Assembly: GCA_001829185.1 (NCBI GenBank)
Contig: MIAR01000006.1
Coordinates: forward strand, 1-56,737
Direction: 5' to 3'
DNA from: Spirochaetes bacterium GWB1_60_80
Lineage (GTDB): Bacteria > Spirochaetota > Spirochaetia > Treponematales > UBA12059
DNA: 56,737 bases
The notes under the pieces were generated by a model, which searched no databases, was not told the origin of the DNA, and saw only the letters and a program-made list of their open reading frames with translations. How positions within the stretch are numbered: position 1 is the first letter of the stretch; the number at the start of each line of letters is the position of its first letter. The translations under genes and the position numbers were made by a program. Of the stretch, positions 1-56,737 are shown in pieces.

Positions 1-86
1 AACCTGCTTCTCCTCGAATCCACGCATACTGCCCCTCCGCAAACAGTATACCATAGGAATACAAATTTGAGAATTTCAACAGCCTG
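1..86 (-). mobile_element. End of an IS5-like insertion sequence with transposase start (partial)
   Basis: Read on the minus strand, a candidate transposase gene starts with ATG at 27-25 behind a strong GGAGG site and runs off the window as MRGFEEKQV. An MRG...-type N-terminus is common in IS5/IS1182-like transposases, but nine residues cannot prove the family. A -10-like TATACT lies upstream at about 48-53. The outer end reads CAGGCTGTTGAAA on the minus strand (86 down to about 74). It nearly matches the termini of the 129-bp MITEs elsewhere in the window (CAGG-N-TGTTGAAA). It is followed by TTAG (87-90), a YTAR target as used by the IS5 group. An in-frame stop at 68-70 separates it from the cas3 reading frame. 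The rest of the element lies outside the window. Confidence 0.6.
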
Positions 87-1558
87 TTAGAGGAATTCTT
101 GAAATAAACGAAGATGAAAGGGGTAAAATCGTTCTTGAGCATCACTCGAACATCGGCGCTGAAAGACAGAGTTGGAAAGAGAAACTTCTTTCGGAAAATT
201 GGGATGCGCCGGTAATTTATACAACTATGGTTCAGTACCTAGAAGCTGTTTTCGGTTCAGGGACTCGAGGAGCACGTCGAATGCACCAGCTGGCGAAGGC
301 AGTAATCATATTTGACGAAATTCAGTCACTACCGCTTAGGTGTGTTCACATGTTTTGTAATTCTGTAAACTTTCTTGTAAACCACTGTAATAGTACGGTT
401 GTTCTTTGTACCGCCACGCAACCACTTCTTGGGGAGGTTGAGAAACTGAAAGGTGCTCTGGAGCTATCTTCTGAAAATGAAATTATTCCGGATGTTCAAA
501 AGCTTTTTGAAGATCTTAAACGGGTTGAGGTACTTGATTCCCGTAAGCCAAGCGGCTGGAGTGATGATGAAATTGCCGATCTCGCAATACTGGAAATGGA
601 AAAAAGTAGCAGCTGTCTTGTGATCGTTAATATGAAGCGATCCGCCCGCGCAGTTTTCAATGCAATTGCGGGAAAAAGCGATGCTGAGTGTTTTCATTTG
701 AGTACAGGGATGTGTCCTGTGCATCGTAAAACTATTTTGAAAACGATCCGAGAGTGCCTTGCATCTGGATTGCCGACAATTTGTATCAGCACTCAATTGA
801 TTGAAGCAGGTGTCGATGTCGATTTTGGCTCAGTAATCCGCTTTGCAGCGGGATTAGACTCGATTGCACAAGCCGCAGGGCGCTGTAATCGGAATGGAAA
901 ACGAACTGTAGGACGGGTTCATATTATTAATCCGGCAGAAGAGAATATTGATTGTTTGAAGGATATCGCTGTTGGAAAAGAAAAGACGGAACGTGTCTTG
1001 AATGATTTTAAAGACAATCCTGCAAAATATCATTTTGATATAATAGGTCCATCGGCGCTTTCTTGGTATTATAAGAATTATTTTTTTGAAAGAAAAAAGG
1101 AAATGGATTATCCGATATCTCAAAAGGAATCAATAAGAACTGATACTTTATTGAATTTGTTGTCTACTAATACTGCAGCAGTGGCAGATTATGGACGAGT
1201 AAAAAAAGAAAACCCAGCTATTTTTCTTCGGCAGGCATTTATGTCGGCCGCCGATCTTTTCAGAGCAATTGATGCTCCGACGCAAGGTGTAATAGTGCAA
1301 TATGGAAACGAAGGAGAAAATTTAGTTGCTCAGCTTGCTTCCGCATTTGATGTTGAAAAACAATTTGCATTACTTCGCAGGGCACAGCAGTATTCAGTGA
1401 ATCTCTTTCCTCATGAATTCAAAATATTATGTGAACAAGGTGCACTTTTAAAAGTTCAGGAGAATACAGATATTTTCTATCTTGATAAAATGTTCTATAG
1501 CAAAAAATTCGGAATATCTATGGAGCCCGTGAACATGGAGGAACTACGCTGTGTATGA
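87..1558 (+). pseudogene. cas3: cas3 C-terminal part, split by an insertion sequence (type I-C)
   Basis: Cas3 is the helicase-nuclease recruited by type I-C Cascade to destroy target DNA. The open frame continues upstream of the ATG at 227, through an EHHSN motif and APVIYTTMVQ, back to the IS junction at 87, where it stops. Present are motif II (FDEIQ), motif III (CTATQP), the second RecA-like domain with QAAGRCNRNG (motif VI) and the C-terminal domain. Missing are the N-terminal HD nuclease and the Walker A P-loop. The residues just after the junction (RGIL, then EHHSN) fit the middle of the first helicase domain, so the missing part may lie beyond the IS. The fragment overlaps cas5c by 8 bp. 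Initiation at 227 would give 443 residues, but these could not act as a Cas3 nuclease. Confidence 0.9.
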
Positions 1559-2285
1559 AACACCAAAAAACAGTATTGATTTTAGGCTTTGGGGAAGATT
1601 CGCGTTATTCACAGACCCGTTGACAAAAATGGGAGGCGAGAAATGTTCCTACCATATCCCAACCTACGAAGCGTTAAAAGGGGTCTGTAAATCCATTTAT
1701 TGGAAGCCGACAATCATATGGGTTGTGGATGCAGTGCGGATAATGAAAAGAATTCGCACTCAGACAAAAGGAACAAAGCCGCTGGAGTTTAATGGAGGAA
1801 ATACACTTGCTATCTATACATTTCTTTCTGATGTGGAGTATCAGGTTCGGGCGCATTTTGAGTGGAATGATTGCCAGCAAAAACTTGTTCAAGATAGAAT
1901 TGAAGGAAAACATTTTTCAATAATAAAACGCATGCTTGAACGAGGCGGCAGGCAAGATATATTCCTTGGAACCCGTGATTGTCAGGGCTATGTGGAACCT
2001 TGTATTTGGGGTGAGGGAGAAGGGGCGTACGACAACGATGAAGAATTACGCTATGGATTGATGTTTCATGGATTTGATTATCCTGATGAGACTGGAAAGA
2101 ATGAACTTGTTGCTCGTTTCTATCGGCCGGTGCTAAAGAAAGGGGTGCTGAAATTTGATCGCCCTGACGAATGTCCAGAAACACTCCGGAAGGTTGTACG
2201 TTTAATGACCGCAAAATCATTCGGTATTGATGCGAATGTAAAATCAGTTAATAGCGAACAGGCGGAATTGGGAGTGGTAGAATGA
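1551..2285 (+). CDS. cas5c: Cas5c (Cas5d), crRNA-processing subunit, type I-C
   Basis: 244 residues, GTG start overlapping the cas3 stop by 8 bp. In type I-C, which lacks Cas6, Cas5c cleaves the pre-crRNA at the repeat hairpin and stays on the 5' handle. The residues matching the known Tyr/Lys/His catalytic set are visible: Tyr50 in SIYWKP and the Lys120-His121 pair in EGKHF. The N-terminal RAMP fold (FRLWGRFALFTDP) is typical. The stop overlaps the cas8c start by 4 bp (ATGA), so translation is probably coupled. It should process the array next door even though Cas3 is broken. Confidence 0.95.
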   Translation: MYETPKNSIDFRLWGRFALFTDPLTKMGGEKCSYHIPTYEALKGVCKSIYWKPTIIWVVDAVRIMKRIRTQTKGTKPLEFNGGNTLAIYTFLSDVEYQVRAHFEWNDCQQKLVQDRIEGKHFSIIKRMLERGGRQDIFLGTRDCQGYVEPCIWGEGEGAYDNDEELRYGLMFHGFDYPDETGKNELVARFYRPVLKKGVLKFDRPDECPETLRKVVRLMTAKSFGIDANVKSVNSEQAELGVVE

Positions 2286-4222
2286 GCTGGATTCAGTCGC
2301 TTTATGAAACTTATGAGGCCTGTGCAGGGAACAATGCTATTCTAGATTCTGATGAACTTTGCCCTGTTGGGTATTCAATTCAGAATGCGCATATAGAAGT
2401 TGTTATTGATGAAAAAGGGAATTTTCGTCGTGCTATTCTAGTTCAGAAGGAAAACAACCCAAAGACTTTAATTCCAGTAACTGAGAATTCTGCCGGTAGA
2501 ACAAGTGGTGAGGCGCCTCATCCTCTATGTGATTCTTTGCAATACTGTGCTGGAGATTATGCTTTTTTTGGAGGGAATAGGCCGTCATATTTTGATAGCT
2601 ATATTGACCAATTGAGATTATGGGTTGAGTCACCATTTTCTCATCCGAAAGCATTGGCTGTATACCTATATGTGCTAAAAAAAACATTAGTGAAAGATTT
2701 GTCTGATAATGGTTTTTTGGAAATAAATAATGGGAAGCTTGAAATATGTACTAAGGGGTCATCTTTTGATGAGAATTCTGCAATCTGGAAATTGCTAACT
2801 TTTGACGACAAAGGGGTAAAGGATCAGGCAAAAGTTTTTATCCGCTGGTCAGTTGAGATATCTGGTGAGCAATCCTCGCATACATGGCAAGATAATTCAC
2901 TTTTTGAAGTATGGCGAAAATATCAAGATTCTTTTGAAGCGAAGTTGGGATTTTGCTATGTGACAGGCAGGATGGTCGGTCTTGCTCAAAAACATCCTGC
3001 TAAGCTTCGAAATGGAAAGGATGGAGCGAAACTAATTTCTTCTAATGACATATCCGGCTATACTTACCTTGGCAAATTTACGCATGCGGATCAAGTTGCT
3101 GGAGTATCGTCTGAAGTAACACAAAAAGCTCATAGTGCATTACGTTGGTTAATTGGACGAAAACAGGCATTCCGAAGTGGAAACCAAGCTTTTATTTCTT
3201 GGGCAGTACAAGGGAAAGCTATTCCTGACCCATGGTCAAATTCCTTGGATTTTCTTGGAGAGCAAGATGAGATTCTAAAACCAAATGTTTCGACTATAGG
3301 AGATGTAGGCCAATCTTTTTCACTTCGAATTAATAAAAAAATAGCTGGTTACAAAGCTTGTCTTGAAGATAGTGAAAAGATTGTAGTAATGGGGGTGGAT
3401 TCAGCAACTCCAGGACGAATGGCTGTTATCTATTACCGGGAATTAACTGGATCAGATTTTCTAAACAGGTTAGATCAATGGCATAATAATTCTGCATGGT
3501 ATCAAAATTATGGTAAGGATTATCACTTTGTAGGAGCTCCTGCACCGAAAGATATTGCTTTTGCTGCATTCGGAAGTAAGGCTGAAGGGAAGAATGGGAC
3601 GAAATTGCTTAATGTAACTGTAGAACGTTTATTGCCATGCATAATCGATGGAGCGCAGCTTCCGAAGGAACTTGTGATAGCAGCCGTTCATAGAGCATCA
3701 AACCGAATTGGATTGGAATTGTGGGAGTGGGAAAAATGTTTAGGTATAGCGTGTTCGTTATTTAGGGGAACCAACAAAAAAGAGAGGTATCAAATGGCAC
3801 TGGAAGAAGAAAGGAAAACGAGGGATTACCTGTATGGTAGACTCCTGGCTGTTGCAGACCAACTTGAATCCATGGCATTGTTTTATGCAAAGGAAAAAAG
3901 GGAAACAACTGCAGCACGATTTATGCAAAAATTCGCTGAGCGACCTTTTTCAACTTGGCGAAATATTGAAACGGCATTGAATCCTTATCAAGCACGTATC
4001 AACTCAAAAGCGCCGGGGCTACTTGTCGGGTACAAAGAATTACTTGATGAGATTTATGCTTTATTCGAAAAGGATTTATTTTCAGATGATAGGAGACTCA
4101 GTGGTGAGTATCTCTTGGGGTATCATTGTCAGAGAAAATGGCTCCGGGAGCAGAAGCGTGAAAATGGAAAATGGATATTGAAGGAAAAAGTAGAAGATGA
4201 TGTTTCTGAAATTGATGTGTAA
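2282..4222 (+). CDS. cas8c: Cas8c (Csd1), large subunit of type I-C Cascade
   Basis: 646 residues, somewhat longer than many Csd1 proteins. It is the large subunit that recognises the PAM and, in type I systems, docks Cas3. Family identity rests on its place between cas5c and cas7c and on Csd1-like segments (PVTENSAGRTSG near the N-terminus, GVDSATPGRMAVIYYREL in the middle). It starts in a 4-bp overlap with cas5c. The gene is clearly AT-richer than the chromosome further right, consistent with horizontal acquisition. The 3' part contains an internal ribosome binding site and ATG for a separate small subunit. Confidence 0.93.
   Translation: MSWIQSLYETYEACAGNNAILDSDELCPVGYSIQNAHIEVVIDEKGNFRRAILVQKENNPKTLIPVTENSAGRTSGEAPHPLCDSLQYCAGDYAFFGGNRPSYFDSYIDQLRLWVESPFSHPKALAVYLYVLKKTLVKDLSDNGFLEINNGKLEICTKGSSFDENSAIWKLLTFDDKGVKDQAKVFIRWSVEISGEQSSHTWQDNSLFEVWRKYQDSFEAKLGFCYVTGRMVGLAQKHPAKLRNGKDGAKLISSNDISGYTYLGKFTHADQVAGVSSEVTQKAHSALRWLIGRKQAFRSGNQAFISWAVQGKAIPDPWSNSLDFLGEQDEILKPNVSTIGDVGQSFSLRINKKIAGYKACLEDSEKIVVMGVDSATPGRMAVIYYRELTGSDFLNRLDQWHNNSAWYQNYGKDYHFVGAPAPKDIAFAAFGSKAEGKNGTKLLNVTVERLLPCIIDGAQLPKELVIAAVHRASNRIGLELWEWEKCLGIACSLFRGTNKKERYQMALEEERKTRDYLYGRLLAVADQLESMALFYAKEKRETTAARFMQKFAERPFSTWRNIETALNPYQARINSKAPGLLVGYKELLDEIYALFEKDLFSDDRRLSGEYLLGYHCQRKWLREQKRENGKWILKEKVEDDVSEIDV
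3794..4222 (+). CDS. cas11c: Cas11c, small subunit translated from within cas8c
   Basis: Inside cas8c, AGAGAGG at 3781-3787 lies 6 nt before an in-frame ATG at 3794. This would give a 142-residue protein identical to the Cas8c C-terminus (MALEEERKTRDYLYGRL...). It is established for type I-C that the small subunit Cas11 comes from internal initiation in cas8c and is needed for Cascade assembly. The helical, charged composition fits a Cas11-like bundle. The site and frame are seen directly. Expression is inferred from the family. Confidence 0.75.
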   Translation: MALEEERKTRDYLYGRLLAVADQLESMALFYAKEKRETTAARFMQKFAERPFSTWRNIETALNPYQARINSKAPGLLVGYKELLDEIYALFEKDLFSDDRRLSGEYLLGYHCQRKWLREQKRENGKWILKEKVEDDVSEIDV

Positions 4223-4253
4223 TGGTTCCAGTTAGTATAAGGAGGATTAAGAT

Positions 4254-5129
4254 ATGGCAACTTTAAGCAAGAAAATTGACTTCGCAGTCATTATGGGCGT
4301 TAAGAACGCAAATCCAAACGGCGACCCACTTAACGGGAATCGTCCACGTGCTGACTATGAAGGTTTTGGTGAGATTACCGATGTATGCCTAAAACGGAAA
4401 ATTCGCGATCGACTTGTTGAACGGTTTATGGCTTTGCCTGATGATAAAAAAACGGGACAGGCAGTATTCGTACAGTCTGATGATCGTAAATGTGATGAAG
4501 CTAAGAGTCTAAAATCCCGCGCTGATGCAACGCTTGGAAAAGAATTGGGAGGTTCAAATACTGCAAGAAAATCCTGTGAAACATGGATCGATGTGCGTTC
4601 TTTTGGGCAGCTTTTTGCTTATAAAGCAGACAAAAAAAGTAAAAGTGAAGAATCTGATGGAGAAACTGGTGTTTCCATTGGAATCCGCGGGCCTGTAACG
4701 ATTCAGTCAGCATTTAGTGTGGAACCCGTCAGCCTCTCAAGTACCCAGATTACCAAGAGTGTAAATGGTGAAGATACAAAAGACGGAAAACGCAGTTCTG
4801 ATACTATGGGAATGAAGCACCGTGTTGATAAAGGTGTGTATGTTACTTTTGGAAGTATGAACCCGCAGCTTTCCGAACGGACGCTTTTTTCGGATGACGA
4901 TGCTGGAGTTATCAAAGGAATCCTTTCAAGAATATTCGAGAACGATGCATCGTCAGCCCGACCTGAGGGAAGCATGGAAGTATTAAAGGTAATTTGGTGG
5001 GAACATAATTGTAAATCAGGACAATATTCTTCGGCAAAGGTACATCGGTCTTTGAAGGTTAAGACTGATGGCACGTATAGTATTGAGCCATTGCCGGGTT
5101 TGATTCCACAAGAAATTCAAGGGTTCTAA
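4254..5129 (+). CDS. cas7c: Cas7c (Csd2), backbone subunit of type I-C Cascade
   Basis: 291 residues, normal for Csd2. Cas7c polymerises along the crRNA spacer and forms the Cascade backbone. The N-terminal signature with MGVKNANPNGDP and NRPRADYEG is diagnostic. An AAGGAGG ribosome binding site lies before the ATG, consistent with the high copy number of this subunit. It starts 31 bp after cas8c and ends 11 bp before a terminator-like hairpin, so the effector operon probably ends here. Confidence 0.95.
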   Translation: MATLSKKIDFAVIMGVKNANPNGDPLNGNRPRADYEGFGEITDVCLKRKIRDRLVERFMALPDDKKTGQAVFVQSDDRKCDEAKSLKSRADATLGKELGGSNTARKSCETWIDVRSFGQLFAYKADKKSKSEESDGETGVSIGIRGPVTIQSAFSVEPVSLSSTQITKSVNGEDTKDGKRSSDTMGMKHRVDKGVYVTFGSMNPQLSERTLFSDDDAGVIKGILSRIFENDASSARPEGSMEVLKVIWWEHNCKSGQYSSAKVHRSLKVKTDGTYSIEPLPGLIPQEIQGF

Positions 5130-5139
5130 TGTGAGAGAG

Positions 5140-5160
5140 AGCCGGGCATTCCCGGCTTTT
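5140..5160 (+). terminator. Terminator-like hairpin between effector and adaptation cas genes
   Basis: AGCCGGG (5140-5146), a 4-nt loop, CCCGGCT (5151-5157) and a short T run form a 7-bp perfect stem with a U tail. It is placed 10 bp after the cas7c stop and 34 bp before cas4. The U tract is short (four T, then A), so partial read-through or attenuation is as likely as full termination. Confidence 0.65.
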
Positions 5161-5193
5161 AAAATACTATAAAGTTAACACAGGACTGCTGTT

Positions 5194-5835
5194 ATGTTCA
5201 CCGACGAAGACCTTCTACCACTTTCTGGCCTGCAACATTTTCTCTTTTGCGAGCGACAGTGTGCCCTCATTCATATCGAACAGCTTTGGGTGGAAAACAA
5301 TTTTACAGCCGAAGGCCGCGCCATGCACGCAAAAGCACATTCTGGTGTGCATGAATCAAGAAAAACCAAGACTACTGTTTACGGAACATCCATTAGATCG
5401 CTTGAGCTTGGCTTGATCGGACAGACCGATGCACTGGAATACAGTGCGGATGGCACGATCCTGATCGTGGAGTATAAGCGTGGCCGACCAAAATCGGATA
5501 GAAGTGACGAGGTACAAATATGTGCCCAAGGTATGTGCCTCGAGGAAATGAAAAGTACTAGCATTCCTCTCGGTGCACTTTTCTACGGGAAAGAGCGTAG
5601 GAGGGAAATAATCGAGTTTTCAAACGAATTGCGTAACCTTGTTCTAGAAACAGCTAGACGTTTCCACGCTCTGGTCAAATCTGGAGAAACACCACCAGCC
5701 AGGTATGATTCCAAAAAATGTCCACGTTGTTCATTTTTAGAAGCCTGCATGCCAAAAATCGGCAAAGGAAAATCGGTTCAGCGTTATCTTGAAAAAGCGA
5801 TTGCAATGGAGGTCGATCATGAAGCGCCTTCTTAA
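5194..5835 (+). CDS. cas4: Cas4, PAM-selecting exonuclease of spacer acquisition
   Basis: 213 residues. Cas4 works with Cas1-Cas2 to trim prespacers and set the PAM and orientation. Iron-sulfur cysteines are present as Cys19/Cys23 (FCERQC) and the C-terminal trio Cys176, Cys179 and Cys185 (CPRCSFLEAC). The RecB-type nuclease core is visible as Asp79 in GQTDALEY, Glu93 and Lys95 in VEYKRG, and a QICAQG motif. The stop lies 17 bp inside cas1, so the two are probably translated together. Its base composition is a little richer in GC than the effector genes upstream. Confidence 0.95.
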   Translation: MFTDEDLLPLSGLQHFLFCERQCALIHIEQLWVENNFTAEGRAMHAKAHSGVHESRKTKTTVYGTSIRSLELGLIGQTDALEYSADGTILIVEYKRGRPKSDRSDEVQICAQGMCLEEMKSTSIPLGALFYGKERRREIIEFSNELRNLVLETARRFHALVKSGETPPARYDSKKCPRCSFLEACMPKIGKGKSVQRYLEKAIAMEVDHEAPS

Positions 5836-6850
5836 CACCCTGTATGTCATGACCCAAGGCGCATATTTGAAAAAAGAAGGTGAGGCCGTCAATGTCTTAA
5901 TAGAACGGCAATCCAAGCTCAAACTTCCGTTGGTTTCGATCCAGTCAATTGTTTGCTTTGGCGATATTATGGTTAGCCCTGCGCTTATGGGGCATTGCAC
6001 GAAATCCGGAATTTCGATGTGCTGGCTTAGTTTTTACGGAAAATTCATCGCGCGTGTAGAAGGGCCAGTGCACGGTAATATCCTGTTACGGCGAGCGCAG
6101 TATAAAATTACCGAGTGTCCGGAGAAATCCATCTCTATAGCCAAAGCGGCCGTGGCGGCAAAAATAGCCAATGCCCGAAGCGTTTTGGTACGCGCACTTA
6201 AAGATCATCCTGCAATGGAACATGCTGCATTGGTGGATGACACCCAACAAGCTCTCAAACGGGCGGTTCAACGGGTATGGCGCGAGTCCGATATTGATTC
6301 ACTACGCGGTATAGAGGGGGACGCGGCCAAATCCTACTTTGGAGTTTTTAATGAATTGATCACTACTCAGAAAGCCGATTTTAACTTTTCTGACAGAAAT
6401 CGACGACCACCGCTTGATAGAGTCAATGCGCTACTTTCTTTTATCTATGTGATGCTTGCGAATGATATGCGGTCAGCCTGCGAAGTAGTAGGACTCGATC
6501 CTCAAGCTGGTTTTTTTCACGTCGATCGACCAGGAAGAATGAGTTTGGCACTTGATTTGATGGAAGAATTCAGGCCCTTTTTTGCCGACAGGTTGGTGTT
6601 ATCCCTGATCAACCTGAAGCAAGTAACTGGCAAAGATTTTGAGGTTACGGGAGCAGGCGCTGTGCTTCTCAATGAAAAAGGTAGAAAGACGGTTGTAGCC
6701 GCTTATCAGGCAAGAAAGCAGGATGCGATAACCCATCCATTTCTTGGTGAGGAAATGCATATCGGTATTCTTATGTTGGTTCAAGCCCAATTACTAGCGA
6801 GGCATCTGCGAGAAGACTTAGACGGGTATCCGGCCTTTTTCTGGAGGTGA
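5819..6850 (+). CDS. cas1: Cas1 integrase, type I-C
   Basis: 343 residues from the ATG at 5819, chosen because GGAGG lies 6 nt upstream and Cas1c proteins begin MKxLLNTLYV. An upstream in-frame start at 5789 lacks such a site. Cas1 is the integrase that inserts spacers at the leader end. The metal ligands expected in the family are present: Glu166 (RGIEGDAA), His234 (FFHVDRPGR) and Glu249 (LDLMEEFRP). The gene overlaps cas4 by 17 bp and precedes cas2 by 3 bp. It looks intact. Confidence 0.95.
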   Translation: MKRLLNTLYVMTQGAYLKKEGEAVNVLIERQSKLKLPLVSIQSIVCFGDIMVSPALMGHCTKSGISMCWLSFYGKFIARVEGPVHGNILLRRAQYKITECPEKSISIAKAAVAAKIANARSVLVRALKDHPAMEHAALVDDTQQALKRAVQRVWRESDIDSLRGIEGDAAKSYFGVFNELITTQKADFNFSDRNRRPPLDRVNALLSFIYVMLANDMRSACEVVGLDPQAGFFHVDRPGRMSLALDLMEEFRPFFADRLVLSLINLKQVTGKDFEVTGAGAVLLNEKGRKTVVAAYQARKQDAITHPFLGEEMHIGILMLVQAQLLARHLREDLDGYPAFFWR

Positions 6851-6853
6851 GGC

Positions 6854-7141
6854 ATGATGGTATTGGTGAGTTATGATGTAGCCCGCGATGACCATGGGGC
6901 GCGTCGTTTGCGAAAAGTCGCCAAGACGTGCCAGAATTATGGGCAACGTGTCCAGTATTCCGTTTTTGAATGTTTGGTCGCTCCTGATCAGTTTGTGCGG
7001 CTAAAACATGAATTGTTAGAAATAATGGCCGACGAGTATGATAGTATTCGGTTTTATCTCTTAGGAGCCAATTGGAAAAATAGGGTAGAACAATATGGGG
7101 TAAAAAAAGCGCTTGATCCGGAAGGAACTATGATCATCTAG
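6854..7141 (+). CDS. cas2: Cas2, adaptation complex subunit
   Basis: 95 residues, standard length. The ferredoxin-like start VLVSYDVARDD carries the conserved Asp8, and RVQYSVFEC is the usual central strand. GGAGGTGAGG precedes the double ATG (6854/6857). Cas2 bridges two Cas1 dimers. The gene ends 165 bp before the first repeat, so the leader lies directly downstream of it. Confidence 0.95.
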   Translation: MMVLVSYDVARDDHGARRLRKVAKTCQNYGQRVQYSVFECLVAPDQFVRLKHELLEIMADEYDSIRFYLLGANWKNRVEQYGVKKALDPEGTMII

Positions 7142-7306
7142 CTACGCGAACCCTAAGCGCACAATACTAATCCAATCCACTGTTTTTATTAACTCTATTT
7201 CAAGTAATGCTTTACGCTTGAGGTGTTTTTGCCCTTTACTATATTACCTTAGGTTCGCGAAAAGTAGACTATAGATTTTTATTTGAAAAGGAATTACTTT
7301 GATCGG
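7142..7306 (+). promoter_or_regulatory. CRISPR leader with candidate array promoter
   Basis: AT-rich 165-bp stretch between cas2 and the first repeat, with no ORF. It carries a plausible promoter, TTGAGG (7218-7223), a 16-nt spacer and TATATT (7240-7245), which would start transcription about 55 bp before the array. An inverted pair, CGCGAACCCTAA (about 7145-7156) and TTAGGTTCGCG (about 7249-7259), brackets the promoter and might position integration or host factors. The leader role follows from its position next to cas1-cas2. The promoter and motif assignments are inference. Confidence 0.75.
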
Positions 7307-10300
7307 GTCGCCTCCTTCGCGGGGGCGTGGATTGAAACCTGTTCGCGGGCACTTACGGCACCAAGCTCACGGTCGCCTCCTTCGCGGGGGCGTGGATTGA
7401 AACGCTGCTAAAATAACCACATCCTCTGGAGAGTGAAGTCGCCTCCTTCGCGGGGGCGTGGATTGAAACTGTTATAGTTTGTTTATTACTATCATAGTAC
7501 AATAGTCGCCTCCTTCGCGGGGGCGTGGATTGAAACATTTATCATCCTTTGCGTTCTTTGGCAAACAGTAGTCGCCTCCTTCGCGGGGGCGTGGATTGAA
7601 ACTCCTTCGCGCAGAAAGATGTAGCGCGGTTCAAGTCGCCTCCTTCGCGGGGGCGTGGATTGAAACAGTTTGTATAGCTTGAATTGCATCTACCATTGAA
7701 CGTCGCCTCCTTCGCGGGGGCGTGGATTGAAACATTACCATACACATCTAATACTTTAATTGTAAAGTCGCCTCCTTCGCGGGGGCGTGGATTGAAACTT
7801 CCATAAAAGCATAATCAACATGATCTTGTACATGTCGCCTCCTTCGCGGGGGCGTGGATTGAAACTTTAGCGCTCATGCCTAACTTAGACTGCATAAGCG
7901 TCGCCTCCTTCGCGGGGGCGTGGATTGAAACATGTCATCCAGCGCCGTGTCTACGTTGCCGTTAGTCGCCTCCTTCGCGGGGGCGTGGATTGAAACAAAG
8001 AAGCCCCCGTTTCGTGCATCGGGGTGTTGCAGGTCGCCTCCTTCGCGGGGGCGTGGATTGAAACTAGATAAGCTCGTATCCGGTATTATGTCTTCCGTGT
8101 CGCCTCCTTCGCGGGGGCGTGGATTGAAACAAGGAAAGCGTAAACTGGAAAGGCTGAGCAGCCATGTCGCCTCCTTCGCGGGGGCGTGGATTGAAACCGC
8201 AAGAACAGGTTCTGCGAAAAACAAATACAGATGTCGCCTCCTTCGCGGGGGCGTGGATTGAAACCGCCAGCGCTGGCAAGGTCTTTGTCAGGCAGCCGGG
8301 TCGCCTCCTTCGCGGGGGCGTGGATTGAAACTTAACAGGGATACCGCCTATACGTTAAAAGATTACGGTCGCCTCCTTCGCGGGGGCGTGGATTGAAACG
8401 TCTTTGGATTATACGCTGCCACGGTACTGGAGCAGTCGCCTCCTTCGCGGGGGCGTGGATTGAAACCGCTTATACTGTACACGGCCGCATGGCTGGCGCG
8501 GGTCGCCTCCTTCGCGGGGGCGTGGATTGAAACCGTCTACCGTGCATTCGGCGGTCATGGCAGCGCTAGTCGCCTCCTTCGCGGGGGCGTGGATTGAAAC
8601 ACATCCATTCCGGGTCGGCGTATTTGTAGCCGGCGTCGCCTCCTTCGCGGGGGCGTGGATTGAAACGGCAAGGCGTGGACCCGGAAAGCGAAGCGCTGCA
8701 GGTCGCCTCCTTCGCGGGGGCGTGGATTGAAACCAAGGTACGGGAGGCCCGCGCCATAGAAGATTCGTCGCCTCCTTCGCGGGGGCGTGGATTGAAACTT
8801 TTAGCACGCTCACGCCGCCCTCCTATTAAAAAGTCGCCTCCTTCGCGGGGGCGTGGATTGAAACAGCAACGACGCCATGTCACGAAGCTCTGCTACTTGT
8901 CGCCTCCTTCGCGGGGGCGTGGATTGAAACGCAGTAGAAGAAAGTTCCGTTTTCAGATTGTCGAGGTCGCCTCCTTCGCGGGGGCGTGGATTGAAACCTG
9001 ATAACTCGGAAACAAATGCGCGTAAACTGTTTGTCGCCTCCTTCGCGGGGGCGTGGATTGAAACCCCACCACAGTCACCGTCCCCCAAGCTTGTGCTTGT
9101 CGCCTCCTTCGCGGGGGCGTGGATTGAAACTATTCGGGAAGGGCGGATTCGAACCGCTGTCTTCCGTCGCCTCCTTCGCGGGGGCGTGGATTGAAACCAG
9201 GACATACCCGGTTAGCCCGGGCGAAGCACTGGTCGCCTCCTTCGCGGGGGCGTGGATTGAAACAATTCCTGATGTAGCGTGACGATGGCTTGCATCCAGT
9301 CGCCTCCTTCGCGGGGGCGTGGATTGAAACTTGCAATTGGTATAGATACTGTATTAATAATCAAAGTCGCCTCCTTCGCGGGGGCGTGGATTGAAACTTC
9401 GGTACATATATACAAAGAAAATATTCTCCAAGTCGCCTCCTTCGCGGGGGCGTGGATTGAAACCTTTAACAGTTAATTCAACTTCATCACCCGCAACGTC
9501 GCCTCCTTCGCGGGGGCGTGGATTGAAACTTGAAAAGGCAATACTTACTATGCTCGGAGTTGTTGTCGCCTCCTTCGCGGGGGCGTGGATTGAAACCTGC
9601 CATAATATGTCCACCATGATAGGCTGATGATGTCGCCTCCTTCGCGGGGGCGTGGATTGAAACCCTAAAAGAGCAGCCGTTGCCAAAATAATGCGGGTCG
9701 CCTCCTTCGCGGGGGCGTGGATTGAAACATCTGGATTGGGAGAGTTTATAGTGTAAGTGGGTGTCGCCTCCTTCGCGGGGGCGTGGATTGAAACACATTC
9801 GAGGTACTCGGTCTTGCCGGTGTTGTCGAGTCGCCTCCTTCGCGGGGGCGTGGATTGAAACGTCTGTAATAAGTAAATCAGGCCGCTTTACCAGCTGTCG
9901 CCTCCTTCGCGGGGGCGTGGATTGAAACAAGAAGTCGGCTGACCTATACGGCACCTGCATGCAGTCGCCTCCTTCGCGGGGGCGTGGATTGAAACAGTAT
10001 CTCCATAACCCTCGCCCGCCAGCTCCCTGGTCGCCTCCTTCGCGGGGGCGTGGATTGAAACTCGGCTCGGCGGAGAATCCCAGCGCAAGCCTTCGGTCGC
10101 CTCCTTCGCGGGGGCGTGGATTGAAACCCAAATCCGGCCGGCCAGGTAAATAGCGACGGGCTGACGTCGCCTCCTTCGCGGGGGCGTGGATTGAAACAAG
10201 CCTACCTGGATTGTCTGGGAAAACGTGCCCGGGTCGCCTCCTTCGCGGGGGCGTGGATTGAAACCCGGTGGCTCGCCTGGGTCGCCGTTTTTGGTGTAGT

Positions 10301-13300
10301 CGCCTCCTTCGCGGGGGCGTGGATTGAAACCAGCATGTCAACGCTGGCGTCGGCGTTGTACGGGCGTCGCCTCCTTCGCGGGGGCGTGGATTGAAACGTT
10401 GTCGGATACCTTGGAGACTGGCGACGTGCCGGTCGCCTCCTTCGCGGGGGCGTGGATTGAAACATGTGGCGATATGCCACAGCCAGCTCGGCGCGCAGGT
10501 CGCCTCCTTCGCGGGGGCGTGGATTGAAACCTGTTCAGCCCGATGGATAGCCATATCGGCCGATGTCGCCTCCTTCGCGGGGGCGTGGATTGAAACTTTC
10601 GCTCATGTGATTTCCCTCCGTGGGGTGGATGTCGCCTCCTTCGCGGGGGCGTGGATTGAAACAAGCACTAGGCGGGCAGCGTTTTCGGAAAAGTCGCGTC
10701 GCCTCCTTCGCGGGGGCGTGGATTGAAACAACCCGACCACGACATCGCCGGTCGGCGTCTTCAGTCGCCTCCTTCGCGGGGGCGTGGATTGAAACAGTTG
10801 TTTTATCCAAAGCCACTCGGCCAGGTCTAGGTCGCCTCCTTCGCGGGGGCGTGGATTGAAACCGCAACCGGTCGCCAGCGTGATCGAGTAGCGGTCAGTC
10901 GCCTCCTTCGCGGGGGCGTGGATTGAAACAACAACCCGCCAGCCGGTACTAGCGTCCGTACCCGGTCGCCTCCTTCGCGGGGGCGTGGATTGAAACGCCT
11001 CAATTACGGCGCGCACTGCTTCAAGGCCGTGTCGCCTCCTTCGCGGGGGCGTGGATTGAAACCAGCCGGCCGGTCAAGATAGTTTCGCCGTCGAGTCGCC
11101 TCCTTCGCGGGGGCGTGGATTGAAACCGGTGCAGGACACTACCACGGCCATGGTATCGGGGTCGCCTCCTTCGCGGGGGCGTGGATTGAAACCGTCAATT
11201 TCCAACGTTGCCACGATGCCCTTGGCTCGTCGCCTCCTTCGCGGGGGCGTGGATTGAAACAACCAGTCGAAACTACTGGAGCTGGCCGAGCTGGTCGCCT
11301 CCTTCGCGGGGGCGTGGATTGAAACAGGAACGTGGCTGACGTGAGGCTTGGGCCTGGGGTAAGTCGCCTCCTTCGCGGGGGCGTGGATTGAAACATGATG
11401 GAGGCATCATTAAAAGCAGCAGACCAGGTCGCCTCCTTCGCGGGGGCGTGGATTGAAACCTAAAAGTTGTGTATCAATATCTGAAAACCGTAAGTCGCCT
11501 CCTTCGCGGGGGCGTGGATTGAAACACTCGGTAAATCCAGCATATTTACTCCTTTTTTTTGGGTCGCCTCCTTCGCGGGGGCGTGGATTGAAACCCCACC
11601 ATGACCCAGTACACGCCGGACAGCGTTGCCAGTCGCCTCCTTCGCGGGGGCGTGGATTGAAACCACGCAGGGCCATGTAGCCGGCGTCGATGGCTGAGTC
11701 GCCTCCTTCGCGGGGGCGTGGATTGAAACATTGACAGCACGAACGGCCGTAGCCAGTGACAATGTCGCCTCCTTCGCGGGGGCGTGGATTGAAACAAAGC
11801 GCGGTTTATTGAACCCGGCATAATCTCATGTCGCCTCCTTCGCGGGGGCGTGGATTGAAACCATTGCAGCATCTTCGGTATCAAAGTAACGTACGTCGCC
11901 TCCTTCGCGGGGGCGTGGATTGAAACAGGTAGCGTCAACCGGAGGTAGCCAGCTTTCCGGCGTCGCCTCCTTCGCGGGGGCGTGGATTGAAACTGCATTG
12001 ACGATGGCTCCATAGTCTGGGGGCCGAGTCGCCTCCTTCGCGGGGGCGTGGATTGAAACCATACATGGCCGTGAAGATGGGCCGCCGTGGTATTGTCGCC
12101 TCCTTCGCGGGGGCGTGGATTGAAACCATTCTGAAAGGTGGAAACTATGGCAACCATGATGTCGCCTCCTTCGCGGGGGCGTGGATTGAAACTACAACGT
12201 CGATCAATGGCGGGCCTTGCACAATTGTCGCCTCCTTCGCGGGGGCGTGGATTGAAACTGAAGCGGTTTCAAAGTTGGAGGTTTTTTTGCAGGTCGCCTC
12301 CTTCGCGGGGGCGTGGATTGAAACATATATCAGGTCGCCGGTTATCATGTCTACCGAGTCGCCTCCTTCGCGGGGGCGTGGATTGAAACATCAAGTTCAT
12401 CGGCAAGCGAAGCGTCAAAGCCGATGTCGCCTCCTTCGCGGGGGCGTGGATTGAAACAAAACAGAGCTTCAAGAGCTATACGAAAGTATTGGGTCGCCTC
12501 CTTCGCGGGGGCGTGGATTGAAACAGTTCACTTGCGGCCGTGACTGCTTTTATTACCAAGTCGCCTCCTTCGCGGGGGCGTGGATTGAAACGTGGTGGCC
12601 CAGTCGAGGCCGGACGTTATCGCGAAGTCGCCTCCTTCGCGGGGGCGTGGATTGAAACCCTAACATGTTCCCATATTATGGCTTTATATTACTGTCGCCT
12701 CCTTCGCGGGGGCGTGGATTGAAACCGTTTCCCCGGTCATAATAGCCATCACCCGATACTCGTCGCCTCCTTCGCGGGGGCGTGGATTGAAACCACTTCT
12801 TCAAGCTCACCGTCCTGGCCTTCCCGAGTCGCCTCCTTCGCGGGGGCGTGGATTGAAACTCATCAGCGTGTCGTCCTGCTCCACCCAGCCGGTCAGGTCG
12901 CCTCCTTCGCGGGGGCGTGGATTGAAACAACACCATTTCCGGCGACCTGGCCGAGGCCCTGGTCGCCTCCTTCGCGGGGGCGTGGATTGAAACCAGAAAG
13001 AGGGCTTGACCGCCGCCGCCGAGATGGTCGCCTCCTTCGCGGGGGCGTGGATTGAAACTTTAATAATTCTACTACCTTGCCATTATGGTAATGTCGCCTC
13101 CTTCGCGGGGGCGTGGATTGAAACTCACGTCGAATAACCTTGCAATAATACTGCCATTGGTCGCCTCCTTCGCGGGGGCGTGGATTGAAACTATTAATGG
13201 AGTTGTTTATTTTTGCGGATGGGCTGGTCGCCTCCTTCGCGGGGGCGTGGATTGAAACAATTCCATCCGCGACGGTATGGCCACGGTTGCCGACGTCGCC

Positions 13301-16300
13301 TCCTTCGCGGGGGCGTGGATTGAAACCCCCTTTCAAAACAGTCGGAATTTATTGTAGTCATCGGTCGCCTCCTTCGCGGGGGCGTGGATTGAAACAGTAT
13401 GACCGGCCCAACCGCCGATTATGCGCCATGTCGCCTCCTTCGCGGGGGCGTGGATTGAAACAAGATCAGGCCATCAAGCTTTGCCGCTTGGGCGCGTCGC
13501 CTCCTTCGCGGGGGCGTGGATTGAAACATTTTGTGTGAGGATGGCACCGAATCGATCAAGAGTCGCCTCCTTCGCGGGGGCGTGGATTGAAACACGCCAC
13601 GGACGATTGCCGGCCTGCGGATTTCGTTGTCGCCTCCTTCGCGGGGGCGTGGATTGAAACCTTGAGGGTCGGAAGCATCAGCTCGCCAAATGTTGTCGCC
13701 TCCTTCGCGGGGGCGTGGATTGAAACACCAGTTCTCCGCCCTTGGTTGTCGGCTTCTGCTCGTCGCCTCCTTCGCGGGGGCGTGGATTGAAACAATCGCA
13801 GAGTACGGCGCTAAGAATGAATTCGGATCGTCGCCTCCTTCGCGGGGGCGTGGATTGAAACAGCCAGTCGGCCGATGCGGTCAACAGTCTGGCTTCGGTC
13901 GCCTCCTTCGCGGGGGCGTGGATTGAAACTATACCTAAAAGCGGATACCCTTGCGGTGGCTTTGTCGCCTCCTTCGCGGGGGCGTGGATTGAAACTCAAG
14001 CCCTTGACGCGCGACCACTTCGGCGTCAAGTCGCCTCCTTCGCGGGGGCGTGGATTGAAACCCGAGCCCGGTGTTTATCTTGTGCGAGGATGGCAGTCGC
14101 CTCCTTCGCGGGGGCGTGGATTGAAACCCGTTGCCCTTGTCCGGCCCCCAGTAGTCGGCGGGTCGCCTCCTTCGCGGGGGCGTGGATTGAAACTATGAAT
14201 TCGAACCATGCTCAACAAAGTATCAGAAAGTCGCCTCCTTCGCGGGGGCGTGGATTGAAACCGGCTCTGATAACCTGTATGCTGTGATTTCCATCAGTCG
14301 CCTCCTTCGCGGGGGCGTGGATTGAAACCGGTAACCTGCATGATTGCGTGGACGAGCTAAAGGTCGCCTCCTTCGCGGGGGCGTGGATTGAAACCGGTAT
14401 CAGCCGATCCATAAAGTCGGCGGCTGTCGTCGCCTCCTTCGCGGGGGCGTGGATTGAAACCCGTATCACCCTGGCCAATATCTGCCGCGCCATGTCGCCT
14501 CCTTCGCGGGGGCGTGGATTGAAACATCGCCCTTTATATGCCCCTGCGCCCAGCCAGGCGTCGCCTCCTTCGCGGGGGCGTGGATTGAAACGCGACTCAG
14601 CCGCGCACATCAACGGCAGACAAGTGGTCGCCTCCTTCGCGGGGGCGTGGATTGAAACATTAGTTTCCCTCCGGCTCAATGGTAAAGCCGGGGTCGCCTC
14701 CTTCGCGGGGGCGTGGATTGAAACCCTATGCTCTGTGTAGAGTTTGGCAATCCTGTCTCGTCGCCTCCTTCGCGGGGGCGTGGATTGAAACATCCCGTAT
14801 ACACTCCCTGTGGAGCGAACAATAGGTCGCCTCCTTCGCGGGGGCGTGGATTGAAACTCCCAAGGCTTTTTGTTGCTAGCTGCCGCCGGCGTCGCCTCCT
14901 TCGCGGGGGCGTGGATTGAAACCCGTAGCCACCGTGGGCCTGATTCAGGCCTTTGGCGTCGCCTCCTTCGCGGGGGCGTGGATTGAAACTTTTGCTTCCT
15001 GGACGCGTCGCTCATGGAGCTGAGTCGCCTCCTTCGCGGGGGCGTGGATTGAAACATTCCTCTGGCTGTCGACAGGTAGCCGCAGGCCTGTCGCCTCCTT
15101 CGCGGGGGCGTGGATTGAAACTTCTTTTCCCTACTTTGTCAATCATTGAATATTTATGTCGCCTCCTTCGCGGGGGCGTGGATTGAAACTTCCAAGCTGT
15201 CGGCCCAACCGGGGCATGGCTGGTCGCCTCCTTCGCGGGGGCGTGGATTGAAACTATTTAGGATAATAGTGCAGCAAATAGAGTTTGTGTCGCCTCCTTC
15301 GCGGGGGCGTGGATTGAAACAGCAACTTGCGGCGGCTCTCTCCGCATACAACGGTCGCCTCCTTCGCGGGGGCGTGGATTGAAACACCCAGCGGGCCATG
15401 TCAAACCCGCAGTGCGACGGTCGCCTCCTTCGCGGGGGCGTGGATTGAAACAGATCAATACCGATGCCATGATGGAGGCCAAGGAAGTCGCCTCCTTCGC
15501 GGGGGCGTGGATTGAAACACCTTTCGGGTTATTTCCGCCGATTCACCGTCTGGTCGCCTCCTTCGCGGGGGCGTGGATTGAAACCGGCGCTTGCCGAATT
15601 AGAGCACACCTATCGGGAGGTCGCCTCCTTCGCGGGGGCGTGGATTGAAACATCGCTACATCGGAAACCAGGCTGGACGTGCTTTCGTCGCCTCCTTCGC
15701 GGGGGCGTGGATTGAAACTATCATACAATTTAACAAAAGGTAAAAGCACAAATGTCGCCTCCTTCGCGGGGGCGTGGATTGAAACGAGCAGCGCCTTGAA
15801 GCGCTTGAACTTGACATGACGTCGCCTCCTTCGCGGGGGCGTGGATTGAAACTCGAGATGACCGGCTCCAGTTTTTCAATCAACCCCGTCGCCTCCTTCG
15901 CGGGGGCGTGGATTGAAACTTACCCTTAAACATTCGTTTCCACCACGGCTTTTGTCGCCTCCTTCGCGGGGGCGTGGATTGAAACTACGATGGCTGGTCC
16001 GTCATCGTGGGTGACAAGACGTCGCCTCCTTCGCGGGGGCGTGGATTGAAACGATGAATCAATGGTATTTGCCCAGTGCAAAAAGGTCGCCTCCTTCGCG
16101 GGGGCGTGGATTGAAACGTGCCAATCTCGTTATGTTTCACAATGTCGAAAGTCGCCTCCTTCGCGGGGGCGTGGATTGAAACAAGTTCAAAGGAGCGTTG
16201 CGCTTGTGGCTAATAGGTCGCCTCCTTCGCGGGGGCGTGGATTGAAACGTTTTAATCCGCCGTGGAAACAATGGCTAAACAAAGTCGCCTCCTTCGCGGG

Positions 16301-19300
16301 GGCGTGGATTGAAACTGGGCGTAGGGTGCGAAGCGCTCGTCGGAGCGTAGCGTCGCCTCCTTCGCGGGGGCGTGGATTGAAACTGCCGTATACGCAAACC
16401 CATAAGCTCCTGACAATATGTCGCCTCCTTCGCGGGGGCGTGGATTGAAACTTTGGTATTGACCGCCACTAGATTGCGTTAAGGCAGTCGCCTCCTTCGC
16501 GGGGGCGTGGATTGAAACTTTATTCATTTGATTCCTTTAAAGCGCTTTAGCGTCGCCTCCTTCGCGGGGGCGTGGATTGAAACCTCCTACAATCCTATCG
16601 AACCTATGTCATATTCAGGTCGCCTCCTTCGCGGGGGCGTGGATTGAAACAGTATATAGATACTAGCATGGTGTTAGGCTGTTCAGTCGCCTCCTTCGCG
16701 GGGGCGTGGATTGAAACTCAATATCAACCGGATTAGTCTGGGCAATCGACTTGTCGCCTCCTTCGCGGGGGCGTGGATTGAAACACCTTTAGTGAATCGC
16801 CTGAAGCTTCTGCCGGTTGTCGCCTCCTTCGCGGGGGCGTGGATTGAAACATTGATGTACCCGTAGGTGCCAAAAACACCGAAGGTCGCCTCCTTCGCGG
16901 GGGCGTGGATTGAAACGCCCACGCTAGGGCTTTGATCCAATCATAGCGGGTCGCCTCCTTCGCGGGGGCGTGGATTGAAACACCGAATATTCCTTGCCAA
17001 GTATTTTCACAAGTTGTCGCCTCCTTCGCGGGGGCGTGGATTGAAACAACCCGACGGTTGGCGGCACCCTCGACCTACACAGCGTCGCCTCCTTCGCGGG
17101 GGCGTGGATTGAAACGGTAATCACAACCTGGAGAGGCGATTAAAATAAATGTCGCCTCCTTCGCGGGGGCGTGGATTGAAACTTTTATATACCCGTGAGA
17201 TGTTTGCAGCCGCCGGGTCGCCTCCTTCGCGGGGGCGTGGATTGAAACCTAATTGCTGATAATTTTACAAAGGTAGGAAGCCGTCGCCTCCTTCGCGGGG
17301 GCGTGGATTGAAACCATTAGATACCAGGCCAGGATTGTTTAAAGTAGGAAGTCGCCTCCTTCGCGGGGGCGTGGATTGAAACCTCAATCAACTCGATTAC
17401 GTTTTTTAGCCGGTCATGTCGCCTCCTTCGCGGGGGCGTGGATTGAAACACAGGTGCGTAGAGGGGAATCCTGATGCTGGAGTCGCCTCCTTCGCGGGGG
17501 CGTGGATTGAAACATCCCATGCAGGCGAACCATTTAAAACAGGTATTGGTCGCCTCCTTCGCGGGGGCGTGGATTGAAACCTTCCATGCCGGCGGCGGAG
17601 TCAGCGGCCGCGGTCGCCTCCTTCGCGGGGGCGTGGATTGAAACTCGCGCACCACAAAGCCAAACAAGGCGTCCAGGTCGCCTCCTTCGCGGGGGCGTGG
17701 ATTGAAACGCCTGTGTGCTGATTCCGGTCAGCGGATCCGAGGAAGTCGCCTCCTTCGCGGGGGCGTGGATTGAAACCCTCCAAGTGGCATTCGGCCGGGC
17801 GGTATTGCCCGTCGCCTCCTTCGCGGGGGCGTGGATTGAAACCAGCGATGTCCAGTACACCGCAAACGGCACGCCCGTCGCCTCCTTCGCGGGGGCGTGG
17901 ATTGAAACTTAATACTTTCTAGCGCTGCCAGCAATTCGTTGCGCGTCGCCTCCTTCGCGGGGGCGTGGATTGAAACATCGGCTACGCCCAGGGCCGCGTC
18001 CGGCAGCCGGTCGCCTCCTTCGCGGGGGCGTGGATTGAAACTGGAGGAAGTGTGATCACCGTACCGGCCGGCCTCGCGTCGCCTCCTTCGCGGGGGCGTG
18101 GATTGAAACTTCCAGGCTGTCGGCCCAGTCGAGGCAGGATGACGTCGCCTCCTTCGCGGGGGCGTGGATTGAAACGTCAATCTCCACTATACCCACTGAC
18201 AGGGCTCGCATGTCGCCTCCTTCGCGGGGGCGTGGATTGAAACCCCAGCAGCATACCAGGCGGTGCCGTCCGAATAAAGTCGCCTCCTTCGCGGGGGCGT
18301 GGATTGAAACAGGCTGGAAGCAAACCATAGCCGGCCTTCATGGTGTCGCCTCCTTCGCGGGGGCGTGGATTGAAACGTTTAACGTTACTGGCGCGACGGC
18401 TGTTATCAAGTCGCCTCCTTCGCGGGGGCGTGGATTGAAACAAACAGGCGCAAGATACGGCCATCAAAATCTGGAGTCGCCTCCTTCGCGGGGGCGTGGA
18501 TTGAAACAGAGCCTACCTGGTGGGCCTGCACGGCGAGCTTGTCGCCTCCTTCGCGGGGGCGTGGATTGAAACTAGTTTTGGTGACACGCGCTCAAGCTGG
18601 CGTTGTTGTCGCCTCCTTCGCGGGGGCGTGGATTGAAACTTGACAGCGGCAGACTTTTTCCCACCCATTGCGCCAAGTCGCCTCCTTCGCGGGGGCGTGG
18701 ATTGAAACCCGCGTCTGCCACTCCATCAACCTCTACTATCTCGTCGCCTCCTTCGCGGGGGCGTGGATTGAAACAAGTTTAGCTCATTGAAAGCCTTGTT
18801 GATAATATGTCGCCTCCTTCGCGGGGGCGTGGATTGAAACGTTCTAGTAGAAGGCGAGGGCCGAAGCCCCCGCCAGTCGCCTCCTTCGCGGGGGCGTGGA
18901 TTGAAACAGGATTACGACGATTACCTTGTAGCAAAGGTCGGGTCGCCTCCTTCGCGGGGGCGTGGATTGAAACATGCACAGGTAAAACAGAAAACCGTGA
19001 AGGCTCAAGTCGCCTCCTTCGCGGGGGCGTGGATTGAAACATTTACTGGTGGCGGCAATGGGGTTAGTGGTTATGTCGCCTCCTTCGCGGGGGCGTGGAT
19101 TGAAACCATAAATCCTCGTTTCCCGCAATCTGCTGGTTAGGTCGCCTCCTTCGCGGGGGCGTGGATTGAAACATCAGTTTGCCTCCGGCAAAAATGGATT
19201 GCCAAATGTCGCCTCCTTCGCGGGGGCGTGGATTGAAACTTCGACCGCAACGTCGTCCGCATTTAACCTCTTCGTCGCCTCCTTCGCGGGGGCGTGGATT

Positions 19301-22300
19301 GAAACCTGAAAGGTTAAATACCGTCACCGCCCAGCGCGGTCGCCTCCTTCGCGGGGGCGTGGATTGAAACTTGATTCCTTGAGCGATGAACAAAAGCATA
19401 ATATTCTGTCGCCTCCTTCGCGGGGGCGTGGATTGAAACTTCGGCAGCTGCTGGGCTTGAACATGACACTATCCGTCGCCTCCTTCGCGGGGGCGTGGAT
19501 TGAAACATTTATGAGGCCATGACAAAGGATGCAGCTCCTGTCGCCTCCTTCGCGGGGGCGTGGATTGAAACTTAACTAAAGGATTGCAATATGACAGACG
19601 CGATTGGTCGCCTCCTTCGCGGGGGCGTGGATTGAAACAGCGGATTGTCAATGCCGCGAAACAGGATGCGCTGTCGCCTCCTTCGCGGGGGCGTGGATTG
19701 AAACTCAAGCCCTTGACGCGCGACCACTTCGGCGTCAAGTCGCCTCCTTCGCGGGGGCGTGGATTGAAACTGCGTGAGATACTCGCAAGCGCCGGCGGCG
19801 CATTCGTCGCCTCCTTCGCGGGGGCGTGGATTGAAACAAAACGCATGGGCAAAAATCGTTTGATGAGCTGCTTGTCGCCTCCTTCGCGGGGGCGTGGATT
19901 GAAACCCCCGGCCTGTGTTTATCTTGTGCGAGGATGGCAGTCGCCTCCTTCGCGGGGGCGTGGATTGAAACATCGTAAATATTGGTGGCGTAAATGTGCA
20001 ATTGAGTCGCCTCCTTCGCGGGGGCGTGGATTGAAACCCTATGCGTGGTTCCGCCCGCTAACCCACCGCGTCGCCTCCTTCGCGGGGGCGTGGATTGAAA
20101 CATCGTAAATATTGGTGGCGTAAATGTGCAATTGAGCGGTCGCCTCCTTCGCGGGGGCGTGGATTGAAACATATATACCCCCACCCGACGGCTTGTAAAT
20201 TCCAGGTCGCCTCCTTCGCGGGGGCGTGGATTGAAACTTGCGATTATAGGGCCGCTTGCCCGGCTCGGCGTCGGTCGCCTCCTTCGCGGGGGCGTGGATT
20301 GAAACTATGCCCTGGGCAAGACGACCCGCGAGGACAGCGGTCGCCTCCTTCGCGGGGGCGTGGATTGAAACCCGGAGAGGACGCCACGCCCGAGGAAATG
20401 AGAGCGTCGCCTCCTTCGCGGGGGCGTGGATTGAAACCGGCTCCGACATGACGTCGATTTGGCTGGTTGTTTGTCGCCTCCTTCGCGGGGGCGTGGATTG
20501 AAACCTCCACAAACCGCGCCAGGATGTACGCTTCCAGGTGTCGCCTCCTTCGCGGGGGCGTGGATTGAAACAACATCAACTTCATTATCATTATTGGGTG
20601 TTACGAGTCGCCTCCTTCGCGGGGGCGTGGATTGAAACATGTTACATCCTTATTATACAACACAGGCTTCAGGTCGCCTCCTTCGCGGGGGCGTGGATTG
20701 AAACACAATTAAAATAATATACACCCCAATCAGGAATATCGTCGCCTCCTTCGCGGGGGCGTGGATTGAAACTAAAAAGCCCCCTATCCGAATTGAACGG
20801 ATGACCTGTCGCCTCCTTCGCGGGGGCGTGGATTGAAACAAGTACTGTGCCATCTGGCACCTTGTCATCCATGCGTCGCCTCCTTCGCGGGGGCGTGGAT
20901 TGAAACACTACAACACCCGCGCTATGGCGATATCTCTGTCGTCGCCTCCTTCGCGGGGGCGTGGATTGAAACGCCATGCTTGCGGAATATCAGCAAAAAA
21001 TCAGCCGTCGCCTCCTTCGCGGGGGCGTGGATTGAAACTGCGACATGGTCCGCTTGGTGTTGCGCTCGATGGTGTCGCCTCCTTCGCGGGGGCGTGGATT
21101 GAAACCTTCTATATATGCGTAATTCGGTGATTTGATTATGTCGCCTCCTTCGCGGGGGCGTGGATTGAAACCACTACCGGGGCTGTCACGGTGCCTCTAG
21201 GTACGCAGGTCGCCTCCTTCGCGGGGGCGTGGATTGAAACAGACCGCGATAATTCCGGGATATTTTGGCTATCCCTGTCGCCTCCTTCGCGGGGGCGTGG
21301 ATTGAAACACCATGAGGTCTACCTACTAAAGTAATGTCAATTGGTCGCTTCCTTCGCGGGGGCGTGGATTGAAACTATTGTAAGGTAAAGGACACCGTAC
21401 TAGCACGAGTCGCCTCCTTCGCGGGGGCGTGGATTGAAACCAAAGAATGCAGATAAAATTCAAGCACTTAACTAGTCGCCTCCTTCGCGGGGGCGTGGAT
21501 TGAAACGCGCCGCTAAGGAACTTGGGATTGAGCCGATTGTCGCCTCCTTCGCGGGGGCGTGGATTGAAACGAGCGTAGGGAGGTCTCCGCTGCAAGCCAA
21601 ACCTGGTCGCCTCCTTCGCGGGGGCGTGGATTGAAACTTCCCCCTGTCCAATATTTTCTTCCTTAAACGAAGTCGCCTCCTTCGCGGGGGCGTGGATTGA
21701 AACCTTATAAGGATTAAAATTATTGTCTAAAGCGTAAGTCGCCTCCTTCGCGGGGGCGTGGATTGAAACTTCCATGAAAGCATAATCAACATGGTCTTGT
21801 ACATCGTCGCCTCCTTCGCGGGGGCGTGGATTGAAACCTCCAAGTGGCATGCGGCCGGGCGGGATTGCCCGTCGCCTCCTTCGCGGGGGCGTGGATTGAA
21901 ACTAGCGCCGGGCCGTTGCGAGGCCAAGCTGATACGGGTCGCCTCCTTCGCGGGGGCGTGGATTGAAACTCAGTCTGGGCGACAGACCAATACCAGGCCC
22001 TAGTCGCCTCCTTCGCGGGGGCGTGGATTGAAACATGTCATCACCCAAACCATAGCGCACGGAATCAAGTCGCCTCCTTCGCGGGGGCGTGGATTGAAAC
22101 AAGCCGTGTTTTTTCGCTTCCTCGATAAGCATGTCGCCTCCTTCGCGGGGGCGTGGATTGAAACCCACCCAAAAACGCCATAAGCGTAACTATTATGTCG
22201 CCTCCTTCGCGGGGGCGTGGATTGAAACGCGCCGTGGAAGTCTTTGCCTGACGCAATACACGCGTCGCCTCCTTCGCGGGGGCGTGGATTGAAACAAGAG

Positions 22301-24235
22301 CCGGGTTCCCCCGCCACGTTACCTCGAAATGTCGCCTCCTTCGCGGGGGCGTGGATTGAAACGCAAAGCGGCTACGAGGTTAACGGCAGCAAAATCGGGT
22401 CGCCTCCTTCGCGGGGGCGTGGATTGAAACGTTTGACAATGCGCGTCTGGAATATGGCGTTGACGTCGCCTCCTTCGCGGGGGCGTGGATTGAAACTTTA
22501 GCACCACAATAGCAACACGCGCCGCCAAAGGTCGCCTCCTTCGCGGGGGCGTGGATTGAAACCTGCAGTTTGTGAACCCGGTCGAGTACGGCGCCGCGGG
22601 TCGCCTCCTTCGCGGGGGCGTGGATTGAAACTTGGATGCCCTTGTCGAAATACGCGTCTTGCGAGGTCGCCTCCTTCGCGGGGGCGTGGATTGAAACGAC
22701 ACAGGTTTTTCGATGGATACAATAGGGCATGTCGCCTCCTTCGCGGGGGCGTGGATTGAAACAATTTACTGTACAGGGCCGGCCGGCTGCCTCCAGGTCG
22801 CCTCCTTCGCGGGGGCGTGGATTGAAACTGATCTAGTTGGGGAACGATTGTCAGAACACAAATTGTCGCCTCCTTCGCGGGGGCGTGGATTGAAACGTGT
22901 TCGCTAGATACTTATTATACGGCACAAACCCTGTCGCCTCCTTCGCGGGGGCGTGGATTGAAACTCGATCAATATTGAGACAGGCCTTTGGAATGATTGT
23001 CGCCTCCTTCGCGGGGGCGTGGATTGAAACGTCGATAGTTTTTATAACATGTTTATACATCGGCAGTCGCCTCCTTCGCGGGGGCGTGGATTGAAACGGG
23101 AGTACATGTCGGCGAGCAACTTGACTGTATAGTCGCCTCCTTCGCGGGGGCGTGGATTGAAACACCTTGATAGCCGCTATTGTGCGCTCCACCAGAAAGT
23201 CGCCTCCTTCGCGGGGGCGTGGATTGAAACAGCAGCTATCCGCGCCTGAGTCGCAGCGAGCTGTTCGTCGCCTCCTTCGCGGGGGCGTGGATTGAAACTT
23301 CATGAAGTACACCAGTGTCGATCAATTCCTGCAGGTCGCCTCCTTCGCGGGGGCGTGGATTGAAACGCCCAGTACCTGGAGAGGAATTAACATGTCTGAT
23401 GTCGCCTCCTTCGCGGGGGCGTGGATTGAAACTCGGCGCGTGGTTTGTCGATGATGGGTGTCAATGGTCGCCTCCTTCGCGGGGGCGTGGATTGAAACGC
23501 CAGGTATTTCACGTCTGCCAGCATAATATTGCGTCGCCTCCTTCGCGGGGGCGTGGATTGAAACGCACGTGATACTATTGCCATCCGGGGCAATTAATTT
23601 GTCGCCTCCTTCGCGGGGGCGTGGATTGAAACCCCTTCTGTTATAATAACTGTATCAGCTGCAGCTAGTCGCCTCCTTCGCGGGGGCGTGGATTGAAACA
23701 GGCCAATCAGCGGGCGCGCGCGCCGAAAGCAAGTCGCCTCCTTCGCGGGGGCGTGGATTGAAACGTCAAGCTCCATCCATGTCAGGTCAAAGCCTAAATC
23801 GTCGCCTCCTTCGCGGGGGCGTGGATTGAAACCTGGCCAAGGCTGCCGCCTTGCCGATCGGCCCCAGGTCGCCTCCTTCGCGGGGGCGTGGATTGAAACG
23901 CAAGGTAAATTCAAACAAGCTATTCAAAGCTATAGTCGCCTCCTTCGCGGGGGCGTGGATTGAAACTAAAATATTTGGAAAAGCGTATAGAAGTAAAACA
24001 TGTCGCCTCCTTCGCGGGGGCGTGGATTGAAACACGGGTACCAAGACATTCAGCGATGGCATCGTGACGTCGCCTCCTTCGCGGGGGCGTGGATTGAAAC
24101 GCCTCCGTTGCGATAGATGAATCATACATTTTTTTTGTCGCCTCCTTCGCGGGGGCGTGGATTGAAACTGCTACGTTGTCAAAATTACCAGTCAAAGTAT
24201 AAGGTCGCCTCCTTCGCGGGGGCGTGGATTGAAAC
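7307..24235 (+). CRISPR. Giant type I-C CRISPR array, 255 repeats
   Basis: A 32-bp repeat, starting GTCGCCTCCTTCGC and ending GGATTGAAAC, recurs with spacers of about 32-37 bp. A line-by-line hand count gives 255 repeat starts (7307 to 24204) and 254 spacers, mean unit 66.5 bp. The count could be off by one or two. The repeat is type I-C-like (ATTGAAAC end, internal CGCGGGGGCG hairpin). Repeats look identical throughout, except a C-to-T change at position 6 of the repeat at 21344. The last repeat also appears intact. New spacers should enter next to the leader at 7307. Spacers differ widely in GC, which suggests diverse invaders. Some are repeated or nearly repeated. ORFs running through the array are artefacts of the stop-free repeat. 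Confidence 0.99.
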
Positions 24236-24274
24236 TTTATGGGTTGTTATAAAACACAATTTGAATAAAGTCAT

Positions 24275-24664
24275 TTACCAGATTACTGAAAGTCCTGGAT
24301 AGTTGGTGATGAAAGCATCACCGGTCGCAATGGTCAAGTCCTCGGTTAAGGCTTGGGCTATCAGCAGGCGGTCAAAAGGGTCCTTATGAAGCGGCGGAAG
24401 CTGTAACAGATGCCAGACATGTTGTAGACTGACTGGCAAAATCTCCCATTTGTTATGCTGAATTTCCCGTTCGACGATCTTCTTCAGACTTTCAGAAAGG
24501 GTCAGCTTGCCTAGCCCGATCTTGATTTGGGCTTCCCAGGCGGATACGACACTGAATACAATCTTGTTGGCCGGATTTTTCATCAGCTCCAGTATGGCTG
24601 GAGGTAGCCTGTCCGGCTCTATGGCCCACCACAAAAAGGTGTGCGTATCCAGGAGAAGCTTCAT
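24275..24664 (-). CDS. PIN-domain toxin, VapC-like ribonuclease
   Basis: 129 residues, typical of the VapC/COG3744 branch. PIN acidic residues are visible: Asp6 (LLLDTHTF), Glu44 (SAWEAQIK), Asp98 (DPFDRLLIAQ) and Asp116 (TGDAF). Such toxins cleave tRNA or rRNA when the antitoxin is lost. It overlaps the antitoxin gene by 4 bp (ATGA). Its stop lies only 39 bp from the last CRISPR repeat, so transcription converges on the array. Confidence 0.9.
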   Translation of the reverse strand: MKLLLDTHTFLWWAIEPDRLPPAILELMKNPANKIVFSVVSAWEAQIKIGLGKLTLSESLKKIVEREIQHNKWEILPVSLQHVWHLLQLPPLHKDPFDRLLIAQALTEDLTIATGDAFITNYPGLSVIW

Positions 24665-24897
24665 TGTTCAAAGTCCTGGGCAACGTCCGGTTCCAGCGGG
24701 CTGTCAAAGTCTGCCGCAATCTGGCCCTTGCCCCGGGAAAGGCCAGGGGTGCGTTGGGTAGCCGGAGTTTCCAAGGCGATCATTCTAACCAAGCCTTTTC
24801 CATTTTTGGCGATGATGACTTCCTCCCCGGCCATGACCCGGTCAATTAACTGCGAGAAATGAGTTTTTGCTTCGTGAATATTGGCTTGCATACTCAT
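24661..24897 (-). CDS. Phd/YefM-type antitoxin of the PIN toxin
   Basis: 78 residues. The N-terminal DNA-binding part (NIHEAKTHFSQLIDRV, then GEEVIIAKNGKG) is the Phd/YefM fold. The C-terminal acidic tail would wrap the toxin. GGAG lies 6 nt before the ATG. Upstream on the coding strand GACTAAGT occurs twice within about 20 bp (about 24915-24937). It may be the autoregulatory operator. A related GGACTAAGT remnant occurs near 26060. Confidence 0.88.
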   Translation of the reverse strand: MSMQANIHEAKTHFSQLIDRVMAGEEVIIAKNGKGLVRMIALETPATQRTPGLSRGKGQIAADFDSPLEPDVAQDFEQ

Positions 24898-24929
24898 AAG
24901 CTACTCCTGTAGATTTACTTAGTCAAGCA

Positions 24930-25455
24930 CTTAGTCCACTTTAAATACACGCAACAGTTTTCTGAACGGCTATGCCCCCAGAAGGTGCTGCCAGCCACCA
25001 GCATTCGACCCTAAGCGCTGTCCGGTTCTTGTCGGCTCTTTTAGTCAGGACAAATCCGGCCCTTCTCGCGGAAAAGTGCAATCGCCCGTAGCACGGCCAA
25101 GTATGCCGGGAGGTTAAACCTGATTTCACCCAGGCCGCCGTTGGCTCGGCAAAGTAATTCGCCATTCATGGTCCGTGCCAGCCTTTGAAAAGAAATAGTC
25201 TTCGCTTTCTGATTTTTACGTTCTCTGCTCATCGGCTTCTCCTGTGGCATGCCTTGATCCTGCGTTTGGTAGCTGGACGTCAGGCCTGCCAGCGCGTTGA
25301 TCTATCCATGCCCGCCATTACGCCCTGTTTCAATCTGCCGCCTGCATCACGTGGCAATTGGAGAAGGTAGAGCCACTGCATGTAAGACGCATGCTGCACT
25401 AAACGAAAAATATGCTATATTATTGGGGGCAGACGTCCGCTTTTCTGGCAGCGGA
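24930..25455. repeat. Segmental duplication, copy 1 (uninterrupted)
   Basis: Sequence from the toxin-antitoxin promoter remnant through a small minus-strand ORF to CAGACGTCCGCTTTTC matches 26056-26725 imperfectly but colinearly by eye. It contains ACCCTAAGCGCTGTCC at about 25009-25024, the intact form of the site split by a MITE in copy 2. The stretch 25233-25612 has no gene I can support. It holds the duplicated flank and GGACCTGACCCC-type repeat motifs. Confidence 0.7.
25041..25232 (-). CDS. Small hypothetical protein, paralogue of the 26279-26500 product
   Basis: 63 residues from the second ATG, which has AGGAG 6 nt upstream at the same place as in the paralogue. The two proteins share the core LGEIRFN-PAYLAVLRAIALFREK. 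This copy ends earlier because a TAA replaces a Phe codon. No known domain is recognised. Shared sequence with a conserved start supports a real gene family or a recent duplication of one. Function unknown. Confidence 0.5.
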   Translation of the reverse strand: MSRERKNQKAKTISFQRLARTMNGELLCRANGGLGEIRFNLPAYLAVLRAIALFREKGRICPD

Positions 25456-25612
25456 GCGAGGGAGGCGGCCTGTACTGGCTTCAGTAGATACGAAGTTTTA
25501 TTACACAGTGGGCTGGAACAAGTATGATAACAGAACCGGGACCTGACCCCACGTCAGGAAAATCGAGGGTCGGACCCCGGCTTAGGAAACGAGAACCTGG
25601 CGTGACTATGGC

Positions 25613-25789
25613 TTAGATTCGCGTGCCGGATGACGGCGGAATCGAGGGTGGGTTGGTGCCGGGCGGCGGCCTTTTAACGAGCGTCAGCTGGATCTTTGTT
25701 TGATCCGATGCCGGCTTGAATGCAATCGGAATGAGCATAGACATGGCCGCCAAGGCAATAAGCGCTACGGCTAAGGTTTTCTTCATCAT
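25613..25789 (-). CDS. Short secreted proline-rich peptide, hypothetical
   Basis: A 58-codon ORF behind a good CGGAGG site begins MMKKTLAVALIALAAMS, a lysine-plus-hydrophobic signal peptide or anchor. A short tail rich in proline and serine follows (KRPPPGTNPPSIPPSS). No homologous family is recognised. It lies in an accessory stretch between the two copies of a duplicated module. Cleavage, export and function are inference. Confidence 0.5.
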   Translation of the reverse strand: MMKKTLAVALIALAAMSMLIPIAFKPASDQTKIQLTLVKRPPPGTNPPSIPPSSGTRI

Positions 25790-26149
25790 GTGCCTCCGAA
25801 ATACCGGGATAGGAGCGCAGTTCAGGATAAATGATAGGAACTGTCATCCGGGCGAAAAATGTCATTTTGCAGCGGAAAGTCTGAAAACCGCCCGCGCTTG
25901 TATCAAATTTCGCACTCAGGCAAAAATTCGTTATCAAAATTATGCCCGGCAACGCCAGAAATTTGATTTTAGGTTTTGAATGTACGTTTGTCAAGCCAAA
26001 TTCTCGTTCATACGCGGTTTTGAGTCGTTCGAAAGCGATATTGTCCCAAGTGTTCGTAAGCGACTTAGTCCACATTTAGCACCAGCACCAATTTTCAGAT
26101 CGGCTATGTCCCTAAAAAGTGCTGCCTCCGCACTAATCATCGACTCTAA

Positions 26150-26278
26150 CAGGGTGTTGAAAAACGCGAATGCGGCTTTTCAACACTTCAATAACTAGTA
26201 CAATTACGCAGCATAGCGCAAGCTATGCGAGGAATTGTTAAGGTTGTTGGGAAAGCAACCGGCTTTTTCAACAACCTG
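26150..26278 (+). mobile_element. 129-bp MITE, copy A, with CTAA target duplication
   Basis: Termini CAGGGTGTTGAAAAACGC and, inverted, CAGGTTGTTGAAAAAGCC. CTAA is duplicated exactly at 26146-26149 and 26279-26282. The element is built of three consecutive hairpins: a left one (GTGTTGAAAA/TTTTCAACAC), a central one (GCATAGC/GCTATGC inside an ACAATT/AATTGT stem) and a right one (GGTTGTTG/CAACAACC). There is no ORF, so it must move in trans. It disrupts copy 2 of the duplicated module just after the small ORF, and the stop codon of that ORF lies in the target duplication. Confidence 0.9.
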
Positions 26279-26500
26279 CTAAGCGCTGTCTGGTTCTTGT
26301 CGGCTCTTAAAGTCAGGGCGAATTTGGCTCTTTTCGCGGAATAGTGCAATGGCCCGTAGCACGGCTAAGTATGCCGGAATGTTAAACCTGATTTCGCCCA
26401 AGCCGTCATTGGCTTGGCAAGGCTCCTGGACATTCATGGCCCGTGTCAGTGTTGGAAAGGAAATAGTCCGCACAATCTGATTTTCAGGAATTCTGCTCAT
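26279..26500 (-). CDS. Small hypothetical protein, paralogue of the 25041-25232 product
   Basis: 73 residues from the ATG at 26500, which has GGAGG 5 nt upstream. It contains LGEIRFNIPAYLAVLRAIALF, nearly identical to the other copy. The TAG stop is formed by the MITE's CTAA target duplication, but copy 1 carries the same CTAAGCGCTG, so the stop was not altered. No domain recognised. Confidence 0.5.
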   Translation of the reverse strand: MSRIPENQIVRTISFPTLTRAMNVQEPCQANDGLGEIRFNIPAYLAVLRAIALFREKSQIRPDFKSRQEPDSA

Positions 26501-26713
26501 GTACTCCTCCCGTAGCATGCCTTGATCCAGTGTTTGGTGGCCAGGAAGCCTGTCCAGCCAATGCGTTGATGAATCTATGCTTTCAGTTACGCCAAGTTTG
26601 AAAATGCCGCCTGCAGAATGCGACAGTTAACGAACGCAGAGCCGCTAATCGTAGGACGCCTGTTGCATTATACGAAAAACATGCTAAACTATTGAGGCAG
26701 ACGTCCACTTTTC

Positions 26714-26860
26714 CAGCAGCGGGGTCTGACCCCGCGCTAGGGAAATCGGGTGCCTGTCAGCGGGTCTGGCGGGGCGGGTGGGAGTTGGGTGCCTGTCACC
26801 AAACCAGCTGAAACGGGGGCCTGTCACCGGAGCGGTCGGGGCGGTTTGGGTGGCGTAATG
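26714..26860. repeat. GC-rich REP-like motifs (GGGTGCCTGTCA)
   Basis: GGTCTGACCCC near 26722 and three TGCCTGTCA or GCCTGTCA motifs (about 26750, 26790 and 26819) lie in G-rich sequence without an ORF. Similar GACAGGCACCC occurs at about 56689 and a GGACCTGACCCC-like motif at 25541. These look like dispersed intergenic repeats. No transposase is nearby to explain them. Confidence 0.4.
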
Positions 26861-26879
26861 CCATGCTGTCTGATTTTTC

Positions 26880-27170
26880 TCATTTCATATACCGCTTCAA
26901 CTCTTCATAAAAGTTTTCCCGTGTTCCAGCCATGATGACTACGACCAGCTGTCCGTCTTCATCGTAGATGCGGTAGGCTATTTCATAGTTCGTTTTGTTA
27001 TAGAAAACATCATAACACCAGATACCCGCCAGATCGCCTTTTTTCTGCTCCCCGATCGCAGGATCGTCAGATATTTTTTCAAGAGCAACCCGAAATGTAT
27101 CCTGTAATCCCTTTTCCCGGATTTTCTTGAAGTAACGCTCCGCCGGTTTGAGGTATCGGAGCTCGTACAT
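26880..27170 (-). CDS. RelE/ParE-family toxin
   Basis: 96 residues with the RelE/ParE fold pattern: LRYLKPAERYFKKI at the N-terminus, a central DLAGIWCYDVFYNKTNYEIAYRIY beta region, and VVVIMAGTRENFYEELKRY at the end. Members cleave ribosome-bound mRNA (RelE) or poison gyrase (ParE). The sequence does not let me choose. The start overlaps the upstream antitoxin stop (TGATG). Confidence 0.82.
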   Translation of the reverse strand: MYELRYLKPAERYFKKIREKGLQDTFRVALEKISDDPAIGEQKKGDLAGIWCYDVFYNKTNYEIAYRIYDEDGQLVVVIMAGTRENFYEELKRYMK

Positions 27171-27523
27171 CAGCTTTTACCCGAACAAAAAAGATCATTG
27201 ATAGACCGCTTCCCGGAGCCGGACCTGGCCGTCTCGTCGGCTTCCTCAATCAGCTTCTGGACGGCCGGTCTGACCTTTTTCGTCTGTTCCTTGAACCGTG
27301 CAAGGAGTTGCTGCCCTGAAAGCCCCTGTGTGATTAGATCGGCCAGAATTTCCTCGGAGAAATCTGATGGCTCATTACGGAGGGGGCGGATAAAAATTCC
27401 TCCGTCCTGGAGTATGCATTCAGCGTCGGATTCGAAGCCAAGCAACTCATAGTACTTTTGAGGTATCGTGAATTGGCGCTTGACGGATATGGTAACACGT
27501 TTGCGTTCTGCTATTTGGGACAT
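27170..27523 (-). CDS. AbrB/SpoVT-like antitoxin
   Basis: 117 residues from the ATG at 27523, preferred over the longer frame because AGGAG lies about 10 nt upstream and the promoter's -10 box falls inside the extra N-terminus. KRVTISVKRQFTIPQKYYELLGF is a swapped-hairpin AbrB/MazE-type DNA-binding motif. The C-terminal half is helical and charged and probably binds the toxin. It pairs with the RelE/ParE-like toxin through a one-base stop-start overlap. An AbrB antitoxin with a RelE/ParE toxin is a less common mix. Confidence 0.8.
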   Translation of the reverse strand: MSQIAERKRVTISVKRQFTIPQKYYELLGFESDAECILQDGGIFIRPLRNEPSDFSEEILADLITQGLSGQQLLARFKEQTKKVRPAVQKLIEEADETARSGSGKRSINDLFCSGKS

Positions 27524-27540
27524 AGTTTTCTGTCTCCTTT

Positions 27541-27579
27541 TCCTTGTTAAATTGTAACAAGGAAACAAGGAAAAGTCAA
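27541..27579 (-). promoter_or_regulatory. Promoter and operator of the RelE/AbrB toxin-antitoxin operon
   Basis: On the minus strand, TTGACT (27579-27574), exactly 17 nt, then TACAAT (27556-27551) form a near-consensus sigma-70 promoter. A palindrome, TCCTTGTTA (27541-27549) and TAACAAGGA (27555-27563), covers the -10 box. A third half-site, ACAAGGA, follows at 27565-27571. This is the expected layout for repression by the AbrB-like antitoxin. Confidence 0.8.
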
Positions 27580-27599
27580 ATTTCACCGTGTCGCGCCCC

Positions 27600-27890
27600 C
27601 CAGAGCGTCACACCCCAGTCCAACCCGCCGCAACATCTAGCAGGGTGTTGAAAAACGCGGATGCGGCTTTTCAACACTTCAAAAGCCGCTAGCAACCCGC
27701 CGCGACATCCAGCACCTCACGACGCGAAACCAACCACCCCGGCCAGCCGTCGCCAGCCGCGACATCACAGCCCCTCACGTCGCGAAACCAACACTCCCGG
27801 CCTGGCGCAGCCAGCCGCGACATCACAGCACCCACGGCGTGAAACCTTCCAACCCCGCGCATGCTTACCCTGGGCAGCCGCGACGCCGCG
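27600..27890. repeat. Imperfect 58-bp tandem repeats, interrupted by a MITE piece
   Basis: Units of about 57-58 bp start with CCAGCCGCGACATCACAG and continue to GCGAAACC and a cytosine-rich tail. Two near-complete units and a third partial one lie at about 27697-27870. A degenerate unit precedes the MITE fragment at 27641. No convincing ORF crosses it. The array sits between the toxin-antitoxin promoter and the AAA ATPase terminator. Confidence 0.6.
27641..27688 (+). mobile_element. 48-bp left-end piece of the MITE (copy B), flanked by CTAG
   Basis: Identical to the first 48 bases of the 129-bp element, from CAGGGTGTTG through the first hairpin to AAAAGCCG. CTAG follows at 27689-27692, matching CTAG at 27637-27640. 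Either the rest was deleted inside the element, or a single-hairpin form moved on its own. Confidence 0.8.
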
Positions 27891-27893
27891 GGT

Positions 27894-27941
27894 GGCGTTA
27901 AAAAACAAGACCCTTGTAAAGGGCCTTGTTTTTTAAGCGCC
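27894..27941 (-). terminator. Large bidirectional terminator after the AAA ATPase gene
   Basis: GGCG-TT-AAAAAACAAG-CCC pairs with GGG-CTTGTTTTTT-AAGCGCC around a 7-nt TTGTAAA loop. The stem is about 18 bp with one A/C mismatch and one bulged A, and T or A runs flank it in both orientations. It lies about 100 bp beyond the stop of the minus-strand AAA gene. Confidence 0.85.
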
Positions 27942-28039
27942 AGGCCCCGCGTCTACAACCTCCATGAACAAGCCTCCTCGCCGTTGACATGGCTACGCCC
28001 CGTAACCGCGCTCTGCTCCCCGCGGCTGGCCACGCCTGG

Positions 28040-29788
28040 TCAACCCTCTCCGAGTAGACTCTTCAGCGTGCCGATGTCCTTGACCAGTTTAGTGCGGTCC
28101 AGGTTCTGGAAGCGCTTGGGCACCATTTCCTTGCTAGTGCATTCTAAGACGGCCACTAGGTTCTGCAGGTCGATCTCGTGCGGGTAGGCCGGCGGCACGA
28201 AGTCGTTCATCGTTTCATCGAGGTCCTCGCGCGTCACGTAGGAGCGGTTGTCCATGCTGGCCTTGAACTTGGCCCGGATCAGGACGCTTTCCAGGTCGGC
28301 GCCGGAGAATTCGTGCTTGAATTTCTTCAGTAACTCGGAGATCGGGAATTTGCGGATCTGCAGGTCCAGCTTACGCACCAGCACGTCGTACAGGGCAATC
28401 TTCTCGGACTCGCTGTCGGGGTAGAAGAGGGCCAGGTGTTCCTCGGCCCGGCCCTGGCGCTTCAGGTCGATCGGCAGCAGGTCCGGCCGGCAGGTAATCA
28501 GGAACCAGATGATCTTGCCGCGGTATTCGGTGTTGCCCATGAAGTTGGCCAGCTGGGCGAAGATGCGGTTGGAGGTGCCCGAGTCGCCGTCCTGGTTGCG
28601 GTCACCCAGGAAGGCGTCGGCCTCGTCGATCATGACCGCCACCGGCGCCATGGCCTTCAGGATGGTCAGCACTTTTTCCAGGTTGCTCTCGGTCACGCCC
28701 TGCCACTTGGAGCGGAAATTCTTGAACTTGACCATCGGCACGCCGATCTCGCCGGCGAAGGCCGTCACCATGAAGCTCTTGCCGGTGCCGACTGGCCCGG
28801 CGATCAGGTAGCCCATCGGCAGGACGTCTAGGCGACCCAGCTTGAGGGCTCGGGCGGCGCTCTTGAATCTTTTGCGCACGAAGTCGTGGCCGGAGACATA
28901 GGACAGGTCGTGTTCGGTATCCAGGAACTCGAGCAGGCCGCCGGCCTCGCCCTCGATGATCTCGCGCTTTTTGGCCTTCAGGTAGTCCATGTTGATCGGC
29001 TTGTCTTCCTGCCAGCTCTCGGCCGCCATCCGGTTCAGGTTGACCAGGTTGAGGCCTGATGTGATGGCGCCGACCGCTTCGGGGCTTAAGCCCCGGTCCA
29101 AAAGCAGGCCGCCCTGGCCGTCCAGGTAGTGCAGGAAGGAACTGCGTACCGTCCCGTCCGGGATGGGGATTTCCACCTTGATGGTGGACGGGCTGGCCAC
29201 GACGCGCGGGTTGAGGTCGGACAGGTTCTCGGACAACAGGATGATGGAGACGTCGCCCCGGGTAAAGACCGGGTCGTGGCTCCAGCGGTTCAGGGTGACG
29301 AAGCAGTAGCGGTCGTTGTCGTCCAGCTTGGCCACCTCGCCGGCCGGCAGGATGGTCTCGGCGTAGTCGATGATCAGCACGATGCGCTTTTTCTGCGGGA
29401 TGTTGAGCAGGAAGTATTGCTCGAGCACCTTAAAGGCCACCGCCGGGTCGGCCGAGAACAGCTCGGCGTCGGCGTAATCCGGGTAGCGCTCGCGCATCGT
29501 TTTCAGGTAGTCGCGCTGCATCTCGGCGGCGCAGAAGCTGACGCCGGAGGAACGGTCCCAGAAGACGATGATGTCGCGGTTGCCGAACAGCACCTCGGAG
29601 ACGTAATCTTGGATTTTGACGAAGTTGAACTCGCCCTCGTTCATCTTGTGCGGCAGAAAATCGCGGATGTTGCCGTGCATGATGTACAGGTTGGCGGTCT
29701 TGGAGCAGTATTTGTAGGACAATTCCTGGGCCCAGGCCGGCAGGATCTTGATGAAGGGCAGGTTCTTGACGATCAGCTGTTCTTTCAT
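28040..29788 (-). CDS. AAA+ ATPase with a P-loop-less N-terminal ATPase-like domain
   Basis: 582 residues. The C-terminal module is a classical AAA+ domain: Walker A GPVGTGKS (331-338), Walker B VAVMIDEAD (about 383-391), candidate arginine finger in RQGR (444-447) and a helical lid. The first 290 residues resemble a second ATPase core, with a Walker B-like VLIIDYAE near 137-144, but I see no P-loop, so this half probably binds partners or is inactive. The family and substrate are not recognisable. FtsH/CDC48-like unfolding or remodelling is possible. It is monocistronic with a strong terminator and is divergent from the ferredoxin gene. Confidence 0.8.
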   Translation of the reverse strand: MKEQLIVKNLPFIKILPAWAQELSYKYCSKTANLYIMHGNIRDFLPHKMNEGEFNFVKIQDYVSEVLFGNRDIIVFWDRSSGVSFCAAEMQRDYLKTMRERYPDYADAELFSADPAVAFKVLEQYFLLNIPQKKRIVLIIDYAETILPAGEVAKLDDNDRYCFVTLNRWSHDPVFTRGDVSIILLSENLSDLNPRVVASPSTIKVEIPIPDGTVRSSFLHYLDGQGGLLLDRGLSPEAVGAITSGLNLVNLNRMAAESWQEDKPINMDYLKAKKREIIEGEAGGLLEFLDTEHDLSYVSGHDFVRKRFKSAARALKLGRLDVLPMGYLIAGPVGTGKSFMVTAFAGEIGVPMVKFKNFRSKWQGVTESNLEKVLTILKAMAPVAVMIDEADAFLGDRNQDGDSGTSNRIFAQLANFMGNTEYRGKIIWFLITCRPDLLPIDLKRQGRAEEHLALFYPDSESEKIALYDVLVRKLDLQIRKFPISELLKKFKHEFSGADLESVLIRAKFKASMDNRSYVTREDLDETMNDFVPPAYPHEIDLQNLVAVLECTSKEMVPKRFQNLDRTKLVKDIGTLKSLLGEG

Positions 29789-29880
29789 GGTTTTCTCCAG
29801 GGCACGGCGCTACGGGAACAGTATGCACGAGGAGGCCGCCGCGGCGCAAGCCGTTTTGACGCGGCACCGCTCGGGCTCGC

Positions 29881-29909
29881 TTGTCAACCAGCGGACAGTA
29901 TGATAGTAT
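29881..29909 (+). promoter_or_regulatory. Promoter of the ferredoxin gene
   Basis: TTGTCA (29881-29886), a 17-nt spacer and TAGTAT (29904-29909), about 70 bp upstream of the ferredoxin ATG in the divergent intergenic region. Confidence 0.65.
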
Positions 29910-29978
29910 TTGTCCGAACAGAGTCCCGTCCGGAGCGTTTGCTGCGTCGGTCTGTATCATCCATACGAGGAGACAACC

Positions 29979-30149
29979 ATGGCTTACAAGGTGACTGATG
30001 CCTGTGTCAACTGCGGTGCCTGTGATTCCGAATGCCCGGTTCAGGCTATCAGCGAGAAGAATGGCGCCCGCTATATTGACCCAGCTATATGCACTGACTG
30101 CGGTTCCTGCGCCGGCGTTTGCCCGGTCGAAGCTATCATCCAGGGCTGA
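29979..30149 (+). CDS. 2[4Fe-4S] ferredoxin
   Basis: 56 residues, the normal clostridial-type length. Two CxxCxxCxxxCP clusters are complete: CVNCGACDSECP and CTDCGSCAGVCP. The start at 29979 follows GAGGAG by 6 nt and matches the usual MAYKxT N-terminus. A longer frame to 29910 has no such site. It is a low-potential electron carrier for anaerobic metabolism. It is monocistronic between its own promoter and terminator. Confidence 0.96.
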   Translation: MAYKVTDACVNCGACDSECPVQAISEKNGARYIDPAICTDCGSCAGVCPVEAIIQG

Positions 30150-30224
30150 GCCGCCCACCTGCTAGCGGGCTAACACCCGTTTTAATATGCCGAGTCTGGC
30201 CCTTGGTGACTATGACCCGGCCTG

Positions 30225-30252
30225 AACCGTTCCGCCCCCGGGTGGAGCGGTT
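30225..30252 (+). terminator. Rho-independent terminator after the ferredoxin gene
   Basis: AACCGTTCC, a 10-nt GC-rich loop region, GGAGCGGTT and a run of eight T form a strong hairpin 75 bp after the ferredoxin stop. Confidence 0.88.
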
Positions 30253-30267
30253 TTTTTTCAGTTGGTC

Positions 30268-30296
30268 TTTCCTGGCGACGATCGGCGGTTTATACT
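30268..30296 (+). promoter_or_regulatory. Promoter of the toroid-kinase pair
   Basis: TTTCCT (30268-30273), 17 nt, TATACT (30291-30296). The -10 box directly abuts the ATG at 30297, which argues that translation starts at the second ATG (30315). Confidence 0.55.
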
Positions 30297-30314
30297 ATGA
30301 TCGGGGGGATTCCG

Positions 30315-31307
30315 ATGGCAGTGCAATTCATTGATTTGCTGGCTTCCAACCAGCCTCAAGTAGCCTACCAAGCCGCCGTGACGCTCGGTTCAGAGCACGC
30401 CGCCGAACTGAAAGCCAAGCTGACCGCCGACAGCCGCATCGAGGCGTTGCTCGACGAGCTGCAGGACTGGCCCGGCCCGGCCATCGCCAGTCATAAGAGC
30501 GCCCGGCAGTTTTTCCACAAACTGGTTTTCCTGGCCGATTGCGGCCTCGACCTGGGCGACCAGCGCTTGCCGCCGGTGGTAAACCGTATCCTGGCTAGCC
30601 TAGACGAGCGCGGCGTGCCAACCTTGACCATGAATATCGGCGCCGCCTACGGTGGTAGCGGCCAGCCCATTGCCGGCTGGGCGCTGTGCGACGCGCCGGT
30701 GACGCTCTACGCCCTCTTGAAGCTGGGCTGTCGTGACCCGCGGCTGGACCGGGCGGTGGCTTGGCTAGCCAGCCTGGTCCGGCCGGACGGCTTCGGCTGC
30801 GTGGTTTCGGCCAGCCTGGGCAGCTGGCGCGGCCCGGGTAAGGCGGCTGATCCCTGTCCTGACGCTACGCTGGTAATGCTCAAGCTGTTGCTGCAGCATG
30901 ACGCCGCACGCTGGCGCGAGGCGATTGCGGCCTGCGCCGCCAGTTTGCTCGATCTGTGGGAGCACAGCCGCACCAAGCATCCGTATATCTTCTACATGGG
31001 CGACGACTTCCGCAAACTGAAGGCCCCCTTCATCTGGTACGACATCCTGCACGTCGCCGATACGCTTAGCCGGGTGTCCGGGTTGTACCCTGACCAGCGT
31101 TTGCAGAACATGGTGGCCGTCATCAAGGCTAAGGAAACGGACAGCGGCTTTGTGCCCGAATCAGTCTACCAGCCCTGGAAAGACTGGGACTTCGGCCAGA
31201 AAAAGCTGCCCTCCGACTGGCTGACGTTGTGCGTCCGGCGCATCGAGGCAAGGCTGGCTGGACGGGCTGGTCGCGTCTCGCCGGCCGGTATGACCGGCCC
31301 AGCCTGA
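30315..31307 (+). CDS. Hypothetical protein, terpenoid-cyclase/prenyltransferase toroid-like
   Basis: 330 residues from the ATG at 30315, which has GGGGGA upstream. Repeating helical hairpins with small-residue turns (ALYALLKLGCRDPRLDRAVAWLASL, then RPDGFGC) resemble the alpha/alpha toroid of squalene cyclases and prenyltransferase beta subunits. GFVPESVYQPWKDWDFGQKK ends the core. I see no DxDD motif, so a cyclase reaction is not supported. A kinase-like gene follows 5 bp after its stop or overlaps it, depending on the start. Function unknown. Confidence 0.6.
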   Translation: MAVQFIDLLASNQPQVAYQAAVTLGSEHAAELKAKLTADSRIEALLDELQDWPGPAIASHKSARQFFHKLVFLADCGLDLGDQRLPPVVNRILASLDERGVPTLTMNIGAAYGGSGQPIAGWALCDAPVTLYALLKLGCRDPRLDRAVAWLASLVRPDGFGCVVSASLGSWRGPGKAADPCPDATLVMLKLLLQHDAARWREAIAACAASLLDLWEHSRTKHPYIFYMGDDFRKLKAPFIWYDILHVADTLSRVSGLYPDQRLQNMVAVIKAKETDSGFVPESVYQPWKDWDFGQKKLPSDWLTLCVRRIEARLAGRAGRVSPAGMTGPA

Positions 31308-31312
31308 GCCCG

Positions 31313-32251
31313 GTGGCCGCCCACAACATCGCCGACCTGCCGCGCTTGTTGGCCGGCACACCTTGGGCCAGCCTGGCCGGTACGGCCCAGCCGGTCAGCT
31401 TGCAAGGCTATCAGTACGACGATCTGTTCCGCCTGGGCGACGACGCGGGCGGCCGCTTCGCCCTCAAGCTGCGGCCGCTCGACCAGCCGAACATCGCCGA
31501 CTCGCTGCGCTGCCTGGCCGCCCGGTTTGACCCGGCCGGCCTGATCCAGGACTACTTGGACGCCTTCCAGGTGGACGGCTGCTGGCTGCTGGTCAGCCAA
31601 TGGGTAACTGGTCAGCAGCCGATCACCAGCCGGCGGGACAGCCTGCCGCTTTTTTTCAGCCGCCTGGCGGCCTTCAATCGGGATAACCCGGCCACGGGCC
31701 ACTTCACGTCCATGTACGCCGACGGGCACTACTTTGCCAGCCTGGCCGATCTGGTCGAACATGAGCTGGCCGGGCACTTGAAAGCCCTGGCGGCCAGCTG
31801 GCCCGAGCTCGGGCCGGACTGGGCCGCGCCCGGGGTAGGTAGCCGTGAGCTGCGCGCCGCGCTGGCCGCGCTCACAGACGGCCTGGCCTGCCTGGTCAAC
31901 GAGGACTGCAATACCGGCAACATGTTTTTGAAGGCGGACGGCCAGCCGCTGTTCATCGATACCGAGTGGCTGCACACCGGCCTCAACCTGCACCAGTTTG
32001 ACCACCTGAATCTGTCCGGGTTTGACGAGCCGCGCTGGTACAATATCGGTGCCGAGGCGGTGGCTTGCGCCACGGCCTATTTTGACGAGCTGAGGCTGCC
32101 GCGCGCGCTGGCCAACGAGCAACTGCGGGCCTGGGAATGTCTGGCGGTGTTGCGCCGGCACAGTAGCTGGCACTGGCGGGGGCAGAAGGAGCAGTATCAG
32201 CTGACTGCGCAGCGTTTGCGGCAGCTGCTGGATCGGCCCAGTTTCATTTGA
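31313..32251 (+). CDS. APH-like phosphotransferase (kinase fold), substrate unknown
   Basis: 312 residues from GTG 31313. An in-frame GTG at 31229 would overlap the previous gene. The catalytic loop reads NEDCNTGNMFL, equivalent to the HxDxxxxN of aminoglycoside/choline-type kinases but with Asn for His, and IDTEW supplies the metal-binding Asp. An N-terminal lobe with RFALKLRPLD carries a likely ATP-binding Lys. Cotranscription with the toroid protein suggests a shared, unknown pathway. The 3' end overlaps that of the convergent DAHP synthase gene by 8 bp. Confidence 0.65.
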   Translation: MAAHNIADLPRLLAGTPWASLAGTAQPVSLQGYQYDDLFRLGDDAGGRFALKLRPLDQPNIADSLRCLAARFDPAGLIQDYLDAFQVDGCWLLVSQWVTGQQPITSRRDSLPLFFSRLAAFNRDNPATGHFTSMYADGHYFASLADLVEHELAGHLKALAASWPELGPDWAAPGVGSRELRAALAALTDGLACLVNEDCNTGNMFLKADGQPLFIDTEWLHTGLNLHQFDHLNLSGFDEPRWYNIGAEAVACATAYFDELRLPRALANEQLRAWECLAVLRRHSSWHWRGQKEQYQLTAQRLRQLLDRPSFI

Positions 32252-33401
32252 GGGCGGCGGCGATCTCGTCGAGCAGGCTGGCCGTTTCGGCCTGGCCCAG
32301 GCAGGGGTCGGTGACCGACAGGCCGGCTTGCAGGCGCTGGCCGATGCTGGTTGTACCGGGCGCGCCGCAGTCCAGGGGCTGGGCGCCGCTACGCAGGTAG
32401 GACTCGATCAGCAGGCCGCGCACGGGCAGGCCTTGCCGGCGTAGTTCCAGGGCGCAGCGGACGATGCCGGCTTGCGTTTCCGGCCGGAAGCCGGAGTTGC
32501 CGTGGCTGGCGTCGACCAGCAGGGCAGCTGGCAGGCCATCAACGGCCAACTGGGCGGCCAGCGGCGCCGCCTGCACCAAGTTGTCGCCGTTGCGGCCGCC
32601 GCGCAGCACCACGTGGGGCAGCGGGTTGCCCCGACTGAGCAGTTCTACCAGCACGCCGGCCTCGTCGACGGTCAGGACGGTTGAGGGTCGTAAGGCCGTG
32701 GCCACGGCCAGGCGGGCGCTGTCGGTCTGGCCGTCGGTGGCGTTCTTGAAGCCGCTGGCGCAGGGCAGGGCGCTGGCCGCCTCGCGCAGGGCGGCCGACT
32801 CGACGCCGCGCGCCCCCACCGCCACCCAGCTGGCGCAGTCGGCCCAATAGGGCCACAGGAGCGGGCTGACCAGTTCGACAGCCAGGGGCAGGCCATGCTC
32901 GGCTAGCTGGCAGAGCAAGTCGCGGGCTTGGCGCAAGCCTTCGGCCGTGTCGTCCGGCCGTTGCTGACGGTCGGTGGCGTGAGCGTCTGTCGGGGGGCTG
33001 GCAGCCTGGTCGGCTTGGCTGGCCAGGCAGGTGGCCGGCAGCGGCGAGCGCACCAGGCCGCGCCAGCCGGCGCCGGTGCGCGATTTTTCGATAAAGCAGC
33101 GCATCACGACAAACAGGCAGTCGGCGTGGCGGGTGGCTTGTAGCTGCAGCCAGCGGCCGTAGGCCAGAGCCTCGGCCGCGTCGTGCACCGAACAGGGGCC
33201 GACTATAGTCAGCAGCCGCCGGTCACGGCCGGCCAGGATATCCAGGATGGTCTGTCGACTGGCGGCGATGCCGGCCGCAGCCGTGGCTGATAGCCTGAAC
33301 TCGGCGCGCAGTTCGCCAGGCGTGGGTAGTCGGCGGACGGCTGGGTTGCCTGATTCAGGGAGGAGGTGGCTGGGATTCGGCTTTTCCGCCCCGGTCGGCA
33401 T
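32244..33401 (-). CDS. Class I DAHP synthase, divergent
   Basis: 385 residues. It condenses PEP with erythrose 4-phosphate at the entry of the shikimate pathway. Metal ligands of the AroG family are kept: Cys in GPCSVHD, His in DASHGNSG, Glu in IESYL and Asp in TDPC. The PEP-binding GFKNATDG is also kept. Unusual features are EKSRT in place of the near-invariant EKPRT and a Pro/Ala/Asp-rich insert of about 30 residues (near 125-155) where GLINDP normally continues. The gene lies 17 bp after arginine deiminase on the same strand. Whether it is aroF, G or H cannot be said. Confidence 0.88.
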   Translation of the reverse strand: MPTGAEKPNPSHLLPESGNPAVRRLPTPGELRAEFRLSATAAAGIAASRQTILDILAGRDRRLLTIVGPCSVHDAAEALAYGRWLQLQATRHADCLFVVMRCFIEKSRTGAGWRGLVRSPLPATCLASQADQAASPPTDAHATDRQQRPDDTAEGLRQARDLLCQLAEHGLPLAVELVSPLLWPYWADCASWVAVGARGVESAALREAASALPCASGFKNATDGQTDSARLAVATALRPSTVLTVDEAGVLVELLSRGNPLPHVVLRGGRNGDNLVQAAPLAAQLAVDGLPAALLVDASHGNSGFRPETQAGIVRCALELRRQGLPVRGLLIESYLRSGAQPLDCGAPGTTSIGQRLQAGLSVTDPCLGQAETASLLDEIAAALK

Positions 33402-33418
33402 GCTGAACCGGCCCCGAC

Positions 33419-34663
33419 CTACAGGTCGTCGCGCTGGATCGGGCAGGTCATGCAGCGGGCGCCGCCGCCACCGCGGGCCAGCTCGACGCCGTCGAAGCCG
33501 ACTACCAGCCGCTGGTAGCTAAGCGGGTCGATTGTACCGGACAGGAAGTCGGTGGCGTGCTTGAACTCGAAGCCGGATTTGGTTAGCGCTTCAGCGGTGT
33601 ATTTGTTGCAGGCGTACATCAGGATCTTGCCGGGGGCGAAGCTGAAAGAGTTGGCGCCGGACAGCCATTGCTCGCGTTCGGCGCGCACCGGGTCGTCGCC
33701 GCCGGTAAAGACCGGCTGCAGGTCCAGGCCGGCGCTTTTCAGGCCACCGAGCAGCGAGTCGACCTCGATCAGCACCGGTTCGCGGCCAGGCGCGGCGTCG
33801 ATGCGCACCACGCGGGCCCGGCGCGGTCCGGTGATGACCGGCGCGAAGACCAGGCAGGCGTCGCGGTCGATGACCGTGAAGGCCATATCCAGGTGGATGG
33901 TGGCCCGGGCGATCGGCAGCATGACGGCGAAGACCGACACCGGCTCGGGGTACTGCTGGGTGACGGCGCGGGCGATGGCGTCGATGCCGCGGGCGCTGGT
34001 CCGTTCGGACACGCCGATGGCCAAGAGGTTCTTGCCCAGGACCTGGAAGTCGCCGCCCTCGAGCGAGAAGCCGTCGGCCGCCAGGGCCGGCCCGTCCAGC
34101 AGGCAGCCGCCGCCGCTGAAATCGGGGTGGTGGGCGAAGATGAAGCGGTGGATCAGGGCCTCGACGCGCCGCACCGGGAAGCGCATAGCCGAGGCAATCG
34201 AGCGATCGCGGTAGACCATGGCCGCATCGCGCATGAAGTACATATTGGGCAGCGGCTTGATGTCATGGTCGCAGCCAACCAGGAAGCGGTCCAGCGAAAT
34301 ATGCCTGGCCGGCAGGCCGCAGATGGCGGCGTCGGCCAGCGCTGCGGCCGTCATAGTCTTTAGTTCCTCAAGCCGGTGCTGGGCGCCGAAGAAGCCGGCC
34401 AGCTCACTGGCGAACAAGCTGCGCTGCGCCGGAGTGGCCAGCGCTGCCACCAGGATATCGCGCAGTTCGTGTACCTCGGCCACCTGGCCCAGGAAACCTT
34501 TCAGCTCGGCATGTTCCCTAATGACCAAGTCCATTGGTATAATATCATTATAGAGGTCTTCCTCGGCGGCGCTCGGTCGCATCGCCTCCACCTCCCGGCC
34601 GGGCGTATGGACGATCACCCGACGCAGGCGTCCGGTTTCGGACGTCACATTCAGCTTCTTCAT
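33419..34663 (-). CDS. arcA: Arginine deiminase
   Basis: 414 residues, full length for ADI. It converts arginine to citrulline and ammonia, usually for ATP by way of carbamate kinase, and no arcB or arcC is next to it. Visible active-site motifs are LPNMYFMRDA (Asp), EGGDF (Glu), TIHLDMAFT (His/Asp) and the nucleophile Cys in GGGGARCMTCP near the C-terminus. GGGGGA precedes the ATG. It is likely cotranscribed with the DAHP synthase gene downstream, an unusual pairing. Confidence 0.93.
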   Translation of the reverse strand: MKKLNVTSETGRLRRVIVHTPGREVEAMRPSAAEEDLYNDIIPMDLVIREHAELKGFLGQVAEVHELRDILVAALATPAQRSLFASELAGFFGAQHRLEELKTMTAAALADAAICGLPARHISLDRFLVGCDHDIKPLPNMYFMRDAAMVYRDRSIASAMRFPVRRVEALIHRFIFAHHPDFSGGGCLLDGPALAADGFSLEGGDFQVLGKNLLAIGVSERTSARGIDAIARAVTQQYPEPVSVFAVMLPIARATIHLDMAFTVIDRDACLVFAPVITGPRRARVVRIDAAPGREPVLIEVDSLLGGLKSAGLDLQPVFTGGDDPVRAEREQWLSGANSFSFAPGKILMYACNKYTAEALTKSGFEFKHATDFLSGTIDPLSYQRLVVGFDGVELARGGGGARCMTCPIQRDDL

Positions 34664-34782
34664 ATGTCCCCCTTTTGAACATTGCAGAATCTAAATCTGG
34701 GATGCAGCGGTCCGAAGCGGTGCCTGACCAGCTGAAACAAACCCAGCATACCAGAATATCTGGGCCTGCGCAACGCTTTGCA

Positions 34783-34811
34783 TTGCGTTCCGTTTTGGGT
34801 CGTAGTATAGT
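34783..34811 (+). promoter_or_regulatory. Promoter of the ion-channel gene, leaderless candidate
   Basis: TTGCGT (34783-34788), exactly 17 nt, TATAGT (34806-34811). The ATG at 34819 begins 8 nt after the -10 box, at about the predicted transcription start, and has no Shine-Dalgarno sequence, so the transcript may be leaderless. Confidence 0.65.
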
Positions 34812-34818
34812 GGATGGC

Positions 34819-36847
34819 ATGAAAACCACCCTCAAGGCGCGCCTGCGCTACAGTTTCGACTTGTTCATATCCAAGGGCACCGGCTCGCTCATCCTGGGCC
34901 TGGCCGCCATCTGTCTAGCAGGGTGTTGAAAAACGCGGATGCGGCTTTTCAACACTTCAAAAGCCGGTACAATTACGCAGCATAGCGCAAGCTATGCGAG
35001 GAATTGTTAAGGTTGTTGAGAAAGCAACCGGCTTTTTCAACAACCTGCTAGTGCTGGTTCTGGTGGCCGGCTTGGTCTTGACGCTGTTCCAGATCGCCAG
35101 CGGCGACGGCCAGACCTTCGGCCTGGTGGAAGCCCTCTGGCAGGCCTTGATGCGGACCATCGACGCCGGCGCCGTGACGGCTGACTCCGGCTGGCAGTTC
35201 CGGGCCGTCATGTTCGTGGTTACCCTAGGCGGCATCTTCATTCTGAGCGCTTTGATCGGCATCCTCAACACCGGCCTGGAAGCCAGTATCGACGAACTGC
35301 GCAAGGGCCGCTCCATCATCGTCGAGCAGCGTCATACCGTTATCCTGGGCTGGAACGACGACATCTTCGCCGTGCTGGAACAACTGATCCAGGCTAACGC
35401 CAACCAGCGCCGGGCCTGCGTCGCCATCCTGGCCCCCAAGGACAAGGTGGAGATGGAGGACGAACTGCGCGAACGGCTGGGAAAAACCCGGACCACGCGC
35501 CTCGTCTGCCGAACCGGCAACCCGCGCGACGCCGCCGACCTGGCCATCGTGGCCACGGAGCGCAGCCGCTCGATCATCATCATGTCGCCGCGCAACCAGT
35601 CGGCCGACGCCGAAATCATCAAGACGCTCCTGGCCATCACCGCCCGGCCGCACCTGGGAGGCGCCTACAACTGCGTGGCCGAGATCCGCGATCCGCGCAA
35701 CCTGCACCCGGCCGGAATCGCCGCCCGCGGCCAGGCCCAGATCGTGCTGGTCGGCTCGATGATATCGCGTCTGGTGGCCCAGACTTGCCGCCAGTCCGGC
35801 TTGTCCATCGTTTACGAAGGGCTGCTGTCCTTCGCCGGCGACGAGCTGTATTTCGCCGCGGTGCCAGCCCTAATCGGCTTGAGCTATGCCGAGGCCATCA
35901 ACAAATTCCGCACCAGCTCTATCATCGGGCTGGTGCGGCCCGACGGCGTGCCGCAGGTCAACCCGCCGGCTCACACCCGTATCGAGCAGGGCTGGCAGGT
36001 CATCGCCATCAGCCAGGATGACGACACCGTGCTGCCCGACGCCGGCGTCTTCAAGCTGAACCTGGCGGCTATCGCCGCGGTTGAGGCCGGCGATGCGGCG
36101 GTACGCGAGGATATTATCTTCGTCGGCTGGAACTGGAAACTGCCGCAAATTATCCACGAGCTGGACGCCTACGTCGGTCCGGGCTCGCAGGCGCTGGTAC
36201 TGGGCGCCAACCAGGCCGGCGCCCAGAAGCTGGCGGCCCTCCAGGGAAGCCTGCACACCTTCGGCGCGGTCGAATACCGCCAAGCCGACATCACCGACCG
36301 CTCGGTACTCGAAGCCTTGCCGCTGGCCAGCGCCAGCCATATCGTGGTACTATCGAACTCCGAGGATTTCGATCCGGACGAGGCCGATGCCCGTACCCTG
36401 ATCGCCCTCTTGCACCTGCGCGACCTGGCCCGCCTCAACGGCTACCGTTTCTCGCTGACCAGCGAACTGTTGGACACCCGCACCCAGGAACTGGCCAGCA
36501 TCGCAGAAGCCGACGATTTTATCGTCAGCGACCGCCTGATCGGCCTCTTGCTGGTCCAGATCGCCGAGAACCCGGCGCTCAACGCCGTCTTCACCGACCT
36601 GTTCGACCCGGACGGTTCCGAAATCTACTTCAAGCCCATCGAGGACTACATCAAGCCCGGCCTGGCCGTGGACGGCTACACCGTCTACGCGGCGGCCACC
36701 CGCCAGAACCAGAGCGTCATCGGCTGGCGCCTGCAGCAGGACAAGTCTGACGCCAGCCGCAATTACGGCGTCTACATCAATCCGCACAAGGATGGCATGG
36801 TTCAGTTCGCGCCTGGCGACAAGCTGATCGTCCTGTCAGAGGACTGA
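34819..36847 (+). pseudogene. CASTOR/POLLUX-type ion channel, interrupted by a MITE in TM1
   Basis: The original frame starts at ATG 34819 (KARLRYSFDLF, then a hydrophobic helix) and is broken at 34915-35051 by MITE copy C, which brings a stop (TGA at about 34928). Deleting one CTAG and the 129-bp element (133 bp) rejoins the frames exactly. The result is one continuous transmembrane helix, AAICL-VLVLVAGLVL. The remainder has the hallmarks of the family: a second membrane segment after the pore-like stretch, then two RCK-like Rossmann modules (VILGWNDDIFAVLEQL and IFVGWNWKLPQIIHEL). The restored protein would be about 632 residues. The part from ATG 34994, which lies inside the MITE, is open and encodes 617 residues with an altered N-terminus, so some product may still be made. 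Confidence 0.85.
34919..35047 (+). mobile_element. 129-bp MITE, copy C, inside the channel gene, CTAG duplicated
   Basis: Full element with the same three-hairpin structure as copy A. CTAG is duplicated at 34915-34918 and 35048-35051. It adds 133 bp, not a multiple of three, and carries stops in the host frame. Its central ATG (34994) opens a frame that runs into the downstream channel sequence. Confidence 0.95.
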
Positions 36848-36872
36848 AGCGCGGCTAAGGCAGCCGGCGGTT

Positions 36873-37319
36873 TCAGCCGCCGCGCAAGCGGTAGGCATGG
36901 TCGCAGCAGTCGTCACCGGCCATCAGGGTTGTACTGCGGCTGAATTCCAGCTCGGGATTGAAGCCGGAGACGATACCATGGTCGCCGGCGCAAAAGAGGG
37001 CGTAGCCGGCGGCGGCATAACCATGGGCGCGGGCCAGATCGGCGAAGGGGCAGCTGGTACAACGCAGACGCAACCAGCCGGCCTCGTCGCGCCGTTCGGT
37101 CCAGGCCATGCCCATCTCGCCGCCCATGTCGCGCCACAACACGTTCAGCAAATCCTCCGGGCCGTTGGCGCCGGATTTGATATCAACCCAGATGGCGTGC
37201 ATCCGACCGCTTTCCAAGCGGCCAACGTCGTCCAGGATGGCCTGGCCGTGCCGCTGATAGAGGTAATCGATCAATTCCAGTTTCTGGACGATGGTTCGTT
37301 TGTCTGCTTCGCTCAGCAT
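36873..37319 (-). CDS. L-2-amino-thiazoline-4-carboxylate hydrolase-like protein
   Basis: 148 residues. The C-terminal pattern with LRCTSCPFADLARAHG, FCAGDHGIVSGFNPELEFSR and TLMAGDDCCDHAYR matches my recollection of the ATC-hydrolase-like family, including paired cysteines that could bind metal. The biological substrate of most members is unknown. GGAGG lies 4 nt before the ATG. It converges with the channel gene; only 25 bp separate the stops. Confidence 0.65.
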   Translation of the reverse strand: MLSEADKRTIVQKLELIDYLYQRHGQAILDDVGRLESGRMHAIWVDIKSGANGPEDLLNVLWRDMGGEMGMAWTERRDEAGWLRLRCTSCPFADLARAHGYAAAGYALFCAGDHGIVSGFNPELEFSRSTTLMAGDDCCDHAYRLRGG

Positions 37320-37456
37320 GCTGCCTCCTGGGCGCGCCTGCCGGTTTTTCGCGCCTGGTTATCAGTCTATGATACCTGGTCGTGCATGGCAAGCGGTTTG
37401 CTCTTGCCACGAAAGGCCGGCGCCGGCATACTTGTACGCATGCCCCAGGACCACCG

Positions 37457-38329
37457 ATGCTGAGCTACCGCCATGCTTTTCATGCCGCCAACCATGCCGA
37501 CGTGCTCAAGCACCTGACGCTCATCGCCTGCCTGGATTACCTCGGCCGCAAGCCCGTCCCCTACCTGTATGTCGACACTCATGCCGGCGCCGGCGCCTAC
37601 GAACTGGATGTCGGCTACGCCGCCTTGAATGCCGAGTGGGCCGGTGGCTGGCAACGACTGACGGCTGAGGTCGACGCGCCTCTGGCCGTCGCTACGCCCG
37701 ACCTGGTCAAACGCTATATCAGTCTGGTCGATTCTTTCCGGCAAGCGGTCGGGGATGAGGCGGCCTACCCGGGGTCGCCACTGCTGGCCGCCAGCTGCCT
37801 GACGCCCGGCAGCCGAGCCGTTTTCTGCGAACTGCATCCGGCTGACCACGCTTTGTTGGCCGAGCGCTGCCAGCGCGACGCCCGCCTGCAGATCCGTCGG
37901 GAGGATGGTTTTAGTAGCCTGATAGCCTTGTTGCCGCCGCCGACGCGGCGTGGGCTGGTGTTGATCGACCCCTCCTACGAACTGGCCGCCGACTACACTC
38001 GGCTGGTCGTCGCCCTAGGTGACGCTCTGAAGCGCTTTGCGACCGGGATGTATCTAGTCTGGTACCCGATCCTGCAGCGGCCGGAAGCGCTGGGTCTGCC
38101 CGGGCACTTAGCGGCGCTGGCGACTGCGGCCGGCCGACCCTGGCTGGATGCTCGGCTGCCAGTCGAGGCCACCCAGCCCGGAGCGCGCGGCATGAGCGGC
38201 TCGGGCATCTTTATCGTTAACCCGCCCTATACCCTGGACGCCGAGCTGCGCTTGCTGTTGCCTTATCTAAGCGCCCGTCTGAGCCAGGCCGACGCCGGCT
38301 GGTCGCTGAAAGCCGGAGCGGAGGCTTGA
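37457..38329 (+). CDS. rlmJ: 23S rRNA (adenine-2030-N6)-methyltransferase RlmJ
   Basis: 290 residues from the ATG at 37457, chosen because RlmJ proteins begin MLSYRHAFHAGNHADVLKH, which is matched here. The upstream frame is unsupported. The SAM-binding region (YVDTHAGAGAY) and catalytic motif IV LIDPSYE are present; DPPYE is more usual. The C-terminal GSGIFIVNPPYTL is typical. It methylates A2030 of 23S rRNA in E. coli. Confidence 0.93.
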   Translation: MLSYRHAFHAANHADVLKHLTLIACLDYLGRKPVPYLYVDTHAGAGAYELDVGYAALNAEWAGGWQRLTAEVDAPLAVATPDLVKRYISLVDSFRQAVGDEAAYPGSPLLAASCLTPGSRAVFCELHPADHALLAERCQRDARLQIRREDGFSSLIALLPPPTRRGLVLIDPSYELAADYTRLVVALGDALKRFATGMYLVWYPILQRPEALGLPGHLAALATAAGRPWLDARLPVEATQPGARGMSGSGIFIVNPPYTLDAELRLLLPYLSARLSQADAGWSLKAGAEA

Positions 38330-38348
38330 GGCCGGCGCCGAGCGTCGG

Positions 38349-38855
38349 CTACTTGGTGTTGCCCTGAGCGAAGCGTTCGATGATCTTGAGGGCAATCAGG
38401 TAGGCGGCCGGGCAGACGCCGCAAGTCTGCACCAGGCGTTCCAGCCCCTTGGCCATGCGCCGCTCGTGGGTGTGGGGGTAGCTCTGGCAATGTTTAGGCC
38501 GGTCGTCGTAGATCGAGCAGCGATTGTCGCTAGCCAGGAACTGGCAGCCCGGTTCGCGTAGCCGCCAGCCGCCTTCCGGATTGATCTGCAGGCTGTCCTG
38601 CACAAAGCTTTCCCTATCCAGGCCAACCTGTTTGCAGACCTGGCGGATGTCGGTATCCAGGAAGACCGGACCGTTCACTCGGCAGCAATTGGCGCAGTCC
38701 AGGCAGTCGATGTCGGCAAAGACCTCATCGTGGAAGGCGGCCACGATATGGTCGAAATTCTTGATGTCGAAGCGGGACAGGTACTTGAGCTGTCGCTTGA
38801 GAAAGGCAATTTGTTCGCGGCTTTTTTCAAGCAACGCTTCATAGGCGGGATTCAT
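38349..38855 (-). CDS. YkgJ-family cysteine-cluster protein
   Basis: 168 residues. Cysteine clusters CLDCANCCRVNG, CQFLASDNRC, RPKHCQSYPH and CGVCP follow the YkgJ/PF03692 pattern of putative Zn or Fe-S binding proteins. A helical N-terminal extension of about 45 residues precedes the first cluster. Function is unknown for the family. It converges with rlmJ. Confidence 0.85.
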   Translation of the reverse strand: MNPAYEALLEKSREQIAFLKRQLKYLSRFDIKNFDHIVAAFHDEVFADIDCLDCANCCRVNGPVFLDTDIRQVCKQVGLDRESFVQDSLQINPEGGWRLREPGCQFLASDNRCSIYDDRPKHCQSYPHTHERRMAKGLERLVQTCGVCPAAYLIALKIIERFAQGNTK

Positions 38856-38996
38856 GCTTCCATACTAGCTGATCTAGGGCCTTTGCTCAAGCCGGAAAAG
38901 CGCACACGGTGGCTGTACTGGACAGTCCCGGCCGCGACTCCGTATACTCTGGTTCGCTCAGGTGCCAACCTGAAGACTGTTCCCGGGGGAGCCTGT

Positions 38997-39998
38997 ATGG
39001 TACGCCGCGTCTGTTGCCTATTTTTTATCGTGGCCGTTTTGACCGTCAGCCTGGGTTGCGCGCCGGCCGAGCCGCTGCAGATTTTCCCGGCTGGCTACCT
39101 CGACTCGCCGTACCTGGTGCCGGACGGATCTAGCCTGTACTTCAGCCACAGTCCCTCCGCCCTGCAGGACATCATGCGCCGCAGTCCATCGGCGCAACCG
39201 GTAACCGCGCCGCTGGACGGACACCAGGCCGTGGACGGCGACTTTTGGTGGAACACCGACCTCTACGCCAGTAGCGCCCAACCCGATGGCCGCTGGTCGC
39301 CACCGGCCAACCTTGGCCCCCTAGTCAATACCCGGCACATGGAGACCAGCCCCTGGGTTAGCGCCGATCAGACGGTGCTCATTTTTACCCGCGTCTCGGT
39401 CGGCGAGGATGTTGACTCCGGCAGCTTCATCGCCCGCCGCAGCGGCCCGGCGGCGGCCTGGGGCGAACCGGTCCGCCTGCCCGGCGAGCTGGGCGACTAT
39501 CTGGCCTCCGGCTTCGTCGACTTTCAGCAAGCGCCCAACGGCGACCTTTACTTCTGGAGCGAGCTGTCCATCGGCGACGGCACCTTGTTCCGGGCGCGCT
39601 TGGTCGGTCCTGACCAATGGGCTCCGGCCGAGGCCCTGGCCAACAATTTGCAAAGTGACGATGACGAAACCCAGCCTTGGGTGAACGGTGACCAGACGGT
39701 GCTGTATTTCAACCGACGCGGCGAGGAAATCGACACTCAGTTGCTGCGCGCACAGCGGCCGGATGCCGCGGCCGCCTGGGGAGAGCCGGTAGCGCTGCCG
39801 CTGTCCGGTCTGGTCGATGTCAACGACCTGGCCATCTGGGGCGAACCCTGCCTAACCGACGATGGCCGCCTCTTCTTCGTGCGTTTCGATACGGCCGTGC
39901 CGCACTGGCGGGCCGAAATCTGCGTGGCCGACCCGGATGGAAACGGTGGCTTCGGTGCCCCCCGGCCGCTACAGTTCAGCCCACCGGTCGGAAACTAG
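38997..39998 (+). CDS. Lipoprotein with PD40/TolB-like beta-propeller repeats
   Basis: 333 residues from the ATG at 38997 (GGGGGA upstream). The longer open frame overlaps the divergent YkgJ gene. The signal peptide ends in a lipobox, VSLGC, with lipidated Cys21. Then come recurring PD40 blades: SPYLVPDGSSLYFSH, ETSPWVSADQTVLIFTR and ETQPWVNGDQTVLYFNRRG. Probably anchored in the envelope, binding a ligand or partner. No enzyme motif seen. Confidence 0.85.
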   Translation: MVRRVCCLFFIVAVLTVSLGCAPAEPLQIFPAGYLDSPYLVPDGSSLYFSHSPSALQDIMRRSPSAQPVTAPLDGHQAVDGDFWWNTDLYASSAQPDGRWSPPANLGPLVNTRHMETSPWVSADQTVLIFTRVSVGEDVDSGSFIARRSGPAAAWGEPVRLPGELGDYLASGFVDFQQAPNGDLYFWSELSIGDGTLFRARLVGPDQWAPAEALANNLQSDDDETQPWVNGDQTVLYFNRRGEEIDTQLLRAQRPDAAAAWGEPVALPLSGLVDVNDLAIWGEPCLTDDGRLFFVRFDTAVPHWRAEICVADPDGNGGFGAPRPLQFSPPVGN

Positions 39999-40024
39999 CC
40001 AGTCAGCCAACTGGCCCGTGGTCA

Positions 40025-42226
40025 TCAGCCCTCGGCCGGGAGGACCTGCCCCAGGATAGCCTCCACCGCGGCCACGATCTGGTCGGCCTTCTGGCCGATA
40101 TCGGGCACTTCGGCCTGGCTAAAGCGAAAGCCGACAGCGCCGGGGTGGCCGCCGCCGTTTTCCACCTGCAATTGCGCCAGTACGGTGCGCAAGTCCAAGC
40201 TGGTAAAGGCCTGGCTGCGCCGCATCCGGAACTGAACCAGCGCTTCAGGCGCCACGCCATCGTGGTAAGCCACTAGGCTGAGGTAACCGGAGCGTTCGGC
40301 CAGGGCGTCGGCCGCCGAGCGGGCCACGCTGATGGCCGTATCCTGGCCATAACGCTGGAAGAGTTCCTCCGAATCCGGCTTCGACAACACCACGTAGCGA
40401 ATGTGGCTCGAGACGCGCTCGTTTTCCATAAATTGGTTAAAGCAAGCTTCCTCATCGGACGACAGGCTGGAAAGGGCTGAGAAGATATCTTCCTTGGAAT
40501 TGTAGTTCCCCTTGCCCGCGAAAGTCTTCTGGGAGAGCAGGTTTTCGAATCGGGCGCTGAATACCTTGTAGAACCAGCGTTCGCGCTGGGTTTTGAGGTA
40601 TTTTCCCATGTGCGAATCGCCGATCAGCCCGGTCAGGATGGCCAGCACCAGATTGCGGGCAAAGAGATCCTGAATCTGATAGCGGGCCAATAACTCGCCG
40701 TTGGCCTGGATCTTTACCGCCAGTACCGCCACCAACTCGCAGGACGAGGAGGCGTCGCTGACCAGGCGATAACCTTCGTCGCCGGAGTAACGGGCATCGG
40801 CTTCCAAATGGTGGTCGATCTCGATTTTCAGGACCTTGGGGTCGACCAGGAGCGCCGTCACCACTGGATCCTTGTCCAGCATGGTTGGCTTGGGCGTGTC
40901 CATGATGACCACGGTGCTGTAGCCGAGCCCACTTTCCAGATAGTGTTCGATAATCTGAATCGAATTGTACTTGCAGATATTTATGAGGTAAGCGAAATTT
41001 TTGGAGATCGGCGTGCCGGTGGCGATGGTGCTGCGCTTGCCGAATTTGGCGGCGATCAGGCCGAAAGCCACCATGGCGCCCAGGCAATCCTCGTCAGGAG
41101 TCTGGTGGCCGATGAGCAGGAAATCGTCGCGTTCCTCGATGGCCGCGACGATGTTGCGGATAACGCGATTTTTCTCGGCGATGCTCTTCATTTCATGCTT
41201 GCCAGGGTGGGCATCGGCAACGATGGTCGGCATGATCGGCCAGTCCGCCGCTAAGGCCCGGTCGCGGCCCTGTTCTTTGGCTTTGTAAAGGCCCTGGTCG
41301 GCGGCGATACGCAAGCCTTCGGCCGTGATGGCGTGGTCCGGGCAGCTGGCATAGCCCATGCTGCAGGTCAGCCTGAGTTCCGGGAATTCGGCCAGCCGGA
41401 TGCGCCGGAATTCGGCGCACAGGGCGTCGCAACGCTGTTGGGCGCCGGCTGGTCCGGTATCGGTCAGCAGGAAGACGAACTCGTCGCCACCGTAGCGAAT
41501 CAGGCTGTCGGTGGGGGCAAAGACGCGTCTGAAGGCGGCGGCGGCCTCCTGTATAATGCGGTCACCCGTAGCCATGCCGTATTGGGTATTCAGCGTGCCA
41601 AAGTGGTCCATGTCGAACATTACCAGGCTAAGGGCCTTGCCTTCGACGTGGGCATGGTTGACCAGGTCTTCCAGGTTATCTTCCATGTATCGGCGGTTGA
41701 ATAGGCCGGTAGCCGTGTCGGTCACGGCGCGGGCTCGGGCGGTTTCGCCCCAACGCACCATTTCGGACAGGAAGGCGCCAGTCTTCAGCAAGCGCCCGGT
41801 GGTTATTTCCAGCATGGCGTCTAGGATATGGACCGCCGAGCGGGGGTAATCGGCCAGCAGGCTGTCCAGATCCTTGGCGTGCAGGCTAAGGAGGACGCTG
41901 TCCAGGCTGGCCTGGCAATCGGCCGAGCGCGGTGACTGGTCAATCAGGGCCATCTCGCCGAAAAAGCCACCGGCCTCCACCTCGGATAAAAGCACCGGCT
42001 CGCCTCCCGCCGGCGTGATGCTGATGGTAACCCGGCCGGACACCACCACGAACAACTCCTCGCCCGGATCGCCCTCGCGGAATACCGCTGTGCCGGCGGC
42101 TAGTTCCCGTCGCTTGAGCTGCGCGATAACCGGTACCAGTTGGGCGGCGTCCAAGCGCGCAAACAGCCAGATATTCTTCAAGACCGAGGTATCCAGACTC
42201 TGGGTGGCTTTTGGTTTGGCTTTCAT
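40025..42226 (-). CDS. cNMP-binding, GGDEF and DHH-DHHA1 fusion signalling protein
   Basis: 733 residues. Residues about 20-140 form a cyclic-nucleotide-binding domain (FREGDPGEELFVVVSG, GGFFGEMALIDQSPR). Residues about 165-330 form a GGDEF domain with intact GGDEF (246-250). Its inhibitory RxxD site reads APTD, so the Arg is lost. Residues about 345-730 are a DHH-DHHA1 phosphoesterase: GHQTPDEDCLGAM (373-385), IMDTPKP, DHH (471-473) and NGGGHPGAVGF. The GGDEF-DHH-DHHA1 order recalls GdpP, the c-di-AMP phosphodiesterase, but the sensor here is cNMP-binding rather than PAS with membrane segments. It overlaps the upstream cNMP-GGDEF gene by 4 bp. Confidence 0.93.
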   Translation of the reverse strand: MKAKPKATQSLDTSVLKNIWLFARLDAAQLVPVIAQLKRRELAAGTAVFREGDPGEELFVVVSGRVTISITPAGGEPVLLSEVEAGGFFGEMALIDQSPRSADCQASLDSVLLSLHAKDLDSLLADYPRSAVHILDAMLEITTGRLLKTGAFLSEMVRWGETARARAVTDTATGLFNRRYMEDNLEDLVNHAHVEGKALSLVMFDMDHFGTLNTQYGMATGDRIIQEAAAAFRRVFAPTDSLIRYGGDEFVFLLTDTGPAGAQQRCDALCAEFRRIRLAEFPELRLTCSMGYASCPDHAITAEGLRIAADQGLYKAKEQGRDRALAADWPIMPTIVADAHPGKHEMKSIAEKNRVIRNIVAAIEERDDFLLIGHQTPDEDCLGAMVAFGLIAAKFGKRSTIATGTPISKNFAYLINICKYNSIQIIEHYLESGLGYSTVVIMDTPKPTMLDKDPVVTALLVDPKVLKIEIDHHLEADARYSGDEGYRLVSDASSSCELVAVLAVKIQANGELLARYQIQDLFARNLVLAILTGLIGDSHMGKYLKTQRERWFYKVFSARFENLLSQKTFAGKGNYNSKEDIFSALSSLSSDEEACFNQFMENERVSSHIRYVVLSKPDSEELFQRYGQDTAISVARSAADALAERSGYLSLVAYHDGVAPEALVQFRMRRSQAFTSLDLRTVLAQLQVENGGGHPGAVGFRFSQAEVPDIGQKADQIVAAVEAILGQVLPAEG

Positions 42227-43251
42227 GCTATATCCTCCGGGAAGAGGATGCGTTTGCCCCCCCGCGCCCGGCCTTCCAGCGGCAGTTCATTCACCGCCGC
42301 CACCAGCTCGGCGGCGGTAAGGCCATGCTCCGGGAAGAGGGCGATACCGAAACTGGTGGACAGCCGAATGGTAGCGGATGCGGCGGTGGCAGCGGCCGCA
42401 TCGCCGCTGAGCAACGCCGGTGACAGGTCGAGGGCGCCCAGCCGGGTTTGCAGCGCCGTCGCAATGGTCAAGGCTTGAGTCCGCTCCACGCCGGGTAGGG
42501 TCAACCCAAGTTCGTTACCGGCGAAGCGGAACGGCGTTAGCTGGCTGGCCTCGGCAAATTGTTTGAGGTCGGCCGCCATCAGGATGATGGTGCGGTCACC
42601 GGCCTCGTGCCCGTAGCTATCGTTGATGGCCTTGAAATTGTCGGGCTTGAACATTAGAACGGCGAAGGGCCGCTTCCGATCGACGCACAGGCTGGGCAGG
42701 TTTTCTTCCAACCACAGACGGTTGTTGAGCCCGGAAAGCTTGTCGCCATAGACTTGTTGGCGCAGTTCGCGTACCAGTGGCGAATTTTCCTTGATCAGGC
42801 TATTGGCTTGCCGGGTACGGCCGGCGATGACCGTCAGTAAGGAGCGCAGTAGCTTGGCCGCTACGACAGGTTGATTTTCCATGAGCGTCTCGAAGACCTG
42901 GCCCGTCGCCGGGAAGCGCAGCAAGCTGACTTGGCTGATGGCCTTGGCGCTAGCCGTCCGGGGCGCGTTGGTCAGTAGATCGAGCTCGCCAAAGCAGTCG
43001 CCGGCGATCAATTCGGCGATGCGCTGGTCAGTCGCGCCTGCCGACTGTTTGACGATGCCGATTTCGCCGCTGACCACGATGTAGAGCGCGTTGCCCGGGT
43101 CGCCTTGGCTAAAGATAAGCTCGTCCGGGGCATGGGACACCGGTGATGAATTGGCCGCGATGAAGTCCACCTCGCCGCTGCCCAGGGAGGAAAAAATGTC
43201 GACTGCCTTGATGAGGCCTGGTAAATTGATGCTTTTTGTATTCTGGCTCAT
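42223..43251 (-). CDS. cNMP-binding protein with degenerate GGDEF domain
   Basis: 342 residues from the ATG at 43251. The cNMP-binding domain (FSQGDPGNALYIVVSG, GDCFGELDLLTNAPR) is followed by a GGDEF-like fold whose signature reads FAGNELGL, so cyclase activity is not expected. It overlaps the next gene by ATGA, and the two share the same domain order. It may be a sensor or regulatory partner of the fusion protein. Confidence 0.85.
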   Translation of the reverse strand: MSQNTKSINLPGLIKAVDIFSSLGSGEVDFIAANSSPVSHAPDELIFSQGDPGNALYIVVSGEIGIVKQSAGATDQRIAELIAGDCFGELDLLTNAPRTASAKAISQVSLLRFPATGQVFETLMENQPVVAAKLLRSLLTVIAGRTRQANSLIKENSPLVRELRQQVYGDKLSGLNNRLWLEENLPSLCVDRKRPFAVLMFKPDNFKAINDSYGHEAGDRTIILMAADLKQFAEASQLTPFRFAGNELGLTLPGVERTQALTIATALQTRLGALDLSPALLSGDAAAATAASATIRLSTSFGIALFPEHGLTAAELVAAVNELPLEGRARGGKRILFPEDIA

Positions 43252-43457
43252 AATCGGCTGTTTCCACCCTTGTCTACCAGTATAGGCGCATACCGCCCAA
43301 TCTGGCAACCTAAAATTCCGATTGACAAGCGGCTTACGGCCGCGGCTTCTTTTTCCTAGGAGTCTGTCGGGTTTTAGATTTTGGCCCAGCGAAAGCGAGC
43401 CACGAATGTGCTATACTATGAGCCAGCATCCAGATTACCAAGCAATGGAGTGTCCCC

Positions 43458-44312
43458 ATGGCAACCCGAAAACTCAAACCGGCCGCCAAGGCCAAGCCGC
43501 CGGTTTCGTCCTCTGCCAAGTCTAGCGCGGCCAGCCGAAAATCACCGCAATTGCGCAAAGACCCGGCCTTCATGGACCATATTGAAGCGGCGGTGGCGGC
43601 CGAATACCGTAAGGCCGCTGTCCGGCCAGCAGCGGTGGCAAGCTTGCCGGCCGCTACCCGGACTCCAGCCCAGCCGGCGGCCCTTCCGAAGGCTGCTGTA
43701 GCATCAGTCAGTGCTAAACAAGTTGCGCCTAGCGCCGGTGCCAAGCCAAAGGCCGCCAAGCCGCTGCGTGTCGCCAAGCCGCAGCCTGTCGCCACTCAGC
43801 TCAAGGCCCTGCGCGACGAGCTGGCTGGCCTGCTACCCGAGCTTGACGCCGAAGGCCTCGGTTTTCTCATCGAGCAAGCCAGGGTGCATCTGTACAATAT
43901 GAAGGTAACCGAATTGGAAGAGGCGGCCCGTCAGGCTAGCGCCGCCAGTGCGACGCGTGCCCAGCAAGCGGCCACCAAGCCAGCCGGGAAAAGTGGCCGG
44001 AGCGCCGGGTCGTCCGTTACCACCGCTAGCCAAAACGCGGCCGACCTGCGCTTCGAAGGCGCCGCCTCCGGGTCAGTCTTCCATCTGGTGTATCGCAACA
44101 ACTGGAAGATGTTCAACGGCGAGGAGATTAAGGCCATGCTGCGCATCTGTGCGCTGGCCGACCCGGTGAATCAGCTGGCTGGCCGGCTTTACCGCTGGCT
44201 GCTGTTGGAGCGTAAGGATGTCTTCCAGGAAATCCCGATCAGTAGCCCGGTCGATCCGCTGATGCTGGCCCTGGTCAAACTGATCAAGAAGACTTTCACG
44301 ATTAAACGCTAA
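43458..44312 (+). CDS. Hypothetical Ala/Lys/Pro-rich protein
   Basis: 284 residues. The first 115 or so are low-complexity, rich in Ala, Lys, Pro and Ser, like histone-H1-type tails. A helical middle (QLKALRDELAGLLPELDAEGLGFLIEQARVH region) and a compact C-terminal 70 residues (FHLVYRNNWKMFNGEEIKAML...) follow. GGAG lies 7 nt before the ATG and a TATACT box about 45 bp upstream. No family recognised. Nucleic-acid binding is a guess from charge. Confidence 0.7.
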   Translation: MATRKLKPAAKAKPPVSSSAKSSAASRKSPQLRKDPAFMDHIEAAVAAEYRKAAVRPAAVASLPAATRTPAQPAALPKAAVASVSAKQVAPSAGAKPKAAKPLRVAKPQPVATQLKALRDELAGLLPELDAEGLGFLIEQARVHLYNMKVTELEEAARQASAASATRAQQAATKPAGKSGRSAGSSVTTASQNAADLRFEGAASGSVFHLVYRNNWKMFNGEEIKAMLRICALADPVNQLAGRLYRWLLLERKDVFQEIPISSPVDPLMLALVKLIKKTFTIKR

Positions 44313-44373
44313 TCCAAGAATCGGCCTTGACCGCAGCCAGCGGCGCCGCGGCGGGCCAGATTTCCGGGTTTAG

Positions 44374-44502
44374 CAGGTTGTTGAAAAAGCCGGTTGCTTT
44401 CTCAACAACCTTAACAATTCCTCGCATAGCTTGCGCTATGCTGCGTAATTGTACCGGCTTTTGAAGTGTTGAAAAGCCGCATTCGCGTTTTTCAACACCC
44501 TG
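44374..44502 (-). mobile_element. 129-bp MITE, copy D (inverted)
   Basis: Full element in the opposite orientation to copies A and C, between TTAG (44370-44373) and TTAA (44503-44506), a one-base-mismatched YTAR duplication. It lies just after the Ala/Lys-rich gene and ends 19 bp before the GTG of the small membrane protein. Confidence 0.92.
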
Positions 44503-44521
44503 TTAAAAAGAGGGAGGTACC

Positions 44522-44887
44522 GTGCGGCGCATTATCTGGTCGGTGCTCGATTTCCTGGTGGCGGGACTGGTTTTTTACGCCGCCTGGCGCCTGGGGCTGA
44601 CTCAGCTCCGGGGCGGGATATTTATTCTATTGTACATCTTGGCTGATCTGGGCTTTTGCGCCATGACGATCTTTGTTCTGGCCAAAAGGCGGACCCAGCC
44701 GGCGGCGACGCGCGAGCGGCTTGATCAGCTCAGCTTGCTGGCCACCGTCATTTTTGCGCTCTTGGGCTTTAAGTTTCTGTATAGCCTGGTGGTGGAACGC
44801 AGCATCGAGCCGACTTCATTGATTATTCTCAATACCCTTTTGCCGGTGGCGCTGGATTTCCTGCTGGCGGCTAAGCAGACAAAGTGA
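44522..44887 (+). CDS. Small four-helix membrane protein, hypothetical
   Basis: 121 residues, GTG start with GGGAGG directly after MITE copy D. Four hydrophobic helices (about 7-25, 31-53, 70-90 and 97-115) with a short basic loop after the second. No family recognised. It is bracketed by two MITEs in the same orientation. Confidence 0.7.
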   Translation: MRRIIWSVLDFLVAGLVFYAAWRLGLTQLRGGIFILLYILADLGFCAMTIFVLAKRRTQPAATRERLDQLSLLATVIFALLGFKFLYSLVVERSIEPTSLIILNTLLPVALDFLLAAKQTK

Positions 44888-44933
44888 GTGATGAAACGAT
44901 TAAGTACGTCCCGTCCCTGGAGATGGGCTTTAA

Positions 44934-45062
44934 CAGGTTGTTGAAAAAGCCGGTTGCTTTCTCAACAACCTTAACAATTCCTCGCATAGCTTGCGCTATG
45001 CTGCGTAATTGTACCGGCTTTTGAAGTGTTGAAAAGCCGCATCCGCGTTTTTCAACACCCTG
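44934..45062 (-). mobile_element. 129-bp MITE, copy E (inverted), TTAA duplicated
   Basis: Full element with perfect TTAA duplication (44930-44933 and 45063-45066). It differs from copy D by one base that I can see (ATCCGCG against ATTCGCG). It lies between the membrane-protein gene and the M28 peptidase gene. Confidence 0.95.
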
Positions 45063-45153
45063 TTAAGGTGGCCCGCTTGTTTGGCAAGCCGATTGAGGAA
45101 TTTTTCGTATACAGCGCCGAGCCCTGAGGCGGACTGGTCAGAAAGGAAGCGCC

Positions 45154-46482
45154 ATGCGACACGCTGTTAGCGGCGGTTTGTGCTTGCTGGTTGGGTTGAT
45201 CCATTGCGGCCTAGTTTCTGGCTGTACGCGCCAGGCCAAGCCTGGCCAGGCCAGGACGGTGGATCGCGGCGTTGACAGCATCTCGGCTATGGCAGTAGTC
45301 AATGAGCTGACCGGGGCTGTTTATGCCGGCCGTCAGGCGGGTTCGGTCGGCAATTACCTGGCCGGCGATTACTTGACGGGGCTGTTGACCGGCCTGGGCC
45401 TGGACGTCCAGACGATGGAATTCGCCGAGCGGGTGCCGGTGGCGGTGCGAGCCGCCCGCTTCGAGTTGGTGGCGCCGGATGGCGGCGTCCGGGCCCTGGC
45501 TTTCCGCGATGAATACCGCGAGGTGGCCTATGGCGCCTGGGTGAGCGAGGCCGCCGAAGGCCCGGTCGCGGTGTTGGCTCAAGCCGCAGACGAGTTCGAG
45601 CCCGGTTCAATTGTCATCTTGCCCGGGCAGAGCTACGACCACGCCAACGACGTCGCCTTGTTGTCGCGCGGGGCGGTGGCGGTGTTGCTGTTCTTTGAGG
45701 ACGCTGCCGCCCACCGCCGGGCGACCTATCCAGGCCAGGCGCCGGGACGGCTGGCCGTGCCGCGCTCCGGATTGATCAAGTTCGTGCTGTCCGAGGATGT
45801 CCGGCCGCTTTTGGTGGCCGCCCAGGCCGATGGCACGCGCCTGCGGCTGGTCAATCCCCTGGGCTTTGCCGACGTCAGCTGCCGCAATCTGTGGTCCGGC
45901 TGGAACGGCGACGGCGGCGACTTCCGGCCCCGTTTGCTCATCGTGGCCCATCTAGACCATATCGGCACCGAATATGACGGCCGGCCTTTCCCTGGCGGCT
46001 TGGACAATGCTTCGGGTGCCGGACTGGCACTGTCCCTGGTCGAAAATTTCGTGCGCGACCAGGTAGCCATGGACCTGGCGGTACTGCTGACCGATGCCGA
46101 GGAAGTCAACCTGAGCGGCGCCACGGCCTTCGTGCGCCAGCCGCCCTTCCCGCTGGCCGGCCTGGCCGTGTTGAACCTCGACATGGTCGGCGGAGTGGGG
46201 CTGACTAGGCTTTCGGTCTATTCCAACGGCGACGCGCCCAGCTTGGAGCTGGCCGAGCGGGCGGTGGCGGCTCTGTCTGCGGCTGGCATCGAGGCTCGGT
46301 CGGAGTACCCGGTCTACAACGTCGACTCCGGGCCCTTCGGCTCGGTCGGCGCCCGCGCCATCACCTTCTGCGAATGGGACCAATCGGTCTACCACCGCAC
46401 GACCGACGATGCCAGCAATGTCTCGGCCGCCGAACTGGAAGCATTGGAGGCGGTACTGTACGATTTCGCCCGCGGCTTGTAA
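45154..46482 (+). CDS. M28-family metallopeptidase lipoprotein
   Basis: 442 residues. The signal peptide ends in a lipobox, LVSGC (Cys24). A protease-associated-like insert (GSIVILPGQSYDHANDVALLSRGAVAVLLF) precedes the M28 core. Zinc ligands are evident: His and Asp in AHLDHIG and GGLDNASGAG, the Glu pair in TDAEEVNLSGA, Asp in LDMVG and His in YHRTTDD. It is probably an envelope aminopeptidase on the periplasmic side. AAGGA precedes the ATG. Confidence 0.92.
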   Translation: MRHAVSGGLCLLVGLIHCGLVSGCTRQAKPGQARTVDRGVDSISAMAVVNELTGAVYAGRQAGSVGNYLAGDYLTGLLTGLGLDVQTMEFAERVPVAVRAARFELVAPDGGVRALAFRDEYREVAYGAWVSEAAEGPVAVLAQAADEFEPGSIVILPGQSYDHANDVALLSRGAVAVLLFFEDAAAHRRATYPGQAPGRLAVPRSGLIKFVLSEDVRPLLVAAQADGTRLRLVNPLGFADVSCRNLWSGWNGDGGDFRPRLLIVAHLDHIGTEYDGRPFPGGLDNASGAGLALSLVENFVRDQVAMDLAVLLTDAEEVNLSGATAFVRQPPFPLAGLAVLNLDMVGGVGLTRLSVYSNGDAPSLELAERAVAALSAAGIEARSEYPVYNVDSGPFGSVGARAITFCEWDQSVYHRTTDDASNVSAAELEALEAVLYDFARGL

Positions 46483-46496
46483 ACCTGATCTGTCCC

Positions 46497-46525
46497 TTGT
46501 CTATTTTGGTAATTGTCCATACAAT
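46497..46525 (+). promoter_or_regulatory. Promoter of the zinc-ribbon/murI/rsgA/mutS2 cluster, leaderless candidate
   Basis: TTGTCT (46497-46502), exactly 17 nt, TACAAT (46520-46525). The ATG at 46532 is 7 nt after the -10 box and has no Shine-Dalgarno sequence. Confidence 0.65.
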
Positions 46526-46531
46526 GCCGGC

Positions 46532-46810
46532 ATGTGTATTTTTTGCGGTTCGGCCTTGCCAACGGGACGTATCGGTTTCCGGGATCTCTGCCCGGACTGC
46601 GCGCGCGAGTTGCATATTTGTCGGCATTGTAGCTTCTACAAGCCCGGCGTCTACCGGGAGTGCACCGAAACGATACCGGAGGCCATCAAAGACAAGGATC
46701 GCCTCAATTTTTGCGAGTATTTTCGGCCTTTGGCCGAACTGCCCGGCGCCGGCATTGAAGGCGGCAAGGCCAAGTCGGCCAAGGACAGTTTCGACAAGTT
46801 GTTCGGGTAG
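46532..46810 (+). CDS. Small zinc-ribbon protein, hypothetical
   Basis: 92 residues from ATG 46532. Cysteines occur as CIFCG, CPDC, CRHC and two later single Cys, enough for one or two zinc sites (pattern CxxC...CxxC...CxxC). A Lys/Ala-rich tail ends KLFG. The start lies on the predicted transcription start. It is first in a run with murI (6 bp gap), rsgA and mutS2. Function unknown. Confidence 0.75.
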   Translation: MCIFCGSALPTGRIGFRDLCPDCARELHICRHCSFYKPGVYRECTETIPEAIKDKDRLNFCEYFRPLAELPGAGIEGGKAKSAKDSFDKLFG

Positions 46811-46816
46811 GATATA

Positions 46817-47644
46817 GTGGCACAACCGATAGCCTTTTTCGATTCCGGGGTGGGCGGTTTGCCTTACCTCGAGGCGGCCCGCCGCCTGTTGCCGGGGCGG
46901 CGTTTTATTTACCTAGCCGATCGGGCCGGTTTCCCTTATGGCACCAAGACGCCCCAGGCCGTGCAAGCCCTGGCCGTCCAGGCCGTGTTGGCCCTGGCGA
47001 CGCGTTTCCAGCCGGTGGCCATCGTCGTAGCCTGCAATACGGCCACCGAGGTGGCTATCGACGCCATGCGCGCCGCCCTGCCCACCGTCCCGATCGTCGG
47101 CACGGTGCCGGCCATCAAGCCGGCGGCGGCCTTTTCTAGCGTCAAGCGCATCGCCGTGGTGGCTACCCAGCGGGCGGCCGAGGAGCCGTACCTGTTGCGA
47201 CTGGCCGAACAATGGGCGGCTGATTGCCAGTTGACCCGCCTGGGCGACGGCGCCCTGGTGGACTTCATCGAGCGCCGCCTGTTCACGGCCAGCCCGGAAG
47301 AGCGGCTGGCGGCGGTGCGGCCGGCGGTTGAGAAAACCCTGGCCGCTGGGGCCGATGTCCTGGTGCTGGGCTGTACCCATTTCCTGCACATGGCCGCTGA
47401 TTTTCTGGCGGCCGTCCCGGCTGGTCGGCATTTGCGTCTGGTGGACTCGCGCCAGGGGGTGGCGCAGCAAGTGGCGCGGGTAGTGGAACGCGCCACCGCC
47501 GAGACCGGTTCTGGCGCCGATGCGGGCTCTGGCGCCTCGGCCGAGCCAGACTTGATGTTCCTGACCGGCCCGGAACCCTTCGAGGCGCGTTATGAAGACT
47601 TCGCCCGCCGCTTCGGACTCGAGCCGGCCGGATCGCTCTATTGA
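46817..47644 (+). CDS. murI: Glutamate racemase
   Basis: 275 residues, GTG start with AGGA 4 nt upstream. It makes D-glutamate for peptidoglycan. FFDSGVGG with the catalytic Asp, VVACNTATEVAID with the first catalytic Cys and LVLGCTHFLHM with the second Cys are all present. A short Gly/Ser/Ala-rich insert near residues 228-245 is unusual. Confidence 0.95.
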   Translation: MAQPIAFFDSGVGGLPYLEAARRLLPGRRFIYLADRAGFPYGTKTPQAVQALAVQAVLALATRFQPVAIVVACNTATEVAIDAMRAALPTVPIVGTVPAIKPAAAFSSVKRIAVVATQRAAEEPYLLRLAEQWAADCQLTRLGDGALVDFIERRLFTASPEERLAAVRPAVEKTLAAGADVLVLGCTHFLHMAADFLAAVPAGRHLRLVDSRQGVAQQVARVVERATAETGSGADAGSGASAEPDLMFLTGPEPFEARYEDFARRFGLEPAGSLY

Positions 47645-47673
47645 AACGGATGGCAAGACATGGATAAGCGACC

Positions 47674-48657
47674 TTGAACGGCGTGGTGGTGGCTGGCAGC
47701 AACAATGTATTCGACGTGCGCGCGGCCGACGGCCGGGTCTGCCGCTGTTCGCTCAAGGGCAAAAAGCTCAAGACCGACGAACGTTTTTATAACCCGCTAA
47801 CCGCGGGCGACGAGGTGACCTGGGAGCAGTCCTCGCCCGATGCCGGCGTCATCACCGGGTTGCAGCCGCGGCGCAGTCTGTTTTGGCGCTATAACGAGAA
47901 GGGCAAGGCCAGGCAAGCCATCGCCGCCAACATGGATGTGGTGCTATGCGTGGCCAGTGCCGGCATGCCGCCTTTCCGGCCGCGCTTCATCGACCGGGTG
48001 TCGCTGGAGCCGGTCGCCGCCAAGCTGCCCTTCGTGCTGGTGCTCAACAAGGCCGACCTGGGGATCGACGACGAGCTGGCCGCCCGCCTGGTCGATTACC
48101 GGCGCATCGGCTTCGAGATCATGGTCTGCAGCGTTGAGACCGGCGACGGCATCGACCAGCTGCGCGCCCGTATCGACGGTAAGCAAGCCGCTTTCGTTGG
48201 CCAGTCCGGCGTCGGCAAAAGCTCGCTCCTGAACGCCATGGAAGCCGGCTTGGGCCTGCGGGTCGGCGAGGTCTGCGAGAAATTCGAACGGGGCCGCCAT
48301 ACCACGGTGGCTGCGGTGCTGGTCCACCTGGCCGATGGCGTCACCCGGGTCATCGATACCCCCGGCGTGCGCCGCTTCGCCATTCGCGGCATCGACCCGC
48401 TCGAACTGCCGGCCTGCTTCCCGGAACTGCAGGTGGTGCAAACGATGTGCCAGCATGGCGCGCGCTGCCTGCACCAGGACGAAGCCGGCTGCGGCATCGA
48501 GCGGGCTATTAAAGAAGGCATCATGCATGCCGACCGCTATGAAAGCTACTCCCGCATCCTGTATGAATTGCAGGACACGGTGCAGTACGAGAAAGCCGCG
48601 GGACGCCCCCGGCCCGATTATTGGAAAGATGACAAGGATGAATACGATTATGAATGA
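47674..48657 (+). CDS. rsgA: Ribosome small subunit-dependent GTPase RsgA
   Basis: 327 residues, with TTG 47674 as likely start (GTG 47683 is an alternative). Circularly permuted GTPase: OB domain, NKAD (G4), then GQSGVGKSS (G1), HTT (G2) and DTPG (G3). The C-terminal zinc motif CQHGARCLHQDEAGC is complete. It helps 30S maturation. It overlaps the mutS2 start by 8 bp. Confidence 0.95.
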   Translation: MNGVVVAGSNNVFDVRAADGRVCRCSLKGKKLKTDERFYNPLTAGDEVTWEQSSPDAGVITGLQPRRSLFWRYNEKGKARQAIAANMDVVLCVASAGMPPFRPRFIDRVSLEPVAAKLPFVLVLNKADLGIDDELAARLVDYRRIGFEIMVCSVETGDGIDQLRARIDGKQAAFVGQSGVGKSSLLNAMEAGLGLRVGEVCEKFERGRHTTVAAVLVHLADGVTRVIDTPGVRRFAIRGIDPLELPACFPELQVVQTMCQHGARCLHQDEAGCGIERAIKEGIMHADRYESYSRILYELQDTVQYEKAAGRPRPDYWKDDKDEYDYE

Positions 48658-51268
48658 CCAGGCGGGCGCTTACCCCGCATCGCCAGCGCCTGATACAAAC
48701 CAAATGGCAGCAATCGCGGCCGCCAACACCGGAGTCGAGGCTGGCACCGCTGCCACTAGCGCTGACGATTCAGGCCTGCCGCTGGCTCCGGGCGGGACCA
48801 CGCCGCAGGTTTTGCAGCTGCTCGACTTCACCCGTATCCGCGCGGCGGTGGCCGACTACTGCCTGAGCGACGAGGGACGCAGCGCCGTCAACGACAGCCT
48901 GCCCTTCGTCGACGCCGGGGCGGTGGTCGATCTCAAGGCCCGGGTTGGCGCCTTGTGCACCATGTTCCACGACGGCCACATCGCGCCGCATTGTAACTTT
49001 GTCCCCGTCGAGGTGGCCGCCAAGGTGGCCTCCAAACCCGGCACCGCCCTGGAAGTCGAGGAGCTAGTAGCCCTCGGCCTGTGGGCCGAAAGTTACCAAT
49101 TGCTTAAGAAGTGGCTGCTCTTCGTGCGTCACGACGACCTGAAATTACGCCTGCGTGAGGCGCCGGAATGCGCCGAAATTGCCGCCATCGCCTTCCGCAT
49201 CGTCAACAAGGACGGCACGGTGCGCGACCTGCCGGAGCTGCGCGAGATTCGCCACCGCATCCAGAAGCTGCACGCCGACATCGAGCGCACCACGGCGGCC
49301 TTCTTCCAGGACGAGGCGATGCGCGGCGCCCTGCAGAACGACGTGCCCACCCAGCGCGACGGCCGTACCGTACTGGCGGTGCGGGCCGGCTTCAAGGGCC
49401 GGGTCGACGGCATCGTGCACGAAGTGTCCGGCACCGGCCAGACCGTCTTCATCGAGCCGCGCTCGCTGGTGCAGATGAACAACGCCCTAGTGGAGGAAGA
49501 GTCCCGCTATCAGCGCGAGTTGCTACGCATCCTGCGCGAGGCCACCGCCAAGATTCACCTTCACCACGGCGCGCTCGAGGCCGGCCGCCAGCTGCTGGCT
49601 TACCTCGATAGCCTGTACGCCCGCGCTCGTTATTCTTATTTAACCGACGGCGTCTTCGCCGAGGAACGACAGTCTGGGCTCGAGCTTTTCCACGCCAAGC
49701 ATCCCATCCTGGGCAGTAAGGCCGTGCCCATCGACCTGCGCATCCCCGAAGAGACGCGGACGCTTATCATCACCGGCCCTAACACCGGCGGCAAGACCGT
49801 GTCGCTCAAGACGGCCGGCCTGTTCGCCCTCATGAACCAATTTGGCTTGGCTATCCCGGCGGCCAACGGCAGCGGCTTGCCGGTTTTCGACGCCGTCTGG
49901 GCCGACATCGGCGACGAGCAGAGCATCGACCAGTCGCTGTCCACCTTTTCGGCCCACATGCGCACCGTCTCGGCCATCGTCGGCGGGGCCACCGGCCGCA
50001 GCCTGGTGCTGCTCGACGAACTCGGCTCGGGGACCGACCCGGAGGAAGGCTGCGCCATCGCCATGGCCCTGCTCGATCACTTCATCGAGCGAGGCGCCCT
50101 CTGCCTGGTCACCACCCATCACGGTATCCTCAAGAACTACGGCTACACCCAGCCGGGCGTGCTGAACGCCTCGGTCGACTTCGACAAGACCACCCTGTCG
50201 CCCACCTACCGCATCCTTCTGGGTATACCCGGCGAGAGCCATGCCCTGGACATCGCCAGCAAGAACGGCCTACCTGGCGCGCTGGTGGCTGGCGCGCGCA
50301 ATTACCTGGCCGACGAACGCACCGACGTTTCGGCCATGATCGCCGGCCTGATGGAGAAGCACCGCGACCTGGACTCGATGCGCCGCGAGGAGAAGACCAT
50401 CCTTCAGAAGGCCCTCGACGAGCAGCGCAAGACCGACCTCAAGGCCCTGCAGCTCAAGCAGAAGGAACTGGAACTGCGCCAGCAGGGCGTGCGCGAGCTC
50501 AAGCAGCTGCTCCAGGAGAGCCGCAAGACCCTGGAAAACCTGGTGCGGGAAGTGCGCGAAGGCGAGCTGACGCGCGACAAGACCCAAGCGGTCAAGGAAT
50601 TCCTGGCCAAATTCGACGGCGACGTCGAGCGGGCGGCCCAGGACATCAGCAGCGGCGAGGCCGAACTGCGCCGCGAAACCGCCGAATTGACGGCGGCCTG
50701 GGAACGGGCTGACGCCGACAGCGCCGCCGCCAGTGGACCGGCCCGGACGGGAGCCGCCAAGCGGAAACGGGCTATGGGACAGTCCGGCGGCAATACCGAT
50801 GCCCCGATCAAGCCCATCGCCGCTTGCCTGGAAGCCGGGGCCGCCGTCCTGGTGCTGCCGGCCCGCCGCCGCGGCATCGTGTTGCGCGCGGCCAAGCCCG
50901 GCAAATGGGTCGTCGAAACCGACGCCCTGCGCCTGACAGTCGACGAACACAACCTGGAACTGGTCCAGCCCTTGGTCGAGACGGCTACCAAGATAACCAT
51001 CGAAGGCGGCGGTGGCGGCCGACGGGCCGTCCTGGAACTGGATATGCGTGGCATGCGGCTGCAGGAAGCCGTCACCGCCCTGGAGGAACAGCTGGATGCC
51101 GCCATCCTGCAGAACATCTTGTCGTTCTCCATCATCCACGGTACCGGCGAAGGCATCCTGCAGCAGGGTGTGCGCGATGTGCTGTCCAAGAACCGCAACG
51201 TCGTCGAATTCCATTACGCCCGTCCGGAGCAGGGCGGCCACGGCAAGACCATCGTTCAACTCGGTTAA
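48650..51268 (+). CDS. mutS2: Endonuclease MutS2
   Basis: 872 residues from ATG 48650. ATGs at 48629 and 48638 are possible, and a far longer upstream frame is a shadow of rsgA. About 45 non-conserved Ala/Pro-rich N-terminal residues make it longer than typical MutS2. The ATPase carries GPNTGGKT (about residue 376) and LLDELGSGTDPEEG. A coiled-coil clamp rich in Glu/Lys/Arg follows. The Smr domain has LDMRG and HGTGEG at the C-terminus. MutS2 suppresses recombination or splits collided ribosomes. Confidence 0.95.
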   Translation: MNDQAGAYPASPAPDTNQMAAIAAANTGVEAGTAATSADDSGLPLAPGGTTPQVLQLLDFTRIRAAVADYCLSDEGRSAVNDSLPFVDAGAVVDLKARVGALCTMFHDGHIAPHCNFVPVEVAAKVASKPGTALEVEELVALGLWAESYQLLKKWLLFVRHDDLKLRLREAPECAEIAAIAFRIVNKDGTVRDLPELREIRHRIQKLHADIERTTAAFFQDEAMRGALQNDVPTQRDGRTVLAVRAGFKGRVDGIVHEVSGTGQTVFIEPRSLVQMNNALVEEESRYQRELLRILREATAKIHLHHGALEAGRQLLAYLDSLYARARYSYLTDGVFAEERQSGLELFHAKHPILGSKAVPIDLRIPEETRTLIITGPNTGGKTVSLKTAGLFALMNQFGLAIPAANGSGLPVFDAVWADIGDEQSIDQSLSTFSAHMRTVSAIVGGATGRSLVLLDELGSGTDPEEGCAIAMALLDHFIERGALCLVTTHHGILKNYGYTQPGVLNASVDFDKTTLSPTYRILLGIPGESHALDIASKNGLPGALVAGARNYLADERTDVSAMIAGLMEKHRDLDSMRREEKTILQKALDEQRKTDLKALQLKQKELELRQQGVRELKQLLQESRKTLENLVREVREGELTRDKTQAVKEFLAKFDGDVERAAQDISSGEAELRRETAELTAAWERADADSAAASGPARTGAAKRKRAMGQSGGNTDAPIKPIAACLEAGAAVLVLPARRRGIVLRAAKPGKWVVETDALRLTVDEHNLELVQPLVETATKITIEGGGGGRRAVLELDMRGMRLQEAVTALEEQLDAAILQNILSFSIIHGTGEGILQQGVRDVLSKNRNVVEFHYARPEQGGHGKTIVQLG

Positions 51269-51452
51269 GGCTGTCCGCGCCATCATTATTGACGGGCAGG
51301 CGCCCGGCCCGTATACTCATCGCGGCCAGGTCAGGCCAGACTTGGCCGCTGACGGTTTTGCCGGCGTTGACGCGGCCTGCTGGGCACGGGTCTTCCCTTG
51401 ATTAGGATGCAACCATGCCGCGCAACTATATCGTTTTGTCCAGGGATCATTA

Positions 51453-52646
51453 ATGCACACTAATTTCTCCGTCGTTTTAAAGCTGATCAGGCATAACCCG
51501 GACTTCGCCATCAAGACGGCGCGCGCCTTCCTGCGCATGGAAAAGGCCGCCCGTTACGACCGCTCTTGCCTGCGGGGACGCAGCAGACGGCTGTCCTTGG
51601 TCTATTTCCGCATCACGCCGCTTTGCAACCTGCATTGCCTGATGTGTAACCAGCGCGGCATCAAGGGCGTGCTCAACGGTTACCACGCCGCCGAAGAGGC
51701 TCGCAAGTTGGTGCCCCTGGAGCGTTACTATCGCCTGGTCGACGAGTTGGCGGCGCGCGATCGCCCGATTTTTTACATGTGGGGCGGCGAGCCCTTTCTG
51801 TACCCTAATTTCATGGATCTGGCCGAATACATCACCCGCCAGCGCTGCCTGCTTTCGGTCAATACCAACGGCACCTTCCTGGAGCAGAACGCCGAGCGCA
51901 TCGTCAAGAACGGTTGGCACGCCCTGTTCGTTTCCCTGGACGGCTTCCAAGCGGTGAACGACCAGATTCGCGGCGCCGGCTCTTACGAGAAGGTGGTCGC
52001 CGGATTGCGCGCCATTAATGAGGCCAAACGAAAATACAATACCCACCTGCCGTACATGGGCATCGTCACCACCGTCTCCAACATGAATTACCTGTCACTC
52101 GACGAGCTGGCCCGCGCCATGTCCGACTACGACCTGGCCTGGCACATCATCAATCTCGGCACCTACACCAACCAGACCATCATCGACGCCCAGACCAAAG
52201 TCATGAAGGAAGAACTGGGCTGCGAGGTCAAATGCCTGCCTGGTTTCGATACCGGCTTTAATGAGGGCATCGATGGGCGCAAATTCGCCGTCATCCTTAA
52301 GGCCATCCACGATCTCAAGCCTGGTTATCCGATTATAACCGTGCCGGCCATCGATCCGGACGCTATCACCGAGTATTACGCCGACCTGTCCAAGGTGATA
52401 CGCAAGAATTGCGTCGTCCCCTGGTCGCAGGCTAATTTTGATTATGACGGCGACGTTCATTTTTGCGCCGATTACCCCGACTACACCATCGGCAACATCA
52501 TGGACAGCGACTTTTACGATATCTGGAACGGCGAGCGCGCCGTCAAGTTCCGGCAGACCATCAAGGCCAGCCCGAATGGCTTATTTCCCGGTTGCGTGCG
52601 CTGTTACCAGAACATGCTGTTCGGCCGGAAAGTGAAGGGTTACTAA
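51453..52646 (+). CDS. Radical SAM protein with SPASM-like C-terminus
   Basis: 397 residues. The [4Fe-4S]/SAM motif is CNLHCLMC (Cys58, Cys62, Cys65), with MWGGEPFLYP and VNTNGTF of the core barrel. The C-terminal part (FDYDGDVHFCADYPDYTIGNIMD, DIWNGE, GCVRCYQ) is a SPASM/twitch-like auxiliary cluster region. Such enzymes modify peptides or sugars or mature other enzymes. No short precursor peptide is evident beside it. The aldo/keto reductase gene starts 2 bp after its stop. Confidence 0.88.
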   Translation: MHTNFSVVLKLIRHNPDFAIKTARAFLRMEKAARYDRSCLRGRSRRLSLVYFRITPLCNLHCLMCNQRGIKGVLNGYHAAEEARKLVPLERYYRLVDELAARDRPIFYMWGGEPFLYPNFMDLAEYITRQRCLLSVNTNGTFLEQNAERIVKNGWHALFVSLDGFQAVNDQIRGAGSYEKVVAGLRAINEAKRKYNTHLPYMGIVTTVSNMNYLSLDELARAMSDYDLAWHIINLGTYTNQTIIDAQTKVMKEELGCEVKCLPGFDTGFNEGIDGRKFAVILKAIHDLKPGYPIITVPAIDPDAITEYYADLSKVIRKNCVVPWSQANFDYDGDVHFCADYPDYTIGNIMDSDFYDIWNGERAVKFRQTIKASPNGLFPGCVRCYQNMLFGRKVKGY

Positions 52647-52648
52647 GC

Positions 52649-53611
52649 ATGACTATCGGATTACGCCGCCTCGGCCAGAGCGACATCCAGCTGTCCCCGA
52701 TCGGGCTGGGCTGCTGGCAATTCTCCCAAGGCAACGGCATCGGCGGCAAATTCTGGCAGACCCTGCCGGAGGACCAGATCGCCGCCATCGTGGCCGCCTC
52801 GCTGGCCGGCGGCATCAACTGGTTCGATACCGCCGAGATCTACGGCTGGGGCAAGAGCGAGACCGCCCTGGTGCACTCGCTGCGGGCGGCCGGCCGGCGG
52901 CCGGGCGAGGTGGTGATAGCCACCAAGTGGTATCCGGTCTTCCGCACCGCGGCGTCGATTGTCGCTACCTTTCCCCAACGCCAGGCGGCTTTGGAAGGTT
53001 GGCCGATCGACCTGCACCAGGTGCACATGCCCTGGGGCTGTTCCACCCGACAGGGCGAGATGAAGGCCATGGCGCGCCTGCTGTCCGAGAAGCAGGTCCG
53101 GGCCGTCGGCGTCTCCAATTTCTCGGCCAGTCAACTGCGCCAGGCGCACCGGGCGCTCCAGCGGGAAGGCTTTACCCTGGTATCCAACCAGGTGCGCTAC
53201 AACCTGGCGCAACGCTATCCGGATTTTGACGATACCATTCAGACCGCCAAGGAACTGGGCATCAGCATCATCGCCTTTTCGCCGCTGGCCCAGGGCTTGC
53301 TGACCGGGAAATTCCACGAACACCCGGAACTGGTGCGGTTCCGGGTGGGGCTGCGCAAATTCATGCCTCTCTTTAGCCGGCGTGGCCTAGCCAGAACGTG
53401 GCCTCTCATCCAGGAACTGACTCGCTTGGGGCAGGCCTACCAGGCCAGTCCGGCCCAGGTGGCCCTAAACTGGTTGCTCAGCTATCATGGCGATATGGTC
53501 GTGGCCATCCCAGGCGCCACAACCACCGCCCACGCCGCCCAGAATGTCGGCAGCATGGCCTTCCAGCTGACAGCGGCCGAATGCCGGCAGTTGGCGGACT
53601 TGGGCCGTTGA
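52649..53611 (+). CDS. Aldo/keto reductase
   Basis: 320 residues from ATG 52649 directly after the radical SAM gene. The AKR tetrad is present: Asp60 and Tyr65 (WFDTAEIYG), Lys93 (ATKW) and His126 (QVHMPWG). The NADPH-binding GVSNFSASQL and the C-terminal IPGATTTAHAAQNVGS are kept. Substrate not deducible. Coupling with the SAM enzyme suggests a joint pathway. Confidence 0.92.
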   Translation: MTIGLRRLGQSDIQLSPIGLGCWQFSQGNGIGGKFWQTLPEDQIAAIVAASLAGGINWFDTAEIYGWGKSETALVHSLRAAGRRPGEVVIATKWYPVFRTAASIVATFPQRQAALEGWPIDLHQVHMPWGCSTRQGEMKAMARLLSEKQVRAVGVSNFSASQLRQAHRALQREGFTLVSNQVRYNLAQRYPDFDDTIQTAKELGISIIAFSPLAQGLLTGKFHEHPELVRFRVGLRKFMPLFSRRGLARTWPLIQELTRLGQAYQASPAQVALNWLLSYHGDMVVAIPGATTTAHAAQNVGSMAFQLTAAECRQLADLGR

Positions 53612-53670
53612 CCAGGCTGACCAAGCGGACTGCCAGGCGGGTTGCCAGCTGACTAAGCTGCCGGCTTGGG

Positions 53671-54840
53671 TCAGGCCACCGGAGCGCCGACGTCAGCCCA
53701 TTCCACCCCTTCGCCATCCGGAAGGTCGCGCGCGGCCAGCCGTCCGATGAGCTTCGGCAGCAGCCGAGGTTCCAGGCCGGGACGCAGCACCTTCTCGGTC
53801 CGCAACACCACCAGGTTTTCTTCGGTCAAGGCTTCGCCGCGACGGATGGCGCGGGTGGCATGAATGCTGCGGTTGGTGCGCCGGTAGTTGGCGGCCTCGC
53901 TTGGCGCCAGGCGCTTGCGGCCATCGCCAAGACAAGCGGTCACCGCTGCCTGACCATAGCGGTCCACCAGCTCGGCCAGGGTCGTTTCTGGCGTTTGGCT
54001 GGCCTGCCGGCGCAGCTGCTGAACCAGGCTGGCAAAGTTGGCCGGTTCCAGGGCGATGGGGTCATCCAGGCCGGCATCCCGCCGCGACAGGCAGATATGT
54101 TTCTCGACGATGACCGCGCCGCACAAACTGGCCAGGGCCGGCACCAGGATCGGGTCGAGGGAATGGTCGGACACGCCGACCGGGATGCCGAACAGGCCAG
54201 CCAGGTGGGGAAGTAGCCGCAGGTTGTAGTCTTCGGCCGGCGCCGGATAGGCGGTTACGCAATGCAGGAGGGCGATGGGTCGGGCCGCTGTCGCCTGGTC
54301 GGCCTGGTCAACCCGGAAAATTTCCAGGGCGGCCTCAATGTCGCCCAACCTGGAAACGCCTGAGGACAGGATAGTCGGCTGGCCATAGCCGGCCAATTCG
54401 GCCAGTAAGGGCAGGTGGTTCAATTCGGGGCTGGCCACCTTGAAGGCGCTGACTCCCATAGCCCGTAGTTCTCGGGCGCTACGCAGGCCAAAAGGCGTGC
54501 ACAGGAACAACCCGCCTAGACTTTCGGCGGCCGTTTTCATCTCCGCCAGAAAATCCGGGCCGCAGGACAGCTGCCCGAATCGTGCATATAAAGGAATATC
54601 GCCGCCGGGCAAGGGCACTAGGCCGGTATTGCGGTGGATTATTTCGTCGGCATAGACATGCTGGAATTTGACACAGTCCGCGCCAGCCTCAATGGCGGCG
54701 GACACCAGTTCTCGGCCTCGTGTCCGGTCGTTACCGTGCCCGGTGCCGATCTCGGCGATGACCAGGCAACGCTGCGCCGTATAGTGCTGGGCTCCGATTA
54801 TAAAACGGCAGGCTGGGGTGCCAAGTAAGCTTGAGTCCAT
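53671..54840 (-). CDS. N-acetylneuraminate synthase-family protein with SAF domain
   Basis: 389 residues. A PEP-condensing TIM barrel (VIAEIGTGHGND, CVKFQHVYADEI, FKVASPELNHLPLL, GVSDHSLDPI, IVEKHICL) is followed by an SAF/antifreeze-like domain (RSIHATRAIRRGEALTEENL). It makes a nonulosonic acid such as sialic, legionaminic or pseudaminic acid from PEP and a hexose derivative for surface glycans. Which sugar is unclear. No neuA or neuC is adjacent. AAAGGA precedes the ATG by 8 nt. Confidence 0.9.
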   Translation of the reverse strand: MDSSLLGTPACRFIIGAQHYTAQRCLVIAEIGTGHGNDRTRGRELVSAAIEAGADCVKFQHVYADEIIHRNTGLVPLPGGDIPLYARFGQLSCGPDFLAEMKTAAESLGGLFLCTPFGLRSARELRAMGVSAFKVASPELNHLPLLAELAGYGQPTILSSGVSRLGDIEAALEIFRVDQADQATAARPIALLHCVTAYPAPAEDYNLRLLPHLAGLFGIPVGVSDHSLDPILVPALASLCGAVIVEKHICLSRRDAGLDDPIALEPANFASLVQQLRRQASQTPETTLAELVDRYGQAAVTACLGDGRKRLAPSEAANYRRTNRSIHATRAIRRGEALTEENLVVLRTEKVLRPGLEPRLLPKLIGRLAARDLPDGEGVEWADVGAPVA

Positions 54841-54990
54841 CGATTAGGTCCTTTCGGTTTCAAAACGTTTTCCCCTCGACAATTCCCGAGCTATACTATA
54901 TTATATTTTGCATAGAGCGCAATTGTTTGCATCAATTCCACTGTACCGTCGTCCGCGCGCGCCGGACAGTCTCGTTTGAGGAGTTCGTCC

Positions 54991-55227
54991 ATGAAGCATC
55001 TGTTTTGCGATGTCTGCAAGAGAGAAGTAGTCGACCCGATCCCGATGCGTACCTTCTACCATGTCAGGGAATTCGATCTGTGCGAAAATTGCCGCGATGA
55101 TTTAGAAGCGGCCACCAAATTTACGGTGCGTACTCGTCAGCCCTTCGATTTCGCCTGGTTCCAGAAGATGCAACTTGACTTGATCAAAATCGGTATCGCC
55201 AAGAATCGGATTCCGGTCGGTAAGTAA
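54991..55227 (+). CDS. Small conserved zinc-ribbon protein, hypothetical
   Basis: 78 residues from ATG 54991 (GAGGAG 7 nt upstream). CDVCK and CENC form a single four-cysteine zinc ribbon around a FYHVREFDL strand, and a basic tail follows. I recall similar proteins in Treponema-like genomes, which is part of the argument for a spirochaete. Function unknown. Confidence 0.8.
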   Translation: MKHLFCDVCKREVVDPIPMRTFYHVREFDLCENCRDDLEAATKFTVRTRQPFDFAWFQKMQLDLIKIGIAKNRIPVGK

Positions 55228-55422
55228 GCCCGATGGTATAGTAAGCGGCAGGTTAGGCGGAAGCCAGCCTGCCGCCCGTGTTTCCGGCGGCAGGCTGGGC
55301 TTGCAGCCTCCCGCAAAGCGTGCAGTTTTGGCGCATTTTTTGCTTTTGTTGACTGTCGTTGACAGAAAAAGCCGCCTTGTGCTATCCTGCCACCGAAAAA
55401 ATCGCACACGCAAGGAGTCAAG

Positions 55423-56157
55423 ATGTCTGGCCATAGTAAATGGGCGACGATCAAACACAAGAAGGGTGCTGCTGACGCCAAGCGCGGTCAGATGTTTACC
55501 AAGCTCATCAAGGAAATCTCGATTGCGGCGCGTATGGGCGGCGGCGATCCCGATTCCAACGCCCGCCTGCGCACCGCGATGCTAAAGGCGCGGGCTGCCA
55601 ACATGCCCAAGGACAACATCGAACGGGCCATCAAGAAGGGCACCGGCGAGCTCGGTGGAGCCACCTTTGAAGAACTGGTTTACGAAGCCTATGCTCCTGG
55701 CGGCGTCGCTATTCTTATAGAAGTTCTGACCGACAACAAGAACCGGGCGGCCGCTGAAGTCCGCAATATCCTCAACAAGGCCGGTGGTTCCTTGGCTACT
55801 GCCAACGCCGTGGTGCGCCTGTTTGAGCGTAAGGGCGTCATTTCCCTGGATGGCGAGAAATACAGTGAGGAAACTGTCATGGAACTGGCTCTGGAGGCCG
55901 GTGCTGACGATATCGCCAATGAGGACGGAGAGATCGTGGTCTATACCACGCCCGATGCCTTCGAAACCGTGCTCAATGCCATCAACGCCAAGGATATGGC
56001 TACTGACGGCGCCGAAATCTCCATGGTTCCGGCCACCTGGGTGGATGTCGATGCCGATACCGGCGCCAAGATCAGCCGCATGATCGACCGACTGGAAGAG
56101 AACGATGACGTCCAGAACGTGTATCACAACGCTAACCTGCCGGAAACCGACGAATAG
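55423..56157 (+). CDS. yebC: YebC/PmpR-family protein
   Basis: 244 residues, standard length. The family signature MSGHSKWATIKHKKGAADAKRGQ is at the start and FEELVYEAYAPGGVAILIE in the middle. Members act as transcription regulators or, as recently shown for YebC proteins, relieve ribosome stalling on proline stretches. AAGGAG lies 5 nt before the ATG. The gene lies 6 bp before ruvC, a common arrangement. Confidence 0.96.
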   Translation: MSGHSKWATIKHKKGAADAKRGQMFTKLIKEISIAARMGGGDPDSNARLRTAMLKARAANMPKDNIERAIKKGTGELGGATFEELVYEAYAPGGVAILIEVLTDNKNRAAAEVRNILNKAGGSLATANAVVRLFERKGVISLDGEKYSEETVMELALEAGADDIANEDGEIVVYTTPDAFETVLNAINAKDMATDGAEISMVPATWVDVDADTGAKISRMIDRLEENDDVQNVYHNANLPETDE

Positions 56158-56163
56158 AATCGC

Positions 56164-56679
56164 ATGAAAACGCAACGGATTCAGGTCCTGGGCATCGATC
56201 CAGGACTTGCGTCTCTGGGGTGGGGCGTCGTCGAGATGGACGGCGCCCGACTTGTTTATAAAGCCCATGGCAGTATCCATACCAAACCCAGTCAGCCGAT
56301 CGGCGAGCGCCTAGCCTGGCTGCGCGACCAGCTGCTGGCCGTAATTAACGACTGGCAGCCGTTCGAGGTGGCCATGGAAGGGCTTTTCTTTTCACGCAAT
56401 GTTTCCAGCGCTCTGCAGGTGGCCGAGGTTCGCGGCATGCTCCGTATGGCCCTGCATGATCGTGGCTTGACCGTTGCCGAGTATCTACCCAATGCCGTCA
56501 AGCAGGCTGCGGCTGGGTCGGCCCGCGCCGGCAAGGGCGATGTCCAGAACTTCGTTAAGATCGTATTGGGACTGGCCGAAATACCGAAACCGGATCATGC
56601 GGCCGATGCTCTGGCCGTAGCCATCTGCCATGCTTTTCATCATAGCGGGCCGATCGCGGCGTTGTCAGCCCGACGCTGA
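56164..56679 (+). CDS. ruvC: Holliday junction resolvase RuvC
   Basis: 171 residues, full length. Catalytic acids are visible: Asp in LGIDPGL, Glu in AMEGLFFSRN (EQVFF is more usual, so two changed residues after the Glu) and the Asp pair in KPDHAADALAVAICH. It resolves Holliday junctions with RuvAB, whose genes are probably just outside the window. Confidence 0.95.
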   Translation: MKTQRIQVLGIDPGLASLGWGVVEMDGARLVYKAHGSIHTKPSQPIGERLAWLRDQLLAVINDWQPFEVAMEGLFFSRNVSSALQVAEVRGMLRMALHDRGLTVAEYLPNAVKQAAAGSARAGKGDVQNFVKIVLGLAEIPKPDHAADALAVAICHAFHHSGPIAALSARR

Positions 56680-56680
56680 G

Positions 56681-56717
56681 GCTCGACAGGCACCCGATAG
56701 GCTATCAGGTCGAGCCA
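56681..56717. repeat. Inverted repeat after ruvC
   Basis: GGCTCGAC and GTCGAGCC (about 56681-56688 and 56710-56717) enclose a second small hairpin (GATAG/CTATC) and a GACAGGCACCC motif. There is no T tract, so it is more likely a REP-like element than a terminator. Confidence 0.4.
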
Positions 56718-56737
56718 GGAAGGCGAGCGTACGGCGC

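Follow-up and report, generated by a model that had tools for sequence, protein, structure and literature searches.

A MITE from a high-copy family splits a CASTOR/POLLUX-like channel gene, probably as a young, damaging insertion rather than a switch

A short repeat interrupts the gene of a putative ion channel within its first membrane helix in the window (the whole 56,737-nucleotide stretch of DNA analysed here), and this raises the question of whether the locus is a reversible switch, a gene that has acquired a new start or simply a broken gene. The original prediction held that a MITE splits the helix, that its excision restores the gene exactly and that the gene could be phase-variable. 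The splitting itself is borne out by the reading frames, the domain matches and the uninterrupted homologues. Positions 34915-35051 consist of CTAG, 129 bp and a second CTAG, and removing 133 bp (the element plus one CTAG) yields one unbroken frame. The insertion length of 133 bp given in that prediction therefore holds as the stretch whose removal restores the frame, while the element itself measures 129 bp, to which one 4-bp duplication is added. In the interrupted gene, the native frame from ATG 34819 runs through CTA GCA GGG TGT TGA and reaches its stop at 34927-34929. From 34919 to 36847 the channel frame stays open, and its first ATG, at 34994, lies inside the MITE; this codon, described as the only one able to open the rest of the gene, is indeed the first start in frame, but GTG 35051, GTG 35063 and TTG 35072 are further in-frame candidates. 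The features of the locus are listed in Table 1.

Table 1. Coordinates of the channel gene parts and of the inserted element, in window positions.
Feature	Position	Strand	Basis
-10-like box(es) TAGTAT/TATAGT, 7-10 nt before ATG 34819; putative leaderless promoter of the intact gene	34803..34811	+	
5' fragment of the channel gene, with native ATG and 33 native codons, followed by AGC from the MITE and stop TGA 34927	34819..34929	+	N-terminal motif RYxFD conserved in homologues
Left target-site duplication CTAG	34915..34918	.	sequence; YTAR duplications at other copies
129-bp MITE, three hairpins, without transposase coding capacity	34919..35047	+	
Left terminal hairpin of the MITE (TGTTGAAAA...TTTTCAACA)	34924..34957	+	predicted fold; covarying alignment
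Weak promoter-like match TTTTCA-16-TACAAT in the MITE	34946..34973	+	1 found vs 0.2 expected; not significant
Central hairpin GCATAGC-GCAA-GCTATGC, 3' arm holding ATG 34994	34979..34996	+	predicted fold
Remaining open frame, 617 codons from the MITE ATG (MRGIVKVVEKATGFFNNLL + channel)	34994..36847	+	
Right terminal hairpin of the MITE	35010..35046	+	terminal arms, predicted fold; covarying alignment
Right target-site duplication CTAG	35048..35051	.	
3' part of the CASTOR/POLLUX-like RCK channel gene, intact	35051..36847	+	PF06241, PF22614; CASTOR/DMI1 structures; homologue alignment

The downstream frame matches PF06241 (Castor_Poll_mid, 1.5e-26) and the RCK domain PF22614 (5.8e-10), and the product of the host gene matches the solved gating-ring structures of CASTOR (E 5e-96) and DMI1 (1e-89). 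Judged from these matches, the host gene appears to encode a CASTOR/POLLUX-type RCK channel, whose fold is already evident from CASTOR, and it is single-copy, with one match in its own genome. Within the taxonomic family, four homologues (60, 58, 47 and 31% identity) are uninterrupted from the start through helix 1. An aromatic-x-[FLVWQIYM]-[DE] motif, RYxFDN in most, occurs in the expected upstream range in 75 of the 78 testable GTDB homologues, so that a family naturally starting at 34994, the observation named beforehand as speaking against a split gene, is not what these homologues show. The modal distance from this motif to the residue encoded at 35051 is 23 residues, as it is in the rejoined gene, where the native N-terminus reads MKTTLKARLRYSF... 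Since the homologues are uninterrupted and carry the N-terminal motif at a matching distance, the upstream fragment MKTTLKARLRYSFDLFISKGTGSLILGLAAICL is best read as genuine coding sequence and the insertion as derived, the empty site being in all likelihood the ancestral state. The channel family also seems to be leaderless, with a TANNNT box 6-7 nt before the ATG and no visible Shine-Dalgarno sequence in three homologues (L070-L072).

The 129-bp element qualifies as a MITE and duplicates a 4-bp YTAR target. All the features of bacterial MITEs that were tested are present, namely short length, inverted repeats, target duplication and many dispersed near-identical copies. The terminal inverted repeats have 28-nt arms that are 86% complementary, and none of the six frames is long, the element being short and devoid of a transposase gene. 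Together with one duplication, it has a predicted fold of three hairpins (-60.1 kcal/mol, z = -7.1). An Rfam search with the MITE gave no match, and a search for plasmid relatives found none. Its ends are shared with an IS5-family insertion sequence in the viral contig IMGVR_UViG_2848978059 (L213 6239-7777, transposase 6314-7414, NCBIfam transpos_IS5_4), as would be expected of an IS5-derived MITE. The 19-base left end, CTAGCAGGGTGTTGAAAAA, is identical in the two, the inverted right end has one mismatch, and the insertion sequence likewise interrupts a gene and has CTAG on both sides (L213 6235-7781). In contrast to the MITE, this insertion sequence is autonomous, measures 1.5 kb and comes from an unrelated record, and no relative of its transposase was found in the genome that carries the split channel gene. 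We class the MITE as being of the IS5-end, YTAR-target type.

A first whole-genome search returned at least about 40 MITE copies at 99-100% identity, and the exact 19-base half-site (YTAR plus the end pattern) occurs 310 times in the genome (161 + 149), compared with 0 occurrences of a reversed control pattern. The copy statistics rest on about 1.9 Mb of genome stretches plus other loci, in which 106 distinct 129-bp copies were found. Near-identical copies of the element number well over a hundred. The tetranucleotides to the left and right are identical for 99 of the 106 copies (53 CTAG, 19 TTAG, 16 CTAA and 11 TTAA). An IS200/IS605-type mechanism, hinted at by the terminal hairpins, was rejected because the tetranucleotides on the two sides vary together, as those of a genuine duplication do. 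As 78 of the 106 sampled copies are identical to the one in the channel gene, and as none of the 599 codons downstream of it has lost its open frame, the insertion there is probably recent. Genic copies, assigned by coding-potential scoring of the rejoined flanks, number 9 of 106, whereas the distribution of YTAR sites in the same sequence would put about 49% inside genes (binomial P ~2e-19). This depletion suggests that genic insertions are avoided or removed and that the insertion in the channel gene is likely young; the pattern is that of harmful insertions, although it could partly reflect insertion preference instead of selection.

The window holds further full-length or near full-length copies at 26150-26278, 44374-44502 and 44934-45062, one of which has unequal flanks (TTAG/TTAA). 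Elsewhere, three copies spaced exactly 422 bp apart (L084 3555-4527, C11) suggest a tandem duplication that includes the MITE. An identical copy interrupts the gene of a P-type metal ATPase (L089 4529-4657, which is C35:4529-4657, - strand; NSAIKELLN|LVPTSALVV), its orientation and codon phase matching those of the copy in the channel gene, and another copy (L034 1506-1634, C10:49121 region) lies in sense direction and CTA|G phase just past the signal peptide of what is predicted to be an exported protein. Both genes were named from their sequence and not by family search.

Five other genomes (G005, G011, G014, G017 and G051) carry relatives of the MITE that fall in its length class, measuring 136-138 bp when both duplications are counted. 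In alignment A3 (window 34915-35051, L185, L186, L193, L208, L183, L190, L203, L206 and others), sequence divergence has left the three-hairpin fold in place, with both bases altered in 14 of 42 pairs and 43 compensatory cells compared to 13.8 in shuffled alignments, none of 500 shuffles reaching 43. Compensatory changes have thus preserved this fold in at least five genera. Much shorter single-hairpin derivatives of 38-48 bp were also observed, at 27641-27688 in the window and at L084 6626-6673, L091 6767-6814, L285 3079-3126, L310 1731-1775 and L093 2440-2477. Each is flanked by its own 4-bp duplication (CTAG, CTAA or TTAA; for the one in the window, CTAG at 27637-27640 and 27689-27692). Because each has its own target duplication, these derivatives look like separate transpositions and are apparently mobile units of just one hairpin.

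Taken together, these results make it probable that the allele is a young, damaging insertion rather than a switch, and that it makes no normal channel. A 129-bp non-autonomous element with IS5-type ends would have transposed recently into the sole CASTOR/POLLUX-like channel gene, entering it at a CTAG (codons CTA|G) within the part for the first transmembrane helix and duplicating CTAG, with a transposase acting in trans placing it there. Ribosomes starting at ATG 34819 would stop after 36 residues, and starts at 34994 or at the later GTG or TTG codons would give, at best, low levels of a truncated channel that lacks half of helix 1 as well as the conserved cytoplasmic stretch at the N-terminus. 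The allele is most likely loss-of-function or strongly reduced. Against this reading stand the 599 downstream codons, which are all open and without decay, so that a product might yet be synthesised and be under selection, the hydrophobic first helix that a MITE-started protein keeps, and a weak promoter-like match upstream of the MITE ATG.

The same observations bear on an alternative that we regard as unlikely, in which the MITE provides a new start at ATG 34994, perhaps with its own promoter (TTTTCA-16-TACAAT), for a functional channel that begins with the MITE-encoded residues and would yield the MITE-derived peptide MRGIVKVVEKATGFFNN. The 617-codon frame is compatible with it, and the hydrophobic helix is retained, with a maximum 19-residue Kyte-Doolittle mean of 2.57 for the MITE-started protein compared with 3.13 for the rejoined one. 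In addition, 6 of the 9 genic copies, including those in the P-type ATPase (C35:4529) and the exported protein (C10:49121), lie in sense direction at the CTA|G phase, the only arrangement that lets the MITE ATG open the remainder of the gene. Such an insertion always joins the frame of the MITE ATG to that of the gene, because the target is YTAR and the element ends in ...CTG CTA|G. However, 74% of the genic CTAG sites have this phase and half of the insertions are expected in sense, and against this background the bias is not significant (P = 0.07; 0.02 at a looser threshold), remaining suggestive only of selection for MITE-started proteins. Moreover, ATG 34994 has no Shine-Dalgarno-like sequence within the preceding 20 nt and sits in the 3' arm of a stable predicted hairpin (GCATAGC-GCAA-GCTATGC), and the near-universal cytoplasmic RYxFDN segment at the N-terminus would be lost. 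Improbable to a greater degree is the extension of this idea to the whole family, that the MITE is a portable start-codon cassette whose strict YTAR target and fixed exit phase let sense CTA|G insertions re-open genes at the MITE ATG and survive preferentially. If this were true, the channel, the P-type ATPase and the exported protein would share the MITE-encoded N-terminus (MRGIVKVVEKATGFFNNLL).

Phase variation, in which precise excision by a trans-acting transposase would restore the channel in part of the population, we consider very improbable. Removal of the 133 bp is exactly in frame and the near-identical copies indicate a recently active family, but the in-frame restoration holds for any insertion with a target duplication. 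The part of the original prediction concerning exact restoration is thus correct as to the unbroken rejoined frame and says nothing about excision. Nor did the searches lend support to a switch. No empty allele was seen in the one genome of the species, no excision product was found, and solitary ends considered as excision footprints were rejected as truncated copies or 38-48-bp single-hairpin derivatives, not empty sites. Searches of the genome with PF01609, PF05598, PF13751, NF033581 and the L213 protein gave no IS5-type transposase match, and its sole PF13586 protein (C43:93154) is not flanked by MITE ends. A co-resident parent transposase, usual though not strictly required for an IS5-derived MITE, was therefore not found in this genome, and none of the six genomes carrying the family, the five other carriers included, yielded an IS5-type transposase with MITE ends. 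The assembly is about 96% complete, and it is possible that a multi-copy transposase gene is missing from it.

Misplacement of a repeat into the channel gene during assembly is scarcely credible: the MITE is a very high-copy repeat and runs of N break two other copies (L088 14501 and L233 1695), but the clean CTAG duplication on both sides and the exact frame restoration fit a true insertion and not a misassembly. The least probable reading is a +1 ribosomal frameshift in the overlap at 34919-34929, which would produce the whole channel plus an insert of some 44 residues, since the downstream frame, although open from 34919 across the whole element, is one open frame of 43 codons and unremarkable by chance, there is no recognised +1 slippery sequence, and the insert would fall in the middle of helix 1.

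The reading of the allele as a young, probably damaging insertion makes this a clear but ordinary gene disruption, in which the insertion is confirmed and the mechanism is an ordinary one. It is a clean, recent example of disruption by a MITE from a little-studied, high-copy family, and it illustrates that exact in-frame restoration must not by itself count as evidence for a switch. The features of the family, with its cross-genus three-hairpin fold, single-hairpin derivatives and no visible transposase, raise the testable question of what mobilises it.

The closest published element is MITEPsy1 of Pseudomonas syringae pv. phaseolicola, which is about 100 bp long, without coding capacity and tentatively derived from IS5, duplicates 4 nt of target (CTAG or YTAA) and was mobile in an entrapment assay (PMC3189936). 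The two elements are alike in size class, lack of coding capacity, link to IS5 and target duplication. They differ in their terminal repeats, those of MITEPsy1 being GGAAGGTCTGAAAAAGCC, and in abundance, with six copies there and well over a hundred here; conservation of the fold, as seen in the present family, is not reported for MITEPsy1 in the available text on it. MITEs that break genes or create frame fusions are already known (PMC10969869, PMC4853749). The Chunjie MITE of Geobacter uraniireducens and the hupL MITE of Thiomargarita nelsonii are likewise high-copy and interrupt an operon or a gene, and for the latter no parent element was identified in ISfinder (PMC10969869, PMC4853749); both differ from the present MITE in size, ends and target duplication. 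On the side of the host protein, the comparison with CASTOR and DMI1 (POLLUX) is limited in that the protein is bacterial and its N-terminal membrane region lies outside those structure chains. Finally, the Rickettsia palindromic elements are also palindromic repeats of about 150 bp found in genes with translatable frames (PMC10969869), but they stay in frame as internal peptides, whereas the present MITE shifts the frame and adds a stop.
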